In this document: piece after piece, positions 1 through 64,000 of the stretch
How positions within the stretch are numbered: position 1 is the stretch's first letter
Layout: the number at the start of each line of letters is the position of its first letter
Origin: Planctomycetota bacterium
GTDB lineage: Bacteria > Planctomycetota > Phycisphaerae > UBA1845
Direction of reading: 5' to 3'
Length of the DNA: 64,000 nt
Assembly (NCBI GenBank): GCA_024280855.1
Contig: JAJRPG010000062.1
Span: forward strand, 1 to 64,000
Notes under the pieces: model-generated
The model's input: only the letters and a program-made list of their open reading frames with translations
Database searches by the model: none
What the model was told of the DNA's origin: nothing
Made by a program: the position numbers and the translations under genes

Positions 1-160
1 AGCCAGGGCTAAGCTGTTAATCAGCTGTATTCTTGGTGACGCTCGGATAGAAGATTGGGATTACAACGGTCGCCTGGAAAGAGCAAAAAATGCACTTGAC
101 TTACAATGGGCTTTCATAGAAGGTCGGGTCATCGACCCAACGTTTGGCTCAACCTCGTAG
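1..160 (+). CDS. C-terminal fragment of an unrecognised protein (cut by window edge)
   Basis: An open frame starts at base 2 and runs 52 codons to TAG at 158-160. The peptide is mixed and protein-like (GDARIEDWDYNGRLERAKN, then LQWAFIEGRVIDPTFG), with Trp, Asp and aromatic residues well spread, so it looks like a real gene end. No family is recognised. The stop codon lies in the first bases of a family-A repeat (GTAGGGCACGG starts at 157), so the repeat seems to supply or have replaced the natural C-terminus. The 5' part lies outside the window. Confidence 0.45.
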   Translation, partial: ARAKLLISCILGDARIEDWDYNGRLERAKNALDLQWAFIEGRVIDPTFGSTS

Positions 161-329
161 GGCACGGTCGTTCTTTCGTCTACTGGCGAAAGGTTGACCT
201 GCCTGAACCATTGGTGCATTTACACCTGCCATCTTCTAACAGACATTCGTATTTGAAAAATTATTAAACACAACGAAACTATAACTTCCAAACGAAATAG
301 TTTAGGCAGGTCTACGACGCTGCCCTACA
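157..329. repeat. Family A palindromic element, copy 1
   Basis: A 173-bp element. The left end is GTAGGGCACGGTCGTTC... reaching GACCTGCCT near 203, and the right end is AGGCAGGTC...CTGCCCTACA. The ends are inverted copies of each other (GTAGGGCA with TGCCCTAC, GACCTGCCT with AGGCAGGTC). The centre is AT-rich and differs between copies. Other copies are at 21020-21200 (opposite orientation) and 27822-27996. It has no coding potential, so it resembles a MITE or REP-like non-autonomous element. Confidence 0.75.
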
Positions 330-347
330 ATCCTGATTCTCTTCTTA

Positions 348-424
348 CAGAACCGCGCCCGTCAGGAAGCGGCCTCTTGTTGGGGTGCAAATTAAGAAGC
401 CGCTTCCTCACGGGCGCGGTTCTG
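348..424. repeat. Family B palindromic element, copy 1
   Basis: CAGAACCGCGCCCGTCAGG...GCGGCC is answered by GCCGCTTCCTCACGGGC...GGTTCTG, a long imperfect inverted repeat around a short loop. Near-identical arms occur at 14907, 16493 and 18091, with degenerate versions near 32581 and 55764. It follows the family-A copy at 157-329. Confidence 0.75.
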
Positions 425-524
425 AATAAGCCACGTTGGCCGGGGCATCGACCTAAGGAACTCACTACGCAATACCTGCCTACATGCCCGCGCCTAGTGG
501 CTTGGGCATGCTACCCAGCGCCCG

Positions 525-1058
525 TCACTGTTCAGACTTAGGCCTCCAAGTATCCTCTTCTTCAATGAAAACCAAGCCACATTCGGGGCACCTCGGGCCG
601 GGAATATTATCGATTCGATAGCCGCATTCCTTGCACTGCAGGTATCTAATGCGTAGACGTTCGTCAGGTGGGCGACAAACTGCATACAATGCGGCACAAG
701 CAAAAGAAACAACATATGCACTAAAAAAAAGTAACAGCGACTTGACGAATAAGAGGAGAGGATTTACTGGCCCCATGACCGTGACGAGTATTATACCCCA
801 CGCAACAACAATGCCACTCACGATAATCGGGCAAAGAAAAACGACAATATACCTGAATTCAACTTTACTTCTAACGTGGTTAACACCATCGTCGTACCAT
901 AGTAATGACGTGCATGAAAGTACAACGGTGATGAGAACGCCGCCCCACCCAAGAATATCCATGAGCAAAATCGCCGTGATATACGCACTACCAGCAACGA
1001 TAATGCATGCTTGCATCGCTCCTCGTGAGAACATGATGGCATCTGGCGTAGCTTTCAT
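525..1058 (-). CDS. Small membrane protein with C-terminal zinc ribbon
   Basis: A 177-aa protein with about four hydrophobic segments (around residues 15-35, 36-52, 68-95 and 100-128). A cytosolic-looking C-terminal zinc ribbon follows: CKECGYR near residue 140, then RCPECGLVF, giving four Cys as two CxxC knuckles. This ribbon is common in Planctomycetes membrane proteins of unknown function. Two larger proteins in the window (15038-16426 and 26781-27800) carry the same motif but are otherwise unlike it. The ATG start is preceded by AGG at a plausible distance. It stands alone, convergent to nothing obvious and downstream of the cstA-like gene on the same strand. The role is unknown; metal or redox sensing linked to the membrane is only a guess. 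Confidence 0.8.
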   Translation of the reverse strand: MKATPDAIMFSRGAMQACIIVAGSAYITAILLMDILGWGGVLITVVLSCTSLLWYDDGVNHVRSKVEFRYIVVFLCPIIVSGIVVAWGIILVTVMGPVNPLLLFVKSLLLFFSAYVVSFACAALYAVCRPPDERLRIRYLQCKECGYRIDNIPGPRCPECGLVFIEEEDTWRPKSEQ

Positions 1059-1103
1059 TACTTAACCTGGTTGGTCGGGGGATCGACCCGACCTACGGAC
1101 TTT

Positions 1104-2861
1104 TCAACAAAAAACATTTTCATCATCCGTCGTTTTCTTCTGCAAAAATGCCCGCACGCATTCGAAGATGATTAACAATCCCACCACAAATAACGCTCCG
1201 CCTACGCCTAATAATAGCCATTGCGATTCACGCCAAAATCCCATCAGCTTTTGAATGATCGCGGTGAATGTACTTATCAAAATAAAAACCGCAGGAAGCG
1301 CCGTGTAAACAATAGCCCTGTTTCGTTGATACAGATAGAGCGTCGCCACGAGCAGCGTCAGCCCGGCTAAGAGCTGATTGGTCATGCCGAACAGCGTCCA
1401 CAAAACAAGACCCGCCGCTTTGCCATTTATTTCATATCGCGCAAAAAACCAAATGGCCGCGATAGCGATGCCCGTCGCCAAAAATCTATTTTCTAAAAAA
1501 CGCAGGCCAAGAGATGAACCAATTTCAGAGACATTAAAGCGAAGCAGTCGTGTCGCCGAATCCAGCGTGGTCAGTGCAAACGAAACAACAATGACCGCGA
1601 TAAAGCCCGCGGCTATATTTTTATCAACGCCGAGCGCTTCGATAAAGCTACTGGTCCCCACAATGAACACGCCGAGCTTATGGGCTAGGTTGGACTGGAT
1701 AGTCGCCCAATCTTTATAAGCTATCTGCCAGGTATCAGGCGAATCCATCCCAGCCGTACAAGCCAGGACGGCCAACAATCCCAAAAGCGACTCCCCCACC
1801 ATCGCCCCATACCCCACGAAACGCGCGTCCGTCTCACTGTCAATCTGCTTGGCTGTCGTTCCCGACGAAACCAAACCATGAAAACCGCTAGCCGCCCCAC
1901 AAGCAATCACGATAAATACAAACGGAAATATCGAAGGCGCTCCCTCTGGATGAGCATTAAACGCCGGCGCGGAAAACTCTGGCCCTAAAACAAAAAAGCC
2001 AAGATACGCACTTCCTAAGCCTAGATACAAAAGCAGCGAATTCAAAAAGTCTCGTGCTTGTAGCAAACTCCACACCGGCAGCACCGAGGCTAATGCGGCG
2101 TAAGCTAGAAGAATCCACATCCACGCCGTACGCCCAGGCCAACTTTCTTTCGGCAAACCAAACGTGGGGTATTTCATGCCCAGCCAAACGAATACGAGCA
2201 ACAGTACAAAACCTACGCAGGTCGTTGGCGCAAGCGGAAAATTGAATTTGTATAACAACACCCCCAGAATCATAGCTAAGACCATCAACGCGCCAGACGG
2301 CAAAGCCGCAGATGGAAACGACGTGCGAGCCGCCGCTAAATTATTCGGATCGAAATCCGCCCCTGCCTGAAAGAGGATCGAAATAATATACACGAACACG
2401 CCCATAGCTAACGCGACGCCAAAAAATATCAGCGCAAGAAACAAAAACTTCGCACGCTTCCCTATCACGCCCTCAGCCACTTTCCCGATTGACAAGCCCT
2501 TGGCACGCATCGACAGCACTAACGCACTAAAGTCATGCACGCATCCGACCAAAATCGCTCCGAAGACAATCCAGAGCATCGCAGGAACCCAGCCCCAAAT
2601 AACCGCGACCGCAGGACCGAGCATCGGCGCCAGGCCCGTAATGGAAGCATAATGATGACCAAATAAAACGAATCGATTCGTAGGGACATAATCGATATCA
2701 TCGCGCAGCGTATGGGCAGGTGTTACGCGGTCGGCATCAAGACGAAAAACCCGCGTAGCTAAGAATCCCGAATAGAACCGGTATCCCAACGCATATAAAA
2801 CAAAACAGATAATCGTCGCAATCACTGCACTCATGGACGAAGATTGTAAGGCTAGAAGCAT
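1104..2861 (-). CDS. cstA: Carbon starvation protein CstA-family transporter
   Basis: A 585-aa polytopic inner-membrane protein of the CstA/BtsT family, which imports pyruvate or peptides during nutrient stress in enterobacteria. The N-terminal signature is clear: a region with TPAHTLRDDIDYVPTNR, then FGHHYASITGLAPMLGPAVA, then GCVHDFSALVLSMR. These conserved His and Asp residues are typical of the family. At least 14 hydrophobic segments follow. It is shorter than E. coli CstA (about 700 aa) and lacks most of the C-terminal extension. Residue 10 (MSAVIAT) is an alternative start. Substrate and regulation cannot be read from the sequence. Confidence 0.9.
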   Translation of the reverse strand: MLLALQSSSMSAVIATIICFVLYALGYRFYSGFLATRVFRLDADRVTPAHTLRDDIDYVPTNRFVLFGHHYASITGLAPMLGPAVAVIWGWVPAMLWIVFGAILVGCVHDFSALVLSMRAKGLSIGKVAEGVIGKRAKFLFLALIFFGVALAMGVFVYIISILFQAGADFDPNNLAAARTSFPSAALPSGALMVLAMILGVLLYKFNFPLAPTTCVGFVLLLVFVWLGMKYPTFGLPKESWPGRTAWMWILLAYAALASVLPVWSLLQARDFLNSLLLYLGLGSAYLGFFVLGPEFSAPAFNAHPEGAPSIFPFVFIVIACGAASGFHGLVSSGTTAKQIDSETDARFVGYGAMVGESLLGLLAVLACTAGMDSPDTWQIAYKDWATIQSNLAHKLGVFIVGTSSFIEALGVDKNIAAGFIAVIVVSFALTTLDSATRLLRFNVSEIGSSLGLRFLENRFLATGIAIAAIWFFARYEINGKAAGLVLWTLFGMTNQLLAGLTLLVATLYLYQRNRAIVYTALPAVFILISTFTAIIQKLMGFWRESQWLLLGVGGALFVVGLLIIFECVRAFLQKKTTDDENVFC

Positions 2862-2915
2862 AGCCCGCTAGTGCATTCCCATTTCACAATGCCATACAAC
2901 CTAGAGTGTAGATAT

Positions 2916-2950
2916 AAAAAAAGCGGGGCGACCCATCAAGGCCGCCCCGC
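2916..2950 (-). terminator. Intrinsic terminator of the giant Cys-rich gene
   Basis: Read on the minus strand: GCGGGGCG, a 12-base loop, CGCCCCGC, then seven T. The perfect 8-bp GC stem with a T-tract lies about 35 bases beyond the stop codon at 2985. Confidence 0.85.
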
Positions 2951-2984
2951 AGGGTAAACTTACATTACATTTCCCAGCAATCCA

Positions 2985-5360
2985 CTATGGACAACTCGGC
3001 ACACAAGTTCCGCCTGGGCATCCGACGACACCAAAACCAAACGGCTGTCCACTAAAGGCTCTCACTTCACGGAGGATATCGTTACTGGCAATAATGCCGT
3101 TCGGCACTTGACCATCGTTATCGACACGCGAAATATGAGGCGCTTGCGGATCAAGCTGGAACGCCTTAATCGTCATGAGTATATCCTGAGCGTTGACGAT
3201 TCCATCCGGAGCTGTCCAGACACCACTTATGAAAGCACCACCAATATCACCATAGTTTCGTGGCAATGGTACAGGCGTCGTATCGACCAGCAACGACGAC
3301 GAGAACGTCACATTATCCGGCGTCGATTCAACACTGTAGGTATTGCCCGGTACAACCTCGCAACCTCGAACGTGGATCACAGGATCAACCCACACGCAGA
3401 ACTCTGGATTAGGCACGAGTACGCCAAGCTTGCCAGCCGAGCCAGCATCTTGCAACGCACAGCTAACATACCACGGCGTGGCTGAACCAACCCGCGTCAC
3501 GCGATGCGCAACTGGGTTACCTTCGTTAGTCGCAGGATTGAAGGAAATATAACGATCCTTCTTCTGATCGAAAGGTACACCAACAGGATGTGGGTGAACC
3601 AAGCTTACGCATTTACAGCAAACACTAATCGTACCGTTCAGGTTCAATCCCTTGGAACCAAGGCAAATCTTCCCTGGAGGACATCCGCCCACACACTTTG
3701 GCGACGAACCGGCTTGCATCTGCACGATACCGCGAGTAGTTCCGCTAAATCCTGCTAATACACTACCAGGAGCGCCTTGGAAATCGATTTCGTAGAACAC
3801 ATCGAAGAAACTATCGACAGTCCACTGACCATCGCCACGAAGTGTCAACGTTGTGCCACCAGGACTTGGTAGCCCAAATGCATTTCCAGCACGAATCGTG
3901 AGGACATCAAAGTCAGGATCACCAAAGATCGACCCTTGCAAGCTGAACATATCCGTTGGGAACGTTTGAATAGGATCGCCCAACGTGCGAGGCCCGGTAT
4001 GAACCTCACTCAACACGGGAATCACAATCATTCTTGCGAACCCTGCCAGGTCTCCCGTACCCACCATGTTCATCACTAACGTCGAATCAAATTCTTCTCT
4101 TCGACCACCAAGATTGCCACCCTGCTCTGATACACGACTGATAAATTCAGCATGAATCGTATCAGCGAGAATCTCAGTGTTTGGTGGCAAGCCATCTACA
4201 ATCATATGGAACTCATCCGGACTCAGATATGGACAGCCAGGAGGCGGCAATGTAGCCGTACCTGTACCGTCATCCACAACCACACACTCAGCTTCCAATC
4301 GTCCACCGACAGGTGAAATATCGACCTGGCATTCACCAGTTGCTTTACAATCACAATCCGTAATTTGGTAGCTCTGTGTCAACGGTGTCCAAACGACACA
4401 TTGAGGCGAACAGGCTTCGAATCCGCCAACCTGACCAACACAAGCAACCTGCTCACAGGTCTGTCCGTCAGGCGCTGGCTCACAGACCTGTGGGCCACAA
4501 GCATCATCCACACCGTCATTATTCGCATCGCCAAGACATACTGAACCCGCACCTTGCGGCTTTCCGCCTTGCTCAACGCAACACAGCGGATCTATATTAC
4601 GACAATCCGAACCACCAACCGCGTTAGGCAAACAGCAGGCTTCAAGCTGACCAGCCGGTGCACATACGTCACCCGCCGCCTGCGCGACACCGCCCGCATT
4701 CTCACAGCAACGTGGGTCCATATCCACACACGAATCGCCCAGGCAACAGGCCACTAGCGGTAGACAAGGTCCACCGAACCACGTTCCCAAACAGTCCGAC
4801 TGCAACGTCACGGAACAACCCATACCATCACAGCACGCACCCGGATTACTTGCACATTCACAAGTCAATCCATCGACTGGCCCCGTGAACGATAATTCTG
4901 AAGCCCCTGTCGAAACACCATTGACGTGAATCAAGCATGGCTCATTCATACTTGGGCATAGGTTCTTACACGAAACATCAACGAAGGAAGTGCCAGGTAT
5001 TGTCGTCGTCGTAACTGGACCACATGTATCGTCCACACAGGCACAGGTGTTAGCCTGCGGAACCAGTCCGGTCGCGTCTTGAACAATACTGACCGAAGTC
5101 GCCTGACAGAAATTCGGCGTCGTCGGATCAGTCGTCTGACATTCTAACGCTTGCAGATCCTTGCAAAGCTGATCCGTCGCTGGCATAGGACACACCAACG
5201 GAGGATTAGTACATCCGTTAATGTTGACACAAGTCGTGCCCGCACCCTGCGGATTACCGCCCATATCACTACAGCACAACGCATCTATATCCAGGCAAGA
5301 CACGATACCTGCAGCATCGTCGATGCAACAAGCTTCAGTCGCACCATTAGGATCACATGC
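2985..5360 (-). CDS. Giant cysteine-rich secreted protein, C-terminal part after an in-frame TAG
   Basis: This is the same reading frame as 5361-9866, resumed straight after the TAG codon at 5361-5363. The first GTG lies at 5303, but it falls inside a repeat unit (...IVSCLDIDALCC) and has no Shine-Dalgarno, so independent initiation is unlikely. The part holds the last two Cys-rich units, then an acidic beta-rich region (about residues 330-540 from the GTG). It ends in a module of about 170 aa: KKDRYISFNPATNEGNPVAHRV, HVRGCEVVPGNTY, two dockerin-like segments (PDGIVNAQDILMTIKAF and ASNDILREVRAF), and FGFGVVGCPGGTCVPSCP. The same module closes the astacin protein at 51310-53472. It may be expressed only by readthrough, or be the dead half of a pseudogene. 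Confidence 0.75.
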   Translation of the reverse strand, partial: ACDPNGATEACCIDDAAGIVSCLDIDALCCSDMGGNPQGAGTTCVNINGCTNPPLVCPMPATDQLCKDLQALECQTTDPTTPNFCQATSVSIVQDATGLVPQANTCACVDDTCGPVTTTTIPGTSFVDVSCKNLCPSMNEPCLIHVNGVSTGASELSFTGPVDGLTCECASNPGACCDGMGCSVTLQSDCLGTWFGGPCLPLVACCLGDSCVDMDPRCCENAGGVAQAAGDVCAPAGQLEACCLPNAVGGSDCRNIDPLCCVEQGGKPQGAGSVCLGDANNDGVDDACGPQVCEPAPDGQTCEQVACVGQVGGFEACSPQCVVWTPLTQSYQITDCDCKATGECQVDISPVGGRLEAECVVVDDGTGTATLPPPGCPYLSPDEFHMIVDGLPPNTEILADTIHAEFISRVSEQGGNLGGRREEFDSTLVMNMVGTGDLAGFARMIVIPVLSEVHTGPRTLGDPIQTFPTDMFSLQGSIFGDPDFDVLTIRAGNAFGLPSPGGTTLTLRGDGQWTVDSFFDVFYEIDFQGAPGSVLAGFSGTTRGIVQMQAGSSPKCVGGCPPGKICLGSKGLNLNGTISVCCKCVSLVHPHPVGVPFDQKKDRYISFNPATNEGNPVAHRVTRVGSATPWYVSCALQDAGSAGKLGVLVPNPEFCVWVDPVIHVRGCEVVPGNTYSVESTPDNVTFSSSLLVDTTPVPLPRNYGDIGGAFISGVWTAPDGIVNAQDILMTIKAFQLDPQAPHISRVDNDGQVPNGIIASNDILREVRAFSGQPFGFGVVGCPGGTCVPSCP

Positions 5361-8300
5361 CTAACCAGCAGGCTGAACGGTTCCACCTTCTGCTACGCAA
5401 CATCGTGGATCAAGATCAATGCAATTACTACCGAAGCAACAAGGCTCAGGCGTCTGACAAGGACCACCGAACCATGAACCCTGGCAATCCGCCTGTAATG
5501 TTGTCAGGCAAATGCCAGTACCAACCTCACAGCATGTACCTGGGTTACTCGCACATTCACAAGTCAGATCACTAATTGGACCTGTATAAGTTTGCGAAAC
5601 ATTTCCAGTCGAAACGCCACCAATATGAATCAAGCATGGCTCATTCGCGTTAGGACAATTATTCTCACATGACACATCAAAGACTGTTGATCCCGGTATC
5701 TGTACAGCCGTGACCGGACCACAAGCACCTGGATCACACGCACAGACATTCGCCTGTAGCACCAAGCCCGTAGCATCCTGCACAATACTAATCGAAGTCG
5801 CAAGACAATCACTCAACGTCGTAGGATCATTTGTCATACAATCTGTAAACTGCAATGACTTACAGAGCGTATTCGTCGGTGGTATAGGGCAGAACAATGG
5901 TGGATTATTACATCCGTTAATGTTTACACACGTTGTGCCCGCACCCTGCGGATTACCGCCCATGTCATCACAACAAAGCGCATCCATATCCAAACAAGAC
6001 ACAATACCAGCCGCATCACTTAGACAACAAGCTTCAAATGCGCCGTTAGGATCACAAGCCGAACCAACAGGCTGAACCGATCCACCATTCGCTTTGCAGC
6101 ATCGTGGATCAAGGTCAACACAACGATCACCAAAGCAGCAAGGCTCTGGCGTCTGACAAGGACCACCAAACCACGCGCCGGTACAATCAGTTTGAAGCGT
6201 CTGACTACAAATTCCTGTAATCGGATCACAGCACGCACCTGGATTGCTAGCACATTCACAAGTTAATTCACCTGTAACTGGGGCCTGGAAATTCACAATA
6301 ATAGAACCTTGCGAAACACCATCGAGATGAACGAAGCATGGCTGGGTTGGATCCATGCACGCCTCCTCACAAGACACTTGAGTCGCAGTAGAACCAGCAA
6401 CATTTATCACTGTCACGGGACCACAAGTCGGATTCTCCGGTACACATGCACAAGTATTAGCAATGGTAACCGTGCCTCCCATACCGTTCGACACAATGCT
6501 AACTGAAGTCGGACGACATTCATCCGTTGTCAAAGGATCATTCGTCTGACATTCAGTAGCCTGGAGATCAACACATAATTTATCGTTCGCAGGCATAGGA
6601 CAGACCAACGGAGGGTTATTACACCCGTTAATGTTTACACATGTCGTATTGAGACCTTGCGGATTTCCTCCTTGCTCAATGCAACAAAGCGGAAACATAT
6701 CCAAACATACAAAAGGACTACCACCGAGGCAGCAGGCCTCAGGCGCGGAACTACAGGTAGTACCAGCAGGTTGAACCGTACCACCAGTAGCCACACAGCA
6801 ACGTGGATCAATAGTTTCGCAGAAATCACCGAAACAGCATGGCTCAGGTGTCAGACAAGGACCACCAAACCAAGTGCCCTGACAATCAGCCTGTAAGGTC
6901 TGCGAACAAATGCCCGTTACCGGTTCACAGCACGCGCCTGGATCACTCGCACATTCACAAGTCAAATCATCAATCGGACCTGAGAAAGACTGCGTGGATA
7001 CGCCAGTCGAAACACCAGCAACATGAATCAAGCACTTCCCAGCACCAGCCGGACAATTATTTTCGCAAGACACATCAAAGAAAGGTGTCCCCAAAACAGG
7101 CACAGCCGTGACAGGACCACAAACACCTGGAGTACACGCACACGTATTAGCCTGTAGCGCTAAACCAACTGCGTTCTGCACAATACTAACCGACGTCGCC
7201 AGACAATCTTCAAGCGTCGTAGGATCAGTCGTCAGGCAATCCGTAAACTGCAATTGCTTGCAAAGTTTATTCCCTGAAGGCAGCGGACAATACAACGGAG
7301 GATTAGTACACCCGTTAATGTTCGCACAGGTCGTACCTGCGCCTTGCGGATTGCCGCCTTGATTTTCGCAGCACAGCGCATCCATATCAACGCAGGACAC
7401 AATGCCAGCCGCATCACTTAGGCAACATGCTTCCTGCGCTCCATTAGGATCACAAGCTGTACCAGTAGGCTGAACAGTTCCACCTTCTGCTACGCAGCAA
7501 CGTGGGTCAAGGTCTACGCAATTATCACCAAAGCAGCATGGCTCAACCGGCAAACACGGGCCACCGAACCAAGTACCCTGACACTGCGATTGTAAACTTG
7601 AGAAGCAAATGCCAGTACCAATTTCGCAACAAGTTCCCGGATCACTCGCACATTCACAAGTCAGATCACTAATTGGACCAGAGTAAGACTGCGTAGTAAC
7701 ACCAGTCGAAATACCACCAATATGAATCACACACTTCCCAGCACCAGCCGGGCAATTATTCTCGCAAGATACATCAAAGAACGGAGTGCCCAGAATAGCT
7801 ACAGCCGTAACCGGACCACAAACGCCCGGATCACAAACACACATATTCGCTTGAATCTCTAAACCATTAGCAGCCTGCACAATGCTGATTGACGTCGCTA
7901 GACAACTGTCTTGCGTCGTGGGATCAGTCGTCAGACATTCCGTAAACTGCAATGACTTACAAATCGTATTCGTCGATGGAATCGGACAGTACAACGGAGG
8001 ATTGTTACACCCGTTAATGTTCGCACATGTCGTGCCAGCACCTTGCGGATTGCCGCCTTGACTTTCGCAGCACAACGCATCCATATCAACGCAGGACACA
8101 ATGCCAGTCGCATCACTTAGACAACACGCTTCCTGCGCTCCATTAGGATCACAAGCCGTACCAGTAGGCTGAACCGTGCCACCTTCTGCTGCGCAGCAAC
8201 GTGGGTCAAGGTCTACGCAATTATCACCAAAACAGCATGGCTCAACCGGCAAGCATGGGCCACCGAACCATGTACCCTGACAATCCGCCTGCAAGCTAGA

Positions 8301-9866
8301 GAGGCAAATGCCAGTACCAACTTCGCAGCAAGTTCCAGGATCACTCGCACACTCACATGTCAAATCATCAATCGGACCAGAGTATGTTTGCGTCACTACA
8401 CCAGTCGAAACACCAGCAATATGAATCACACATTTGCCAGCACCAGCCGGACAATTGTTTTCGCAAGACACATCAAAGAAAGGTGTACCCAAAACAGGCA
8501 CAGCCGTAACCGGTCCACAAACACCTGGGGAACACGCACACATATTAGCCTGTAGCGTTAAACCAGCCGCGTTCTGAACAATGCTGATCGACGTCGCCAG
8601 ACAATCGTCAAGCGTCGTAGGATCAGTCGTCAGACATTCTGTAAACTGCAATGACTTACAAAGCGTATTCGTAGGTGGAATAGGACAGAACAACGGCGGA
8701 TTGTTACATCCATTAATGTTCGCACACGTCGTACCCACGCCTTGCGGATTGCCACCCTGACTATCGCAGCACAGCGCATCCATATCAACGCAGGACACAA
8801 TGCCAGCAGCATCACTTAGACAACACGCTTCCTGTGCGCCATTAGGATCACAGGACGTGCCCGTAGGCTGAACCGTACCGCCATTAGCCTGACAGCAACG
8901 CGGATCAAGATCAATGCAACTATCGCCGAAGCAACATGGTTCAGGCGGCAAGCAAGGACCACCGAACCAAGTGCCCAGACAATCGGTCTGTAATGTCTGC
9001 GAACAAACTCCCGTAGCCGCGTCACAACACGCACCTGGATTACTCGCACACTCACAAGTGATAACTTCCTTCACAGGACCAAAGAACTCAATAGAGCTAG
9101 CCCCGACAGAAACACCATTCAAATGGATATAGCAAGGCTGCGTAGGATCAGGACAAGGCCCCGCACATCGAAAACTCATAATCCCGCCCGGCAACTCTGT
9201 TGTCAGCACAGGTCCACAGGTATCACCAGGAATCTCGCACGAACAAGTATTAGGCTCAGCTACAGGAACAAGCTGTCCATTAAAAACTTGCAACGTCACA
9301 GCCAACGGCAAACAAAGCTCAGGCGTTAGCGGATCATTACTAATACAATTAGTCATCTGCTGATCGGCACAAGCCTGAGTATTTTGTACTGGACAAAAGA
9401 CAGGTGGCATACAAGCTTCGTCAATGCCATCACCATCAGCATCGCAAACTGAGCCTTGACCCTGCGGGTTTCCACCAAGGTCTTTGCAGCATTTGGGTTC
9501 CATCTCCTGACAGAACACACCGCCTATAGCATCAGGCAAACAACAAGCCTCAGGCTGTACACAATCTTCAGGATGCCAAATGCCCTGACAGCAACTTTCA
9601 AATTGCATCGAACAGGAGCCGCTCGCATCACAGCAAGAACCAATAGGCCCGCAGTCTGTACCACCAATAAAGGTACCGCTGCAAACCGCAGGCTCAACGA
9701 TGCTGCAAGTTCCGCCCTGCTCACAGCAAGATCCGGGAACTGCCACAGCCGTCGAGGCCGTAAACCCCAAACTGGTAAACACCGATAACAAAATGACCGC
9801 ACGCCAACGACATATAGCCTGGCGACAACAACCATAGTTAAGCAACTTTGTCCGCAACATAAACAT
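5361..9866 (-). CDS. Giant cysteine-rich secreted repeat protein, N-terminal part ending at in-frame TAG
   Basis: A 1501-aa product if translation stops at TAG 5361-5363; about 2293 codons if the stop is passed. The start ATG at 9866 has GAGGAG at 9873-9878, a 6-base spacer. A signal peptide follows (basic start, AVILLSVFTSLGFTAS, ending STAVAVPGS). The mature protein is tandem units of about 233 aa (699 bp). Each holds ACCLSDAAGIVSCVDMDALCC, GGNPQGAGTTC, CGPVTAV, DVSCENNCP, TCECAS, GTWFGGPCLP, PCCFGDNCVDLDPRCC and GGTVQPTG. Cys reaches about 10%, so an extracellular disulfide-rich filament or coat is likely (inference). The TAG replaces a codon that reads TCG or ACN in sister units. No enzyme motif is seen. 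Confidence 0.85.
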   Translation of the reverse strand: MFMLRTKLLNYGCCRQAICRWRAVILLSVFTSLGFTASTAVAVPGSCCEQGGTCSIVEPAVCSGTFIGGTDCGPIGSCCDASGSCSMQFESCCQGIWHPEDCVQPEACCLPDAIGGVFCQEMEPKCCKDLGGNPQGQGSVCDADGDGIDEACMPPVFCPVQNTQACADQQMTNCISNDPLTPELCLPLAVTLQVFNGQLVPVAEPNTCSCEIPGDTCGPVLTTELPGGIMSFRCAGPCPDPTQPCYIHLNGVSVGASSIEFFGPVKEVITCECASNPGACCDAATGVCSQTLQTDCLGTWFGGPCLPPEPCCFGDSCIDLDPRCCQANGGTVQPTGTSCDPNGAQEACCLSDAAGIVSCVDMDALCCDSQGGNPQGVGTTCANINGCNNPPLFCPIPPTNTLCKSLQFTECLTTDPTTLDDCLATSISIVQNAAGLTLQANMCACSPGVCGPVTAVPVLGTPFFDVSCENNCPAGAGKCVIHIAGVSTGVVTQTYSGPIDDLTCECASDPGTCCEVGTGICLSSLQADCQGTWFGGPCLPVEPCCFGDNCVDLDPRCCAAEGGTVQPTGTACDPNGAQEACCLSDATGIVSCVDMDALCCESQGGNPQGAGTTCANINGCNNPPLYCPIPSTNTICKSLQFTECLTTDPTTQDSCLATSISIVQAANGLEIQANMCVCDPGVCGPVTAVAILGTPFFDVSCENNCPAGAGKCVIHIGGISTGVTTQSYSGPISDLTCECASDPGTCCEIGTGICFSSLQSQCQGTWFGGPCLPVEPCCFGDNCVDLDPRCCVAEGGTVQPTGTACDPNGAQEACCLSDAAGIVSCVDMDALCCENQGGNPQGAGTTCANINGCTNPPLYCPLPSGNKLCKQLQFTDCLTTDPTTLEDCLATSVSIVQNAVGLALQANTCACTPGVCGPVTAVPVLGTPFFDVSCENNCPAGAGKCLIHVAGVSTGVSTQSFSGPIDDLTCECASDPGACCEPVTGICSQTLQADCQGTWFGGPCLTPEPCCFGDFCETIDPRCCVATGGTVQPAGTTCSSAPEACCLGGSPFVCLDMFPLCCIEQGGNPQGLNTTCVNINGCNNPPLVCPMPANDKLCVDLQATECQTNDPLTTDECRPTSVSIVSNGMGGTVTIANTCACVPENPTCGPVTVINVAGSTATQVSCEEACMDPTQPCFVHLDGVSQGSIIVNFQAPVTGELTCECASNPGACCDPITGICSQTLQTDCTGAWFGGPCQTPEPCCFGDRCVDLDPRCCKANGGSVQPVGSACDPNGAFEACCLSDAAGIVSCLDMDALCCDDMGGNPQGAGTTCVNINGCNNPPLFCPIPPTNTLCKSLQFTDCMTNDPTTLSDCLATSISIVQDATGLVLQANVCACDPGACGPVTAVQIPGSTVFDVSCENNCPNANEPCLIHIGGVSTGNVSQTYTGPISDLTCECASNPGTCCEVGTGICLTTLQADCQGSWFGGPCQTPEPCCFGSNCIDLDPRCCVAEGGTVQPAG

Positions 9867-10590
9867 CTCCATCTCCTCAGTGTGTAGGAAACACTCGGAA
9901 GAATTTGTCGATTCCAATCGACGTACAACCACTCGCAAACGAAACCGAATCCTGCGACGGATACAAGCACCGAAATGCGAACTTTATTTTGATGAGGGAA
10001 TCAGAAAGCCCAACAAACAGGCCAAGAGAACGCCCGCAGCACCTTGCGAAACGCTCAACCCTCCAACATCCCCAACAACTTTTTTTGAAACAGGAACCGC
10101 AAAACTGGAATGACAAACGCGGCGCAAAAACCTGCAGGCGACAACATCATGAATCGGGGGAGAATCAACCATGACGCCATCGGCCTTCAATATACCAAAC
10201 CGGAGAACCGAATTCAAGGAATTAAAGTTACACTTTCGCAGAAATAGATGCCATCTCAGGCTGGAAGAGGGTATAGCCGCTTTACCAATATAGTTAGCCA
10301 ACTTAAACAACAACTTCGTCATCACTCGATTCTCGCAAAAACGCACTTCACGAACTCCAAATCAACTACTGTTCGCCGAATTCATGTCTACGCTATGTAT
10401 TAGCGCTGATAGGGGGTGTTTTTGACATGCTCAAGAAAAAAACTGGCATGCGAGCCTAATGATGACGATATTTTCGCCTCAGAAATGTCTACAGGTAGCA
10501 GAATTACGGGCTGGACGCCGGGTAAAATGGGTTCCGATGCACTGCAGTCCCCGTGTCTTTATCAAGGACGAACCCAACGGAATTTATTGA
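9867..10590. other. Gene-free spacer upstream of the Cys-rich gene
   Basis: 724 bases without a convincing gene on either strand; frames here are short and lack ribosome sites or known motifs. The segment 9880-10110 is A/C-rich on the plus strand. It must contain the promoter of the Cys-rich gene, but no clear -35/-10 pair was recognised. No copies of families A-F were found. Confidence 0.5.
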
Positions 10591-12756
10591 CTATGACTTA
10601 CGCCCCTTAGGCTTATTCGTCCGCTGCTGCTGAGCTTCCATAGCCGCTTTTTGCATCCGCTCAAAAAACGAAGGCTTTCCCCGTTTCTTGCCTCCATCTT
10701 CCTTTGCCGCTTTTTCCTTGGGACTAAACAACGTCCCAGCCGCTTCCTGCTCTCTGATATGTTTACGAATATGAAATTGCTCAATCGTACCGAAAATCGA
10801 ACTGGTCATAATATAAAGCGTCAACCCGCTCGGCGCTTTGTAGAAAATAATGAACATCATAATGGACATCATCGGGCCCATCTTCTGCATCATCTCCTGC
10901 TGCTGCTTTTGCTGCTCGCTCATATTGGGATTGGGTGCGGGCTTAGGCTGCATCTTCTGCTGCGCGTACATCGCCGCAGCCAATAGCACGGGCAGCAAAT
11001 TAAATGCCGTCACTTCCCATCCTAACAGCGGCACATGAAACGCCTGTGCAAATCGGTATAGCTTATCCGGCGCAGTCAGGTCATGCACCCAGGTAAACAA
11101 AAAGCCTTCGTGCCGCATCGAGATGTTATTGCTCAAACTAATCCACAGCGCCACCCAAATCGGCATTTGAATAAACATCGGCAAACACGTTAGTATTTGC
11201 CCGGCAGGATTAATGTTAAGCTTCATCATTTCCTGGTTCATGCGTGTCTTGTCGTTGGCATATTTCCGTTTGATCTCTTCGATCTTAGGAGCCATTTCCT
11301 GCATACGCTTTTGCATCTTGACCATATTCACTTGGCCTTTTTTCGTAATCGGATGCAATAACGTGCGCACAATCAACACCATAATAATGATAGCTACGCC
11401 GTAATCCATCACGACAATGTGAAGGGTATTCAGCAGCCAAATCATCAACTCAACCAGCCAGGAAAAGGTACACATCCCGTACCCTTGCGAGATTTGATAA
11501 TAATAGTTTCGGGATTTATAAGAATCGACTTTGCGGAAACCATCGAATTCTTTTTCGCCCAAATAAATGTCGCTCCGATAGGTCAGCGGCTTATCTCCCA
11601 ACTCCGCCAATTGCGTAACGAATTTTACCGTGACATCATCATCTGTTTCCATCGAACCATCGACATCATAAGCCGTGACCTCAATGATATAAGATGGCTG
11701 GTTTTCACCCGTCAGAGTCTGCGGCGCGATCGTACAGGTAAAATATTTATTCGCCGTACCTGCCCAACACATTCGGGCATTGATATTCTCGCCGCCCTTC
11801 TTAAACAGCACCGTCGGACTGCCAGACTGACCATGAACTTTCGCGGAAGTAAGCCGTTCGCCAACGACAAGGCCTTCGCCCTCATAAATACCGTAATCGA
11901 CGACGCGATCGTCCATCCGAGTATCTGCAGCTCGAACCCCAAGCCCACCACGATACGACACAATAACGCTTCGTTTTATTTGACCGTTCAGGTTCTCTAC
12001 GATAATTTCATCATACAAATCGTGCTGGCGATCCTTCACCAGCTGCGTTGGCAACCGAAAGACACGCGTCAACCGAATCGCTGGCTCTCCAGCATCTAAA
12101 ATATCCAACTGAAACGTCAGAGACTGACCCGTTTGCATCGATCCATCAGCCAACGCCCGCTCATACGTCGCGACTTCACCAACAGACCATCGCTTGTCGT
12201 GCAACGAAACATTGACATTATCAATGTTAATGGCCTCCACAGCCAACGATCGCGTCATCACCCCTTGCTCATTGACCGATGGCGCCAGCAACTTGTAATG
12301 CGCAGGCTCATGAAGCAACTCCAGGTGATCCGTCATCGTCGCAACTTCTATCGACGCCCCAACATTCGACAGCACCAGCCCCATCCGAAAAGGCATAGCG
12401 ACATCAGATTTTTCATCTGATGAATCCGCCTGATAGACTTCGTGCGTCCCCATGATTGCGGTTTGAATATCTACAGCTTCAACAACTGAAAATCTTTTCG
12501 TAGCATCAGCCGGGGTGGGCGCATTAGTCATTTGCCCAACCGCGCCGCCGGTATTCAAGCGGTTGTTCACAGCATGGTTCACGACAGGCGTCGTCTGCCT
12601 ACCGGTATTGGTCAATGGCCCCGCAGAACCATCGTTTGCAGTTCGCGTAGCCGGAGTCGTCGGCGGCGTGGGAATTATTTTCGGGGCGATCCACATGACA
12701 GCGAAGAAAACACTGCCCGCGACCATCACATTCCGTAGGGTATCACTTTTTTGCAT
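10591..12756 (-). CDS. yidC: Membrane protein insertase YidC
   Basis: A 721-aa insertase of the Oxa1/YidC/Alb3 family, which inserts proteins into the inner membrane alone or with SecYEG. It has an N-terminal anchor (VMVAGSVFFAVMWIAPKII), a large periplasmic beta-domain (about residues 90-430), and then the insertase core from about residue 455. The core includes VVMDYGVAIIIMVLIVRTLLHPI with the conserved hydrophilic-groove Arg, a charged coiled-coil loop (KMQKRMQEMAPKIEEIKRKY), the PMFIQMPIWVALW segment, and a final YKAPSGLTLYIMTSSIF segment. The basic C-terminus (QQQRTNKPKGRKS) fits ribosome contact. Unlike most bacteria, it is not beside rpmH/rnpA; rpmH is 10 kb away. No strong Shine-Dalgarno is seen. 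Confidence 0.95.
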   Translation of the reverse strand: MQKSDTLRNVMVAGSVFFAVMWIAPKIIPTPPTTPATRTANDGSAGPLTNTGRQTTPVVNHAVNNRLNTGGAVGQMTNAPTPADATKRFSVVEAVDIQTAIMGTHEVYQADSSDEKSDVAMPFRMGLVLSNVGASIEVATMTDHLELLHEPAHYKLLAPSVNEQGVMTRSLAVEAINIDNVNVSLHDKRWSVGEVATYERALADGSMQTGQSLTFQLDILDAGEPAIRLTRVFRLPTQLVKDRQHDLYDEIIVENLNGQIKRSVIVSYRGGLGVRAADTRMDDRVVDYGIYEGEGLVVGERLTSAKVHGQSGSPTVLFKKGGENINARMCWAGTANKYFTCTIAPQTLTGENQPSYIIEVTAYDVDGSMETDDDVTVKFVTQLAELGDKPLTYRSDIYLGEKEFDGFRKVDSYKSRNYYYQISQGYGMCTFSWLVELMIWLLNTLHIVVMDYGVAIIIMVLIVRTLLHPITKKGQVNMVKMQKRMQEMAPKIEEIKRKYANDKTRMNQEMMKLNINPAGQILTCLPMFIQMPIWVALWISLSNNISMRHEGFLFTWVHDLTAPDKLYRFAQAFHVPLLGWEVTAFNLLPVLLAAAMYAQQKMQPKPAPNPNMSEQQKQQQEMMQKMGPMMSIMMFIIFYKAPSGLTLYIMTSSIFGTIEQFHIRKHIREQEAAGTLFSPKEKAAKEDGGKKRGKPSFFERMQKAAMEAQQQRTNKPKGRKS

Positions 12757-12871
12757 AGATCGATTAACGCTTTGCTGATAGTGTCCAACTCAATGAACAC
12801 TGGGTATGTCTATCGCAGGTCAATGCACCAATTATTACCTGCTGCGCCAGGCTAATCCCTGGCTGTGAAGA

Positions 12872-13696
12872 TCATCTTCCTTCAAAGAGACGCGTGCCTA
12901 AAAAGTCATCCAGGTCAGGCGTATCAAAAATTTTACGAGCCGAAGCTTCAACGTCATATTCAAGCCGCACAAACTCAATTGTCATGCAATAGCCATCTTC
13001 CTCAATTTCAGGAAGCTCATAATCCGCTGGCGATTCGCCCTTTTCATAAACCAAAATAAAACAAAGTCGAGGATCACGATCCCGAGGTTGGCCAATACTA
13101 CCTACGTTGATAATCGCTTTTTCTTCCGAGGTAATGGAATAAACATTTTGATCCGGCAATTCGTCCGGCGCATCAAAACACGGGTCATCCAAAAACACGC
13201 CCGGCACATGCGTATGCCCAACCAGGCACGCATTTTGCGAAGGCTCTAACCGTTTGAAATTCTCTAAAATCTTGGACGGATTCGTATATACATCTTCGGG
13301 AAATAAATACTCATTCACCGGACGACGTGGCGAGGCATGAACCATATACAAGCCGCCGACCTCGTGCATCATCGGCATGCGTCCTAATACACCCCATCGA
13401 CGGTCGCGCTTCACCTTATCAGGCTCGTCCTCAAGCGTCTGCCGCGTCCAATACGCCGCCCGCTCAGCCCCGACATTAAAATTCGCCGGCTCATAAAAAA
13501 CCGCGTGATCGTGATTGCCGCAAAGCACTACTTCACACCGCTCCGAGACAATGTCCAAACACTCCCTTGGACTCGCGCCGTACCCCACGACATCCCCCAG
13601 ACAAAACACACGTTTCACCTTGCGGCGGTCCAACTCCTTAAAGGCCTCCTCGAGCGCTTCAAGGTTTCCGTGAATGTCTGAAATTACACCAAACAT
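12872..13696 (-). CDS. Calcineurin-like metallophosphoesterase (YfcE/MJ0936-like)
   Basis: A 274-aa cytosolic binuclear-metal phosphoesterase. The motifs are complete: SDIHGN (Asp7, His9), GDVVGYG (Asp35), GNHD (Asn61, His62), a later VHAS and GHTHVPG. The fold and order match small phosphodiesterases that act on cyclic nucleotides, nucleotides or protein phosphates; the substrate cannot be told. The C-terminal 50 residues (after NVGSIGQPRDRDPR) are typical of the family. It lies 175 bases upstream of... and on the same strand as yidC's downstream neighbour space, i.e. yidC follows it in the transcription direction only after a reversal-free gap of 115 bases, so the two could be co-transcribed. 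Confidence 0.85.
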   Translation of the reverse strand: MFGVISDIHGNLEALEEAFKELDRRKVKRVFCLGDVVGYGASPRECLDIVSERCEVVLCGNHDHAVFYEPANFNVGAERAAYWTRQTLEDEPDKVKRDRRWGVLGRMPMMHEVGGLYMVHASPRRPVNEYLFPEDVYTNPSKILENFKRLEPSQNACLVGHTHVPGVFLDDPCFDAPDELPDQNVYSITSEEKAIINVGSIGQPRDRDPRLCFILVYEKGESPADYELPEIEEDGYCMTIEFVRLEYDVEASARKIFDTPDLDDFLGTRLFEGR

Positions 13697-13944
13697 AAAT
13701 ATCCGCTAACGAGTTTTCCCAATCTACAAATATCACCGCGCCACACGAGCGAAATCGACAGCCATTACCATTATATGGTAACTGTTGATACCGCCCATTA
13801 AAGCCCCGGACTGTACCGTCATGTGCGTCCGCCCGTCAATCCCTGCACGCCGAATCACAGCCCTGTTACAAGTATATTTGTTACTCAATCCCCCAAATGA
13901 TGTCTTAGACCGTGAAAACTTGTATGATCTGAAGTTAGTAATGG

Positions 13945-13982
13945 GTGCCCCATTCTTCGGGTACTCACGAAGGGTGGGGGAC
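13945..13982. repeat. Family E hairpin, copy 1 (in 316-base spacer)
   Basis: GTGCCCCATTCTTCGGGTAC followed by its imperfect complement (CGAAGGGTGGGGGAC) can form a hairpin of about 15 bp. Related hairpins occur at 14984, 16570 and 19601. It lies in the divergent spacer 13697-14012 between the phosphoesterase and tsaB; nothing else was recognised there. Confidence 0.6.
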
Positions 13983-14012
13983 GGACAAGACCACTAAGCG
14001 AGATATTATTAC

Positions 14013-14726
14013 ATGACGCCGCCAACCGCCTACCATCTAGCCTTCGAAACATCCAGCGCGTGCGGAGAAATCGCGCTCGGGCAAGGGCCGGAAGTCCTAC
14101 AAACCATCGTCTTCACAGGTCCGCGCAAACACGCTTCAGAATTTTTGCCCGCCATCGACACACTCTGTAAAAACGCCAGCATCAAACCCTCAGATATCGC
14201 CAGCGTGTTCGTATCCATCGGGCCGGGCAGCTTCACAGGTCTTCGCATAGGCGTAACAGCCGCCAGATTCGTCGCCTTCGCCACCGGAGCGACCATCGCC
14301 GCTGTCCCCACCCTGGACATCATCGCCCAAAACGCCCTCGACCAAGCCCCGCCCCGCATAGCCGTCCTGCTAGACGCCAAGCGGCAGCACGTTTTCACGG
14401 CGACTTTCGAGCTTCAAAACGGCAAATACCTCCCCACCTGCGAGGCCCACGAAGCCGAGCCGGAAACTTTTCTAAAATCTTTGGATCAATCGACAGCCGT
14501 CCTTGGTGAAGGGGTGAAATATCACGAAGCCGCGGTCCGCGCATCCGGCTTATCCGTCCTCCCCGAAGAATCTTGGCCACCCCGTGCTAAAACTCTCTAC
14601 GACTTAGGCTATACCATGTCCAAGCAGGGAAAATTCACCGAAATGAAAAAGTTAGTTCCCCATTACATCCGCCCACCAGAAGCCGAAGAAAAATGGCAAG
14701 AGCGCTTCGGCAATAAAAAAAGCTAG
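14013..14726 (+). CDS. tsaB: tRNA threonylcarbamoyladenosine biosynthesis protein TsaB
   Basis: A 237-aa ASKHA-fold protein. TsaB dimerises with TsaD and works with TsaC and TsaE to make t6A37 on ANN-decoding tRNAs. It shows the N-terminal nucleotide-fold motif (LAFETSSACGEIAL), HASEFLPAIDTL, and the diagnostic SIGPGSFTGLRIGVTAARFVA. The length is normal for the family (about 220-240 aa). It ends in a short basic tail. It stands alone, with family-E upstream and C/B/E repeats downstream; tsaD, tsaE and rimI are not nearby. The ATG has only a weak ribosome site (GCGAGA). Confidence 0.92.
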   Translation: MTPPTAYHLAFETSSACGEIALGQGPEVLQTIVFTGPRKHASEFLPAIDTLCKNASIKPSDIASVFVSIGPGSFTGLRIGVTAARFVAFATGATIAAVPTLDIIAQNALDQAPPRIAVLLDAKRQHVFTATFELQNGKYLPTCEAHEAEPETFLKSLDQSTAVLGEGVKYHEAAVRASGLSVLPEESWPPRAKTLYDLGYTMSKQGKFTEMKKLVPHYIRPPEAEEKWQERFGNKKS

Positions 14727-14738
14727 CGATTTTTCTAT

Positions 14739-14825
14739 CAGAGCTGCACGGCGCAAGCCTGCGGGCATGTCTTACAAGGTTCGTACCCTATGAAAATTGC
14801 CACCAGGCTCGCGCCAGGTGCTCTG
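14739..14825. repeat. Family C palindromic element, copy 1
   Basis: CAGAGCTGCACGGCGCAAGC at one end and CCACCAGGCTCGCGCCAGGT then GCTCTG at the other form imperfect inverted arms about 87 bp apart overall. It starts 12 bases after the tsaB stop. Other copies are at 25876, 32295 and 54737. Confidence 0.75.
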
Positions 14826-14906
14826 ACCGCTCCCGTCCCACCCTGAAAATATGTAAGTACATGATTTGATGAATGAGAACAGTCGGCCAAGAAGCGTTAT
14901 CCTAAG

Positions 14907-15019
14907 CAGAACCGCGCCCGTAAGGAAGCGGCCTCTTACAACGCGCGGGCCGCTTCCTCACGGGCGCGGTTCTGTAATAGTCGGTGCCCCATTCTTTGCC
15001 TACTGGCAAAGAATGGGGG
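14907..15019. repeat. Composite family B + family E element, copy 1
   Basis: A family-B palindrome (14907-14974) is joined by AATAGTCG to a family-E hairpin (GTGCCCCATTCTTTGCC... at 14984-15019). The whole composite recurs almost unchanged, in direct orientation, at 16493-16604 on the far side of the zinc-ribbon gene 15038-16426. Confidence 0.8.
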
Positions 15020-15037
15020 ATGGACGAGCGGCCCGCA

Positions 15038-16426
15038 TCAAAAATTAGCCCAACGAACAGCCAAAAACGCCCGATGAAAACGCCGAATCGACAGAATCGC
15101 TAGTAGCACATAGCCAAGAAATATAACAAATAGCTCCATCGGCATACCGAAGAAAAAATCTCGACCAACAAATATGCTTACCCAACCTCCAAAAGCAAAA
15201 TAACTTGTGAGCAGCGGAGCTGTAAAGATAAAGAACAGCCAAAGCACCGAACTTTCGTAAGCTAACACCTTTCGCGCAACCGAGCGGTCAGGCAACATAT
15301 CATTCGCCACCCACCATGTCGTCACGATCGCACCAACCAAATGATTGACTATCCATCCAAGCAGAGAAATAAGCAAAAGCATGTCAAAAGACATGTATAG
15401 CGCAGACAAATAATTGTGATTACGGTTCCACAATAATTGAGCAAGAAATATCCAACTCGCACAAGTTAAACACAACACAACAAGATTCCATGTAGTATAC
15501 CTCATGGCTGGTTCGATAGCCGTGCGTAACTTTAATGATCCGTAAAACGTTTCCAAGTTTCGCAAACAATCTTTAGTAGTTTTAATAAAGGGAATGAACC
15601 GCGCGTGACAAGGAAACTCCCACAAACAACCAGTCCGCCGCTTTTCTGGCATTAACGATTCGCCTAACGCCAAACCGCACTCCGTACATCTCCCCTCGCT
15701 TGATTGGTGGGTCAAATCATATCCACAGCCTTCGCATAGTGGAGATAATTCAATCGGGCTGGCTGTTGCATTCAGAGGGTTTCCTGCTCTACGAAGCCAA
15801 AACAGTAACAAATGAAACGAAACCAATACCTGAGAATGAATGATCGCAGGAATGTGGAATATTAACCGGTGCGGTGTCCTTGGGGCAAACCACAATCGAC
15901 CGTAAAAATAGGAGGAAAGCACAATGATTATCGCCAAGACCAATGATGAGACTAAACCCAAACCAGCCGCCGTGCAACGAAATGAACGACGATACGATCC
16001 CGTGACTCCATCTGCAGTCAAGAGCGAAGGCCACAATAGCCAAGCCAATAACACATTCAAAACTATCGCCCCAAAGCATACCAGCACGGCCTCGATGAAA
16101 AACTTCAACAAAACGCCAGCCGTCATCCAATGATCCCAAGTTTCTCGCGCAGATTGAAACAAATCTGCAAGATACATTTCCTCCCACCCATCAGTTAATC
16201 GCCAGAGTATTTGTGTATTAAACTTGAAAAATAATATAACACCACAAAACACTATGCACCCACAAAGATAGCTGATAACGAAAGATGAAGATGTCGCATT
16301 CACCATCGTCTCAGCCGCTTTTCCGGGGCGAAAGATGTAAATCCAAGGTGCGAGGATAACGCGCCACGTCGATGGTGTTTCTGTGGTGCAGTGTTGCGCG
16401 ACGTCGATAGAATTATCGATTGTCAT
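15038..16426 (-). CDS. Polytopic membrane protein with internal zinc ribbon
   Basis: A 462-aa protein of unknown function. N-terminal hydrophobic segments lie around residues 45-68, 105-130, 150-175 and 190-210. A zinc ribbon follows near residues 233-260 (LCEGCGYDLTHQS...GRCTECGLAL, four Cys), then a second membrane half with about five segments. The arrangement TM-ribbon-TM suggests a cytosolic ribbon between two membrane halves, perhaps a Yip1-like or stress-linked membrane protein; no enzyme motif is visible. The ATG start has a weak AAGAAATG leader. The gene is bracketed by two near-identical direct B+E repeats (14907-15019 and 16493-16604), so it may have been moved or could be lost by recombination between them. 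Confidence 0.8.
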   Translation of the reverse strand: MTIDNSIDVAQHCTTETPSTWRVILAPWIYIFRPGKAAETMVNATSSSFVISYLCGCIVFCGVILFFKFNTQILWRLTDGWEEMYLADLFQSARETWDHWMTAGVLLKFFIEAVLVCFGAIVLNVLLAWLLWPSLLTADGVTGSYRRSFRCTAAGLGLVSSLVLAIIIVLSSYFYGRLWFAPRTPHRLIFHIPAIIHSQVLVSFHLLLFWLRRAGNPLNATASPIELSPLCEGCGYDLTHQSSEGRCTECGLALGESLMPEKRRTGCLWEFPCHARFIPFIKTTKDCLRNLETFYGSLKLRTAIEPAMRYTTWNLVVLCLTCASWIFLAQLLWNRNHNYLSALYMSFDMLLLISLLGWIVNHLVGAIVTTWWVANDMLPDRSVARKVLAYESSVLWLFFIFTAPLLTSYFAFGGWVSIFVGRDFFFGMPMELFVIFLGYVLLAILSIRRFHRAFLAVRWANF

Positions 16427-16492
16427 TTCTTAATCATAGGCAGAATAGACGATTACGCGAATCGCCGTTCGCCAGCGTCCATCCCCTCTTGT

Positions 16493-16604
16493 CAGAACCG
16501 CGCCCGTCAGGAAGCGGCCTCTTATTACGCGCGGGCCGCTTCCTCACGGGCGCGGTTCTGTAATAGTCGGTGCCCCATTCTTTGCCTACTGGCAAAGGGT
16601 GGGG
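16493..16604. repeat. Composite family B + family E element, copy 2
   Basis: The B palindrome at 16493-16560 and the E hairpin at 16570-16604 match the copy at 14907-15019 almost base for base, including the AATAGTCG joint. The E arm differs only near its end (GGGTGGGGA here against GAATGGGGG). Confidence 0.8.
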
Positions 16605-16652
16605 AATGGATCCATCGCCACAAATTTGGCACCGCATCCCTGTCGAGAAAAA

Positions 16653-18023
16653 TCATTCACCCGTTTCTCCTGGATTTTCTCTCAACAATTTCAGCGCCCC
16701 AGCCAGGACTGGGTCGGTGTGTTCGAGCTTTCTGGTGGAAGCACTAATGTGAATGTCCGGCTCAATACCTTTTCCTTCGAAAAGCACTCCCTCCGCATCT
16801 AACGCTTGCCACGAAGGAAGATTTACAACGACGCCATTGCTCAAGATTCTCGGCTTAGGATTTCCAGAACTGCCGTAAGACCGAGTACCCACCAAGCGAC
16901 AATGCGGGGCCTGCTTCATCATTAACAAAAAAGCCTCGGCACTACTCATCACGCGTTGACCGCTGAGTACGATAACCGGATGCGTGTAGCGCAAGGCGGC
17001 CTCGGCAGGAGAAAGGTAACGATCCACCGTATGCCAACTTCCGTCCTTCGACGAATCGTCCCGTTGCTTACTCTTTGCGTATAAGGTTTTGTGGCTGATA
17101 AACCGCGCAGCCACGCGCCTAGCTAGAAGCTCGCTACCACCATTGTTGGGGCGCACGTCTACAATCAAAGCTTTCGTATCTTGCAGAACTTTCATCGCGT
17201 CAAGAAGATCATCAAACTCCCGATCAAGCCGTTCACCCCATGTAGAAATGAGCAGATAGCCAATGTTGTCCACAGTTCGACCAAAAGCGAACTCCTGCGT
17301 ATCGCCCTGCATATTAAGTATAATACTAGGAAGGATAGCTACGTTGTAATTAGCCACAGCGTGCCGCCGATACGTCGGAATGGTTTTGCCTTCGTGCGTA
17401 AGTGTAAGATGCACGTCTTTGGCTTCGCTAAGAAACGCAACGACAAGACTAACCCATTCTTCAACATTTACCGCCTGGGCTACATCCGCCTCGAATTCGC
17501 TCGCTCGCGTCGGCCAATCGACTCCGCCATGTTCGTAATAAGAGTAGTGTGCGCGTAGGTTGCCAAGTAACTCATCCCAGTTGTCACGATTGAGTCGCTG
17601 TTGAACTTCGGTCGCCCCCTGTAACGACTTCGTTCGAAACCAAAATCGTATCGGCTTAACTGGAATACCTTCGAGGTTTTTGAAATTTTGAAACCGTTTG
17701 CTGTTAATGCCAAACTCATAATCATGGCCTGGCAATAGGCTCACCTTCAATTTGAGTGTTTTTTTATTGATCCAGCGGGGCTTGCCAATAAATTTTGGCA
17801 ATCGGTCTCCGCCTCCGGTAATCGAAAACCCGGCCTGCATGGCTTGATCGAACGTGATTCGGATCGACTTCAACTTAGAAGCCACTCGAATATCCCCAAT
17901 TTCAGGTACTGTCCGGGTTACTGATGATGCGTCTCCGAAGGAAACATTCGGCGAGATGCCAGCAGTTACGATCCACGCTATAAAACAAGCCGTAACACGT
18001 CGATTAGAGTTTCTCGTAGTCAT
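16653..18023 (-). CDS. Secreted S41-family peptidase with N-terminal Ig-like domain
   Basis: 456 aa from ATG 18023, chosen because GGAAGGTGGAAA precedes it; an in-frame start 14 codons upstream lacks this. A signal peptide is present (RRVTACFIAWIVTAGISPNVSFG). Residues about 40-140 resemble a Big_5 Ig-like domain (IRITFDQAMQAG...KKTLKLKV). The S41 core follows: IGYLLISTWGE, LIVDVRPNNGGSELLARRVA, and VIVLSGQRVMSSAEAF with the likely catalytic Ser. A Lys-bearing segment could not be assigned with certainty. No PDZ domain is evident, unlike the other S41 protein at 46487-47848. It is probably a periplasmic or surface protease of tail-specific type; the substrate is unknown. Confidence 0.85.
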   Translation of the reverse strand: MTTRNSNRRVTACFIAWIVTAGISPNVSFGDASSVTRTVPEIGDIRVASKLKSIRITFDQAMQAGFSITGGGDRLPKFIGKPRWINKKTLKLKVSLLPGHDYEFGINSKRFQNFKNLEGIPVKPIRFWFRTKSLQGATEVQQRLNRDNWDELLGNLRAHYSYYEHGGVDWPTRASEFEADVAQAVNVEEWVSLVVAFLSEAKDVHLTLTHEGKTIPTYRRHAVANYNVAILPSIILNMQGDTQEFAFGRTVDNIGYLLISTWGERLDREFDDLLDAMKVLQDTKALIVDVRPNNGGSELLARRVAARFISHKTLYAKSKQRDDSSKDGSWHTVDRYLSPAEAALRYTHPVIVLSGQRVMSSAEAFLLMMKQAPHCRLVGTRSYGSSGNPKPRILSNGVVVNLPSWQALDAEGVLFEGKGIEPDIHISASTRKLEHTDPVLAGALKLLRENPGETGE

Positions 18024-18090
18024 AACATTTCCACCTTCCGCCTTTATCAAAGCCGTCCAATGCAAGTTAGTACAATAAGCGTCATCTTAA

Positions 18091-18176
18091 CAGAACCGCG
18101 CCCGTGAGGAAGCGGTCCGCGCGCAATAAGAGGTCATCTCGCAGTAAAAGGCCGCTTCCTGACGGACGCGGTTCCG
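18091..18176. repeat. Family B palindromic element, copy 4
   Basis: CAGAACCGCGCCCGTGAGG...GGCCGCTTCCTGACGG...GCGGTTCCG. The loop is longer than in other copies, and the outer stem carries substitutions. It lies between the S41 and SpoIIE-type genes. Confidence 0.7.
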
Positions 18177-18221
18177 TAAGACGTGGTTCTGTACGAAAAT
18201 GGTATCCTAATTATCGACGAA

Positions 18222-19172
18222 TTATGAAGCCGTCGTTGGCACATGCAATGCCACGACTGCGACGTCGTCTGCTTGATCGGTTGATTGACATCGTCTTACT
18301 TGTTGATTGATTTGCTCTAAAATAGGTGTCTCATCCGTGACACTAATTACTTCCAACCAATGAGCCACTGAATGTTCATCAGCCGTGTGGCCAGTATTCG
18401 GCGCTACGGCTGATTCCAGGCCATCGCTGTAGAAAAGCACCGTTTCACCCGAAACCAACTGAACCTCAGCCGACTCAAAAACCGCGTCTTCTAAAATTCC
18501 GACCAATGGGCCAGGCGCGACCAGCGACTCTGTTTCATGATTCGACCGCATTACTACTGGATGACAGCCACCGCCTCTGGACCAGCGGAGCAATCCGGTG
18601 CGTTCGTTAAATACTGCGTAGACCGCAGCTACGAACTGACAGTCTGTCAAGTCCATCGCAATCATTTCGTCATTCAGTTGTGACAGGACCGCTGACGGGT
18701 CTAACGCACTAATTATTGTATTACCGTCAGCTATTCGACATAGCGAGCGCTGCACACAAACGGCTAAAGTTCCCGCAGCAGTGCCATGTCCGGTCGCATC
18801 CACAACCCACATAGCTACATGTTCCTCGTCGAGACGAACCACATGATATAGATCACCCGAAACAGTATCCATCGGGACAAACAAGGCCTCAAATTTCGCC
18901 AATTCGGATTGCAGCAGTTTTTCCGGGAGCATATCTCGCTGAAGCGAAGCGGCGTCACTGCGTTCTTTTTCCCATAGCTTGATTTTTTGCTGCTGCGTGA
19001 CCGCACGGGTACGCATCAGGGCTAACTCTTTCCGCAGCACCTCGTTATCGCGGCGAAGCTGGTCTTCCACGCCAACCGAAACAGGACGATGGCTAAAAGG
19101 CCTCTCCGGCGTCGGATGAGCGTCGTTTAGTACGACATCAGCGGTCAATTTGTCAACGGTTTCGTTTGGCAT
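18222..19172 (-). CDS. PP2C-type (SpoIIE/RsbU) serine/threonine phosphatase
   Basis: A 316-aa cytosolic protein. An N-terminal coiled coil (about residues 30-75, DQLRRDNEVLRKELALM...) ends in LQRDMLP, the usual linker of RsbU-like phosphatases. The catalytic domain has the metal-binding motifs SGDLYHVVRLDE, VVDATGHGTAAG, FYSDGLESAV and ADDVAVVAL, so the acidic residues for two Mn/Mg ions are kept. Such enzymes dephosphorylate anti-sigma-factor antagonists or other partner-switch proteins. No partner kinase or STAS protein is adjacent. It lacks a sensor domain, so its input probably comes through the coiled coil. Confidence 0.9.
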   Translation of the reverse strand: MPNETVDKLTADVVLNDAHPTPERPFSHRPVSVGVEDQLRRDNEVLRKELALMRTRAVTQQQKIKLWEKERSDAASLQRDMLPEKLLQSELAKFEALFVPMDTVSGDLYHVVRLDEEHVAMWVVDATGHGTAAGTLAVCVQRSLCRIADGNTIISALDPSAVLSQLNDEMIAMDLTDCQFVAAVYAVFNERTGLLRWSRGGGCHPVVMRSNHETESLVAPGPLVGILEDAVFESAEVQLVSGETVLFYSDGLESAVAPNTGHTADEHSVAHWLEVISVTDETPILEQINQQVRRCQSTDQADDVAVVALHVPTTAS

Positions 19173-19727
19173 TCCAAAATCCTGGGCGACAAAATCTTTC
19201 CCGCGTCTACATCGACGCGGCGGGAGTGTTTCGGATGGGCTGGCGACGGGCTGAAGTTACGCCCTATAACTCTTTTCCTAATTAATCTCGAAAGAGCAGA
19301 GTTCGCACGGTGCTATGACTCCTCTATACATAAGAACAAGTCGCCCGATCTATCCGGCAAGCCGCGCGGAGCGACCATCTCAGGGTTGGCAAGACGAATA
19401 TCGCTGACTATCCGCTCTGGCTGGGGTTTTTCTGACGGCTGGGTGTGGGAGATTTTGTCTCTCAAAAAACACGAAAAAAAGTTTGGGTAATCCAGACGAC
19501 AAACGACCGCAATCACGCTAAGCTGCCGCCCCGTAGGGAATCTACGGTAGGCTGAGAAAGAGGCACGACAGTAACGACGCCACTATCGAATCAGGTGTGT
19601 GTGCCCCATTCTCTACTGTCCGTGCCCCACCCTTCGGGAGTACCCGAAGAATGGGGCACCCGGCGTCGGTAGGTTGATAGAGAATTGGAGCGATGCCTGA
19701 CGAGGTGAATCGCTCGCGGTAGGAGGA
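19173..19727. other. Divergent spacer with family E hairpin
   Basis: 555 bases between the phosphatase and glutamate dehydrogenase. The only clear structure is a family-E double hairpin at 19601-19660 (GTGCCCCATT...GTGCCCCACCCTTCGGG ... CCCGAAGAATGGGGCAC). A 67-codon minus frame at 19313-19516 has no recognisable features and no good ribosome site. AGGAGG at 19721-19726 serves the dehydrogenase. Confidence 0.5.
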
Positions 19728-20984
19728 TTGACTATTTCATCCGCTCATAATCCATTCCATCACGCGCAGGCGCATGTGGACCGTGCGTGCCAAGACCTTG
19801 GCATGCGCGATGAAGTGCGTGAACTATTACGTCGCCCTATGCGTGAGTATCATGCGTTGTTGCCATTACAAATGGACAATGGCCAGCGCCGCGTATATGA
19901 AGCCTATCGCGTACAATACAACAACGCACGAGGCCCCACCAAGGGCGGCATTCGCTGGCACGCCAACGAAAATATTGACACCGTGCGCGCACTCGCCTGC
20001 TGGATGACTTGGAAAACAGCCGTGCTTGATCTTCCGCTGGGCGGCGGCAAGGGAGGCATCACCTGCAACCCGCGCGAACTATCAGACACTGAAAAAGAAC
20101 GGCTAGCCCGAAATTACATGCGGGCTTTTGCGCCTATTATGTCAGCCAATATCGATATTCCTGCGCCAGACGTTCACACCACCCCGCAAATCATGGCTTG
20201 GATGCTCGACGAATACGAAACGATCACTGGCAGGCATGAGCCGGGTGTCATCACCGGTAAGCCTATCTCCCTCGGCGGCTCGGCTGGTCGGTCCGATGCG
20301 ACCTCGCTCGGCGGGCTGATTATCATTCAGGAAATCGATGATGCCTTGGGCCTAAAACTAAACAAGGCGCGTTATGTCATTCAGGGCTTTGGCAACGTCG
20401 GTGGCGGTATAGCCAAACTTCTACACGAGCATGGTGGCCGCGTGGTAGGTATCAGCGCAGAAGACACCGGACTTTATAACGCTAAAGGCATAGACATCCC
20501 GAAAGTCTTAGCCCATTACGATAGTCACGCGCAGCGGCTGGGCGGTTTTGACGGGGCGGACGAGATAAGTAACGCTGAATTATTAGCGTTAGACTGCGAC
20601 ATTCTAGTCCCGGCAGCCATTGAAAATGCCTTAACGCGTAGCAATTCCGAAGCCGTATCAGCCAAGGTGATTGTCGAATTAGCCAATGGTCCTATTACGC
20701 CAGCTGCGGATAAGACTTTTCAGGATAAGGGCATTACAGTCGTGCCAGACATCTTAGCCAATGCCGGCGGTGTGACGGTTTCGTACTTGGAACAGGTGCA
20801 AAATGCGCATAACTACTATTGGCCTATATCAGAGGTGCATAAGCAGTTGAACCAGCGTATGTCTGGTGCGTTTCAGTCGCTATGGCAATTGTCTCAGGAA
20901 AGAAAGATCAGCATGCGCGACGCGGCCTATCAGATTTCCGTCGAGCGCGTAGCAAAAGCCTGCGAGATTCGCGGCTGGGTTTAA
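19728..20984 (+). CDS. gdhA: Glu/Leu/Phe/Val dehydrogenase (glutamate dehydrogenase)
   Basis: A 418-aa NAD(P)-dependent enzyme that interconverts glutamate and 2-oxoglutarate plus ammonia. The conserved N-terminal stretch is present (REYHALLPLQMDNGQRRVYEAYRVQYNNARGPTKGGIRWH), then LPLGGGKGGI with the catalytic Lys region, PAPDVHT, GSAGRSDATSLGG, and the Rossmann motif FGNVGGGIAKLLHEHG. The length fits the hexameric family. No ATG or GTG lies between the upstream stop (19698) and NPFHHAQ. TTG 19728 is only 1 base from AGGAGG (19721-19726), while ATT 19734 is at a 7-base spacing, so AUU may be the real start. The substrate is most likely glutamate; leucine or valine remain possible. Confidence 0.92.
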   Translation: MTISSAHNPFHHAQAHVDRACQDLGMRDEVRELLRRPMREYHALLPLQMDNGQRRVYEAYRVQYNNARGPTKGGIRWHANENIDTVRALACWMTWKTAVLDLPLGGGKGGITCNPRELSDTEKERLARNYMRAFAPIMSANIDIPAPDVHTTPQIMAWMLDEYETITGRHEPGVITGKPISLGGSAGRSDATSLGGLIIIQEIDDALGLKLNKARYVIQGFGNVGGGIAKLLHEHGGRVVGISAEDTGLYNAKGIDIPKVLAHYDSHAQRLGGFDGADEISNAELLALDCDILVPAAIENALTRSNSEAVSAKVIVELANGPITPAADKTFQDKGITVVPDILANAGGVTVSYLEQVQNAHNYYWPISEVHKQLNQRMSGAFQSLWQLSQERKISMRDAAYQISVERVAKACEIRGWV

Positions 20985-20991
20985 GAAGTAG

Positions 20992-21009
20992 GTCAGGCTA
21001 TTGCCTGAC
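20992..21009 (+). terminator. Short hairpin after glutamate dehydrogenase
   Basis: GTCAGGC-TATT-GCCTGAC is a perfect 7-bp stem 7 bases after the TAA at 20982-20984. No T-tract follows, so it may be an mRNA 3'-end stabiliser rather than an intrinsic terminator. Confidence 0.4.
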
Positions 21010-21019
21010 GCGGACGTAT

Positions 21020-21200
21020 TGTAGGGCAGCGTCGGAGACCTGCCTGAACCATTTCGCGATGAGTTGGATGTGCCTCACGGTGCGCGGTATTGGTATCCAT
21101 GCTGCTTATCGCCTCTTTTGAGTAATCGACCGTGACAGGTATTCGATAGTCCAGGCAGGTCAACCTTTCTCCAGTAGGCGAAAGAACGACCGTGCCCTAC
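21020..21200. repeat. Family A palindromic element, copy 2 (inverted)
   Basis: TGTAGGGCAGCGTCGGAGACCTGCCTG at the left end and CAGGCAGGTCAACCTTTCTC... to CGTGCCCTAC at the right: the same two ends as copies 1 and 3, in opposite orientation. 181 bp. It is followed within 20 bases by a family-F element. Confidence 0.75.
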
Positions 21201-21218
21201 CGATCTGCAAGTTTAATT

Positions 21219-21351
21219 CAGAGCCGGTAGCGCGAGCGCCCGGTGTCTTAACGATGACACAAGAGTTGCAAATGTTGAACAGTTGCCACGATTGCAAGGT
21301 GCTTTGTGTTTTGAAAACACGGGTCGCTCGGTTTCGTCAAACACAATTCAG
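21219..21351. repeat. Family F palindromic element, copy 1
   Basis: CAGAGCCGGTAGCGCGAGCG then CCCGGTGTCTT at one end, and GACACGGGTCGCTCGGTTT...ACACAATTCAG at the other. Internal arms GGTGTCTT and AAAACACGGG are near-complementary. The same ends occur inverted at 32620-32757. Confidence 0.65.
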
Positions 21352-21376
21352 ATATTATTTGCTTATGCTAGCAAGA

Positions 21377-22093
21377 TCACATCGCTTGTTCGACGTGGCC
21401 ATTTGATCCGTTATGGCGAATGATTTCTAAGGCGCGCTTAGCCGCTTCTTGCTCAGCCTGTTTTTTGGTAGGCCCCCACGCACTAGGGTAACGACGCCCC
21501 GCTACCGATACGCCCACTTCAAAACACTTGCTATGGTCTGGGCCTTGCTCGTCTAGTGCTTCGTAATAAGGGGTCGCGGATAGTTGCTGCTGGGCGTATT
21601 GCTGCAGAGCAGACTTATAATTTTCGTGATAATCAGACGCAAGACATTCATCTATATGAGTCGGAATCATGCGCAGAATAAATGCTGTAGCCGCGTCTAG
21701 GCCCGAGTCCAGGAAGATAGCCCCAATAATCGCTTCAAACACAGCCGCTCGCAAAGAGGTCGGCAATGGCCCTTGTCGATCGATGCCGTTACCTAAAATG
21801 AGCAGGTCAGCGAGGTTTAACGAGTCTGCAATTTTTGCACACACGCGCCGCGAGACGATAACAGACTTCACCTTGGTGAGGTCGCCTTCGAGCCATTCTC
21901 CGAATCGCCGGTATAACTCGGTGCAAACGACCATACCCAGCACAGCGTCACCGAGGAATTCCAGCCGTTCGTTACTATCGACGCGAGAATCTGCGCTCGA
22001 GGAGTGCGTCAGAGAAATCAGCAGTAGATCGGGATCGTTAAAACTATATCCGAGGATTTTTTCCGCCTGAGCAGTGAGATCGTTGGGATTCAC
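21377..22093 (-). CDS. rnc: Ribonuclease III
   Basis: A 238-aa dsRNA endonuclease that processes rRNA precursors and structured mRNAs. The start is GTG 22093, with AAGGAAGG just upstream; the longer frame to 22132 has no ribosome site. The catalytic domain has NERLEFLGDAVLGM (signature with catalytic Glu/Asp) and the second acidic motif in AAVFEAIIGAIFLDSG. The C-terminal dsRNA-binding domain (from about residue 150: YKSALQQYAQQQL...CFEVGVSVAGRRY...KKQAEQEAAKRALE) is complete. It is divergent from rpmH across 449 bases. Confidence 0.95.
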   Translation of the reverse strand: MNPNDLTAQAEKILGYSFNDPDLLLISLTHSSSADSRVDSNERLEFLGDAVLGMVVCTELYRRFGEWLEGDLTKVKSVIVSRRVCAKIADSLNLADLLILGNGIDRQGPLPTSLRAAVFEAIIGAIFLDSGLDAATAFILRMIPTHIDECLASDYHENYKSALQQYAQQQLSATPYYEALDEQGPDHSKCFEVGVSVAGRRYPSAWGPTKKQAEQEAAKRALEIIRHNGSNGHVEQAM

Positions 22094-22445
22094 AGTACCT
22101 TCCTTACGGGCCGATGGCGAAAAGCACGACATGCACGAGACGACTCGTCACATCGTGGCGTTCGCCACGGGCCGGTTATTTGCGGGCATTGGGATAGATG
22201 ACAGGCGACTGACAACTAGACCCAACATTCCACATCCTAGCTACCTTAACGTAACATGGTTTTAGTGTATAGTCAACGAAATTCCATTTACGTCCGAAAA
22301 TCCGGGCGTTTATTGCCTGCAAAAGACCATTCTACGATATTTTGAGTAAACCGACTCACAGGCTTCCACAGATGCCCAAACTAGCTGACAAAGGGTTTTA
22401 TTGATCTTCTGATGAGGGTGAAGCTAGGACAAAAAACTGATGGGC

Positions 22446-22474
22446 TTGCCCGGCGGGAGAAGACGGCTTATACT
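22446..22474 (+). promoter_or_regulatory. Candidate sigma-70 promoter of rpmH
   Basis: TTGCCC (22446-22451), a 17-base spacer, and TATACT (22469-22474), about 68 bases before the rpmH ATG. It lies in the 449-base divergent spacer 22094-22542. The rest of that spacer shows no gene or repeat copy. Confidence 0.45.
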
Positions 22475-22542
22475 CGGACGCTTCGCCGCGCTCGGCGTAG
22501 AGCCGGGGGTTGATTTGTCGGTTTTGAACAAGATATAGAGCT

Positions 22543-22680
22543 ATGCATTATCCTCGTAAAAATAGCAAGATTAAACGTATTCGTAAGCAGGGATTTCGCG
22601 CTCGTATGCGCACGGCGACTGGTAGAAAACTGCTGAACCGCCAGCGTCGCCAGGGGCGCCATCGTATTGGAATTTCATAA
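22543..22680 (+). CDS. rpmH: 50S ribosomal protein bL34
   Basis: A 45-aa, very basic protein: MHYPRKNSKIKRIRKQGFRA, then RMRTATGRKLLNRQRRQGR and a short RIGIS tail. It matches the bL34 pattern of K/R-rich N-terminus, GFRARM and GRKLLNRRR. bL34 binds 23S rRNA in the large subunit. The gene is normally followed by rnpA, but no RnpA-like frame lies in the 277 bases before rpsA. No dnaA, rnpA or yidC is adjacent, so the usual oriC-type cluster is broken up. Confidence 0.93.
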   Translation: MHYPRKNSKIKRIRKQGFRARMRTATGRKLLNRQRRQGRHRIGIS

Positions 22681-22957
22681 GCTTTCGGCTATTTAATTCA
22701 GCGGCTCGCGCCCTTCCCGCGTTCAAGCGGAAAAACAAGTTTTTTTGTACTAGCGAGCGGCGGATTTGGCGATTATATTCGCTTTTGGGTTGGCGTTGCG
22801 TGTAGGAGGCATACCGTGTGGTAAGCCCGCGTTCGTCATGGAACACTTATTTATTTCATGTCATATTCGGAACTCAATTAAGTCATCATTCGCAACGCAT
22901 GTTTTTGGCAGGCTAACGAACGTAGCTAAATTTTCCGGACAGAAGAGTTATTGACCT

Positions 22958-24838
22958 ATGGTAGATCACAATCTGATCAACGAACTGGACACAGAGGACG
23001 GCGGACTAGGATCGGAATTCGAATCCCTTTTTTCGGGTAGTGAAGGCGAAGCAGTTGTCGCGACTATCCTTGGGACTGAAGACAAAGAATTTCAGCCTGG
23101 ATCGATTCTAACGGGTAAAGTTGTAGGACGCGCGGGCGACGACATCGTGATTGATGTTGGCCTTAAAAGCGAAGGACTCATACCTACGTCGGAATGGGAC
23201 GATCACAGTTCAGTTGATATTGGCGATGAAATACAGGTCTGGCTCGAAGACGTTGAATCAGATAGTGGCCATGTCGTCTTGTCTAAGCGCAAGGCTGACC
23301 GACTGCTAAACTGGGAACGGATTATCAAATCCAAAAACGAAGGCGATACGATCACTGGTAATGTGATGCGTAAGATCAAGGGCGGGCTATTGGTAGACAT
23401 TGGCTATCCCGTCTTCCTTCCTGCATCGCAGGTTGATATTCGTCGTCCGGGTGATATTGGCGAATACATAGGAAAAGAAATTACGGCTAAGATTCTCAAA
23501 ATCGATACAGAACGCCGCAACATTGTGATTTCGCGTCGTAAGCTCATCGACGAAGAACGTGCCGCGGCGAAAGAGAAGCTCATGGCCGACATTGAGGTCG
23601 GACAGACGCGCAAGGGTACTGTCAAGAACCTCGCGGGCTTTGGCGCATTCGTGGACCTTGGCGGTATCGACGGATTGTTGCACATCACCGATATGAGTTG
23701 GGACCGCGTTGGCCATCCTTCCGAAGTCGTGAAAATCGACCAGGATATCGAGGTCAAGGTTCTCAATATCGACCGGGAAAAAGAGAAAATCGCCCTTGGC
23801 CTCAAGCAACTTAGTGTCAATCCTTGGGAAGAGGTTGAGCAGCGTTACCCACCAGAGACCAAGCTAAATGGCGAGGTCGTCAACATTACGAATTATGGCG
23901 CATTCGTTAAAATCGAAAATGGCGTCGAAGGCTTGGTGCATATTAGCGAGATGAGTTGGACGCGTCGTATCAATCACCCGTCCGAGCTATTAACAGTTGG
24001 CGATGCGATCGATGTTATTGTGCTGGAGGTCAACAAGGACAAGCACGAGATTTCGCTCGGCATCAAACAGACTCAGCCTAATCCTTGGGAAGTTGTCGCT
24101 GACAAATATCCGCCAAACACGCGCGTTTCCGGACGTGTTCGCAACCTGACGAATTATGGGGCGTTTGTAGAAATTGAAGAAGGTATCGACGGCTTGCTGC
24201 ATGTATCGGACATGAGTTGGACCAAAAAGATTAACCACCCGTCCGAATTGATTAAGAAGGGTGACGAGATTGATTGTGTGGTCCTCAACGTGGACCAAGA
24301 AAAACATCGAATCGCGCTCGGGCTGAAGCAAATCCACGAAGATCCGTGGGAACGGGCTGTTATCGACAACTATATTCCTGGGCAAATTGTCGAAGGAATG
24401 GTGACGAAAATCACGAATTTTGGCGTCTTTGTAGAGCTTGAAGAGGACCTTGAGGGGCTACTGCACGTAAGTGAATTAGCCGATCATAAGGTTGAGGATC
24501 CGCATGCCGAAGTGAAAATCGGCGATAAAGTATTGGTCAAAATTCTTCGCGTTGACGCCGTCGAACGTAAAATCGGCCTGTCGAAAAAGCGTGCAGAATG
24601 GTCTACCGAAAAGCAGGAAGCAGAAGCCGAAGAATCAGTCAAAAGCGCACCGCGTAGAGGTGGACTGGAAGGCCCAGGCGAGCTGACGATGGACATGTTG
24701 GACGCCACAGTGTCGTCCAAAAAGCCTGTGCCAGCACCTGCTGTGGTAGAAACGCCGACCGATACGCCTACAGAGGCGGTAGAGGCCAAGGAAGACGGCG
24801 ATGCCCCTGAGGCAACACCTGAAACCTCGGACGAATAA
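22958..24838 (+). CDS. rpsA: 30S ribosomal protein S1 (six S1 domains)
   Basis: A 626-aa mRNA-binding ribosomal protein. Six S1 (OB-fold) repeats begin near residues 50, 130, 215, 300, 385 and 473. The last four carry the familiar KNLAGFGAFVDL, NITNYGAFVKI, NLTNYGAFVEI and KITNFGVFVEL cores and end in GLKQ-type strands. The first two are divergent, as in ribosome-binding domains of S1. A disordered acidic tail (from about 560) ends EDGDAPEATPETSDE. The sixth domain (24380-24605) is copied in the gene at 34076-34912. The ATG is preceded by a weak AGAAGAG. Confidence 0.94.
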   Translation: MVDHNLINELDTEDGGLGSEFESLFSGSEGEAVVATILGTEDKEFQPGSILTGKVVGRAGDDIVIDVGLKSEGLIPTSEWDDHSSVDIGDEIQVWLEDVESDSGHVVLSKRKADRLLNWERIIKSKNEGDTITGNVMRKIKGGLLVDIGYPVFLPASQVDIRRPGDIGEYIGKEITAKILKIDTERRNIVISRRKLIDEERAAAKEKLMADIEVGQTRKGTVKNLAGFGAFVDLGGIDGLLHITDMSWDRVGHPSEVVKIDQDIEVKVLNIDREKEKIALGLKQLSVNPWEEVEQRYPPETKLNGEVVNITNYGAFVKIENGVEGLVHISEMSWTRRINHPSELLTVGDAIDVIVLEVNKDKHEISLGIKQTQPNPWEVVADKYPPNTRVSGRVRNLTNYGAFVEIEEGIDGLLHVSDMSWTKKINHPSELIKKGDEIDCVVLNVDQEKHRIALGLKQIHEDPWERAVIDNYIPGQIVEGMVTKITNFGVFVELEEDLEGLLHVSELADHKVEDPHAEVKIGDKVLVKILRVDAVERKIGLSKKRAEWSTEKQEAEAEESVKSAPRRGGLEGPGELTMDMLDATVSSKKPVPAPAVVETPTDTPTEAVEAKEDGDAPEATPETSDE

Positions 24839-24872
24839 CCGCACAGGCGTTTGTTACCGCGATTTTGCGAAT

Positions 24873-24938
24873 CCTCATCTGGTTCTTTGTTTGGTCACTA
24901 TAATAAGTAGTGACCAAGCAAAGTTTGCTATGAGGAGG
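24873..24938 (+). promoter_or_regulatory. Leader hairpin overlapping the sigma-factor ribosome site
   Basis: CTTTGTTTGGTCACTA (24885-24900) pairs with TAGTGACCAAGCAAAG (24908-24923), 15 of 16 pairs around a 7-base AT loop. An outer helix, CCTCAT (24873-24878) with ATGAGG (24930-24935), takes in the first half of the GAGGAGG ribosome site (24932-24938). It could act as a translational switch for the sigma factor, or as a transcript end for rpsA, though there is no T-tract. Confidence 0.55.
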
Positions 24939-24946
24939 TTCGAGCC

Positions 24947-25816
24947 ATCGCAATCGACATCGGACTACAAGTATACTTAAAGCAGATCAACGAAGCGGCG
25001 CTCCTGACTCCTGAAGAGGAGAAGGAGTTCGGGGCCATCGTGCAGTATGGCCAGCAGGCTACGGATGATTTTTCTAAAGGAATAATCAGCTATCCAGAGC
25101 GCGAGCAAGCCGAGGCAGATGCTGCGGCTGCCCGTGAACGGATGGTTCGCTCGAACTTAAGGCTGGTCGTCAACATAGCCAAGAAGTACGCCAAGCGCGG
25201 CGTGCCCATCAACGACCTTATCAACGAGGGCAACTTAGGTTTAATCCGAGCAGTAGAGGGTTTTGACCCTGGGCAGAACACGCGATTTAGCACTTACGCT
25301 TCGTGGTGGATCAAACAGGCTATCAAACGAAGCTTAATCAATAGCGATAAGCCCATTCACATACCGGCTTATATGGTAGAAATGATCTCTCGTTTTCGGC
25401 AGGCGACCGAACGGTTCCTTGAGGCTGAGGGTCGGCCGGCGACGATGGAAGAGCTAGCCGAGAAAATGGAAATGACCGTGGCGAAGGTCCATCATATTCG
25501 TTCAGCGGTCAAGGCTGTCTCAACGCCAACTCAGGATACAGACGACATGACCGGGGCAGCGTTCACTGAAGGCCTAGCTGATGAGAATACCCCCCTGCCC
25601 GAAGAGGTCATGGCCCACGAGTCTGAGACGTCTCGGGTGGTTGCGCTATTGGAGGAATTGGATGAGCGTGAGTCGAAAATCCTCCGTCTAAGATATGGCC
25701 TGGATGGCGATGAGCCTATGACGCTTAAGGAGATTGGGAAAAAGATACATCTCACGAGAGAGCGCGTGCGACAGATTGAAGGCGAAGCGCTTAAGAAAAT
25801 TAAAGAGCATATTTAG
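24947..25816 (+). CDS. RNA polymerase sigma-70 family factor (RpoD/RpoS group)
   Basis: 289 aa if started at ATC 24947. Region 1.2 is encoded from about 24960 (VYLKQINEAALLTPEEEKEF), before the first GTG (25040), so a GTG start would delete conserved sequence. Region 2 follows (RMVRSNLRLVVNIAKKY, INEGNLGLIRAVEGFD, FSTYASWWIKQAI), then region 3 (KPIHIPAYM...) and region 4 (LRYGLDGDEPMTLKEIG, LTRERVRQIEGEALKKI). There is no large non-conserved insert, which points to a group-2 factor rather than the long primary RpoD; which promoters it serves is unknown. GAGGAGG (24932-24938) is 8 bases from ATC 24947, and no ATG, GTG or TTG occurs in frame after the stop at 24911. Confidence 0.9.
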   Translation: MAIDIGLQVYLKQINEAALLTPEEEKEFGAIVQYGQQATDDFSKGIISYPEREQAEADAAAARERMVRSNLRLVVNIAKKYAKRGVPINDLINEGNLGLIRAVEGFDPGQNTRFSTYASWWIKQAIKRSLINSDKPIHIPAYMVEMISRFRQATERFLEAEGRPATMEELAEKMEMTVAKVHHIRSAVKAVSTPTQDTDDMTGAAFTEGLADENTPLPEEVMAHESETSRVVALLEELDERESKILRLRYGLDGDEPMTLKEIGKKIHLTRERVRQIEGEALKKIKEHI

Positions 25817-25875
25817 CTGTAGGTGCTCGTATTTTCAATAGGGGAAGCGCCTGTTTTGATGTACAGATACACCAT

Positions 25876-25966
25876 CAGAGCCGCACGGCGCAAGCCTGCG
25901 GACATGCCGTGTGAATTATGTAAAATGCGAAGTTGTTAGCCACCAGGCTTGCGCCGTGGTGCTCTG
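25876..25966. repeat. Family C palindromic element, copy 2
   Basis: CAGAGCCGCACGGCGCAAGC...CCACCAGGCTTGCGCCGTGG, then GCTCTG. It lies in the 334-base spacer after the sigma factor. Confidence 0.75.
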
Positions 25967-26022
25967 AAGGCTTCCCATCCCCATCCAATCACTGTGCGAG
26001 CTTGATTTGATGCAATTCGTTG

Positions 26023-26046
26023 TGAAGCCCGCGGCTCCCCCCCCCC
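26023..26046. repeat. Half of family D plus a run of ten C
   Basis: TGAAGCCCGCGGCTC is the right half of the family-D palindrome, followed by a C10 homopolymer (26037-26046). The left half is missing, suggesting a decayed copy. The homopolymer length may be a sequencing uncertainty. Confidence 0.5.
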
Positions 26047-26150
26047 TTTCGATCGTTATCAATTTACTTATACTGATGCTGGTCGTCTTAACACATTAAG
26101 ATGGCCTCTACAGACTTGGGTGATTGAAGCAATTGTAAAGGAGCAGTGTC

Positions 26151-26582
26151 GTGACTACGGATATGCTAACTGAAATGTTTGAGCTTCAATCCAAGCTTAA
26201 CAAACGCATCGGGTACGATACCAAATCATTACGGGAAAACTTTGACTCCCAAAAAGCAGGCGTGTGGCTAAACGATTATATCAACGCTGCGTCTAACGAA
26301 CTGGAAGAATTGCGCGACTGCACGTTTTGGAAGCACTGGTGCAGTGAGGCCCAACAGGGGCATCGCTTTGACATCAACGATTTACAAAACGCGCGGGTCG
26401 AAGTGATCGATTTGCTATTCTTCTGGATCAGCATGGCTCAGTGCGTCGGCTTAAATGCTGAGGATGTGCATAACATTTATCTGAAAAAACTCAACGTCAA
26501 CCACAAACGCCAGGACGGAGATTATTCGATGAAGAATAAAACCGAGGCGGATAACGCAGCCATTACGCTGGATAATGGTTAG
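26151..26582 (+). CDS. dUTPase-2/MazG-superfamily NTP pyrophosphatase-like protein
   Basis: A 143-aa all-alpha protein. The start is GTG 26151, with AAGGAG at 26138-26143 (7-base spacer). It has the all-alpha NTP-PPase metal motifs: ASNELEELRD on one helix and NARVEVIDLLFFW on another (ExxE and ExxD). The DCTFWKHWC segment resembles the FKxWK region of dimeric dUTPases. Members hydrolyse dUTP or related nucleotides to the monophosphate and PPi. The C-terminal tail (KLNVNHKRQDGDYSMKNK) also fits the dUTPase-2 family. It stands alone between repeat-rich spacers. Confidence 0.8.
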   Translation: MTTDMLTEMFELQSKLNKRIGYDTKSLRENFDSQKAGVWLNDYINAASNELEELRDCTFWKHWCSEAQQGHRFDINDLQNARVEVIDLLFFWISMAQCVGLNAEDVHNIYLKKLNVNHKRQDGDYSMKNKTEADNAAITLDNG

Positions 26583-26699
26583 CGAGTGCTTTTCGCGGAC
26601 TCAAGAAGTTGTTGACGCTCAATATTTTTTTAATTCGTCAAGCAGATACGTTTTTCTACGCCTAGCTTTTTTTTCGATCGAAGCTTTATAGCGATTGAA

Positions 26700-26728
26700 G
26701 CTCCGCGCGGGCTGAAGCCCGCGGCTCA
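26700..26728. repeat. Family D palindrome, copy 1
   Basis: GCTCCGCGCGGGCTGAAGCC then CGCGGCTCA: the core CGCGGGCTGAAGCCCGCGG is a perfect hairpin. It lies 53 bases upstream of the zinc-ribbon gene and recurs at 55896. Confidence 0.7.
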
Positions 26729-26780
26729 TTTTTGGAATAAAAATATACGTCAACTAATCATTGTGGTATGAGGTCTCGCG

Positions 26781-27800
26781 TTGACAGACGAAACGACATC
26801 ATCTCCTGAAAGTAACCTTGCGGACCACCGCGAATGCCTTGCGTGCGGGTATGATTTGCATGGCCTTGGCGATGGGCCTCGCTGTCCGGAATGCGGTTTG
26901 CTCAACATTCCTCAGGGCTATCGTCAGCAGGTTTGGGATCTTGTCGATTCCGGCAAGTGGTTTTTCTCAGGGTTCTTACATCCATTCAAGAAAAGACTGC
27001 CCGGCTGGTGGTGGGCGCTGGACCGTGACGGTGACCTGCAGAAATCATACAAGTTTGCAGCGAAGAATTTTATTATAGCTTCGATGATCGTGCTTATTAG
27101 TTGTTATTTTGCTAATGCGTGTGTGGTAAAAGATATGAGCCGCGCCACTGCTCGTGACAAATCAGATCCAATAGAAGCAGCGGTGGAGATCGGAAAAGAC
27201 ATCACGTTGTATGGATTTGCCCTGCTTCGTGGCGAAGAAGTCGAAAAGGTAGACTATAGTCAAACACGACGTACCCAGAGACTTGGTTGGCACCACAGCA
27301 CGCAACTTGTATACGCCCCAACATGGCATGCGTTGCTTTATGCCTGTGGTTTTATCTCATGGCTAATACTCCAATGGGGGTTTCCGACGTTTGTTGGTTT
27401 GATTACACAACTAAGAAAAGGTCTGCCAGAATTTGCCCGTCCGCAACGAACAGTAATCGCGGCGTGTATGTATGAATCGCATCGCACAGTGTACTCAGCG
27501 ATTGTAATCGCATGGCTGTTATCAATCGAAGTCGCTACCCGGTATTTTGCGCTAAGCGCATCCACTCCCTTAAGTATGACGTATTTCGCGTCAACGCTAA
27601 TACTCATAGTGGTTTCTTTCATATCCTTTGGAGCCTTCGGTTGGATTGGACCGCTCAGAAGTGATTATACAAAACAACTGGTGCAATCAAGATGGCATCA
27701 GATACGAATCATTCTCATGTATGCTATCGGATTTCCTCTACTAATTTTATTTACGGCAGACATGTTTATCTCGATGATACAATCGTTCATGGAAACTTGA
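26781..27800 (+). CDS. Membrane protein with N-terminal zinc ribbon
   Basis: 339 aa from TTG 26781; GAGG lies 7 bases upstream. The N-terminal ribbon is at residues 19-45 (CLACGYDLHGLGDGPRCPECG). A short linker with conserved-looking Trp residues follows (KRLPGWWWALDRDG), then six or so hydrophobic segments (about 95-115, 180-205, 235-255, 265-285, 310-330). It is the same class as 525-1058 and 15038-16426, but the ribbon is at the N-terminus. Function unknown. It is flanked by a D repeat on the left and an A repeat on the right, so it may be a moved cassette; no transposase is seen. Confidence 0.78.
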   Translation: MTDETTSSPESNLADHRECLACGYDLHGLGDGPRCPECGLLNIPQGYRQQVWDLVDSGKWFFSGFLHPFKKRLPGWWWALDRDGDLQKSYKFAAKNFIIASMIVLISCYFANACVVKDMSRATARDKSDPIEAAVEIGKDITLYGFALLRGEEVEKVDYSQTRRTQRLGWHHSTQLVYAPTWHALLYACGFISWLILQWGFPTFVGLITQLRKGLPEFARPQRTVIAACMYESHRTVYSAIVIAWLLSIEVATRYFALSASTPLSMTYFASTLILIVVSFISFGAFGWIGPLRSDYTKQLVQSRWHQIRIILMYAIGFPLLILFTADMFISMIQSFMET

Positions 27801-27821
27801 TGATCTATGATGAACGCCGCG

Positions 27822-27996
27822 TAGGGCACGGTCGTTCTTCCGCCTACTGGTGGAAGGTTGACCTGCCTTAACTATCTATGTGCGTATCGCCGCCGCCACT
27901 CACAAGACATACCGATCGTCAGGAATTCAAAAACATGTCGAAAAACATATAAAAGTTTAAGCAAATAGTGAAGGCAGGTCCGCGACCTGCCCTACA
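27822..27996. repeat. Family A palindromic element, copy 3
   Basis: 175 bp. The left end GTAGGGCACGGTCGTTCTTC continues to GACCTGCCT, and the right end AGGCAGGTC continues to ACCTGCCCTACA. Same orientation as copy 1. Confidence 0.75.
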
Positions 27997-28025
27997 AGAC
28001 ACAAGCTGAAGTATAAGTGCCAATA

Positions 28026-29051
28026 TCACGTCACTGTCGCTAGAGAATCCCAGATTAGGGTTTTCAAATTAAAGCCCGCGTGGATGATAACAGGGACCAT
28101 GACAGAACCCGTTTTCTCGTAGGCATATCCCAACAATACGGCTAACAGAAAAAGCGCAGGGACGGCTTGGGGCTGTGGGAAGTGAATCATGGCGAACACG
28201 AAAGCTGTGGCTACGATAGCCTTAGCCGAGCTGCCTAGCACGTTCACCAAAAACGTTTGCACAAATCCGCGAAAGAAAAATTCCTCCGCGATTGGTGCGA
28301 TGACGGCTGCGCCGCCCCATAGGCTTATGACTAGCGCGATGCTCAAGTCACCGGATTGCAATGCGGATAGCGTGGGGTGCTCGTTTAAGGCTGATTCTAA
28401 GTTAAACTTCTGCATGAATAAGATGGTGGCTTCGACAGTCAGCGGACATAATCCCCATGCGAGGATTAGCACTAAGAAAATCATGCTGAGTTTGCTGGGG
28501 GCATTCTGATTCGTTCGTATATTGGGTTCTGGTTGTAACTCCGCGCGGGTTCCCGACGAGTCGGGATTAAATCCCACCCGCGGCTCGAGGAGAATTGAAA
28601 TTTGCGGCACTATTGACGGGCCAAACAGGAAGGCTCTTACCCCGCCCACAAACCGCTTCGAGGCTAAAAGTAAACATGCCATAGCCGCGACGAACTGAGT
28701 TCCGCTTCCGGTGATGAAGCCAAACAGCGCACGAGAGGCTATATCTTCCTGATCGCTATTCAATGAAGCGAAGGCCTCGGCAAAACTCATTTGGACAAGG
28801 AAAAAGATGATTAGCAACCAGAGTACGACGTCTTCTCTGACGCTGTTAGGACGCACTAGCCAAGCGTCGGCTGGCGAAGTTTGCCGAAGCCTCTGCGTAA
28901 CAAATCGCAATGTAATGAGAATTGCCAGGGATAGAATGATTACGTCAATTACCCAACAAGCGGCGGGCAGCGTTACAATCACATCCGCAGTGGGCGCAGG
29001 CTCGGCGTTTTTGGCTATGATGGCTAAGATAAAGTTAGGTACGGAGATCAT
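28026..29051 (-). CDS. CPBP family intramembrane glutamic-type protease
   Basis: A 341-aa membrane protein with about eight hydrophobic segments. The CPBP/Rce1 motifs are complete near the C-terminus: AEEFFFRGFVQ (Glu-Glu and Arg), VFAMIHFPQPQ (His) and VIIHAGFNL (His/Asn). Family members cleave CAAX-type or small membrane substrates. Residues encoded at 28539-28586 (EPRVGFNPDSSGTRAE) come from a family-D repeat lying in frame in a soluble loop between membrane segments. It is divergent from trpC with only 2 bases between the ends, so the promoters overlap the starts. Confidence 0.88.
   Translation of the reverse strand: MISVPNFILAIIAKNAEPAPTADVIVTLPAACWVIDVIILSLAILITLRFVTQRLRQTSPADAWLVRPNSVREDVVLWLLIIFFLVQMSFAEAFASLNSDQEDIASRALFGFITGSGTQFVAAMACLLLASKRFVGGVRAFLFGPSIVPQISILLEPRVGFNPDSSGTRAELQPEPNIRTNQNAPSKLSMIFLVLILAWGLCPLTVEATILFMQKFNLESALNEHPTLSALQSGDLSIALVISLWGGAAVIAPIAEEFFFRGFVQTFLVNVLGSSAKAIVATAFVFAMIHFPQPQAVPALFLLAVLLGYAYEKTGSVMVPVIIHAGFNLKTLIWDSLATVT
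28539..28586. repeat. Family D repeat inserted in frame inside the CPBP protease gene
   Basis: CTCCGCGCGGG...CCCGCGGCTC with a longer centre that has its own palindrome (CCCGACGAGTCGGG). It is exactly 48 bases, and on the minus strand reads as 16 codons starting and ending with Glu, so the frame is kept. Confidence 0.7.
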
Positions 29052-29053
29052 CA

Positions 29054-29854
29054 GTGCAGACTATATTACAGCAGATCGTGGAAACCAAGCGGTCTGAAGT
29101 CGTAGAAGCAAAAAAACTTCGCCCCCTAGCTATGATTCGTGAACAAGCGGACTCAGCCCCAGCCGCTAGAGATTTTTTTCTCGCGGTGACGCGCGGCGAC
29201 GGGATTTGTCTCATAGCTGAGGTAAAGGCGAAGTCCCCCTCAGCAGGCCTGCTTATCTCAGATTATGATCCGCCAGCTATCGCCCAAACTTACGCGGCTC
29301 ATGGCGCATCAGCGATGAGCGTACTCACAGACGAAACATACTTCGGCGGTCATTTAGATCATATTGGGCAAGTGAAAGCAAGTGTAACTCTTCCGGTATT
29401 GCGAAAAGAATTTATTGTTGATGAATACCAAATCTTCGAATCGAGGGCGGCTGGGGCGGATGCGATTTTGCTTATCGCTGGCGTGCTCACTACCAGGGAG
29501 ATTGAGGAATACGCTACGACAACACACTCACTTGGCATGACATCGCTGATAGAAGTTCACGATGAGACGCAATTACAATCGGTGCTAAAATCACTTGGCC
29601 CGCCTAGCCAGGATACTTACTTACTAGGCATCAACAACCGCGACCTCGCCATCCAAAAAACAGACCTGGCTAACACAGAGAAGTTAGCTGCGATGCTACC
29701 AACAGGCAGTGCGTTCGTATCAGAAAGCGGCATTCACACGCGCGAAGATGTCCTGCGCATACAAAAGGCCGGGGCATGTGCGATGCTGGTTGGGGAGTCG
29801 CTACTCAGGAGCGAAAAGATCGGCGAAAAAGTTCGGGGCCTGCTGGGAAAATAA
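29054..29854 (+). CDS. trpC: Indole-3-glycerol phosphate synthase
   Basis: A 266-aa TIM-barrel enzyme of tryptophan synthesis that closes the indole ring of CdRP. The start is GTG 29054, with GGAG upstream. Motifs: LIAEVKAKSPSAG (catalytic Lys), SVLTDETYFGG, LRKEFIVDEYQI (catalytic Lys and Glu region), LLIAGVL, LGINNRDLA, FVSESGI. The length is normal. No other trp gene lies within the window, so it is an isolated trpC. It converges with clpS, leaving one base between the stops. Confidence 0.95.
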   Translation: MQTILQQIVETKRSEVVEAKKLRPLAMIREQADSAPAARDFFLAVTRGDGICLIAEVKAKSPSAGLLISDYDPPAIAQTYAAHGASAMSVLTDETYFGGHLDHIGQVKASVTLPVLRKEFIVDEYQIFESRAAGADAILLIAGVLTTREIEEYATTTHSLGMTSLIEVHDETQLQSVLKSLGPPSQDTYLLGINNRDLAIQKTDLANTEKLAAMLPTGSAFVSESGIHTREDVLRIQKAGACAMLVGESLLRSEKIGEKVRGLLGK

Positions 29855-29855
29855 A

Positions 29856-30191
29856 CTACGCAGGCTCGATAGTCACACTGAGTGATAGTGACATAAACTG
29901 TTCGTGATACAACTCAGCCCGCTCGCGGTGGGTGATAAACAAAAGCGATAGCCCGTGAGTGTGAGCCTCAATCGTATTCTGCAAAGCTTGGTCTGGCGTA
30001 ATCGTCGTCAACTGAACAATGGAACGAACGACATGCTCAAAAGAATTCACCTTATCGTTATGCAAAAGAACTTTATACTGCGGCAACTCCTTAGGCGGCG
30101 TGCGAACCGGCTTCTTAGCCGGGGGCAACATGGTCGCCGTAGCGTTCTCGGTTGATGAATCACTATTTGAATTGGCTTGTTCTTCTGTCAT
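29856..30191 (-). CDS. clpS: ATP-dependent Clp protease adaptor ClpS
   Basis: A 111-aa adaptor that brings N-degron substrates to ClpA or ClpC. An N-terminal flexible region (residues 1-40, Ser/Pro-rich) precedes the core: QYKVLLHNDKVNSFEHVVRSI (conserved LHND motif), then a helix-rich half with EAHTHGLSLLFITHRERAELY and the final beta strand (LSLSVTIEP). The start ATG has GAGGC upstream. No clpA or clpP lies nearby. Confidence 0.93.
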   Translation of the reverse strand: MTEEQANSNSDSSTENATATMLPPAKKPVRTPPKELPQYKVLLHNDKVNSFEHVVRSIVQLTTITPDQALQNTIEAHTHGLSLLFITHRERAELYHEQFMSLSLSVTIEPA

Positions 30192-30356
30192 CGCTTTAGC
30201 CTCTTATTGTTTCCTTGCCACCGTACCAAACATCGGCTGATTGATACGCATCGCTTCACTTAGCTTACCCGCAGTCCCAACCTTACCAAAAACATTATAT
30301 GACGCCAAGGCTAAATTTCCAACCCGGCGCGTTTTCGATTGTCCGTCCAGCGATAC

Positions 30357-30989
30357 TTAGTTCGCGGCGATTGATACTGAAACCTGCTTAATCGCCGAAA
30401 TTCTCTTACCTGTCAGGTAATCGAGAAACTCGGCTTTGACGTCCACGCTAGTCATCCCAGCTAGGTTTTCTGAAACTTTGAACGGACATTTGAACGTAAA
30501 ATGGCTGGTCCCAAACTTTCCAAACCATGCTTTTTTTACTTTTTCTGGATCGTGAAATTCATACACGCCCAACACGCGTGGTGAACCCATGTCGCGATTA
30601 TCCACCAGCTGAATCGTAAATTGACCGGCAGCTTTATGGATATCACCGTCGGCATCGCGCAGTCTCAAATGAACAGTGACACCATCATGCCCCTGCAAAC
30701 CATCGTAATCCGCCCCGCCGGTTAACCTGACAAATTCCAACTTAGTCACCGCGAAAAGATCAGCCGGGGTTTTGTCGTCGAACTTGGTTAAGTCTTCAAT
30801 TTGCAATTCTAACGAAGCCACCGTTCGATCTCGATCAGCTAAATCGCGCGAAAGGGTTTCGTTTTGCTGACGCAGTTGGTCATAACCAGTCACCAACCGC
30901 TCGCGATGACCAGCATCACAACCGCTGGCTATAGCGACTATCGCCAAACACGAAAGACCAATCGTAACAGATTGAAAGTTCATAGACAT
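30357..30989 (-). CDS. Putative lipoprotein with coiled coil
   Basis: A 210-aa protein of unknown function. It has a lipoprotein signal: hydrophobic LSCLAIVAIASGC with the lipobox Cys near residue 24. A coiled coil follows (RERLVTGYDQLRQQNETLSRDLADRD, about residues 28-65). The rest is a beta-rich domain with a pattern like a C2 or immunoglobulin-like fold (VHLRLRDADGDIHKAAGQFTIQLVDN, SHFTFKCPFKV). It is probably anchored in the outer or inner membrane facing the periplasm. It lies between the aminotransferase and clpS on the minus strand with a 33-base gap to the aminotransferase, suggesting co-transcription. Confidence 0.7.
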   Translation of the reverse strand: MSMNFQSVTIGLSCLAIVAIASGCDAGHRERLVTGYDQLRQQNETLSRDLADRDRTVASLELQIEDLTKFDDKTPADLFAVTKLEFVRLTGGADYDGLQGHDGVTVHLRLRDADGDIHKAAGQFTIQLVDNRDMGSPRVLGVYEFHDPEKVKKAWFGKFGTSHFTFKCPFKVSENLAGMTSVDVKAEFLDYLTGKRISAIKQVSVSIAAN

Positions 30990-31022
30990 TCTCGCTGGCC
31001 ATCAACCAATAACTCGCCGTCT

Positions 31023-32165
31023 CTATTTCATCTTATCCGCAAATATCGCCGTAGCCGCAGACACGCCAGCGCCGATCCTCATCCCATAGCCCTGCTGAGT
31101 CAGTGCCATCTCCAAGGCAGCAATCGCTCCGATGGTATCAAACGCATCCACATAACCCATATGAGAAAATCGGATGATCTTACCCTTCAAAGAACCCTGC
31201 CCGCCGGCTATCTGAAAGCCGAACTTACTTCGCATCGTCTTTCTAAGCGCACCTTCATCAACACTTTCCGGCATAAGAATAGCCGTGACCGAATCGACGG
31301 TATCGGTCGCAAAAACTTTTAGCCCCATCGCCTCAGCCGCGGCCCGCGTACCCTCGGCTAACATGCTCGTCTCAGCCCAGATAGCCTCCAGACTTCGCTC
31401 TTTGATACCACGAAGTACATGCAACAAGCCACGGACCAGCGTTAGCGCAGGCGTATACGGCGCGTCCCAGGTCTCCAAAGATTTCCGATAAGCTTTGAGA
31501 TCGTTATAAAGCGTGGGCATGGTCCCCGAATCGATGCGCGACCAAGCGCGATCATTCACCGCGGCTAACCCCAGCCCCGGCGGGAGCATGAGCGCTTTTT
31601 GTGAACCAGTCACATAAGTATCCACGCCCCACTCATCCATCTTAACCGGAATAGCGCCCACAGCGGTGATGCCATCAACCAGCAGCAGCGCATCACGCTC
31701 ACGAGAAAGCTTAGCTATAGACTCAACATCCGACAGCGCCGTCGTCGAAGTCTCGCTATGCACCACAATAATAGTGTCGATTTTTTCATCGGCATCCATA
31801 GCTGCGCGTATGTGGTCTGCCTTAGCCCCAAAGCCCCAGTCTAATTCCAACACCGTATGGTCGATGCCAAACGTCTGGCACACTTTGGTCCACCGTTCGG
31901 AAAACTTCCCGTTTTGCACAACCAACGCCTTATGGCCCGGCGGGCAACAGCCAACGATCACCCCTTCCATAGCTGAGGTTCCGCTGCCAGTGAAAATCGG
32001 ACAGGAAGCCTGCGTCTGAAAAAGGTATTGCAGCAGCTCGTGAACTTCTTTGTACATATCGCGATAGAACCCGGTCCGGTGATGCTCCATCGGGCGAGCC
32101 ATCTCCAGCATGACATCTTCAGGAACCATCGTCGGGCCAGGCGTAAACAGTCGTAATTTTTTCAT
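31023..32165 (-). CDS. Class V aminotransferase (alanine/serine-glyoxylate type)
   Basis: A 380-aa PLP enzyme of aspartate aminotransferase fold type I. N-terminal FTPGPTMVPEDVMLEMARPMEHHR is typical of alanine-glyoxylate and serine-pyruvate aminotransferases. GSGTSAMEG contacts the PLP phosphate, VHSETSTTALSDVE and LVDGITAVG hold the PLP-binding Asp, and TGSQKALMLPPGLG carries the Schiff-base Lys. The ATG start has GAGGTGAT upstream. The actual substrates cannot be told; roles in photorespiratory-type glyoxylate handling or serine metabolism are possible. Confidence 0.88.
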   Translation of the reverse strand: MKKLRLFTPGPTMVPEDVMLEMARPMEHHRTGFYRDMYKEVHELLQYLFQTQASCPIFTGSGTSAMEGVIVGCCPPGHKALVVQNGKFSERWTKVCQTFGIDHTVLELDWGFGAKADHIRAAMDADEKIDTIIVVHSETSTTALSDVESIAKLSRERDALLLVDGITAVGAIPVKMDEWGVDTYVTGSQKALMLPPGLGLAAVNDRAWSRIDSGTMPTLYNDLKAYRKSLETWDAPYTPALTLVRGLLHVLRGIKERSLEAIWAETSMLAEGTRAAAEAMGLKVFATDTVDSVTAILMPESVDEGALRKTMRSKFGFQIAGGQGSLKGKIIRFSHMGYVDAFDTIGAIAALEMALTQQGYGMRIGAGVSAATAIFADKMK

Positions 32166-32294
32166 GAAATCACCTCAAAATAAATCTTGCACCATCCATC
32201 CAGATAGACACAATCGCTCGCATTATATAGCTGAGGGAATACTACACCAGTAGCGGAATTTTCAAACACGATGCATAAGCGAATGGGGCACCAC

Positions 32295-32449
32295 CAGAGC
32301 CGCACGGCGCAAGCCTGCGGACACGTTTAGCGAGGTCACAAGCCTATGGACGCACCTTGCGAGATCACATGTCTACGGACGCGCCTTGCGAAACCATGAG
32401 CCTGTTGACGTTGCCTCCAGATTGCCACCAGGCTCGCGCCAGGTGCTCT
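32295..32449. repeat. Family C element, copy 3, with internal 29-bp tandem repeat
   Basis: The ends are as in other copies (CAGAGCCGCACGGCGCAAGC ... GCTCGCGCCAGGTGCTCT), but the centre has expanded: units start at 32313, 32342 and 32371, each 29 bases, with a partial unit at 32400. The units are alike but not identical. It lies in the 646-base spacer 32166-32811, with a family-E fragment just before it. Confidence 0.7.
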
Positions 32450-32485
32450 TATGGAATCACGCATCATTGTCACCAGGCCGAGTGG

Positions 32486-32511
32486 CCCATGTCCTTCTTT
32501 TGGGACATGGG
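32486..32511. repeat. Perfect 9-bp hairpin
   Basis: CCCATGTCC, a loop of 7, then GGGACATGGG. It falls between the C copy and the B/F elements in the gene-free spacer. Confidence 0.5.
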
Positions 32512-32580
32512 GGAGTCGATGATACGATTTTTTCTATAATGCCAATTCTTTCAAGAACCAACGATTAGAACAATGAATTA

Positions 32581-32757
32581 AGAGGCCGCTCCCTCATCCC
32601 GATGTGCTTCGGGACGGTTCTGAATTGTGTTATGACAAACCGAGCGGCGAGCGCTAGCGACCCGTGTCTTCATTACGCAATAAATGCCGACAACACATTC
32701 GCACTCGCGACACATACAACCCTCCGAAGACACCGGGCGCTGGCGCTACCGGCTCTG
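32581..32757. repeat. Degenerate family B joined to family F copy 2
   Basis: 32581-32622 has AGAGGCCGCTCCCTCATCCC...GGGACGGTTCTG, a decayed B. 32620-32757 is family F inverted relative to 21219-21351 (TGAATTGTGTTATGACAAAC... to GCGCTACCGGCTCTG). Confidence 0.6.
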
Positions 32758-32811
32758 ATTAAATTACATACGATTGGAAAATGTTTGAATGACTGGCAGC
32801 GCAATCGGCGA

Positions 32812-33747
32812 TTATTGCAAGTGCGCTTCCCAGATTTTTCGGTAACGGGCTTCGAGGCGGTCTTGGTTAAAGCCGAACATGCGGCAGAGTTTTCGCTGCA
32901 ACAACAACCCAAATCCATATCGCTTTATCGTGAAAAGTTTTTTCTTAAACCAATGATCGTAGTGGAGCAAAAAATTTCGCAACGCCCCCAATCGCTTCGG
33001 CTCGAATTCGAGTTCGTACCCCAGGCTCGTAAGCATAGGCCCAGCTACGGCTTCTGCGATAGCTTTTTCCTTAGCCGGGATGCGCTGCTTCCATACATGA
33101 ACCTTACTCGGGTCAGGCAAGCTGTAACTGGAATTATCGCTATAGGACATCATCTTTTCGTCGTAGCTTGTCCCTAGATATTCACAAATACGGGCTAGCT
33201 CACTTTTGGAATCACCGATTAGCGAATCGTATCGCACGACGAGAAAGTCCTGTTCAGGTATCACCGACTTCAGCAACTCAACTTGTTGCATGGTGCATAG
33301 CCATCGCTTGGCGCCGGCGTACATATTCCCCGCCCAGCCCATAGCGCAAATCGAACGAGAGACGGCTCTGCCATCGCGCAGCATGTGAATAAACTTCGCG
33401 TTGGGAAAAAGCTTCGGGAGATGATGAAAATCTCGATGGATCGTCGCGCCGATTATCTTCTTCCGAGTTTGATTCGCCCGCTCATCGTAAAAACCTTGTA
33501 CGGCTTGATGATAGGTTTGATCAGTTCGAGGCAAGCCAAGATTGACGTGGGTAAAATGCCAATCCCCCTGAAGTTCCGTTAGCCAAGGCTGTCGGACCAA
33601 GTTAGCGGGATCATCATCGAAGGCTACCATGAACTCGCTGTCGTACATGCACGAAATATCCGGGTGATGATCTAACATCAATCGAAGCAACGTCGTGCCC
33701 GAACGGACAGAACCCACCACGACAAATTGTTGAGAAGAATCATCCAT
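32812..33747 (-). CDS. Sulfotransferase family protein
   Basis: 311 aa from ATG 33747 (AGGA 8 bases upstream; the earlier in-frame start at 33810 lacks a site). It has a PAPS 5'-phosphosulfate-binding loop at the start (VVVGSVRSGTTLLRLMLDHHP), a 3'-phosphate-binding strand-helix (IHMLRDGRAVSRS), and basic and aromatic residues toward the C-terminus. This fits sulfotransferases that transfer sulfate from PAPS to polysaccharides, lipids or tyrosine. The acceptor is unknown; a cell-surface sugar is a reasonable guess. No partner genes are adjacent. Confidence 0.85.
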   Translation of the reverse strand: MDDSSQQFVVVGSVRSGTTLLRLMLDHHPDISCMYDSEFMVAFDDDPANLVRQPWLTELQGDWHFTHVNLGLPRTDQTYHQAVQGFYDERANQTRKKIIGATIHRDFHHLPKLFPNAKFIHMLRDGRAVSRSICAMGWAGNMYAGAKRWLCTMQQVELLKSVIPEQDFLVVRYDSLIGDSKSELARICEYLGTSYDEKMMSYSDNSSYSLPDPSKVHVWKQRIPAKEKAIAEAVAGPMLTSLGYELEFEPKRLGALRNFLLHYDHWFKKKLFTIKRYGFGLLLQRKLCRMFGFNQDRLEARYRKIWEAHLQ

Positions 33748-34075
33748 GCGAAAAATCCTAACGAACAAAGCCCTATCTTGCCATTGGATCGTACCTCTCG
33801 CGCGACGCACCTGAGATCGTACCTGGTTATTATCGGCTGACTATCGCCACAGATAGAATCTCCGTTCGCGCAATTATCACTGATAACGCATCTGAAAAAG
33901 CTGTCAAACAGCGCAAAGTAACGCCTGACACACTCAAATAGCCTTCCAGGATGTTTCATCCTGGCGGAAGTGGATAGCCAAGATCAAAATATTCCCCTGC
34001 TAGCTACGAATAGAGTATCATCTCAGGTAAGATTGACTTGAGAATTTCGGCGGGATGATTGGGCGAGGAATTGTC
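33748..34075. other. Divergent spacer, nothing recognised
   Basis: 328 bases between the sulfotransferase and the S1-fusion gene. No repeat copy, RNA gene or gene-like frame is evident. GAGGA at 34065-34069 serves the downstream gene. Confidence 0.5.
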
Positions 34076-34912
34076 ATGATAAACGTTTGCATTATGTCCG
34101 GACACGATGGGCAGTTGAGATCAGAGAAGAAGTTTTACTTCACGCTCATGGGCCAATGCGCGATGACTAAACCCACCATCGCCCGGCTGATTATGGATCA
34201 ACGCAATCGCTCGCCGCAGATCAACCAAGCCCCCACTCCGAAATTTTTTCTCACCATCATGGGCAATACGGAACTGACGTGCCCCACGCTGACGCAGGAA
34301 TTCCTGGACCTTCGTGAGTTGATCGATAGCGGCAACTTCTCCCTTCACCATTGGGATCAAACTTTGGCAGACCTAGCTACAGTAGACCATTCCATCGCGT
34401 CTTTCACGCTCATGGGCCAGTTCGATGAGCATGGCCTACCTCCTGAAAATGACGAGGTGGACGGATTAGCCCTCCACCGCCATTTGGGCAATTTGTGTGA
34501 GGAATCGCTCAACATCCTTCAATCCGGCGTTGGGCTACGCGGCGCAGAACGGCACACCATCATCTATCGCGCACTCGAAGCCGACCTCGAATCCGAAGAA
34601 ACGGCCTCCCGGCAAATTGCGACCGGCGTGAAACAAGGTTTCGAAGATCCGTGGAAAAGAGCCGATATCAATTATATTCCAGGTCAAACTATACAGGGAA
34701 CTGTGACGAAAATCACTAATTTCGGCGTTTTTGTAGAGCTTGAAGAGGGCATAGAAGGATTAGTGCATACGAGTGAATTAGCCGATCATAAAGTGAATGA
34801 TCCTCGTGACGAAGTTAGAGTCAGGGATAAAATGCAGGTCAAAATTCTCAGTGTTGATTCTGTCGATCGTAGTATTACCCTATCGAAAAAACGTGCAGAA
34901 TGGGCCGCATGA
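34076..34912 (+). CDS. S1-domain protein: novel N-terminus fused to a copy of the rpsA sixth S1 domain
   Basis: 278 aa from ATG 34076 (GAGGA 6 bases upstream; a longer frame to 34055 is possible). Residues about 195-276 are one S1 domain (PGQTIQGTVTKITNFGVFVEL...SKKRAEW). It matches the last S1 domain of rpsA strongly in both protein and DNA (GTGACGAAAATCAC and TTTGTAGAGCTTGAAGAGG are the same). The copied part also includes the preceding GVKQ..EDPW linker. Residues 1-190 match no family known to me and contain FTLMGQ, LTIMGN and FTLMGQ motifs near residues 22, 63 and 113. A role in RNA binding or translation is inferred from the S1 domain only. Confidence 0.85.
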   Translation: MINVCIMSGHDGQLRSEKKFYFTLMGQCAMTKPTIARLIMDQRNRSPQINQAPTPKFFLTIMGNTELTCPTLTQEFLDLRELIDSGNFSLHHWDQTLADLATVDHSIASFTLMGQFDEHGLPPENDEVDGLALHRHLGNLCEESLNILQSGVGLRGAERHTIIYRALEADLESEETASRQIATGVKQGFEDPWKRADINYIPGQTIQGTVTKITNFGVFVELEEGIEGLVHTSELADHKVNDPRDEVRVRDKMQVKILSVDSVDRSITLSKKRAEWAA

Positions 34913-35065
34913 ACTTAACTTAATCCTGCATACCCAATTTCCTAGTTTGAACTCAATCAAAAAAGTTGCCTAACGCGCGACACGCCGATATTCTCTCTGC
35001 TGTCTAGCGATGATCCAAAATAGACAGGCAAACTACGCCTGCCCAAGAGGGTTAATCGCTACTCA

Positions 35066-35152
35066 GGAGAGGTGCCCGAGTGGCTGAAGGGGCTGGTTTC
35101 GAAAACCAGTGTGCGGGTAACTGTACCGGGGGTTCGAATCCCCCCTTCTCCG
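35066..35152 (+). tRNA. tRNA-Ser (anticodon CGA)
   Basis: A cloverleaf starts at GGAGAGG and ends at CTTCTCC plus G73, seven acceptor pairs with one G-U. The anticodon stem is CTGGT/ACCAG around TTCGAAA, giving CGA, which reads UCG. There is a long variable arm and a T-arm GGGGG-TTCGAAT-CCCCC. CCA is not encoded. An 83-codon frame read through it at 35072 is not a gene. Confidence 0.95.
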
Positions 35153-35230
35153 ATTTTCTTCCCAATAATTCATTGCTTTAGAATTGCAATATGCGCATCC
35201 ACACAGGAATGCGTTGTTCGTGTTCAAGTA

Positions 35231-35560
35231 TCAATCCAGAGGTATTTTATTAACGCTAGCGGCTGCAATGATGTGTTCGATCATTTCATCCTGCTCGATT
35301 ATGGCTTCCTTGTTGGCCTTTGAGAGTTTTTTTATGCTATTTTCCACACTTAATGCCAAGCCTTTCGCACCAATCTTTTTCGTGAACACGACATGCAACG
35401 GACCTTTGCCACGAAGAGACTTCGCGCCTTTTCCTTTGCCCTGCTGATGTTCACCTAGTCGCCGAGATACGTCGGTCGAAATCCCCGTGTACAATGCACC
35501 GTTACCGCAGCGCAGCATATAGACATACCACTGAGGTGATATAGTTGAGTCATTTAGCAT
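35231..35560 (-). CDS. GIY-YIG nuclease-like protein (UPF0213/YhbQ type)
   Basis: 109 aa from ATG 35560 (GGGGAAG, 7-base spacer). The family signature is complete: WYVYMLRCGNGALYTGISTDVSRRLGEHQQGKG, then GAKSLRGKGPLHVVF. UPF0213 proteins are small single-domain GIY-YIG members of unsettled function, some with DNase activity. The tail (KKLSKANKEAIIEQ) is the usual helix. It converges with tRNA-Ser, whose end is 79 bases away. Confidence 0.9.
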   Translation of the reverse strand: MLNDSTISPQWYVYMLRCGNGALYTGISTDVSRRLGEHQQGKGKGAKSLRGKGPLHVVFTKKIGAKGLALSVENSIKKLSKANKEAIIEQDEMIEHIIAAASVNKIPLD

Positions 35561-35882
35561 CTTCAAGCTTCCCCAACTCCCTTGTCCTGCCGTCTCTCTC
35601 GGAACTTGCAGGATTCATCAATCATTCCAGTCGATATCATCGAACCATTCACCGATTTTAGATCACTAGCTTGATCTATGGCTTACCTTGACGACCACCA
35701 TTGAAATGAGGATAATTGAAACGTGCGGAATGGGCACATTTGATGCGCCAAGGGCAACCTCAGTTCTAGCTTGGCCAAAAATCATTGCTAACCGCAGTCG
35801 AGTTGACGTGTCTTAATGGATTGATGGGTAAACGTGGCCCCAAATATAGCGAATAGTTCACTTTATTGAGGAGAAATTTTGC
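35561..35882. other. Spacer with no recognised gene
   Basis: 322 bases upstream of the FlgT-N/LPP20-like gene. GAGGAG sits just before its ATG. A short stretch at about 35721 reads KRAEWA, as in the end of the S1 domains, but only for six codons and not in a longer frame. Confidence 0.45.
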
Positions 35883-37064
35883 ATGCAAAGTGCCATCAGA
35901 ATTCGAAGCATTCGTCTGTTAATTATCATGAGCTTGCTGGCGTCGCAGTCAATCGTTTACGCGAGTGATAAAACTCGCACGGTTCGCGCGACTGGTAGCG
36001 CTGTCGGAGAAGGTGCGGCGGCGAAGGCTGGTGCGATATTGGATGCACAGCGGAAGGCTGTCATAGAAGCGGCTGGTGTCTTTATTGATGCGCAGTCACT
36101 GGTCAATAATTACGAGCTAATCGACGAAACAATCCTTTCCCACGCCCGTGGATACGTCACGGATACTAAAATTATTAATAATTGGAACGAAAATGGATTA
36201 ACGTATTGCGAAATTCGCGCGGTCGTCGGCGTAGGCAATCTGGAACGGGATTGGAAAGCTGCCCTGCCTCAGCTAATACATCGCCAGAGTGCGCCGAGGT
36301 GCGTAGTCATTTTTTCCGAGGATGCGGACACGACAGACTCTATACCTGCTAAACCTGGCGGTAGCTGTGCCCATCGGATAGAAAATCTGCTGCAAAAAAG
36401 TGGCTTACGATTGATCGATAAGCACACCATCGATCAGGTTTTGTTCAAGGATACCGAGGCGGCATTCCTGCGTGGCGATGCGGAGCAAATAGCCGCCAAG
36501 GCACAACAATTCGATGCGGAATTATTGATTTTCGGTCAAGCGCAAGCAGAGCCACTCGGACCTCAATCCATTGGCGGACGGACACTATACCGATGGGAGA
36601 TGGTATTGGATGCACGCATCATTCGCGCAGATACCGCAGAGGTTATTGTAACGGATTCCTACCCCCTCAAAACACCACATATGGCTGTTAATACGCGATG
36701 CGGCAGCAAGGGCTTTCGTAAGCTAGCTGATAAGGTCGGGCCTAAACTGCTTCGTGACCTAACCGACCACTGGCAGAAACGATTTCAACATCGCATTTTC
36801 GAAGTGCAGTTTCATGGATGCTCAGCCAACAACTTACGGCAACAAATCGTGCCCGCATTGTCGAGGATGCCAGGCGTCCGGGCCTATCGCGGCGTAGACG
36901 TAAAACGTACCGCGATGGAGGAATCATCAACAGAAATCTATTGGGCAGGAAACCTGTCTTCTTTGGCCAATGCAATTAACCAAATAAAAATCGACAACGT
37001 AGAATTTGAAGAAGAATCCAGCAGCGGTGGCCGCATTCGTTTTGAAGTGATAGGCCTCGATTAG
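35883..37064 (+). CDS. Secreted FlgT-N/LPP20-like protein
   Basis: A 393-aa protein with a signal peptide (RIRSIRLLIIMSLLASQSIVYASD). The strong ribosome site GAGGAG is 9 bases from the ATG. Residues 30-115 fit the FlgT N-terminal/LPP20 fold (RTVRATGSAVGEGAAAKAGAILDAQRKAVIEAAGVFID...IRAVVGVGNLERDW). A second region (about 135-270) has a pattern like the CsgG/LpoB domain (VVIFSEDADTTD, LRLIDKHTIDQVL, AQQFDAELLIFGQAQAE). In other bacteria such folds sit in the periplasm around flagella or wall synthases. No flagellar genes are adjacent, so the role here is open. Confidence 0.75.
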   Translation: MQSAIRIRSIRLLIIMSLLASQSIVYASDKTRTVRATGSAVGEGAAAKAGAILDAQRKAVIEAAGVFIDAQSLVNNYELIDETILSHARGYVTDTKIINNWNENGLTYCEIRAVVGVGNLERDWKAALPQLIHRQSAPRCVVIFSEDADTTDSIPAKPGGSCAHRIENLLQKSGLRLIDKHTIDQVLFKDTEAAFLRGDAEQIAAKAQQFDAELLIFGQAQAEPLGPQSIGGRTLYRWEMVLDARIIRADTAEVIVTDSYPLKTPHMAVNTRCGSKGFRKLADKVGPKLLRDLTDHWQKRFQHRIFEVQFHGCSANNLRQQIVPALSRMPGVRAYRGVDVKRTAMEESSTEIYWAGNLSSLANAINQIKIDNVEFEEESSSGGRIRFEVIGLD

Positions 37065-37125
37065 TGACTGGGTAATATCGATTCCGTCAGGATAACTTAT
37101 AGTTCATCTTTATAGAACGACACGC

Positions 37126-37881
37126 ATGAGCTTAGCCGCCTTCGAAGAATTGGATTACAGCATGTCGCCGTTAGGAGAATTGATCCTACGGCGGCGCGAA
37201 GTGCTGTCACTCGACCGAGCTGAAGTATTCGAAGTCAAACTCGACGGCGAATTCCTCATGTCCAGCCTCGTCAACGACGCTGAGATTGCACTGGCAGATT
37301 ACGCCCTCCCCCTCGTCGCGCAGGATAAAATGGACGTGATGGTCGGCGGTCTTGGGCTTGGCTACACGGCCCAGGCTGCGCTGAAAAACAGAAACGTTGA
37401 ATCTGTTATTGTGGTCGAGTATCTACAGAGGGTCATTTCCTGGCATCAGCGCGAACTCGTTCCGCTAGGAAAGTCGCTAACACAAGACGCACGATGCCAG
37501 TTCGTTCACGATGACTTTTTCGCGGTCGTCGGCTCACCATCTACGAACGGCGAGCAACCATCGCCCGCTTGTCCAAAATCAACAGACGACATCACCGCTA
37601 AATTATTTCATGCCATCTTACTCGACATCGATCATTCACCGCAGTGCCTGCTTCGTGCTGGTCATGCCGAGTTCTATACTTCGCAAGGTTTGAAACGATT
37701 AACCGATCACATTCATCCTGGCGGCGTGTTTGCTTTGTGGTCAGCCGACGCTCCGGAAGAATCTTTGATGGCTAGCCTTCGCAGCGCTTTCTCTAGTGTG
37801 CAAGTTCTCGAATCTAATTTCTACAACCCGCTGCTCGACGAAGAAGATGTCAATTACATCGTCACGGCTCAACGAAGTTAG
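37126..37881 (+). CDS. Spermidine-synthase-like methyltransferase-fold protein
   Basis: A 251-aa protein with a Rossmann nucleotide-binding core. Motif I is VMVGGLGLGYTAQAAL, followed by an acidic residue at the end of beta 2 (ESVIVVEYLQRVISWH), FVHDDFFAVV, and AILLDIDHSP, as in polyamine aminopropyltransferase relatives. A long loop (SPSTNGEQPSPACPKSTDD) is inserted before AILLDID. The classical polyamine-site motif is not clear, so it may be a paralogue with another role. It lies 61 bases after the FlgT-N-like gene on the same strand and may be its operon partner. Confidence 0.78.
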   Translation: MSLAAFEELDYSMSPLGELILRRREVLSLDRAEVFEVKLDGEFLMSSLVNDAEIALADYALPLVAQDKMDVMVGGLGLGYTAQAALKNRNVESVIVVEYLQRVISWHQRELVPLGKSLTQDARCQFVHDDFFAVVGSPSTNGEQPSPACPKSTDDITAKLFHAILLDIDHSPQCLLRAGHAEFYTSQGLKRLTDHIHPGGVFALWSADAPEESLMASLRSAFSSVQVLESNFYNPLLDEEDVNYIVTAQRS

Positions 37882-37893
37882 TTGCGAAACGCT

Positions 37894-38511
37894 CTACGAA
37901 CCAGGCGAAATCACGCGATTTGTCGTCGTAGCGGTTTGGCCAGTGCCCACAATTTGCCGAAGATTATGATCGTCAAGCGAATAAACCAACGGGGCTATGA
38001 GTATGCCAGCGTACGATTCTCGTAAACGCTGAGCCTCCAGCCATATATGATCCACAACATCCTCAAAACTGTAACCCGAAGCATGTTCATCGAAGTGCGC
38101 TTCTGCACGAGTGCGGTCCCAACCCGCCTTCTCAACAAGGCCGGTCACGAACGCCTCACGATTAGCGATAACGTCAACCATGCGACACCCGTCATGCCCG
38201 ATGACGCAAATATTACGGACACCTGCCACCGCAACCGCAAACGATATGTCAAAATTTACCATTGAAAGATTCGCGCCAGCAGACCGCAGAACGTAAGCAA
38301 AATTAGCTGGGATTCGGAGTTGAAACCGATGATCCATACACTTGCCAATCAGCAGGCCCGCATCGACATATTTCCGATGAGCCATACCTAGATTGTGATA
38401 GGCAAGAAGATCACCCACATCTGTCCCGCGATACTCCGGCAGAATATCGCGTTCATCAGATACGGGAATCAGTGTGAGGTCCAGCTCGCTATTTCCTCGC
38501 AACCAACCCAC
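37894..38511 (-). CDS. Beta-carbonic-anhydrase-like protein
   Basis: 205 aa, GTG start with AGGCGGA upstream. The zinc ligands of beta-carbonic anhydrases are present: CMDHR (Cys, Asp-Arg dyad) and GHDGC (His, Cys), with YVLRSAGAN between them. The GHxxCG form is altered to GHDGCR, so the second ligand spacing is normal but the flanking Gly is not. Such enzymes hydrate CO2; distant relatives act on CS2 or COS. A catalytic role is likely but not certain. It converges with the preceding gene (12 bases between the ends). Confidence 0.8.
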   Translation of the reverse strand: MGWLRGNSELDLTLIPVSDERDILPEYRGTDVGDLLAYHNLGMAHRKYVDAGLLIGKCMDHRFQLRIPANFAYVLRSAGANLSMVNFDISFAVAVAGVRNICVIGHDGCRMVDVIANREAFVTGLVEKAGWDRTRAEAHFDEHASGYSFEDVVDHIWLEAQRLRESYAGILIAPLVYSLDDHNLRQIVGTGQTATTTNRVISPGS

Positions 38512-38756
38512 CTAGTTCCGCCTTTCTCTCCACAGCATAGGCCATAACACTAACGCCTTATGTAGTTAAATTTTATAAGGAATTCCTTCGTAACGCTACA
38601 AGCAACTTGCACATGCGTTTTTTTTGGAGAGTGGGAAAACGATGCCTCGGGGGAATAAAGCCATCAGAAAAGTCTGGTGTTTTCCCTTATGTATGCTCAA
38701 TATTCAATAACGGAATGGTCATCACAACAGGCCAAGACCCGAAGGGTATCATAGGC

Positions 38757-39011
38757 CTAATCAGCCTCGTAGTCTTCACGGTCCTGCTGGCGCTCGCGTA
38801 CTCCGGCTTCGGTGTCGAAAAGTTTATACTTCGCCCGCAATCGCCAGTCGTCCAACGCGGCGCGGGCTTGATCGATATTTGCTTTATTGGTCCGATAGCG
38901 AGCCAAGGTTTCCTCCGCGAGTATTCGTAATCGAGGCTGCTGGTCAGCGGGAAGCTGATCGATTTGGGCGTTCAATTCTTTTAAGCGTAATCTAAATGCT
39001 TCTTCTGTCAT
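38757..39011 (-). CDS. Small helical protein of unknown function
   Basis: 84 aa from ATG 39011, chosen because GAGGGAGGAAA lies 4-5 bases upstream; the longer frame to 39089 has no site. It is charged and predicted mostly alpha-helical (MTEEAFRLRLKELNAQIDQL, RLRILAEETLARYRTNKANI), with no Cys and no membrane segment. No family is recognised. It may be a small regulatory or structural protein. Confidence 0.6.
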   Translation of the reverse strand: MTEEAFRLRLKELNAQIDQLPADQQPRLRILAEETLARYRTNKANIDQARAALDDWRLRAKYKLFDTEAGVRERQQDREDYEAD

Positions 39012-39674
39012 CGCATTTCCTCCCTCAGTACCAGTCGCCACGCTAACTGTAGCAAGGTCTGGCTGGGGGAATGCTAGGCACGCAGGCATGTAAAGTCATC
39101 CAATAAATAGTACAATATAACCATTTACATGCCACGATTATGGCACTCATGTTATTTGAGGACGTGTTTGTTAAAAAGCGTATTCTCAAAACCAATAGAT
39201 ATAGGACTGACCGCCCGAAAGCTGCCTCATTATGAATTCCATTTCCAGTTATCAACCCGAGAGAACGAGCCTCCCGTTGGACACAATTTTAATTCGCAAA
39301 TGGGCAATTCGGTAAAATCGGCAACTTGGAGACATCAGCTTTCCCACAGTCGGCCTAGCCCGTGAAAAAAGCTCGTTCCGCAGTTATAGGTCGTAGTTCT
39401 ACATACAGGAAAGCGGTTCAGAGCGTCCGCCAAGCCAGAGATTTGGTTATCGTACCGCGTTTGGGACGTCTGAATAAACGAAAATTTGCCAGAGTTACAC
39501 TTTACGGGTGTACTTTCCCTTCCCAAGCGGCTAAAGTTGCATGATTGCACGCCTATTCGCTGGGGTTTGTACCCTGGCCCCGTTCGGGCATTATGCCCTG
39601 CTGGGGGGGGGACGATAGTAAGGCGGCATCAATGGGGATAAGGCTCACTTTAGCTAAATTGCAGGAACAAAGCC
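39012..39674. other. Long spacer with a run of nine G
   Basis: 663 bases with no gene supported on either strand; open frames here are short and without ribosome sites. A G9 run lies at 39603-39611. AGGAA precedes the ATG at 39675. Confidence 0.45.
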
Positions 39675-41765
39675 ATGCAAAAAATCAGAATGTATCTATT
39701 GGATTGTCAGACTCAAATGGTCAAGCTAGTCGCCGGAGCCGTCATGGCTTTGACGGGAGCGATGCCCGTGGCGGCTTATGCCCAGTGCCCATTTGCGTCG
39801 GTTACAGCAGCAACGCCTGCCAGCGGGACGGTCGATGCTCGTGCGCCGTTTGCCAGTGATGGCACGACCCTGTTGGGTATTGGCGATACTAGCAACGCCA
39901 TTACTATCACGCTGAACACAAGCGACACGGAAGCGGCCCAGGTCAGCTGCTGGTCGTTGTGTGAAACTGACACAATCAATGGCGCGAATAGCGTTATTGG
40001 TGTCACGCAAAATGGCATGGAATTTACCATTGAGCTAAGCCGGGCGATTACGCCGGGTGCAGCCACAGCCATCAATTATCGTAACGGGGCAGGCGTATCT
40101 TACTTCTCAAGCCCTGGTAATGTGGATGCTAACGAGCTAGCAACGCTGCAAGACATCATAGCTCATGTCAATATTCAAAATGGCGTCTCCACCGCGACAC
40201 ATGGCCTATTCAGCTCGGACATCGACCATGATGGCGATACCGATGCCGATGACCAGGCTCTGCTAAGTGATGTATTGCTTGGCAACGGTGTGTTCGCACC
40301 GGGATGGCTCAACGAATCTCTGCCGGATGCTTCCAGTTGCGATAGCTGTCTTGACGATCTTTTCAAGAATAGCGCAGGCATTTGTGGTTGCGGCGTGATT
40401 GATGACGCAACCGACACAGATGGTGATACTATTGAAGATTGTAAAGATAACTGTATAAACGATGCCAATGCCGATCAGGCTGATGCCGATAGCGATAATG
40501 TTGGTGACGTCTGCGACAATTGCGTTGACGTCGCAAACACCAATCAGGCTAACTGCAATTCGGATTGCGGATCAATCGCCATAGCATGTGATGTAATAGG
40601 TGACGCCTGCTCACTAAGTACTGACGAAGAAGACGATGACAGCGACGGCACATGCAACATCGTGGACGATTGCCCAGACGATCCCAATAAAACTGAAGTT
40701 GGCTCATGTGGCTGCGGAATTGCAGATACAGATTCAGATAACGACGGCACGGCAGATTGCAATGACGCATGCCCCAACGATGCCAACAAAACAGCCATCG
40801 GCCAATGTGGCTGTGGTAATGCGGAAACAGATTCAGATAGCGACGGCACGGCAGATTGCAGTGATGGTTGCCCTAACGACGGCAGCAAGACAGCACCTGG
40901 CACTTGTGGCTGTGGCGTCTCAGATGCAGATTCAGATGGTGATGGACTCGTTGACTGCAAGGACAATTGCCCCAACGACACCAATGCCGATCAGGCGAAC
41001 TGTAACGGCGACACCGTAGGTGATGTCTGCGAAGTTTCAGCTACAGTTCGTGACGATGATGGCGACGGCACATGCAATGGCCTTGACGGCTGCCCTGATG
41101 ATGCGACTAACGCTTGCCTTGCTGGCAACGACGATGATGACGACGCGGTACATGATAACGACGATAATTGCGTTGGCGTTACGAACCCCATGCAACTGGA
41201 TTGCGATGGCGATGGTGTAGGCGATGCCTGCGAATCCGACGTAGCCGAAAAGGACGCTGACACTGACGGCGTATGCAATGGTATCGATAACTGCCCGAAT
41301 GATACGAATGAAAATCAAGTAGATACTGATAATGACGGTGTGGGCGATGAATGTGACAACTGCCCCGTCGATATGAACACTAATCAGCTTGATTCGGATG
41401 ACGATGGCGTTGGCGACACTTGCCAGCCAACTGACCCACCAGCTACTCAGCCTGTCGATAGCGACGGCGATGGCATTGGCGATGACGAAGACAACTGCGT
41501 CATGACTGCTAATGAGGAGCAGACAGACACAGATGGTGACGGAATCGGCGATGCATGTGACAATTGTGCAAACGATGCAAACACCGACCAGGCAGATGCC
41601 GATGGCAATGACATTGGCGATGTTTGCGAAGAAGCTGGAACCGGTACAGGAACGGCTCCAAACCCTTGCGGCGTATGTGGCGAAGGCATGTCACTTGGCA
41701 TGATTATCAGCCTGTTCGGATGGATGGGCTTTAAGACCCAGTCACGACGATGGCGAGTCATGTAA
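39675..41765 (+). CDS. Secreted TSP3/Ca-binding repeat protein with tripartite C-terminus
   Basis: A 696-aa surface protein. Signal peptide: MVKLVAGAVMALTGAMPVAAYAQ. A domain of about 170 aa follows, then one dockerin-like half (SDIDHDGDTDADDQALLSDVL). From about residue 230 there are many thrombospondin type-3-like Ca-binding repeats (DTDGDTIEDCKDNC, DSDNDGTADCNDACP, DADSDGDGLVDCKDNCP) mixed with GxCGCG units. The C-terminus has CGVCGEG, a hydrophobic segment (MSLGMIISLFGWMGF), then basic KTQSRRWRVM, like a sorting signal. AGGA is 8 bases from the ATG. It is followed by a clear terminator. Confidence 0.85.
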   Translation: MQKIRMYLLDCQTQMVKLVAGAVMALTGAMPVAAYAQCPFASVTAATPASGTVDARAPFASDGTTLLGIGDTSNAITITLNTSDTEAAQVSCWSLCETDTINGANSVIGVTQNGMEFTIELSRAITPGAATAINYRNGAGVSYFSSPGNVDANELATLQDIIAHVNIQNGVSTATHGLFSSDIDHDGDTDADDQALLSDVLLGNGVFAPGWLNESLPDASSCDSCLDDLFKNSAGICGCGVIDDATDTDGDTIEDCKDNCINDANADQADADSDNVGDVCDNCVDVANTNQANCNSDCGSIAIACDVIGDACSLSTDEEDDDSDGTCNIVDDCPDDPNKTEVGSCGCGIADTDSDNDGTADCNDACPNDANKTAIGQCGCGNAETDSDSDGTADCSDGCPNDGSKTAPGTCGCGVSDADSDGDGLVDCKDNCPNDTNADQANCNGDTVGDVCEVSATVRDDDGDGTCNGLDGCPDDATNACLAGNDDDDDAVHDNDDNCVGVTNPMQLDCDGDGVGDACESDVAEKDADTDGVCNGIDNCPNDTNENQVDTDNDGVGDECDNCPVDMNTNQLDSDDDGVGDTCQPTDPPATQPVDSDGDGIGDDEDNCVMTANEEQTDTDGDGIGDACDNCANDANTDQADADGNDIGDVCEEAGTGTGTAPNPCGVCGEGMSLGMIISLFGWMGFKTQSRRWRVM

Positions 41766-41821
41766 GCCGCAAACGCAATGGCACTTAAGACTGTGCCATG
41801 CTAATACAAAGTTAATAACCA

Positions 41822-41861
41822 ACGCCCGGCTTTTCCGATCATGGATAGCCGGGCGTTTTTT
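41822..41861 (+). terminator. Intrinsic terminator after the TSP3 gene
   Basis: ACGCCCGGCT, a loop, AGCCGGGCGT and six T, starting 57 bases after the stop. It is a clean GC stem with a T-tract. Confidence 0.88.
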
Positions 41862-41998
41862 AATTGATCTGGCCACCCATAGGGTTGATTTTTCATTGAC
41901 GATAAAGGGATACAGTGTCCATGCGATCAATCAATAGCACATCGTCGATGATTAAACGACATCGAGTAACTGGCCAGCGCAATCGCTTCTTGCCGTAG

Positions 41999-42512
41999 TG
42001 CAACGTCTCCACGTTCATTAGCCTTTTTGCGTTCATCGTACCATTGTCCACAGACACAGTAGTTAGAGCGCCGGTGAATCCTGTGAATGCCTTTGTTTGT
42101 CTCGACCACGACGGAGGCAGATACGGCAGTCTTGGCAACTCCACCTGCACCAATGGCCCGGACTTGAATTGCGATGGCGCCGATTCCAGGCGCTTCGATT
42201 GAAATGACGAACTATGTAACGACCTCACCGATAACAATCGCGTTGGGCTAATTGACGAAGCTGGCCCGGATTGCCCTGGGCGTTTGCGTCTGCGGTGACG
42301 TGAATAATAGCGGCGGGCCGATTGATCTCGCAGACTATGACTCATTCTTCGCATGCTTCGGGTTGAAAACGCCGTCCGTCGCCTGCCCCAATTCCCTTTT
42401 CTACTGTTCTGACCTGAACGGCGACGGGACTATAGACCTATTAGATTTCACTGCACTCTCAGAGCTATTTGGTTCTACAACGACAATAATGACGCCGAAC
42501 AGTCGAAGCTAG
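41999..42512 (+). pseudogene. Decayed dockerin-type gene
   Basis: The frame after TAG 41996-41998 reads Cys/Asp-rich dockerin-like protein (VNAFVCLDHDGGRYGSLGNS, TCTNGPDLNCDGAD). It meets a TGA at 42200-42202, continues (CNDLTDNNRVGLIDEAGPDCPG), then needs a frame change near 42275. After that it reads VCVCGDVNNSGGPIDLADYD and CSDLNGDGTIDLLDFTALSEL, two dockerin halves, and ends at 42512. The stop plus the frameshift and lack of a start show a dead gene. It lies right behind the TSP3 gene terminator. Confidence 0.65.
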
Positions 42513-42802
42513 CCTCGCTTATAGAATTCGCCCTATCGCTTTTCCTAACCGGAATCAACGTGATAACCAGCAAATCGCAGCCCCAGCTTGTCGCAGGGTC
42601 CACAGCTACAAAGATTGTTCGCGTCTGGGGAAGAGCCATACCTACTTCCATGCAATAGGACTAGCCGGCGAATCTTGGGTACGGCGTCGAACGCATGGTG
42701 TTGGTTAATCTTCTCCGTGCAGGCTATATGTCATTTTCGCGCAAGCGGGAATCCCGCGGCTATACACATGATAGAGAGGGTCAGACAATAGCTTGACCTA
42801 CA

Positions 42803-42836
42803 CAAAAAAAGCCCGCACGGCTTTCACCGTACGGGC
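42803..42836 (-). terminator. Intrinsic terminator of the outer-membrane protein gene
   Basis: On the minus strand: AGCCCGTACGG, a 6-base loop, CCGTGCGGGCT, then seven T, about 55 bases past the stop at 42893. The rest of the spacer 42513-42892 shows only a short palindrome (GCGCAAGCGGGAATCCCGC). Confidence 0.88.
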
Positions 42837-42892
42837 TAATCATTTATCAATATCATTACCGCGTGCCCTAAAGCAACGGCAAATTGAGTTTT

Positions 42893-43807
42893 CTAGAATT
42901 CAAGTGCCCAGAGAACCTTGGCTGCAAAATCACCGGATGAATCGTTACCATCAAGATTGAAGTCAAAGGCAAACTTGAGTGCCTCATCTTCGTTGAGGTG
43001 GTGAACATAACCAAGCTCAAGTGTTTGCACGCGGGCATCGCCTTCTGTTTCACTGCTCTCATTTAAATAGTTGATAATGCAAAGGCCGTTGTCGCTTGAC
43101 TGATAGTCCAAGCCAACACCCATGCCCCATTGGAATGAGCGACGGCCATCATTGTTACCACCAAAAAGCAAGTTATCCTTAAAGCTCAGAAGGCCATCGA
43201 ACCGGTCATTACCACGGTCGCCATCACCACGTTCGCCATTATTAACTTTACCGAAGCCTTCGACGTGACTTCTCCAGCCGTCGCCGAGTGTCTTCGTAAA
43301 GTTAAGGTGCATTTCGCCATCCACGCCATTGGAGCCATCACCAGTTGGAAAACGAGCCGCTAACCAAGCAGCAACCGCTGGCATGTCATCAGTTTCATCT
43401 GAAAATTGATTAAACAATGTTAACTCAACATCTCCAGCGCCTTGGTCACCACCTTCAAAAAGGACGATGGGCATAAATTCCAGCTCTATGTGCATCGTAT
43501 CCGTGTAACCATACTTGATGCTGGCCCCCATGGAAAAATCATCGCTGTCATCAAATTTATCCCATGCGGATTCTAGTTCCAATTCCCACTCGCCAGCTTC
43601 AACGTTGGAAAAAGCTTCACGAACATTGAAAAACTTACTGACTTCCATGTAGCCATTGCTGGCCGCACCACCACCGTCGCTACCGTCCTGGGTAGCCACC
43701 CAAGGTGATTGAGATTGTGATGATTTTACTACGTCGCCAGCGTTCGCAGACTGAACCGCAAACGACAGACCCAGTACCAATGCTGTTCTAAACAGATGCG
43801 TCTTCAT
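42893..43807 (-). CDS. Putative outer-membrane beta-barrel protein
   Basis: 304 aa from ATG 43807; AAAGG lies upstream, and the signal peptide (KTHLFRTALVLGLSFAVQSANAGD) starts there. The mature protein alternates short aromatic or hydrophobic strands with Asp/Gly/Asn turns (WELELESAWDKFDDSDDFSM, GYTDTMHIELEFMPI, FQWGMGVGLDYQSSDNG). It ends in ...FAAKVLWALEF, with the C-terminal Phe typical of BamA-assembled barrels. It resembles porin or transporter-like proteins of diderms; the substrate is unknown. Confidence 0.78.
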   Translation of the reverse strand: MKTHLFRTALVLGLSFAVQSANAGDVVKSSQSQSPWVATQDGSDGGGAASNGYMEVSKFFNVREAFSNVEAGEWELELESAWDKFDDSDDFSMGASIKYGYTDTMHIELEFMPIVLFEGGDQGAGDVELTLFNQFSDETDDMPAVAAWLAARFPTGDGSNGVDGEMHLNFTKTLGDGWRSHVEGFGKVNNGERGDGDRGNDRFDGLLSFKDNLLFGGNNDGRRSFQWGMGVGLDYQSSDNGLCIINYLNESSETEGDARVQTLELGYVHHLNEDEALKFAFDFNLDGNDSSGDFAAKVLWALEF

Positions 43808-44004
43808 ATTTTTGCGCAACCTTTCATTTGAAAAAAACTTACAACCATGCCCAGCGGACCCATGACCGCGCCAATGCGAATGGATCCTGTGCGCCAAGAA
43901 AGCTGCATACCGCGCCCTCATTGATCGTATTATCGACCCCTGAGTGAAAATTTCAACAGCGCAAATGAAGAAAAACCACGTTCATAGCGTTATTAGGGTA
44001 GTTT

Positions 44005-45504
44005 CTAACCCCGAAAGTCCAGGCAAAACAGCCTGGGAGGCGATTTATCGACCATTCCTCGCGTATTTTGGCAAATATACAGTAATCCGTGGCTCAAAAC
44101 CGGGGCCGTGAATGTCTCGCTGGCGACAAAAGGCGAGAAGCGGGAAATCTCCTTACAACCTGTAGACGTGAGTTCCAGAAGCAATAAATGGCCATATTCG
44201 CCGTGGGCGATGAAATGGCCGTCGGCGTAAATGAATGAGCCGTCTCCGAATGGAAGGTCCAGCTCGCGGGTTTTCCCCCTTGTTTTAACCGAATCGACCC
44301 AGCTTAACTGTTTACGCCACTGACTCTTGCCAGTTGAAATATCCATGCACGCAATAGCAGTATTAGATTTACTCGTGCCATCCACGCCGTAAAGATAGCC
44401 ATCGACGAGGACCGGGGTCATGAAATGGCACCGCATTCCATCCGAGCGCCAGACAACGGCGTCCTCTCCGCTTTGTGAAGGATCGAGCAATACGCCGCCC
44501 GTTTTATATGCCGACGAGATGAAAACTTTCTCGCCAAAAATCGTCGGACTCGAAGCGTTGCACGAAATGTAGTTCTTGCTGCGAAACGGAAAACTAAAAT
44601 CAATGTTTCCGTTGGTCGGGTCAAGCGACAACAATCCGCCAATGGGAGGATCAGTGTCCCCGCCGGTAAAGACGAAAATCTGCGGCTTGCCTTTGATCGT
44701 CCCCGCGATGGGCGTAGCATAGCCCGCAGTCCATTTGGTTCCGGCTTTCCATTTTACATCGCCCGTCATTTTATCCAAAGCCACCACCGTAGGCCCACCG
44801 GGTGCGCCAACATTTACGACAAGCAATTGGCCATGAATTAGCGGCGTTGACCCGACGCCAAAATAATCCTGCGGGACCGAAAACTTTTTCGATGTCTGCA
44901 ACGACCACAATACCTCTCCGGTTTGTAGCGATAAGCAGTTCAACACGCCCTCTACGCCATGCGTGTAAACTCGATCGCCATCAATGACCGGCCCACTTCT
45001 CGGGCCGTTATTGAAACCATATCGATCTTCGTAATTGCAGGGGTATTGAAATCGCCAAATTCTTTTGCCAGTCTCAGCTTCTAAACAATCGACTGTTTCG
45101 CTATCACCTATGCGATGAAAAAAGACGAGCCTATCGCCGCTTATGACGGGCGCAGCAAAGCCGGAACCGGTTTCCATTTCCCACACGACCGTTGGTCCGC
45201 TGCTTGGCCAGGCTTTTAGAAGCGGGCGTTCTTGGGAGATATTATTATTGTAAGGGCCTAGTCGAGTCGGCCAATTTTCGACGCGCGCATCTTTATCAAG
45301 CGGCTTGGGCTTTTTGTGGAATGTTAGTTCGGGGAAAGTTGCAGCTGACACTTTGACGGAGGGCTTGCCGTTAGTTTTGTTTCCGCCCCCTTCATCCATC
45401 CCCCCTGCCTGGCACGCCTGCGGCCCTAGCCATGCCATTGCAATCAAGGCCAATAGGGAAAAAGAACATAGCCCAAAATAAGCGGAACGATTTTTTCGAT
45501 TCAT
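44005..45504 (-). CDS. Secreted PQQ-type beta-propeller protein (BamB-like)
   Basis: A 499-aa protein with a signal peptide (FGLCSFSLLALIAMAWLGPQACQAGG). PQQ-like repeats make a propeller: VWEMETGSGFAAPVISGDRLVFF, ETVDCLEAETGKRIWRF, SGPVIDGDRVYTHGVEGVLN, LQTGEVLWSLQTS, and later blades with ALDKMTGDVKWK and ACMDISTGKSQWRK. The family in Planctomycetes is often called an outer membrane protein assembly factor BamB-like, though enzymatic PQQ use is not shown. It follows the gene at 45613 on the same strand after 108 bases. Confidence 0.85.
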   Translation of the reverse strand: MNRKNRSAYFGLCSFSLLALIAMAWLGPQACQAGGMDEGGGNKTNGKPSVKVSAATFPELTFHKKPKPLDKDARVENWPTRLGPYNNNISQERPLLKAWPSSGPTVVWEMETGSGFAAPVISGDRLVFFHRIGDSETVDCLEAETGKRIWRFQYPCNYEDRYGFNNGPRSGPVIDGDRVYTHGVEGVLNCLSLQTGEVLWSLQTSKKFSVPQDYFGVGSTPLIHGQLLVVNVGAPGGPTVVALDKMTGDVKWKAGTKWTAGYATPIAGTIKGKPQIFVFTGGDTDPPIGGLLSLDPTNGNIDFSFPFRSKNYISCNASSPTIFGEKVFISSAYKTGGVLLDPSQSGEDAVVWRSDGMRCHFMTPVLVDGYLYGVDGTSKSNTAIACMDISTGKSQWRKQLSWVDSVKTRGKTRELDLPFGDGSFIYADGHFIAHGEYGHLLLLELTSTGCKEISRFSPFVASETFTAPVLSHGLLYICQNTRGMVDKSPPRLFCLDFRG

Positions 45505-45612
45505 AACCCGAAACTCCCTGGCGACGCTACCTAGCTAATGTTCCAAATCTAAAGTTATGGCACATTGTCAGGAAAAGTCGCCAGGGTGCAAACCGCTTGC
45601 AAGCAGACTAAA

Positions 45613-46434
45613 TTACTCGCCGGTTTTTTCGGTATCTTTACTCTTTGCGGCTGCCTCTTTTTTGGCTAATAGCGCCTTGATATCATCAGGCAACGCAAAT
45701 TGGTCTGGTGCAAGCTTCACGTTGACCTCGATTGACTCCAGCGTCATACGCATAGTTTGGCCACTCACTTTTTGCGTAGACTTGAATGACATGAGAATAC
45801 CGCCAACTTTGCGATAGTCTTCGACAAGAACCTCAATGGGCATATCCCCCCCCTGCGTAGCTACGACAAATTTCATCCTATCCAACAGCCCTGTCGAGAC
45901 GTTGTAATATAATGTTTTTGGTGGTCCGCTTATGGGCGTTGCTTTGATTTTATAATACGACTTGTCGCCATCTTTTTCCTCACCCATGTTTTCGACCGAA
46001 GAATAAACCTTACGCCACTGTAATTCTGCATTGAAAAGCGATTCGCGTAGCACAAATTCGGCTTCCTTACCTTGCATAACTCTGGCACCGGTCATGGGGC
46101 TTTTTTCCCAACCGACTTTACCGTCAGTGCCTCTTTCAATTTCACCCATGCCACCAATTTCCATTTTAATATAGGCTAAATTCGGTGCACTAAAAAACGA
46201 AGCCATCGGCCCTTTAATCGACATTTCGACCATTTCTATCGAACCCTTGCCTACGCGGTTGTGGACGGCTTGGTAGGCACTTTTACCACCTGTCACTTCA
46301 ATGAATCTATCCATCACCTCTGCGCCACTGGGCAACGACTTCCCCGCTAAACCCTCTCCGGCTAGGCTTTGCGATGCGCCCATCCCAGTCATCGCAACCA
46401 AAACAACAACCGTTCGTCTCATTAACCATGTCAT
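45613..46434 (-). CDS. Secreted protein resembling outer-membrane lipoprotein sorting factors
   Basis: 273 aa with a signal peptide (MTWLMRRTVVVLVAMTGMGASQSLAGEG). The mature part has a beta-rich pattern (VGKGSIEMVEMSIKGPMASFFSAP, MEIGGMGEIERGTDGKVGWEKSP, TLYYNVSTGLLDRMKF, IEVLVEDYRKVGGILMSF). It recalls the LolA/LppX half-barrel of proteins that carry lipids or lipoproteins. A helical Lys/Glu-rich tail ends it. It follows the S41 protease by 52 bases and precedes the propeller gene, so the three may be one envelope operon. Confidence 0.7.
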   Translation of the reverse strand: MTWLMRRTVVVLVAMTGMGASQSLAGEGLAGKSLPSGAEVMDRFIEVTGGKSAYQAVHNRVGKGSIEMVEMSIKGPMASFFSAPNLAYIKMEIGGMGEIERGTDGKVGWEKSPMTGARVMQGKEAEFVLRESLFNAELQWRKVYSSVENMGEEKDGDKSYYKIKATPISGPPKTLYYNVSTGLLDRMKFVVATQGGDMPIEVLVEDYRKVGGILMSFKSTQKVSGQTMRMTLESIEVNVKLAPDQFALPDDIKALLAKKEAAAKSKDTEKTGE

Positions 46435-46486
46435 ATGCTTGTTCCCTTCTATTTTTCAGTCGTAAATTTCATTATCACTACATCTA

Positions 46487-47848
46487 TTACTTAACAGACA
46501 ACGACTCAGCACGAATCCACGCCACAGCCTTGTCTATAACAGCATCACGTCCATCCAATAGTGATTCTCGCGTTAGCGCCACTTCCACATCAGGTGTCAC
46601 ACCATCCCCCTCAAGCGCTTGGCCACCTTCGGATATGTAATTGGCAATGGCGTATTGAAAGCCGTCGCCATTGGGTAATTTTTCTACAACAGAGGGTAAC
46701 GCTGCCCCCATGGTGCGCGTTCCAAAAATACGCGCTCGCCCTAAATCCTGCAAACCACCCGCTAAAATTTCTGACGTAGAAGCAGACAGGCCATCCACGA
46801 GGACGGCTAAAGGGCCTTGAAATGTGCGCGGTCTGGGATTGATGACGAATTTGATGCTACTGTCTTTGGTAATCATGGTTCCGAGCTTTATGTTATCTTT
46901 TTCAACAAACCAGCCAGCCATCCCCATAGACATGGCCCCTATTCCGCCGCCATTACCGCGTAAGTCAATGATCATCCCTTTGGCATCCCAGGAAGACGCT
47001 ACGGCTTCGGCAAACGCGGGCATGACTTTCATAGGATCAAAGAAGTGATTAAAGCGTACATAGCGGACGTCGCTGTCAATCAATCTCGATTCAAACCAGG
47101 TATGCATAGCTGGCATATTACCGAATTTGGTACTATGGCCACGTTTCTCTGTCAGCTCAAGCGTTTTCTTAATCTTGTGATGGTCGCCGTCTAGAAAAAC
47201 CACTTCGACGGTATCGCCGACCTCACCCGACAACTTATTCATGATGAAACGCACACGCCGCATCATCAGTAAAGTTTGGTGATTGGGTGCATCAGATTCT
47301 TCTCGATCCGGCATTAAACTCGCATTGATCTTTTCACCATCGATTTTTTTTATAATCCACCCCGGATGCACGCCTGCGATGTCAGCGGGAGACCCCGAAA
47401 TGACGGACACAACCACTGCATCGTCGTCGATCATACGAAGATCTATTTGTGAATTACCATCGCCACCACGACCGTTGCCGGAAGATGATTTGTCATAAAC
47501 ACTGGCTGGGATTACGGAAAAGTGTGTCTGACCTAATGTATCGATCAACTCGCGCATTGCGGCTCGCGCCTTGGATGCTGTGCGGGCTTTTTCAACACGC
47601 GGGCGCAGCTTTTGTATGGCGTCGTTCCATTCGTCACCGACAATTGATTGGTCCCAATGCTTTTCGGGAATGGTTTTGGCGATCACATCAAAGGAATCAA
47701 CGTTGCTGTTAATCTGTGCCTGCGTCAGCCTTGCCTGGCCAAGCCCGCCAGCGCAACCGGACAAGCACGCCCACACGATCATCATGCCCGCCGTAAAAAG
47801 GGCGTTAATTATTTTTCTGCGGGATTTACAAGCAGTATTTGTAACCAT
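46487..47848 (-). CDS. Lipoprotein S41 carboxyl-terminal-processing peptidase with PDZ domain
   Basis: 453 aa from ATG 47848 (GAGG 9 bases upstream; a TTG 15 bases earlier is less likely). Lipoprotein signal: AGMMIVWACLSGCAG. An N-terminal helical region, a PDZ domain (DDAVVVSVISGSPADIAGVHPGWIIKKIDGE, about residues 145-190) and the S41 core follow (MIIDLRGNGGGIGAMSMGMA, LAVLVDGLSASTSEILAGGL with the catalytic Ser, MGAALPSVVEKLPNG). It cleaves exposed C-termini of periplasmic proteins. It differs from 16653-18023, which has an Ig-like domain instead of PDZ. Confidence 0.9.
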   Translation of the reverse strand: MVTNTACKSRRKIINALFTAGMMIVWACLSGCAGGLGQARLTQAQINSNVDSFDVIAKTIPEKHWDQSIVGDEWNDAIQKLRPRVEKARTASKARAAMRELIDTLGQTHFSVIPASVYDKSSSGNGRGGDGNSQIDLRMIDDDAVVVSVISGSPADIAGVHPGWIIKKIDGEKINASLMPDREESDAPNHQTLLMMRRVRFIMNKLSGEVGDTVEVVFLDGDHHKIKKTLELTEKRGHSTKFGNMPAMHTWFESRLIDSDVRYVRFNHFFDPMKVMPAFAEAVASSWDAKGMIIDLRGNGGGIGAMSMGMAGWFVEKDNIKLGTMITKDSSIKFVINPRPRTFQGPLAVLVDGLSASTSEILAGGLQDLGRARIFGTRTMGAALPSVVEKLPNGDGFQYAIANYISEGGQALEGDGVTPDVEVALTRESLLDGRDAVIDKAVAWIRAESLSVK

Positions 47849-48082
47849 CCAGAGTATCCTCAAATATCTTTTTTTTACATATTGTCTAGTACTGACGCCA
47901 CGTCATACTACTCGTTTTATCGCATCGTTGTCACCCTCGAAGTAAAAGTTCGTGTACTTTGATGTCAAAACTTGCGAATCCTCTCTCTGTAAGCGAGTAT
48001 TCCATTGTACCCATAACGGGCGAGACATACGCCTTAGCATGATCGCGCTACGAGCTTTCGACAAGAAGAGACAAGGTCAGAC

Positions 48083-50809
48083 ATGAATAAAAGTTTGTAC
48101 ATTCTCGACGGACACGCCCAGATTTATCGCGCCTATTATGCACCCTTCGGCGAACTGACCTCGCCGTCTGGCGAGCCTACACGAGCGACGCATGTGTTTT
48201 GTAGTATGCTGCTCAAACTGCTCCGTGAGCGTCGCCCGGACTACCTAGCTATGACGATGGACGTAAGCGATGGCTCGGTGTTTCGTTGTGAGATTGATCC
48301 CCAATACAAGGCCAATCGTGAGCCACCGCCGGACGATTTTGGTATTCAAGCCGACCGAATTGTCTCCATCATAGCCAGCATGAACATCCCCCTTCATCGC
48401 CTGAAAGGCTTCGAGGCAGACGACCTCATGGCTACCATTGTCGAAAAACTTCGTGACGAGCCAATCGACATTTACCTGGTCAGTAAGGACAAAGACCTGG
48501 AGCAACTTCTCACGACCAAGGCCCATCTTTATGACCCAAGCAAGGACGTTGTTACGGATGTCGAGTCGTTAATGGAAAAGAAGGGCTATCGTCCTGAACA
48601 GGCGATAGACATTCAAACACTCATGGGTGACGCGACGGATAACATTCCGGGCGTGCATGGCGTGGGCTTAAAAACGGCGGCTAAGTTAATCGCTAAATAT
48701 GGCTCTGCCCGCGCAGCCCTCGAACACGCCGACGAGCTTACACCTAAAGCAGCCGAACGAATTAAGGCGTTTGCCGATCAGATGGAAACCACGCGAAAAC
48801 TTGTCACCCTGCGCCGCGACGTTCCTTTTGAATTCGATTTAGACGCGTGCCGTATCGATGGCATCGACCTCCCAGCAGCTACGCCAATTTTCTCGGAATT
48901 AGGTTTTACGCGCCTGACCGACCAATTGGACAAAGTCGCAGCTATCATTTCGTCGCAACCATCAACCGAGCAAGCCGTGGACACTGAAACCGCTGACCGT
49001 AGCCAACTTGGCACCTACACATTAATCAACACTGTCGAGTCGTTAAAAACACTGGCTAAGCAGCTTGCCGAACTAGAATCATTCGCCTTCGACACAGAAA
49101 CGACCGGCTTAAACCCTGTGTCAAATGCGCTTGTGGGGATTTCAATATCATTTGAAGAAGCGGTAGCCTGCTACATCCCCGTCTTGGGTATCAATGCCGA
49201 CGTCTTGTCAGTAGATGTCGTCGTCGAACATCTCAAAGTCGTGTTTGAAAACGCGTCGATCAAAAAGATTGGGCAAAATCTCAAATACGATTGTGTGGTG
49301 CTTCGACAAATTGGTATTGAAGTCGCTGGCTTGGGATTTGATACCATGATCGCTAGCTCCCTGCTAGACCCGGCCTCACCTTCTCATGGTTTGGATTACC
49401 TTGTGGGGCATCTGTTGCAACATGACATGATTCCCATCAAAGACCTTATCGGCAAGGGGAAAAATCAAATCACGATGGCTGAGGTGGACGTAGCTACTTG
49501 TTCAGAATATGCCAGCGAGGATGCCGATTTCACCTGGCGACTGGGTCAGCTCTTTTCGCCGCAGATGGATAACAGCGACTTCGCCACGCTATTTAATGAG
49601 ACGGAAATGCCGCTGGTGAACGTATTAGCCGAGATGGAACACAATGGCATCTCGCTAGATGTCAAGCTGCTGGCATCTTTAAGCGAGTCTATAGGAACGA
49701 CGCTGATTTCATTAACGAAACAGATATTCGAGCTTGTCGGTCACGAATTTAATGTCGATTCCCCCAAACAGCTAGGCGTGGTGATGTTCGACGAACTGGG
49801 CCTGCGGGTGGTTAAGAAAACCCGCACCGGTCGTAGCACCAACGCCGACACCTTGCAAACCTTAGCCAAGGAAACTGATAGCCCGTTGCCCAAACTTATT
49901 CTTGAATATCGTGAACTTGCTAAACTAAAAAACACTTACGTTGACGCACTACCCAAAATGGTTTGCCAACGCACTAGACGTATTCATGCCAGCTTTAATC
50001 AGACCGGCGCGATCACAGGACGACTATCTTCCAGTGACCCCAACTTGCAAAATATACCTATTCGCACTGAAAATGGACGGAAAATTCGCTACGCTTTTAT
50101 CGCCTGCGACGCGGACCATGTGTTACTGGCGGCGGATTATTCCCAAGTAGAGTTACGTCTCCTGGCTCATTTTTGCCAGGACCAAGCCCTTGTAAAAGCC
50201 TTTGTTGAGGGCCAGGATATTCACCGAGCGGTCGCGGCTCAGGTCAACGGTGTGGCACTGGAAGATGTAACGTCTGAGCAACGCAGCGCAGCTAAGGCTG
50301 TCAACTTCGGCATCATCTATGGCCAATCGGCATTTGGACTTGCTCAATCTTTAGGAATTCCGCAAGGCGAAGCCAAGGCATTTATCGACATGTATTTTAT
50401 GCGCTACCCAGGCATTCGTATGTTCATTGATGATTGCATCGCGCGTACGAAAAAGACGGGTTACGCCGAGACTATCCTGGGCCGACGTAGACCCATACCC
50501 GAATTACAATCTCGTAATAAAAATCAGCACGCATTCGGCGAACGCATCGCGGTCAACACCGTCGTGCAAGGTTCCGCAGCTGACGTCATGAAACGCGCGA
50601 TGATTAACATCCACCAGGACATCAAAGCTGGCCAACTCGACGCGAAGATGCTTATACAGGTTCACGACGAATTGGTGTTTGAAATCCCAAAAGCGTCCGT
50701 AGAAAAATCCGCAGACCTTATCCGCGAGAAATTAGAAAACGCCCTGCCGCTCAGCGTGCCATTGGTCGTAGACATCGCCTGGGGCGATAACTGGGCAGAA
50801 GGCAAGTAG
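48083..50809 (+). CDS. polA: DNA polymerase I
   Basis: 908 aa with all three domains. The 5' nuclease is at residues 1-290 (LYILDGHAQIYRAYYAPF, DDLMATIVEKL, LMGDATDNIPGVHGVGLKTA). The 3'-5' exonuclease is about 325-510 (FAFDTETTGLNP with acidic residues, IGQNLKYD, EDADFTWRL). The polymerase is from about 540 (SFNQTGAITGRLSSSDPNLQNIPIRT, LAADYSQVELRLLAHFCQD, NFGIIYGQSAFGLAQSL, IQVHDELVFEI). It fills Okazaki gaps and repair tracts. The exonuclease metal ligands appear intact, unlike in some Gram-positive homologues. Confidence 0.96.
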   Translation: MNKSLYILDGHAQIYRAYYAPFGELTSPSGEPTRATHVFCSMLLKLLRERRPDYLAMTMDVSDGSVFRCEIDPQYKANREPPPDDFGIQADRIVSIIASMNIPLHRLKGFEADDLMATIVEKLRDEPIDIYLVSKDKDLEQLLTTKAHLYDPSKDVVTDVESLMEKKGYRPEQAIDIQTLMGDATDNIPGVHGVGLKTAAKLIAKYGSARAALEHADELTPKAAERIKAFADQMETTRKLVTLRRDVPFEFDLDACRIDGIDLPAATPIFSELGFTRLTDQLDKVAAIISSQPSTEQAVDTETADRSQLGTYTLINTVESLKTLAKQLAELESFAFDTETTGLNPVSNALVGISISFEEAVACYIPVLGINADVLSVDVVVEHLKVVFENASIKKIGQNLKYDCVVLRQIGIEVAGLGFDTMIASSLLDPASPSHGLDYLVGHLLQHDMIPIKDLIGKGKNQITMAEVDVATCSEYASEDADFTWRLGQLFSPQMDNSDFATLFNETEMPLVNVLAEMEHNGISLDVKLLASLSESIGTTLISLTKQIFELVGHEFNVDSPKQLGVVMFDELGLRVVKKTRTGRSTNADTLQTLAKETDSPLPKLILEYRELAKLKNTYVDALPKMVCQRTRRIHASFNQTGAITGRLSSSDPNLQNIPIRTENGRKIRYAFIACDADHVLLAADYSQVELRLLAHFCQDQALVKAFVEGQDIHRAVAAQVNGVALEDVTSEQRSAAKAVNFGIIYGQSAFGLAQSLGIPQGEAKAFIDMYFMRYPGIRMFIDDCIARTKKTGYAETILGRRRPIPELQSRNKNQHAFGERIAVNTVVQGSAADVMKRAMINIHQDIKAGQLDAKMLIQVHDELVFEIPKASVEKSADLIREKLENALPLSVPLVVDIAWGDNWAEGK

Positions 50810-51011
50810 TCGTCAGCCCCTCCCAGGCCCCTGCCTCTCGCTATAACCCTCTTATTGACAATACGTTACAAAACAAGGGCAGATTTCACGCATATCCGGC
50901 CTAACCTTTTTAGTATCAAAGTGTCAACTATTACAGAAAGAGACCAAAATGTGGCCCTCAGTTATGTCGCACCGCATTATAATTAAGTAGTACCAGCAAG
51001 GAGGTATTCAG

Positions 51012-51248
51012 ATGAACCGCAAACGAACCAAACTACTCGCAGTTGCCCTGACTATTGGCGCGATGCCGCTAGCCCTTTCGGGAGCATGCAATCCGCTGAG
51101 CGGCTCAATATCTGTCTTCCGGGGAAGCAGCCATGACAGCTTCTTCGTAGAAGACGTTTTCTATGATGACTACTACTACGAAGACTACTATTACGACGAC
51201 GCTTACTACTACGAAGACGACTGCTTCTTCTTCGGCTGCGGATTCTGA
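51012..51248 (+). CDS. Tiny Tyr/Asp-rich lipoprotein
   Basis: 78 aa with a strong ribosome site, AAGGAGG, 7 bases from the ATG. Lipoprotein signal: LLAVALTIGAMPLALSGAC (lipobox SGAC, Cys near residue 26). The mature part is only about 50 residues and nearly all Asp, Glu and Tyr: SFFVEDVFYDDYYYEDYYYD, then DDAYYYEDDC and FFFGCGF. No family is recognised. Such a chain could bind metal or mineral, or cross-link via tyrosine. It is divergent in strand from the astacin gene, with 61 bases between the two stops. Confidence 0.7.
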   Translation: MNRKRTKLLAVALTIGAMPLALSGACNPLSGSISVFRGSSHDSFFVEDVFYDDYYYEDYYYDDAYYYEDDCFFFGCGF

Positions 51249-51309
51249 TTGACAACGAAGCAATTGCGTCAAGCCACGAAATCCAACAACCATGCAGCGA
51301 ATCGCCTTC

Positions 51310-53472
51310 TTATGGGCAATTCGGCACACATGTGCCCACTAGGCAACCAGTGACTCCAAATCCGAATGGAGCAGCAGCAAAAGCCTGCACTGCACGGAGT
51401 ACGTCACCAGCAGCAGACACAATCGTATTAGGAACCTCGCCAGAGTTATTCACTCGAGCGATAATCGGTGCGCCCAATTCAGATTGGAACTTCTTAACGA
51501 CTGCAACAATGTCACCAGAAGTGACCAGCCCCTCCGGAGCTGTCCAGGCACCTGCGACAAAGCTACCAACTAAATCACCAAACTGACGACCAGCGCCGAA
51601 CTGAGGTGAAGTTGTTGAAATGGATAACGCGGTGGAAAAGGTAGAGCCATCTGTAGTCATGGCCACGTCGTAGGTATTGCCAGGGACAATGCTACAGCCT
51701 CGAACGTGCATACCAGAAGTCACACCGCTAAAATCGCAATAGTAAGCGGCATCACCGGCGGCAGGTAATGGCCCGTCGATTAAAACCGCATACCAACCAT
51801 CAGGGCCAAGATCAGTGAGCGAGGTGCAATCAAGATACTTGTCCACACCTCCAACCCGCGTAATGCGTGTAGCCACGAGTTCGTTTCCATTTGTTGTGGC
51901 ATCGATTGATACATAGCGATCTTTGCTAAACCCAGGCTCGCCAAGTAACGCGAGGGGCGCATTGGCTGCGTTGGAGGTAGCCACGGCGAGAAACCCAGCC
52001 GACTCTTCATAGCTCGCGCTCGTGCTGTCCCCGCCAGCGATTGGATGGCCAGACGATGAAATCAAAGTATAGCTGGCGGCAACACGCCCTGGTGTTGCAG
52101 ATCGTATGCCGCTGGAATTAATCAAAGCGAAATCTAACGACATGATGCAGGAGGGCGACTCACATTCGTCTGGAACGCCATTAAGATCACAATCTCCACT
52201 AAGCCCTAAAGCAATATCGCAATCGTCAGGGGAGATGTTACTATTACAGTCAACCCCAGCTACATCAGTAGCGTCGTCAATGCCATTACAATTGCAATCG
52301 TTTTCACATTCGTCGGGGATGCTGTTGTTGTTGCAATTCGCACTTCGAAGCGAGACAATATCACAATCATCGGGGATACTGTTACCGTTGCAATCATTTC
52401 CTGAAAGTTCGCATTCGTCTGGGATCACGTTCAAGTTGCAGTCAATGCTTGTCAAATTCACATCACACTCATCGGGAATGGTATTCGTATTGCAATCACT
52501 GCTGGTCATGTTTGTAATGTCGCAATCATCCGGTATGTTGTTGTTATTGCAATCAGTCTCGCAATCGTCTGGTATGCCGTTTGAGTTACAATCCTGACTG
52601 GCCTCGCTTGAAATATCGAAACTATCTTTGATGTAGTTAGCATTGCAGTCAGGCCCAGAGAACCCATAGACCGCTGCCATCCCACGGCTATCCCACTCAG
52701 AAAGGTGATCTCTCTGCCCTAAGAGGTTTTGAAAGGACTCGTTAGGAGGCAAAACAGTTATCGTCGTACAATTGCTTGGACAAGCACATGTAGATCCAGC
52801 CGGACAGCATGTAGAGAAAAAACATTGTCCGTAATGCATAGTGGAGTCGAAGTCATAGGGCCCAACTTCACCACCGTTTGATCGAATTCCGAATTGGCCT
52901 TCAAAACCTGGCTGTATATTACCGAGGTTTATCTGAATGTAAGAATCCCGATCGGTACGGGATTGTTCATGCCAATAAGACAACGTATGGCCAAGCTCAT
53001 GAACAATTACATATTTGGAACTCCAGCTGATCATGTTGATCGTCTGCTGTCCACCAATCATGCCGAGATTGGAATTGTTACCGGTGCCAGACTGAATGTG
53101 AACGAAATTCGCATGCCCAGCTCTTGGTATGAATGTAATATTAGCTCTCGCTTCCCACTCATCCATTGCAGCAATTGTGCGCGATTGATTAAGGGCAGAA
53201 ACATTTGCATCAAATTCATATGGAACAATTCCGCCAGTCCATGGGTTAGCAGCGAATGTTGCCCGAGATGTAAAAAAATTCTCTGGTACGATGATATCAC
53301 CTTCGATGATTATAAATCCAGCAGGAATCTCAGCCATGGATGACGATTCATGACTAACGGTTTCAATATTCTCGCTGCTTGCATTTTCGGCATTCGCGGT
53401 GTGACACAAAAGTGTTAGCAAGAGTGGCAATACCAAAAAAGCAGATCGCACATTTTTTCCAAATCGAATCAT
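51310..53472 (-). CDS. Secreted astacin-like metalloprotease with Ca-binding repeats
   Basis: 720 aa from ATG 53472 (MIRFGKNVRSAFLVLPLLLTLLCHTANA is the signal peptide; the longer frame to 53604 lacks one). The zinc site is HELGHTLSYWHEQSRTDRD, with the Met-turn in STMHYG, both as in M12A astacins. It is followed by about ten DCNxNxIPDDCD repeats (about residues 285-455), a beta region, then a module of about 170 aa ending HVRGCSIVPGNTYD, two dockerin-like segments and FGFGVTGCLVGTCVPNCP. The last module also ends the giant Cys-rich gene at 2985. It is probably exported and bound to the cell surface. Confidence 0.88.
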   Translation of the reverse strand: MIRFGKNVRSAFLVLPLLLTLLCHTANAENASSENIETVSHESSSMAEIPAGFIIIEGDIIVPENFFTSRATFAANPWTGGIVPYEFDANVSALNQSRTIAAMDEWEARANITFIPRAGHANFVHIQSGTGNNSNLGMIGGQQTINMISWSSKYVIVHELGHTLSYWHEQSRTDRDSYIQINLGNIQPGFEGQFGIRSNGGEVGPYDFDSTMHYGQCFFSTCCPAGSTCACPSNCTTITVLPPNESFQNLLGQRDHLSEWDSRGMAAVYGFSGPDCNANYIKDSFDISSEASQDCNSNGIPDDCETDCNNNNIPDDCDITNMTSSDCNTNTIPDECDVNLTSIDCNLNVIPDECELSGNDCNGNSIPDDCDIVSLRSANCNNNSIPDECENDCNCNGIDDATDVAGVDCNSNISPDDCDIALGLSGDCDLNGVPDECESPSCIMSLDFALINSSGIRSATPGRVAASYTLISSSGHPIAGGDSTSASYEESAGFLAVATSNAANAPLALLGEPGFSKDRYVSIDATTNGNELVATRITRVGGVDKYLDCTSLTDLGPDGWYAVLIDGPLPAAGDAAYYCDFSGVTSGMHVRGCSIVPGNTYDVAMTTDGSTFSTALSISTTSPQFGAGRQFGDLVGSFVAGAWTAPEGLVTSGDIVAVVKKFQSELGAPIIARVNNSGEVPNTIVSAAGDVLRAVQAFAAAPFGFGVTGCLVGTCVPNCP

Positions 53473-53551
53473 CACAGCGTGACTCCGGTAATAGTTTAAA
53501 TTCAAATGGTCTAAGGCGGCCTCTAAAGGCTCAGCATGAGAGTCAAACGTA

Positions 53552-54523
53552 TCAATACTTGATAATATAGTTGACGTAACAATTCGTTGGCCTTGATTCA
53601 CCACCGATGTCTGTCATGGCGGCAGTTTTTCCAAGTACCGCAATACCTGTACCCTGGGGTGTAGCATTGCCTTCGACATTCTCACCCGTGATACGAAAGT
53701 CGGAAGTGAACCCTCCACTTTTGGACTTAAGAAAATTGAATCCAGCAGTTGGGACCATCGCTGTAAAAAGCGTGCCGGGGTTGTGTGCATGAGATTGGGA
53801 TTGATCGAGCTGAAATGAACCAACTGCGTCTCCTACATTTCCACCAGTATTGGATGCTGTCCGCGAAGCAAAACCAGGGTCATTGGCTGCTCCACGATCC
53901 CACCCCCGCAAGAATCGTCCACGCAAATCTGGCACATGAAAGGTTGTAGATCCATCTCCGGCCCCCCAATTTGTTCCAATAGCCGCTAAAAGTGTGGGAT
54001 ATGTGGCTCGTAACACATCTGCACCATCACAAAGTAGCCAGCCATTTGGCACCTGCGAACCACCAAATGCTATAATCGTACCCGTGGGCACACCGTTCTC
54101 CACACGGTGCGAATAAGGCGAAGCTGAAATCTTATGATCCGGCAATAACTGCTCAGCCCCATTGATGCCATCATCAAACCAAATGCGCAACGAGGTGTTA
54201 TCCTTGGCAAATACAGAAGGCATAATCGGCCCCATGTTGGCTAAATTGGTATTGCCGAGCCTTACATTATAAAGCCCCGAAACCACGGGCAGGCTCACGG
54301 CATTGGTAGGTGTACCTATAACGCCTACGTTAGTGTTATCGTTAGTCCACAGGTTTAGCCCGGTGTCTAGGTCAACAATAGCAAATCTAAATAACCCTGT
54401 ACCATCAAACGGCACGCCAGAAACGCTCACCTTTCCCTGATGGTTTAGTTCCTGCGGAACCCCAGCCATAGCCAAAGATGATATACTTGTAGCTACAACG
54501 ACAGCCATAAACAATCGCATCAT
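53552..54523 (-). CDS. Secreted phage tail-collar domain protein
   Basis: 323 aa with a signal peptide (MMRLFMAVVVATSISSLAMAGV). Its N-terminal half is a repeat-like region (NHQGKVSVSGVPFDGTGLFRFAIVD...). The tail-collar domain is at about residues 148-240 (PTGTIIAFGGSQVPNGWLLCDG, YPTLLAAIGTNWGAGDGSTTFHVPDLRGRFLRGWD). Such domains in exported bacterial proteins are trimeric fibre or adhesin modules. No phage genes are adjacent, so this is not prophage. It precedes the astacin gene on the same strand by 79 bases and could be co-transcribed. Confidence 0.82.
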   Translation of the reverse strand: MMRLFMAVVVATSISSLAMAGVPQELNHQGKVSVSGVPFDGTGLFRFAIVDLDTGLNLWTNDNTNVGVIGTPTNAVSLPVVSGLYNVRLGNTNLANMGPIMPSVFAKDNTSLRIWFDDGINGAEQLLPDHKISASPYSHRVENGVPTGTIIAFGGSQVPNGWLLCDGADVLRATYPTLLAAIGTNWGAGDGSTTFHVPDLRGRFLRGWDRGAANDPGFASRTASNTGGNVGDAVGSFQLDQSQSHAHNPGTLFTAMVPTAGFNFLKSKSGGFTSDFRITGENVEGNATPQGTGIAVLGKTAAMTDIGGESRPTNCYVNYIIKY

Positions 54524-54585
54524 GTCAAAATCTCCTAATTTTCTATCGTAGGCCGTCTAAAAAACGGCTGCTATCTCGAACTTCA

Positions 54586-54626
54586 AGAAACGAGAAACGA
54601 GAAACGAGAAACGAGAAACGAGAAAC
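54586..54626. repeat. AGAAACG heptamer tandem repeat
   Basis: Five full AGAAACG units followed by AGAAAC, in the 350-base spacer 54524-54873 that also holds family C copy 4. No gene lies there. Copy number may vary. Confidence 0.75.
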
Positions 54627-54736
54627 TCCAGCCCAGAACAAGATCAATCTAGACTAAAACCCACGACGATGCAAGCATTAAATCAAAAAAATACAACCAC
54701 CCATGCGACGGCGGGATAGGCACACCGAGCCGGGGT

Positions 54737-54823
54737 CAGAGCCGCACGGCGCAAGCCTGCGGGCAAGTCTTGTGAAGGTTTAGGCAGTGAAGACATGCCA
54801 CCAGGCTCGCGCCATGTGCTCTG
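54737..54823. repeat. Family C palindromic element, copy 4
   Basis: CAGAGCCGCACGGCGCAAGC...CCACCAGGCTCGCGCCATG then GCTCTG, 87 bp, 50 bases before the lpxI stop. Confidence 0.75.
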
Positions 54824-54873
54824 GCATGACCCGCCGCCAATTCGGTCTTGCACCCAAAGTAGCTAAGTCAGTC

Positions 54874-55716
54874 TTATGCACTTGCACAACCCACCACTAC
54901 CATCCCAGCCTTATTCGCCGCGGCTAGTGTCGTATCCTTGTCAATGATAACTGTCTTCCCCGCTTCGATGACTAACATCGTCGCGCCGTTTTTCTGCAAA
55001 TTTGTAATGGTATCCGGGCCTATGGTGGGCACGTCGAAGCGCATGTCTTGATTGGGCTTCGCTACTTTTATCATCGACCACCCGCCTCTAGAACAAAGCT
55101 GCCCGGCTCGCTCTATCATTCGGTCGGTTCCCTCTATGGCTTCCACGGCTATGACCTCAGTTTCCTTCACCGCGACCGACTGACCAATATCAAGAGCCCC
55201 CATCTGCTTGGCGATGTCCCAACCAAACTTGGCGTCTTTCTGCTGAGATTCGCTTGGCTTAGCCTTGGAAAGCACGCCCTCTGCGGCGAAGTGTTCATTC
55301 GAATATTGCGTACATTCTTGCATAATAACCCCATATTTAGCGAACTCGTCAGCTACGGCTGTCAGGACCGTGTCATTTCTTTTATCCGGAATTTGAAAAA
55401 ACCAAATCCTTAAGGAAGTCCAATCGGGCACCGTTTTCAACCACCGAAAACGCCCGTACATGCACGTCTTCGTCACCGCCCCAGCGAGAATGACTTGATC
55501 GGCATCGCTTCGGCGGAGCAGACGAATCCATCGCCCCATCTTAGCTAAACCCGCCCAATAGAATCGATCAGCTAATTTAGCTAAAGCAGGATCAGCTAAG
55601 CCGCTTAGGCCAATGACAGTCACATGACATCCTGCGCGTTTAGCACCTTCAAGCACCATGAACGGAAAGTGGCCCGCGCCAGCGATGATACCAAGATGTG
55701 TTTGAGCATTACTCAT
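54874..55716 (-). CDS. lpxI: UDP-2,3-diacylglucosamine pyrophosphatase LpxI
   Basis: A 280-aa cytosolic enzyme of the DUF1009/LpxI family, which makes lipid X in lipid A synthesis where LpxH is missing. It shows the GIIAGAGHFPFMVLEGAKRAG N-terminal motif, a central region with GAVTKTCMY and VLTAVADEF, and FGWDIAKQMGALDIGQSVAVKE. The length suits LpxI (about 270-290 aa). It pairs with lpxD on the same strand, 221 bases downstream of it, with B and D repeats between them, so lipid A genes are linked here. An LPS outer membrane is inferred. Confidence 0.9.
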   Translation of the reverse strand: MSNAQTHLGIIAGAGHFPFMVLEGAKRAGCHVTVIGLSGLADPALAKLADRFYWAGLAKMGRWIRLLRRSDADQVILAGAVTKTCMYGRFRWLKTVPDWTSLRIWFFQIPDKRNDTVLTAVADEFAKYGVIMQECTQYSNEHFAAEGVLSKAKPSESQQKDAKFGWDIAKQMGALDIGQSVAVKETEVIAVEAIEGTDRMIERAGQLCSRGGWSMIKVAKPNQDMRFDVPTIGPDTITNLQKNGATMLVIEAGKTVIIDKDTTLAAANKAGMVVVGCASA

Positions 55717-55763
55717 AATTAATTATGGGTCGCTTTTTCATAACCCTCCCGATGCACATCGGG

Positions 55764-55822
55764 ATGAGGAAGCGATCTTCTCGCGTCGATTAAGAAATCG
55801 CTTCCTCACGGGCGCGGTCCTG
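55764..55822. repeat. Degenerate family B element
   Basis: GATGAGGAAGCGATCTTC...GAAATCGCTTCCTCACGG, then GCGCGGTCCTG: the right half of family B is kept, the left arm is changed. It is preceded by a small palindrome, CCCGATGCACATCGGG. Confidence 0.55.
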
Positions 55823-55895
55823 AAAGACACGGGCAAGCTCCGCTAGCCCATGCCACCCAACTACTGCTAAAATGTGCCACTCTATTGTCACCGTC

Positions 55896-55924
55896 GCTCC
55901 GCGCGGGCTGAAGCCCGCGGCTCA
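55896..55924. repeat. Family D palindrome, copy 2
   Basis: GCTCCGCGCGGGCTGAAGCC then CGCGGCTCA, the same as at 26700-26728. It lies 13 bases past the lpxD stop, where its hairpin could slow or end transcription. Confidence 0.7.
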
Positions 55925-55937
55925 CAGACAACAAATC

Positions 55938-57002
55938 CTACGTCTTGGCGTTTTCATTCACAAGCTCACGCAGTTGGGCGAGTTCTTTTTCCAATTGCTT
56001 CACGCGCTTAATCCAGTCCGGTAATTTACGCACCGCCATGACCGACCGCCTTGCTTTGCCAATCTCCTCTGCGGGGAAGCCAAAAACTTTCATCCCAGCT
56101 TCGACGTCGTGTTGAACACCCGACTGACCGGCTACGCTCACATCATCTCCAACAGTAATATGCCCACCTACGCCACTTTGACCCGCGATGGTGACATGCT
56201 TACCAATTTTAGCCGAGCCAGCGACTCCTATCAGCCCAACAAACATACAATCAGGCCCAACCTTCGTACCGTGGCCAATCACTATGACGTTGCCAAATTT
56301 CGTACCGCTACCGATTTCGGTTCTACCCAACGTCGCACGGTCGATGGCACAATTCGCCCCGATTTCGACGTCGTCACCAATAACTGCATACCCAGCTTGG
56401 GGAATTTTTATCCACTTATCTTCATAAGGCGCGTATCCCAAGCCATCTTCTCCGATCACGCTGCCACTGTGAATCGTCACGCGATTACCCAATACGCAAT
56501 CGTCATACACCACCACGTTGGGATACAAAATGCATTCGTGACCAACGCGCACGCGGTCTCCCACATAGCATCCGGGGTAAATCGTACACCCATCGCCAAT
56601 GACGACGTCAGCTGCGACGGTCGCGCCGGGGGCGATATTCGCATCGCGGCCAATCTTAGCTGATGGTTCGATGTAGGCCTTCTCACTAACGCCCCACTTG
56701 GGATGTTTACGATAGCCATGCAATGTGATGATAGCCATCGTGATAGCTGCGTAGGGGTCTTTGCACCTCAGCGCCGAGACGCCGTCCGGCATGTCCACGC
56801 CATCCTGAGCCACCACCGCCGCGGCCTTTGTCGTGGCTAAGCTGGAGATATATTTGGGGTTAGAAAGAAACGAAACCTCCCCCTCGCTGGCGTCCTCAAG
56901 CGTATTGACAGCCCGCACGGTCATGTCCGGCCCATCCAACGTGGTCTCAAAGCCATTGTCAGAGCAGATTTTGCAAAGCTCGCTAAGTCGTTTTTCCGGC
57001 AT
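55938..57002 (-). CDS. lpxD: UDP-3-O-acylglucosamine N-acyltransferase LpxD
   Basis: 354 aa from ATG 57002 (GGGCGAGG upstream; a TTG/ATG at 57038 is less likely). An N-terminal UDP-binding domain (about 1-100, EGEVSFLSNPKYISSL) is followed by a left-handed beta-helix of hexapeptide repeats (IGRDANIAPGATVAADVVIGDG...), which includes IHSGSVIGEDGLGYAPY and the catalytic His region VIVIGHGTKVG. A C-terminal helix (KRVKQLEKELAQLRELV) completes it. It adds the N-linked acyl chain in lipid A synthesis. The active site His is in the repeat, as in other LpxD. Confidence 0.94.
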   Translation of the reverse strand: MPEKRLSELCKICSDNGFETTLDGPDMTVRAVNTLEDASEGEVSFLSNPKYISSLATTKAAAVVAQDGVDMPDGVSALRCKDPYAAITMAIITLHGYRKHPKWGVSEKAYIEPSAKIGRDANIAPGATVAADVVIGDGCTIYPGCYVGDRVRVGHECILYPNVVVYDDCVLGNRVTIHSGSVIGEDGLGYAPYEDKWIKIPQAGYAVIGDDVEIGANCAIDRATLGRTEIGSGTKFGNVIVIGHGTKVGPDCMFVGLIGVAGSAKIGKHVTIAGQSGVGGHITVGDDVSVAGQSGVQHDVEAGMKVFGFPAEEIGKARRSVMAVRKLPDWIKRVKQLEKELAQLRELVNENAKT

Positions 57003-57439
57003 CCTCGCCCTTTCAATTGCGATAATTCTTGAGTACAAGGCTCATTGTACGGATCGCGTTTCGAGGCTGTCAAACATTTGGGTGGCTGTCGTAGCAAAAA
57101 ACGCATAATTGGCCAAAATCGGCTCAACCAATAAATTCACAAGCATTGTTCAATAGTCTTGGCGACTCGTGGCCTACTGGCTACACTTCCATGCTTCCGA
57201 ATCAGTCGCGTGGGCGGTTCGGTTGGTGGGTAGTGCGATTTCAGGCGTGGAAATGCAATATCCGCTGCACTACAGGTAATACCCTCTTAACGAGAGGTCT
57301 ATGCGGCCTGTCGAAACGTGGCTAGATCAATAGAAGAATCGCCCTTGTTTACGAAATAATACACGAATCACGATAGGTCTTCTGACAGCGAGTACATCTC
57401 CCTGAATCACGAGGCCGAGTAGAAACGAAAGAGTCATCC
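57003..57439. other. Divergent spacer, nothing recognised
   Basis: 437 bases between lpxD and the glycosyltransferase. No repeat copy, RNA or gene-like frame was found; a short inverted pair CCTCTTAACGAGAGG lies at about 57289. Confidence 0.5.
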
Positions 57440-58996
57440 GTGTTTGACGCAATTAGTTTGATTACACTATTCGCATTTGGTGTCTCGACCTTAGCCCTGG
57501 CTGCTTATGGACTGCATCTATATGTGCTTGTTTACCTGTTTCGGCGACGGTCGGTTAAAAAACGCGCTGAGCAGCAAGAACTCATCAGCTTGTATCAAGG
57601 CCAACTACCAGACGACCAATGGCCTAACGTGACCAGCCAAATTCCGATTTACAATGAGTCGGATGTTTCAAAACGTGTCATGGAAGCCGTCGCCTCTATG
57701 GACTACCCAGCGGGCAAACATGAGATTCAGGTGCTTGACGATAGCAACGACCACACCTGCGATATCATAGATAGAACCGCTCGGCGGTTGATAGAGCAAG
57801 GACACGATGTACAAATTATTCGCCGGCCGACGCGCGAAGGATATAAAGCTGGTGCTTTAGTCCTCGGCGTTGCGGCGGCTAAAGGAAAATATCTTTCAGT
57901 CTTCGACGCAGATTTTATTCCGCCAAAAGATTTTTTGCGCAAAGCGGTTCCCCTGTTGGAATATGCCCCGGACCTCGCCTGTCTTCAAGGTCGCTGGGCG
58001 CATCTCAACCGCGAAGAGTCTTGGCTAACCGAGGCCCAGTCGCTGGGCATCGACGGTCACTTTGCCATCGAACAAGGTGCGCGAGCGTGGAACGGGCTGA
58101 TGATGAACTTCAACGGCACGGCTGGGGTGTGGCGAAAAGAAGCCATCGACGACCCTAAGGTAGGCGGCTGGAGTGGAGATACGCTCACCGAGGATTTGGA
58201 CCTCTCCTATCGAGCGCAGCTAGCTGGCTGGCGTATTGATTATTGTTTCGACATGCCCTGTCCAGCGGAGCTTCCCGGCGATGTAAACGCATTGAAAAGT
58301 CAGCAACGACGATGGGCGACGGGTTCCATTCAAGTCGCTCGAAAACTTCTACCACGCATATGGCGATCACCTTTGACACTAGGAACAAAGGTCGAAGCGA
58401 CACTACACCTCACACACTATTCGGTCGCGCTATGGATGCTTTTACTCGCATTAGTAGCTAGGCCCATGTTATTTATTTTTGATAGTGGACGAGTGTTTGA
58501 CAGCGATTGGTTCCACGCCGCATGGTATCTCATTATCGTCTCAGCTGTCGCGCCTTCGGTTACTTACACCTACGCAAGATACAGTTTAGGCGGACGCTGG
58601 TCTGGGCTTCGCACGATTCCATCCATGCTCGTATTGGGTTGCGGCTTATGTGTGAGCAACACCTTAGCCGTGTTTCAAGGACTGTTTACCTGGGGTGGGG
58701 AATTTGTCCGCACACCGAAATCTGGTAGTACCACAATTCAAACGCAAACGTCGAGCTACAAAGCCGCACAAAACCAACTGTGGCTTGTTGAAATCGTACT
58801 GGGCATTTATTCACTTATATCATTTGTCGTATTCGCTTCCGGAACACATAGACTCTTCAGCGTGTTCCTGTTGATCTACGCCATAGGATTCCTCATCATC
58901 GGTTGGCTATCCAAGCCTGCAGCTTCGGTTCAACCAACGCCCGCACAGTTAGCGCCCGTCGAAGCGGCGACGTCTAAACCAGGGGCGACAAGATAA
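57440..58996 (+). CDS. Membrane glycosyltransferase family 2 (cellulose-synthase-like)
   Basis: 518 aa, GTG start. A first hydrophobic segment (res 5-30) precedes the GT2 catalytic domain: IPIYNESDVSKRVMEAV, VLDDSNDHTCDII, LSVFDADFIPP (DxD-type), LTEDLDLSYRAQLAGW (acceptor Asp) and QQRRWATGSIQ. This QxxRW set marks processive synthases that extend a polysaccharide across the inner membrane. Several TM segments follow (about 315-340, 360-380, 450-480). No BcsB-like or regulatory partner is adjacent. The polymer is unknown; beta-glucan or mannan are options. Confidence 0.88.
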   Translation: MFDAISLITLFAFGVSTLALAAYGLHLYVLVYLFRRRSVKKRAEQQELISLYQGQLPDDQWPNVTSQIPIYNESDVSKRVMEAVASMDYPAGKHEIQVLDDSNDHTCDIIDRTARRLIEQGHDVQIIRRPTREGYKAGALVLGVAAAKGKYLSVFDADFIPPKDFLRKAVPLLEYAPDLACLQGRWAHLNREESWLTEAQSLGIDGHFAIEQGARAWNGLMMNFNGTAGVWRKEAIDDPKVGGWSGDTLTEDLDLSYRAQLAGWRIDYCFDMPCPAELPGDVNALKSQQRRWATGSIQVARKLLPRIWRSPLTLGTKVEATLHLTHYSVALWMLLLALVARPMLFIFDSGRVFDSDWFHAAWYLIIVSAVAPSVTYTYARYSLGGRWSGLRTIPSMLVLGCGLCVSNTLAVFQGLFTWGGEFVRTPKSGSTTIQTQTSSYKAAQNQLWLVEIVLGIYSLISFVVFASGTHRLFSVFLLIYAIGFLIIGWLSKPAASVQPTPAQLAPVEAATSKPGATR

Positions 58997-59018
58997 GCGA
59001 TTGGCGTGCTAAATATCC

Positions 59019-60374
59019 GTGACGCAAGACATTCGCCAGCCCGATTTAACGCCACCCAACTACGACAGTAGTGCCAAACATACGTCACTTAATAAATCCA
59101 CCGGCGCGATTACCGTCATTGGCTGGTTATGCTTATTCGGTTTCGCGGGGACAGTCGCTTACATCGGCGGCATCGAACCCTACGTTCGAGTATTTCAATT
59201 AGCCTACGTCCTGGGCTTTTTGGGGTATATTATTTTAGCATTTATAGCACTGCGGAAGCCTTCAACTTCACACACAACGAATTGGCCTTGGTGGCTGGCA
59301 GGATGCTTGGCGCTGCGTGTCATACTCATAGCTACAACACCCAGCGACGACGCCTTTCGATACATTTGGGAAGGTCGAATTCAATTAGCAGGCTTTAACC
59401 CCTATGCGCACGCACCAGACGACCCTGCACTCGCCCATTTGCGAAACGACGATTGGAAAAACATCAACCACCCTGACTATCCAGCGATTTACCCACCAGT
59501 CGCACAGGCAATGTGCCTTCTAGCAGCGGATATCTATCCCTCACCAATAACGATTAAATGCTTGGTGGTTTTTTGTGATGCGATAATCATATTATTGCTA
59601 GCGTCTATACTACGCGCGATGGGCAAACAGCCCCACGGCGCAGTGTTATACGCTTTATGCCCGCTCGTGCTAACCTCATTCGCAATAGAAGGCCACATCG
59701 ATAGTGTGATGCTGTTGCTCACATTGTTGGGTATGCGTGCCGCTCAATCCAAACGTATGGACCTCGCAGCTATCGCTTTAGGCTTAGCTATCTCATCTAA
59801 ACTCATCGTCATCATCTTATTACCCTGGCTATTCTTTCGCTCGCGACGAGCGGCTATCCTAGCTATAACTGTTTTCGTCTTGAGTTACTTGCCTTACGCC
59901 TCTGCAGGCGCATCACTAACTGAAAGCTTAACACGGTTTGGTGGGGGCACTTCGTTTTTCAGCTTGGGCGAAACGGTTGGCCTGTTAGACTTCTCGTCAT
60001 CAACGACAAAATTTTTCGTAGCCATCATACTCGTTGGCTGGATTAGTTTAGTCAGCTATCGCACTAAAAGTTACGCGCACTCCGCATCGACGAGTCTAAC
60101 AATTCTCCTATTGCTGATGCCCATTGTTCACTATTGGTATTTAACCTGGGTGATCGTGCTAGTCCCCTTCGTTCGTCAATGGCGATGGATTGTAGCTGCG
60201 GCGGCGATGGTGTTTTACTTTGAAGCCCACGCAGCTCGCACGATGAGCGGGGAATGGTTAATACCGACCTGGTCGCCGAAGATCGTATGGGGATGCTTAG
60301 GGTTGGGATGGTTAGCCGACGCTGCCATCACACGGATGCCATCGAGTAATGCCAACGATGCGTCACCCATGTAA
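59019..60374 (+). CDS. Polytopic mannosyltransferase-like (GT-C/DUF2029) protein
   Basis: 451 aa, GTG start, 22 bases after the GT2 gene on the same strand. About ten TM segments, with the polar loop of GT-C enzymes: TPSDDAFRYIWEGRIQLAGFNPYAHAPDDPAL, then NHPDYPAIYPPVAQ. GT-C members use lipid-linked sugars to add mannose or arabinose outside the membrane. The pairing suggests that GT2 and this enzyme act on one surface glycan. The ribosome site is weak, suggesting translational coupling. Confidence 0.8.
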   Translation: MTQDIRQPDLTPPNYDSSAKHTSLNKSTGAITVIGWLCLFGFAGTVAYIGGIEPYVRVFQLAYVLGFLGYIILAFIALRKPSTSHTTNWPWWLAGCLALRVILIATTPSDDAFRYIWEGRIQLAGFNPYAHAPDDPALAHLRNDDWKNINHPDYPAIYPPVAQAMCLLAADIYPSPITIKCLVVFCDAIIILLLASILRAMGKQPHGAVLYALCPLVLTSFAIEGHIDSVMLLLTLLGMRAAQSKRMDLAAIALGLAISSKLIVIILLPWLFFRSRRAAILAITVFVLSYLPYASAGASLTESLTRFGGGTSFFSLGETVGLLDFSSSTTKFFVAIILVGWISLVSYRTKSYAHSASTSLTILLLLMPIVHYWYLTWVIVLVPFVRQWRWIVAAAAMVFYFEAHAARTMSGEWLIPTWSPKIVWGCLGLGWLADAAITRMPSSNANDASPM

Positions 60375-60382
60375 CCAGGCGA

Positions 60383-61501
60383 CTATTTCGTACCCGTAGG
60401 TTCAGCCGGCAGGGGAATCTTCGTGCGAATCAATTTACCAGGCGGCAACCTAATAGGGATATAGCCATCTTCTTTAATCTGCTGCGTCACAATTTTCACA
60501 TCAAGCATGACATCGGCTAAACGCTGCAAACTCAGCACAGCGGCTTCGTAAAGTCGCGCATCAGTGGCCAGCAGCCCGGCTGACCCCTTACCCTGCTCAA
60601 CTCGATCTAAAACCGCAGCAAGGCTCGTAGCCCCTTTTGCAAGATTCTCTAATACCTCGTTGGTTTTCACGAACGTTTGATCGAGGTCTTCTCTTAGATC
60701 GCTGATACCCTCATTGACGTTGCCTGTAATACGCTCGCTTTGCTGTTTCCATAACAGCATCGTATCTTTGAGCGCACCGGAAGCATCTCGCAAATCACGC
60801 ACCGCAATTTTCACATCACCCTGAACCGCACCATCTCCGAGCACCTTATTAAGGTTAGCCACCAATTTATCGATGCGCTCAATAGCCGTACTCAAGTTCG
60901 GCGTGATGCCATTTGCTGCCGCGTCAGGCTCGCCGGTTTGCGCCACGCTGCGAGGCTCCATCAGCTTGGACATGTTCGTACCAACAGGCGCCCACTGTTC
61001 AGTAAGATCGCCGATGTTCACGATCGCGCGATTTACATTATCCACCATGTCTTTAGAAATCATCTCGCCGATGATGCTACGCATTTCGCCTGGAATAGAA
61101 GCATTTTCTCTCGGGATAGAGCCAGATGACGTACCGGGAACGACAACAATTTCAATATGACCAGCCCCAATCCCCAACGTCGCGCCATACACCTTAGCCG
61201 TCGATCCGATCGGGATTGAATAGGTATTGTTGATGCCCGTGACAACGCGTACGCCTATCTCTGGATGCTTCAAGTCTTCAAACTCCAAACGCTTAACGCG
61301 ACCAATCTCAACGCCGTTAAGCTGTACCGGGCTACCTTCTCCGATACCGTTTAGGTTTGTAACGTTGGTTACGTTTAGTTCCCATTCATTGCCGCCTAAC
61401 CAACTAGGCGTCTCGCCAAACCACACCATGAGGATAGCCAGCATGGAAAAACCGGCGATCACAAACAGCCCAACCCAAAAATTTCGCGATACTTCGCTCA
61501 T
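60383..61501 (-). CDS. mlaD: MlaD-family (MCE-domain) lipid-transport protein
   Basis: A 372-aa periplasmic protein with one N-terminal membrane anchor (FWVGLFVIAGFSMLAILMVWFG). The MCE domain (residues 38-115, VTNLNGIGEGSPVQLNGVEIG, IGSTAKVYGATLGIG) forms a ring that binds lipids between the membranes. A helical C-terminal region (about 165-330) includes REDLDQTFVKTNEVLENLAKG and other coiled-coil-like stretches. It overlaps the ATPase by four bases (ATGA), so they are translationally coupled. mlaB and mlaC are not in the window. Confidence 0.92.
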   Translation of the reverse strand: MSEVSRNFWVGLFVIAGFSMLAILMVWFGETPSWLGGNEWELNVTNVTNLNGIGEGSPVQLNGVEIGRVKRLEFEDLKHPEIGVRVVTGINNTYSIPIGSTAKVYGATLGIGAGHIEIVVVPGTSSGSIPRENASIPGEMRSIIGEMISKDMVDNVNRAIVNIGDLTEQWAPVGTNMSKLMEPRSVAQTGEPDAAANGITPNLSTAIERIDKLVANLNKVLGDGAVQGDVKIAVRDLRDASGALKDTMLLWKQQSERITGNVNEGISDLREDLDQTFVKTNEVLENLAKGATSLAAVLDRVEQGKGSAGLLATDARLYEAAVLSLQRLADVMLDVKIVTQQIKEDGYIPIRLPPGKLIRTKIPLPAEPTGTK

Positions 61502-62304
61502 GCTTTTTGCTTCCCGTGCAATGTCTCTAACACTTCATCGGAACATCGACCCTCAACAAAACATCGTACCCGCGGATCGTCCGTGTTCATAACAGCCTCA
61601 GCCGTGCCATCAAAGATGAATTTTCCCTTATAAAGCATGACTATCCGATCCGCGATTTTTTGAGCACTAGCCATGTCGTGGGTGACGACAACACTGGTAA
61701 CGCCTAACTCATGCTTCAATTTCAGGATCAACTCGTTAATTTCATCAGCCCGAGGCGGGTCCAAACCCGTCGTAGGCTCGTCATACAAAATAAGCTCCGG
61801 GTCAACCGCAATCGCCCGTGCCAGCGCCACCCGCTTTTTCTGCCCGCCTGACAAATCCGCAGGCCAGCGATGTTGAAAACCATCCATACCCACCATCGCC
61901 AATTTTTCCGCTACAGCATCGGCGACCTCAGACTTATTTTTTTGACTATGCTCTACAATGGGGAAAGCCACGTTGTCTGCTACAGTCATGGAGTCAAATA
62001 GCGCGCTGAGCTGAAACAAGAAACCAAAACGATGGCGAATCGAAACCAGCGCTCGATCCGAAAGATTGTCTATGCGCCTGGAGCGATAGTACACCTCGCC
62101 ACGGTCAGGCTTGAGTAGTCGCACGATGTGTTTGAGTATCACACTCTTACCCGCGCCGGACTCACCAATTACAACCGTCGTCTCGCCAGTTTTCAGTTCA
62201 AGATCAATCCCGTCCAGGACAACCAAATCGTCGAATCGTTTATGAACATCCACCAACTTAATAAGCGGTTCGTGATTGGATGACGACTGAATCATGGTAG
62301 ACAC
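61498..62304 (-). CDS. mlaF: MlaF-type ABC transporter ATPase
   Basis: A 268-aa ATPase of the Mla/MCE phospholipid transporter. Walker A: GESGAGKSVIL. Q-loop in FGFLFQLSALFDSMTVADNVAF. Signature: LSGGQKKRVALARA. Walker B: ELILYDEPTTGLDP. H-loop: VVTHD. Complete and of normal length. It sits between mlaE and mlaD in one minus-strand operon. Confidence 0.94.
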   Translation of the reverse strand: MSTMIQSSSNHEPLIKLVDVHKRFDDLVVLDGIDLELKTGETTVVIGESGAGKSVILKHIVRLLKPDRGEVYYRSRRIDNLSDRALVSIRHRFGFLFQLSALFDSMTVADNVAFPIVEHSQKNKSEVADAVAEKLAMVGMDGFQHRWPADLSGGQKKRVALARAIAVDPELILYDEPTTGLDPPRADEINELILKLKHELGVTSVVVTHDMASAQKIADRIVMLYKGKFIFDGTAEAVMNTDDPRVRCFVEGRCSDEVLETLHGKQKA

Positions 62305-62317
62305 AAAAACAATATAT

Positions 62318-63136
62318 CTAAATAAGCGACTTAAACCCGAATAGCCCGCGATATAAACCAGAGAGGAACGTGCCGATGAAAAAGTCGGTAATTAAAATCG
62401 TAATAAAGCTAATCACGAACGATTCTGTACAGGCCTTGCCCACACCTTCTGCGCCTGTGCGACAATGAAACCCTTTGTAACATGCGATCATCGCAATCGC
62501 GCCGCCAAACACGATGCTCTTAGTAAAACCGACCATCACATCCCAGCCTTCAATAGCCGACTGAATATGATACCAATAAGGCCCAGACGGGATGCCCTTC
62601 ATCATGACCGCGACAAACCAGCCAGCGAGAGACCCTGCGACATCGCAGAAAAACGTCAACAGCGGCGCGAACAACAGACAGGCCAGGAATCTCGGAACGA
62701 CCAACTGGCGAATCGGGTCTGTCCCCATGACAGACAGTGCGCTGATTTGTTCTGTCACTCGCATCGTGCCCAGCTCAGCCGTGAGCGCCCCGCCTACCCG
62801 GCCGGCTAACATGACCCCAGCCAAAACCGGACCAAGCTCCTGCACGAGCGTTACCGTCACTAGAATTCCCATATGATTTTCAAACCCAGCGGCGCTAAGC
62901 TGGTCGAAACTTTGGATAGCTAACACCAACCCCACGAAAGTGCCGGTGATGATAATGACGGGGAGCGTGCGGTTGCCAATCTCAAAAAAGAGCGGCATGG
63001 TACGAGCCCAGGTGCGTCGTTGCACCAGACCGGGAATGAGCCAGCGCAACATCTGCCAGCAGAACATCGCACCTTGTCCAAAAGCACTAATCGACGAAGT
63101 GGTTCTAGCCCCGATGGCTGAAAATACATTTATCAT
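62318..63136 (-). CDS. mlaE: MlaE-type ABC transporter permease
   Basis: A 272-aa inner-membrane permease. It has a first amphipathic/TM region (QMLRWLIPGLVQRR), then the diagnostic Mla signature (GGALTAELGTMRVTEQISALSVMGTDPIRQLVVPRFLA), and five or so TM segments to the C-terminus. First gene of the operon, 13 bases before mlaF. ATG 63136. The complex moves phospholipids between inner and outer membranes; direction in this organism is not known. Confidence 0.93.
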   Translation of the reverse strand: MINVFSAIGARTTSSISAFGQGAMFCWQMLRWLIPGLVQRRTWARTMPLFFEIGNRTLPVIIITGTFVGLVLAIQSFDQLSAAGFENHMGILVTVTLVQELGPVLAGVMLAGRVGGALTAELGTMRVTEQISALSVMGTDPIRQLVVPRFLACLLFAPLLTFFCDVAGSLAGWFVAVMMKGIPSGPYWYHIQSAIEGWDVMVGFTKSIVFGGAIAMIACYKGFHCRTGAEGVGKACTESFVISFITILITDFFIGTFLSGLYRGLFGFKSLI

Positions 63137-63273
63137 CCGTCACCGCAGCCTTACCGTCATCAGCGACATACTGGAACTGGTACAAGTTGAATACATCTTC
63201 CCGCGCCATCCATACCTGTCAAACCTTATAGCCATCGTTGTCGAGTTCCCGAACTCCCCTTATTATATCGTAC

Positions 63274-64000
63274 ATGTCCGAACCCGCACCGGTTGCGTCT
63301 ATCATTGTGCCCACTTTCCGCGAAGCCGAGAATCTCGAATCGCTTATCGAACGTTGCTTCTTAGCCACCCAAAATGCCAACATCCAAGCCGAGCTAATCA
63401 TCGTAGACGACAATTCCGACGACGGCACTGATGATGTGATCGAGAAATTCGTCGATCGTTATCCAGTTAAACTTATCATCCGCAAAGGAAAACGAGGACT
63501 CGCCACAGCTGTGCTAGCCGGATTTGAACATGCCAGAGGAGACAAATTTGTCGTTCTCGACGCAGACCTGCAGCATCCCCCGGAAATGATTCCAGCACTG
63601 TTACAAGCCTTAGATAACGAAGAATGCGATTTCGCCCTTGGCTCCAGATATGCCCAAGGCGGCGGCATCGAAGAAAGTTGGCCCTTGTATCGTCGGCTAA
63701 CCTCGCGCGTGGCTACCCTGCTAGCCAACCCGCTCGCCCCATTGGCGGACCCCATGTCGGGTTTTTTTGCAATTACGCGTGAGACGTGGAAAAACGCAGC
63801 CCATCTTAACCCTCATGGCTACAAAATCGCCTTGGAAATATACGTCAAAGCACGCTGCACCAGGCCTATCGAAGTCCCTATTTACTTTGCTACGCGTCGC
63901 GCGGGTGAGAGCAAGCTGACCATGTCGCAGAAAATTCAATACGCCTGCTCGCTACTGGGCCTGTTCAAGTTTCGATTTCCCAAATCCTACCGACTTACCT
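63274..64000 (+). CDS. DPM1-like glycosyltransferase family 2 (cut by window end)
   Basis: An open frame starts at ATG 63274 (MSEPAPVASIIVPTFREAE) and runs to the window end, at least 242 codons. Motifs: VPTFREAENLESLIERC, VDDNSDDGTDDVIE, GLATAVLAGFEHARGD, LDADLQHPPEMI (catalytic DxD) and PMSGFFAITRE. This is the dolichol-phosphate or polyprenyl-phosphate mannosyltransferase type, which makes the lipid-linked sugar that GT-C enzymes such as 59019-60374 use. No ribosome site is visible. The C-terminus (possibly a GtrA-like membrane domain) is outside the window. Confidence 0.85.
   Translation, partial: MSEPAPVASIIVPTFREAENLESLIERCFLATQNANIQAELIIVDDNSDDGTDDVIEKFVDRYPVKLIIRKGKRGLATAVLAGFEHARGDKFVVLDADLQHPPEMIPALLQALDNEECDFALGSRYAQGGGIEESWPLYRRLTSRVATLLANPLAPLADPMSGFFAITRETWKNAAHLNPHGYKIALEIYVKARCTRPIEVPIYFATRRAGESKLTMSQKIQYACSLLGLFKFRFPKSYRLT

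Follow-up and report, generated by a model that had tools for sequence, protein, structure and literature searches.

Does the single TAG inside a long gene for a cysteine-rich repeat protein reflect damage to the gene or a programmed signal? The gene, from an uncultured planctomycete, lies on the minus strand of the window, by which we mean the whole stretch of 64,000 nucleotides analysed here. A sequence-only reading had offered a recent mutation, a sequence error or programmed readthrough as explanations. Mutation or sequence error fits all of the findings given below, whereas programmed readthrough is left unsupported.

Results

Structure of the interrupted gene

Translation of the window frame from 9866 to 2985 (−) gave 2294 codons with a single internal stop, as the sequence-only reading had claimed. 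The other stop in this frame is its natural end at 2987-2985. The TAG splits the gene into 1501 residues before and 791 residues after it. The features are as follows:

5364..9866 (−): upstream part, 1501 aa, with a putative signal peptide (by eye) as well as six complete cysteine-rich modules, each of about 233 aa
5361..5363 (−): in-frame TAG, codon 1502 of the frame starting at 9866 (0-based index 1501)
4671..5360 (−): seventh cysteine-rich module, after the stop, with 68% identity to the preceding module
2985..4670 (−): rest of the downstream part, stop-free up to the natural end
2985..3665 (−): C-terminal domain with a dockerin-like tail, common to many proteins of this genome, with a weak match to NF041540 (dockerin_GC)

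By eye, ATG 9866 is preceded by a ribosome-binding-like GAGGAG and followed by the putative signal peptide. No signal peptide was seen by eye in the downstream 791 codons, in which GTG 5303 is the only early start listed.

Cysteine-rich modules: The gene body is a tandem array, so that homologous modules stand on either side of the TAG, which itself occupies a Ser/Thr site between two of them. Each module has 17 invariant cysteines (22 aligned modules). An AlphaFold2 model of one module (window 5364-6059) reached a mean pLDDT of 88.5. A structure search with this model found no confident relative in the PDB (best E 0.22), no Pfam family was convincing, and profile searches against solved structures gave no match. 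A match to Phostensin_N was rejected as a composition effect, as no stretch passes alone. The modules may possibly represent an undescribed fold or repeat family. That Pfam and the PDB offer no confident relative of them is an annotation gap and is separate from the finding on the stop.

C-terminal domain: The C-terminal signature, which had been described as intact after the stop, is indeed so. The domain is common to many proteins of the genus as well, and the downstream part has 47 matches in this genome, counting this gene's own repeat modules. The predicted model of the domain is poor (pLDDT 64.9). This protein scores 15.7 bits against NF041540, under the curated cut-off of 29; among 31 aligned members with this C-terminal domain, 14 match NF041540 at E <= 0.1 (best 8e-6).

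Comparison with the ortholog

The source genome (G000) is a draft of 112 contigs and is 96% complete. Of the named relatives, Phycisphaerae bacterium isolate OFTM182 (class Phycisphaerae, Planctomycetota) is the closest; it belongs to the same genus. Comparison with close relatives had been proposed as a check on the stop. The OFTM182 ortholog (L029, JAJDDW010000091.1) is intact, with one stop-free frame of 2740 aa, and the genes on either side of it are homologous to those next to the window gene (yidC-like and carbon-starvation-like by reading). In the codon-by-codon alignment, the TAG at 5363-5361 faces TCG. As the sister module at index 1268 also reads TCG, the proposed one-base step from TCG to TAG agrees with both sequences. 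The 791 residues after the stop are 80% identical to the ortholog.

We also compared the TAG position with the other module copies that could be read there. It is Ser or Thr in 14 of 14, namely in 5/5 of the window, which is what the earlier reading had stated for the sister repeats, in 4/4 of G001 and in 5/5 of G002. Here, L029 and L030 represent the same region of G001, apparently the OFTM182 genome, and were counted once. In G002, the second genome of the same genus, the contig ends inside the modules; the exact orthologous codon is hence known from one relative, which counts against a simple lesion.

The number of modules varies, with seven complete in the window (4671-9551) and five matched in G001 (L029 2856-11078; L031 was also compared). 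A long N-terminal region of the OFTM182 ortholog is missing from the window gene.

Selection before and after the stop

Compared with the ortholog, the gene has a dN/dS of 0.113 before the stop (933 codons) and 0.111 after it (791 codons; bootstrap 95% 0.084-0.139); two neighbouring genes have 0.127 and 0.050. With dS at about 1.2, the values are only roughly corrected, and because of the repeats the upstream alignment is less certain. The claim that coding quality is kept past the stop is thus upheld. Since the ortholog is a single frame and dN/dS is low on either side, it is ruled out that two long coding frames with one stop between them arose by chance. The near equality of the two values means that normal selection acted on the downstream part up to a very recent time. 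A selection-free downstream part would raise the ratio; from 2000 codon resamplings, the unconstrained share f of this lineage's branch is < 0.064 (one-sided 95% bound, simple model). The dN/dS result is compatible with a lesion that is recent, without effect or absent from the cell, and makes no choice among the three.

These values bear on the idea of an old pseudogene, or of a split gene whose downstream part is used independently. In favour of it, the frame has an interruption, and GTG 5303 could in principle serve for a restart. Against this, there is no second internal stop in 2294 codons, the constraint is unchanged past the TAG, the Val aligned to GTG 5303 is encoded in the ortholog by GTT (by eye), which is not a start codon, and the downstream part shows no signal peptide to the eye. 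We regard an old pseudogene or split gene as highly unlikely.

Decoding of TAG in this genome

TAG had been taken for an ordinary terminator in this genome. Among 295 open runs of >= 350 codons in 863 kb of the genome, TAG ends 102, TAA 109 and TGA 84, which bears this out. The gene for release factor RF1 (prfA) is present above its cut-off, and PylS is absent. A genome-wide search for a CUA tRNA, which had been suggested, came out negative: none of 45 matches to the Rfam tRNA model in the 96% complete genome has this anticodon. ARAGORN read the anticodon in 44 of the 45; the last, cut by a contig end, is CAU by eye. As 150 of 170 first-look candidates were scored and part of the genome is missing, a suppressor tRNA could have escaped, and this too is a point against a simple lesion.

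Reassignment of TAG to a sense codon in this genome would account for two conserved genes interrupted by TAG, the present one and a PAPS-reductase-family gene (see below). It is already contradicted by the 102 long frames that TAG terminates, by prfA and by the tRNA matches. In addition, internal stops of any kind are found in 0/38 ABC_tran and 0/7 Sigma54_activat matches of this genome. Hence, we consider reassignment extremely unlikely.

Programmed or leaky readthrough would yield a minority of full-length protein with the tail and a majority of shorter protein without it. In its favour, the frame past the stop is open throughout and under the same constraint as before it. The ortholog, however, has a sense codon at this position, and neither a CUA tRNA nor PylS accompanies prfA. 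Over the 104 nt that begin with the stop, folding appears unremarkable (z -1.48) and resembles that of the homologous stop-free stretch of the ortholog (z -1.10).

Other interrupted genes

Conserved internal stops in the family sharing the C-terminal domain were considered and rejected. Of eight flagged matches that were inspected, five proved to be natural gene ends with the alignment overrunning. The remaining three, all from G002, hold true internal stops with the tail still readable past the stop, and to this extent they speak for readthrough. In these proteins, however, the stop falls within the C-terminal domain, at sites different from the present one, and TAA accounts for two of the three. 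Taken together, we judge programmed or leaky readthrough at 5361-5363 to be very unlikely.

In the source genome, the only PAPS_reduct (PF01507) match (G000:C104:30638-31150; L182, also L126 near 10833) contains an internal TAG; the copies in both same-genus genomes are intact. A gene at G000:C109 near 74792 (L103 14792) has TAA where a 79% identical relative in G002 has a sense codon. The ABC_tran match at G000:C58:87666-88108 is in two adjoining pieces, and these coordinates suggest a frameshift.

A coding-score interruption scan of 863 kb of G000 returned 53 rows, of which all but two were judged by eye to be neighbour genes or shadow frames. Both lesions judged real are TAG, as a TAG-specific suppressor would also give, and this counts against a simple lesion; a third, found by homology, is TAA. 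The homology scan compared 859 kb of G000, of which only 172 kb found a match in the compared stretches of the other genomes. After filtering, G000 had 9 rows, G001 had 4 and G002 had 9, and by eye 2, 3 (one a broken insertion-sequence-like gene) and 5 of these, respectively, were judged to be real coding frames.

Further interrupted genes were found in G002. Both matches to methylmalonyl-CoA mutase hold a single internal stop, a sigma-factor-like gene has an internal stop, and one further gene is interrupted twice. For Sigma54_activat, one of 8 matches in G002 has an internal stop, compared with 0/10 in G001; for ABC_tran, the counts are 0/36 in G002 and 0/39 in G001. The positions, from scans and profile matches, are:

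G002 interrupted genes: L144 19408; C14:57913-59436; C83:73255-74793; C72:2862-3380; L140 11200 and 11491

The G002 draft may contain many consensus errors or strain mutations.

The stray stops in these genomes include all three stop codons. They are uncommon and scattered, and they favour neither this gene family nor TAG in any evident way. This is the pattern expected of private mutations, or of errors in the consensus of draft genomes. Oxidative damage was considered as a common cause, with all stops arising by G:C to T:A changes. It was dropped, as the relatives' codons for the PAPS reductase and the C109 gene point to C-to-T.

Discussion

The intact ortholog, the codon one step from TCG, the undiminished downstream constraint and the other scattered stops lead to the same conclusion. 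Very probably, the TAG is a lesion of a single base (TCG to TAG), isolated and not programmed, in a secreted repeat protein whose frame normally runs without interruption. It is either a real recent mutation or a consensus error. A real nonsense mutation of the sampled strain and a consensus error of the draft are about equally probable.

If the lesion is real, RF1 would end translation after residue 1501. The protein that the cell would then export is 1501 residues long and is missing both the seventh module and the dockerin-like tail at the C-terminus, presumably with loss of the tail's function. The downstream 791 codons are expected to give no working protein, because neither a signal peptide (by eye) nor a conserved restart is seen in them.

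There is a slim chance that some UAG codons are leaky in this lineage. In this case, the present gene and the PAPS-reductase-family gene would be made partly at full length, the former in a tail-less and a tail-bearing form. If readthrough were true, it would be an unusual route by which a single gene gives a surface protein in two forms. A lesion is the reading that we prefer, and on this reading the stop itself matters little, as it looks like a scattered mutation or a draft-genome error. It also calls for caution: a single stop in one draft assembly should not be taken as recoding.

Among known systems, the protein resembles the GC-type dockerin domain-anchored proteins (NCBIfam NF041540) in its C-terminal pair of dockerin-like segments with a Gly/Cys-rich tail after them (by eye). 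It differs from them in its score below the cut-off (15.7 vs 29 bits) and in its cysteine-rich modules, which have no confident Pfam or PDB match. With programmed stop-codon readthrough, the locus shares a single stop in frame with a long, conserved stretch after it. Unlike in that class, the stop is not conserved here, and no TAG-decoding machinery was found. Compared with an ordinary nonsense mutation, a recent pseudogene or a draft consensus error, nothing is distinctive: a one-base change makes the stop, the frame is otherwise intact, a close relative is free of the stop, and similar stops occur elsewhere. The stop itself is ordinary.

Follow-up and report, generated by a model that had tools for sequence, protein, structure and literature searches.

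PNPase, RNase R and Tex are tethered to RNA by an S1 domain that lies at their C-terminus or close to it. The window analysed here, a stretch of 64,000 nucleotides from a Planctomycetota bacterium (class Phycisphaerae; contig JAJRPG010000062.1), contains a gene whose product also ends in an S1 domain (Table 1), and by analogy this fusion protein may work similarly. However, the S1 domains of PNPase, RNase R and Tex are ancient fusions to enzymes, whereas the fusion in the window is limited to one species in the data examined and its S1 partner is a domain without known activity. The small post-transcriptional regulators CvfD, Ygs and GSP13 are also small proteins with just one S1 domain and are distinct from ribosomal protein bS1. 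They differ in their independent origin, and the large N-terminal domain of the fusion protein is absent from GSP13; the fusion protein scores 64.3 bits with the model of this group (NF040579), below the cut-off of 117 bits. With the sixth S1 domain of bS1 (rpsA) the C-terminal tail shares its origin, the linker, the RNA-site residues and the KKRAEW end. Nevertheless, the fusion protein has one S1 domain instead of six and is without the ribosome-anchoring domains of bS1. Of the NCBIfam models, one for IspH/bS1 fusions scores it highest, at 101 where the cut-off is 624; models for bS1 by itself reach at most 92, with cut-offs of at least 368. A literature search for such a fusion found none.

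Table 1. Positions of the fusion gene, its parts and its source gene in the window. G001 and G002 are both other genomes of the genus.
Feature	Position	Strand	Remarks
Fusion gene, 278 aa	34076..34912	+	Resident N-terminal protein followed by S1 domain; ATG conserved in G001 and G002
Resident domain, residues 1-182	34076..34621	+	Standalone Phycisphaerae family; beta-beta-alpha repeats (FTLMG / LTIMG / FTLMG)
Fusion junction	34610..34624	+	Native ...CGGCAAATTGCG then ACC; TAA stop there in G001/G002; AATCGCG in donor rpsA
Duplicated rpsA end	34622..34909	+	Linker (GVKQGFEDPWKRAD) and sixth S1 domain
rpsA, 626 aa, six S1 domains	22958..24838	+	Paralogous source gene, 9.2 kb upstream
rpsA stretch matching the duplicated piece	24310..24601	+	By alignment; limits approximate

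The open reading frame and its translation are as given in the first-pass annotation, which had described residues 195-276 as a copy of rpsA domain six on an unfamiliar N-terminus. Comparison of the tail with rpsA confirmed the copy but not its start, which lies at about residue 183 (nt 34622), so that the linker GVKQGFEDPWKRAD is included. At the amino acid level the tail is 72% identical to domain six across the domain, or 71% across the aligned segment (74.6% in nucleotides), compared with 24-38% to rpsA domains one to five and 19-59% between pairs of rpsA's own S1 domains. The similarity is thus clearly greater than that expected of any two S1 domains. Approximately 95 C-terminal residues are S1: PF00575 scores 69 bits over residues 202-272 (curated cut-off 22), and the other Pfam matches are to related S1 models over the same stretch only. 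Besides the fusion gene itself, the best match in the genome is rpsA (24305-24604, 70% identical). The runs of identical DNA reported earlier were also found, with the 19-nt TTTGTAGAGCTTGAAGAGG at exactly two places, 24428 and 34730 (chance expectation 0.00). A tree built from the DNA of 25 last S1 domains places the fused copy inside the rpsA clade of the genus (97/96), on a long branch (0.53) and with a base composition unlike the others; its position beside the rpsA of the window's own genome (G000) and of G001 is poorly supported.

Other S1 proteins were seen in these genomes. G000 encodes a second multi-S1-domain protein besides rpsA (L003, G000:C98:1046-1774; open frame of 618 aa), and comparable second S1 proteins in many relatives match the tail at ~40%, in frames of roughly 500-617 aa. 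G047, the rpsA of which is on C61, has a second copy of rpsA domain six close to the end of another contig (G047:C120:65-370), within a frame of 218 aa; this copy may be a duplicate contig end.

The state before the fusion can be read from the congeners. In G001 and G002 the protein ends in ...SRQIA followed by TAA, exactly where the S1 piece starts in the window, in which the same ...SRQIA runs directly into the S1 linker. The reading frame is uninterrupted across the join, and the S1 part has no internal stops and ends in its own stop codon. With a stop codon at the junction in both congeners, the fusion arose on the lineage of the window species once this had separated from them. No S1 fusion was found in the other family members checked, all of which stop within ~13 residues of the core. 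In G017, G034, G004, G044, G354, G390, G395 and G381 large open frames were traced to open sequence upstream, and the proteins there end normally. The duplication had been called recent, which holds phylogenetically, since it followed the split from both sequenced congeners. However, the copy itself is well diverged, with a dS of about 1.2 to the genus rpsA consensus, near saturation. The resident part has a dS of 1.49 between G000 and G001, but rpsA is probably under codon constraint, so that the two clocks cannot be compared; the date is therefore taken from the stop codons only.

Donor and acceptor have AATYGCG in common where they are joined; this hints at recombination through a short shared sequence, although it is too short for proof. 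Nothing resembling a mobile-element end was seen on inspection of the junction sequence. In the event, an rpsA piece of ~290 bp comprising the linker and the sixth S1 domain was duplicated onto the 3' end of the resident gene and took the place of its stop codon, with the rest of the locus unmoved; the join would be by illegitimate recombination, perhaps at AATYGCG. The flanks match those of G001, with a sulfotransferase gene upstream and homology resuming downstream as far as a tRNA-Ser gene. In G002 rpsA and the resident gene likewise lie on one strand of one contig, about 7.5 kb apart.

Several neighbours were recorded alongside. The sulfotransferase gene (window 32812-33810), which adjoins the fusion gene, is common to G001 and was not seen at this place in G002. 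Downstream of the tRNA-Ser gene are genes for a small GIY-YIG protein of 111 aa (35231-35566) and for a protein of 393 aa that apparently has a signal peptide and matches no Pfam family (35883-37064). No neighbour gene is conserved across the whole resident family. In one sub-clade (upstream of 6001 in L089), a gene for an FHA-GAF-SpoIIE phosphatase, a small gene and an AAA_17-like gene precede the resident gene, and the upstream arrangement is the same in L088, L090, L094, L095, L097, L101 and L103; a functional link with these neighbours is possible for that clade only. L089 is titled Alphaproteobacteria yet groups with the Phycisphaerae family, and is probably a mislabelled MAG.

The N-terminal part had been taken for a new domain that matches no known family. 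Indeed, residues 1-182 matched no Pfam or NCBIfam family; however, the part is not new: it is resident, and conserved in the order as a protein on its own. The standalone form of ~170-190 aa is found in Phycisphaerae MAGs, and 36 of 60 relatives have the family, as do 54 of the 114 genomes from the order; in a phylum-wide sample it was present in 2 of 294 genomes, counting that of the window. Named records with the family are Phycisphaerae and Planctomycetota MAGs. Residues 1-171 match the alignment model of this unnamed family (A3) over its full length, with an E of 7e-72 in the window's own genome, the window row itself being included in the model. The identity of the resident part to its genus orthologues is 82% and 71%.

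AlphaFold2 prediction of the resident domain from 41 sequences gave a confident model (pLDDT 90.3, pTM 0.85) with four strand-turn-strand rungs, a helix after three of them and a long C-terminal helix at the end. The three FTLMG-like motifs noticed at first pass are real and form the turns of an internal beta-beta-alpha repeat. Alignment of repeat 1 with repeat 2 by hhalign gave an E of 1.8e-12, and the third copy is weak. A profile search of PDB sequences returned a single match at E 0.11, which was rejected, and a fold search of the PDB gave no convincing solved structure (Foldseek best E 0.11). The best VIA matches, to the SV2 luminal beta-helix (Z 3.8) and to SufB (Z 3.0), were too weak for use. 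The missing PDB match does not show that the fold is new. The F-G-G-x-E-I strand-turn-strand motif of the resident domain recalls the LiaF-like C-terminal domain (PF09922), a likeness that we take to be superficial and a lead only. Sequence gave no support for a relationship: 30 members of the family gave no match to PF09922 at E up to 1, and PF09922 is absent from the window's own genome and from 119 genomes of the phylum.

Substitutions in the fused domain were counted against the genus rpsA consensus. The counts were 36.3 synonymous changes on 61.2 sites and 34.7 nonsynonymous changes on 217.8 sites, giving a dN/dS of about 0.15 that is far from neutral (Fisher p about 1e-10), although both this ratio and the age of the domain are rough because synonymous sites are near saturation. 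The resident part is constrained too (dN/dS 0.07 against G001) and exhibits no clear speed-up, with 13 unique residues in G000 and 8 in G001. The RNA-binding site of S1 domains consists of F19, F22, H34, D64 and R68 in PNPase numbering (PMC6832287). Mapping through alignment with the genome's own PNPase showed that all five residues are kept in the tail, as F216, F219, H231, D261 and R265. The tail is less acidic than rpsA domain six (net -2 vs. -6), and about 28-29% of its domain residues have changed, compared with 1-2% in rpsA domain six within the genus, so the job of the tail differs from that of domain six or is looser.

Given the domain, the tail likely binds RNA, with indirect support from the kept residues and the purifying selection. 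The gene is a lineage-specific fusion whose new tail has since evolved under purifying selection with its RNA-binding face intact, and we consider it probable, if well short of certain, that the resident protein thereby acquired a functional module for binding RNA. The change in 29% of the domain residues leaves an appreciable, though clearly smaller, chance that the tail is tolerated or structural, without RNA-binding function, and must only stay foldable to spare the resident domain. Selection against misfolding alone can yield a low dN/dS, and the congeners manage without an S1 tail. However, the tail retains all five residues of the RNA site, and a stop codon, the simplest loss of a useless tail, has not appeared over a synonymous distance of about 1.2.

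Under the reading of a gained RNA-binding module, the tail would act as a tether to single-stranded RNA (or to the ribosome or mRNA), bringing the activity of the resident domain to RNA. At its C-terminal end the resident domain has a long helix, which enters the S1 linker and would serve as a spacer; in the full-length AlphaFold2 model a helix of residues 156-188 spans the junction, and the S1 part has low confidence because the alignment has no rows for S1. Domains 5-6, the last two of E. coli S1, are dispensable for growth and add only slightly to the binding of rpsO mRNA (PMC3858243). By analogy, a lone sixth domain may thus tether weakly, lending affinity for RNA to the action of the resident domain. 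The translation or RNA regulator proposed at first pass goes beyond this: that the fusion protein acts on translation is a guess. It is unlikely that the resident family already belongs to the translation or RNA metabolism of Phycisphaerae and that the capture of S1 turned it into a regulator that acts in trans in association with the ribosome or mRNA and exists in this species only.

Slightly less probable again is a decoy or competitor of ribosomal S1, in which the tail would occupy the partners of S1 domain six or the rpsA mRNA and so tune translation or rpsA autoregulation. Such a role would suit a tail whose paralogous source lies 9.2 kb away on the same strand and which brought along KQ..EDPW, the linker that joins S1 domains, but the fusion protein lacks the domains that anchor S1 to the ribosome, which are domains 1-2 in E. 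coli (PMC3296737). A chimera made during assembly from the resident gene and an rpsA fragment is rejected as highly improbable: although the fusion is known from one MAG, the one genome of its species, and is absent in both congeners, the piece differs by 25% from the genome's own rpsA and by more from all others yet belongs to the genus clade, the frame continues through the join, and the flanks are shared on both sides.

To our knowledge, cases in which an essential ribosomal protein gave a domain to another protein are usually inferred for ancient fusions only. The locus is a clean case of such a gain, with the tail in none of the relatives examined. The acceptor represents a so far undescribed, conserved family of proteins, for which the fold is predicted with confidence and no relative was found in the libraries searched. 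The donor, the acceptor, the state before the fusion in two congeners, the junction and the later selection are all readable from sequence, so that the steps by which a duplication became a selected fusion are open to testing.
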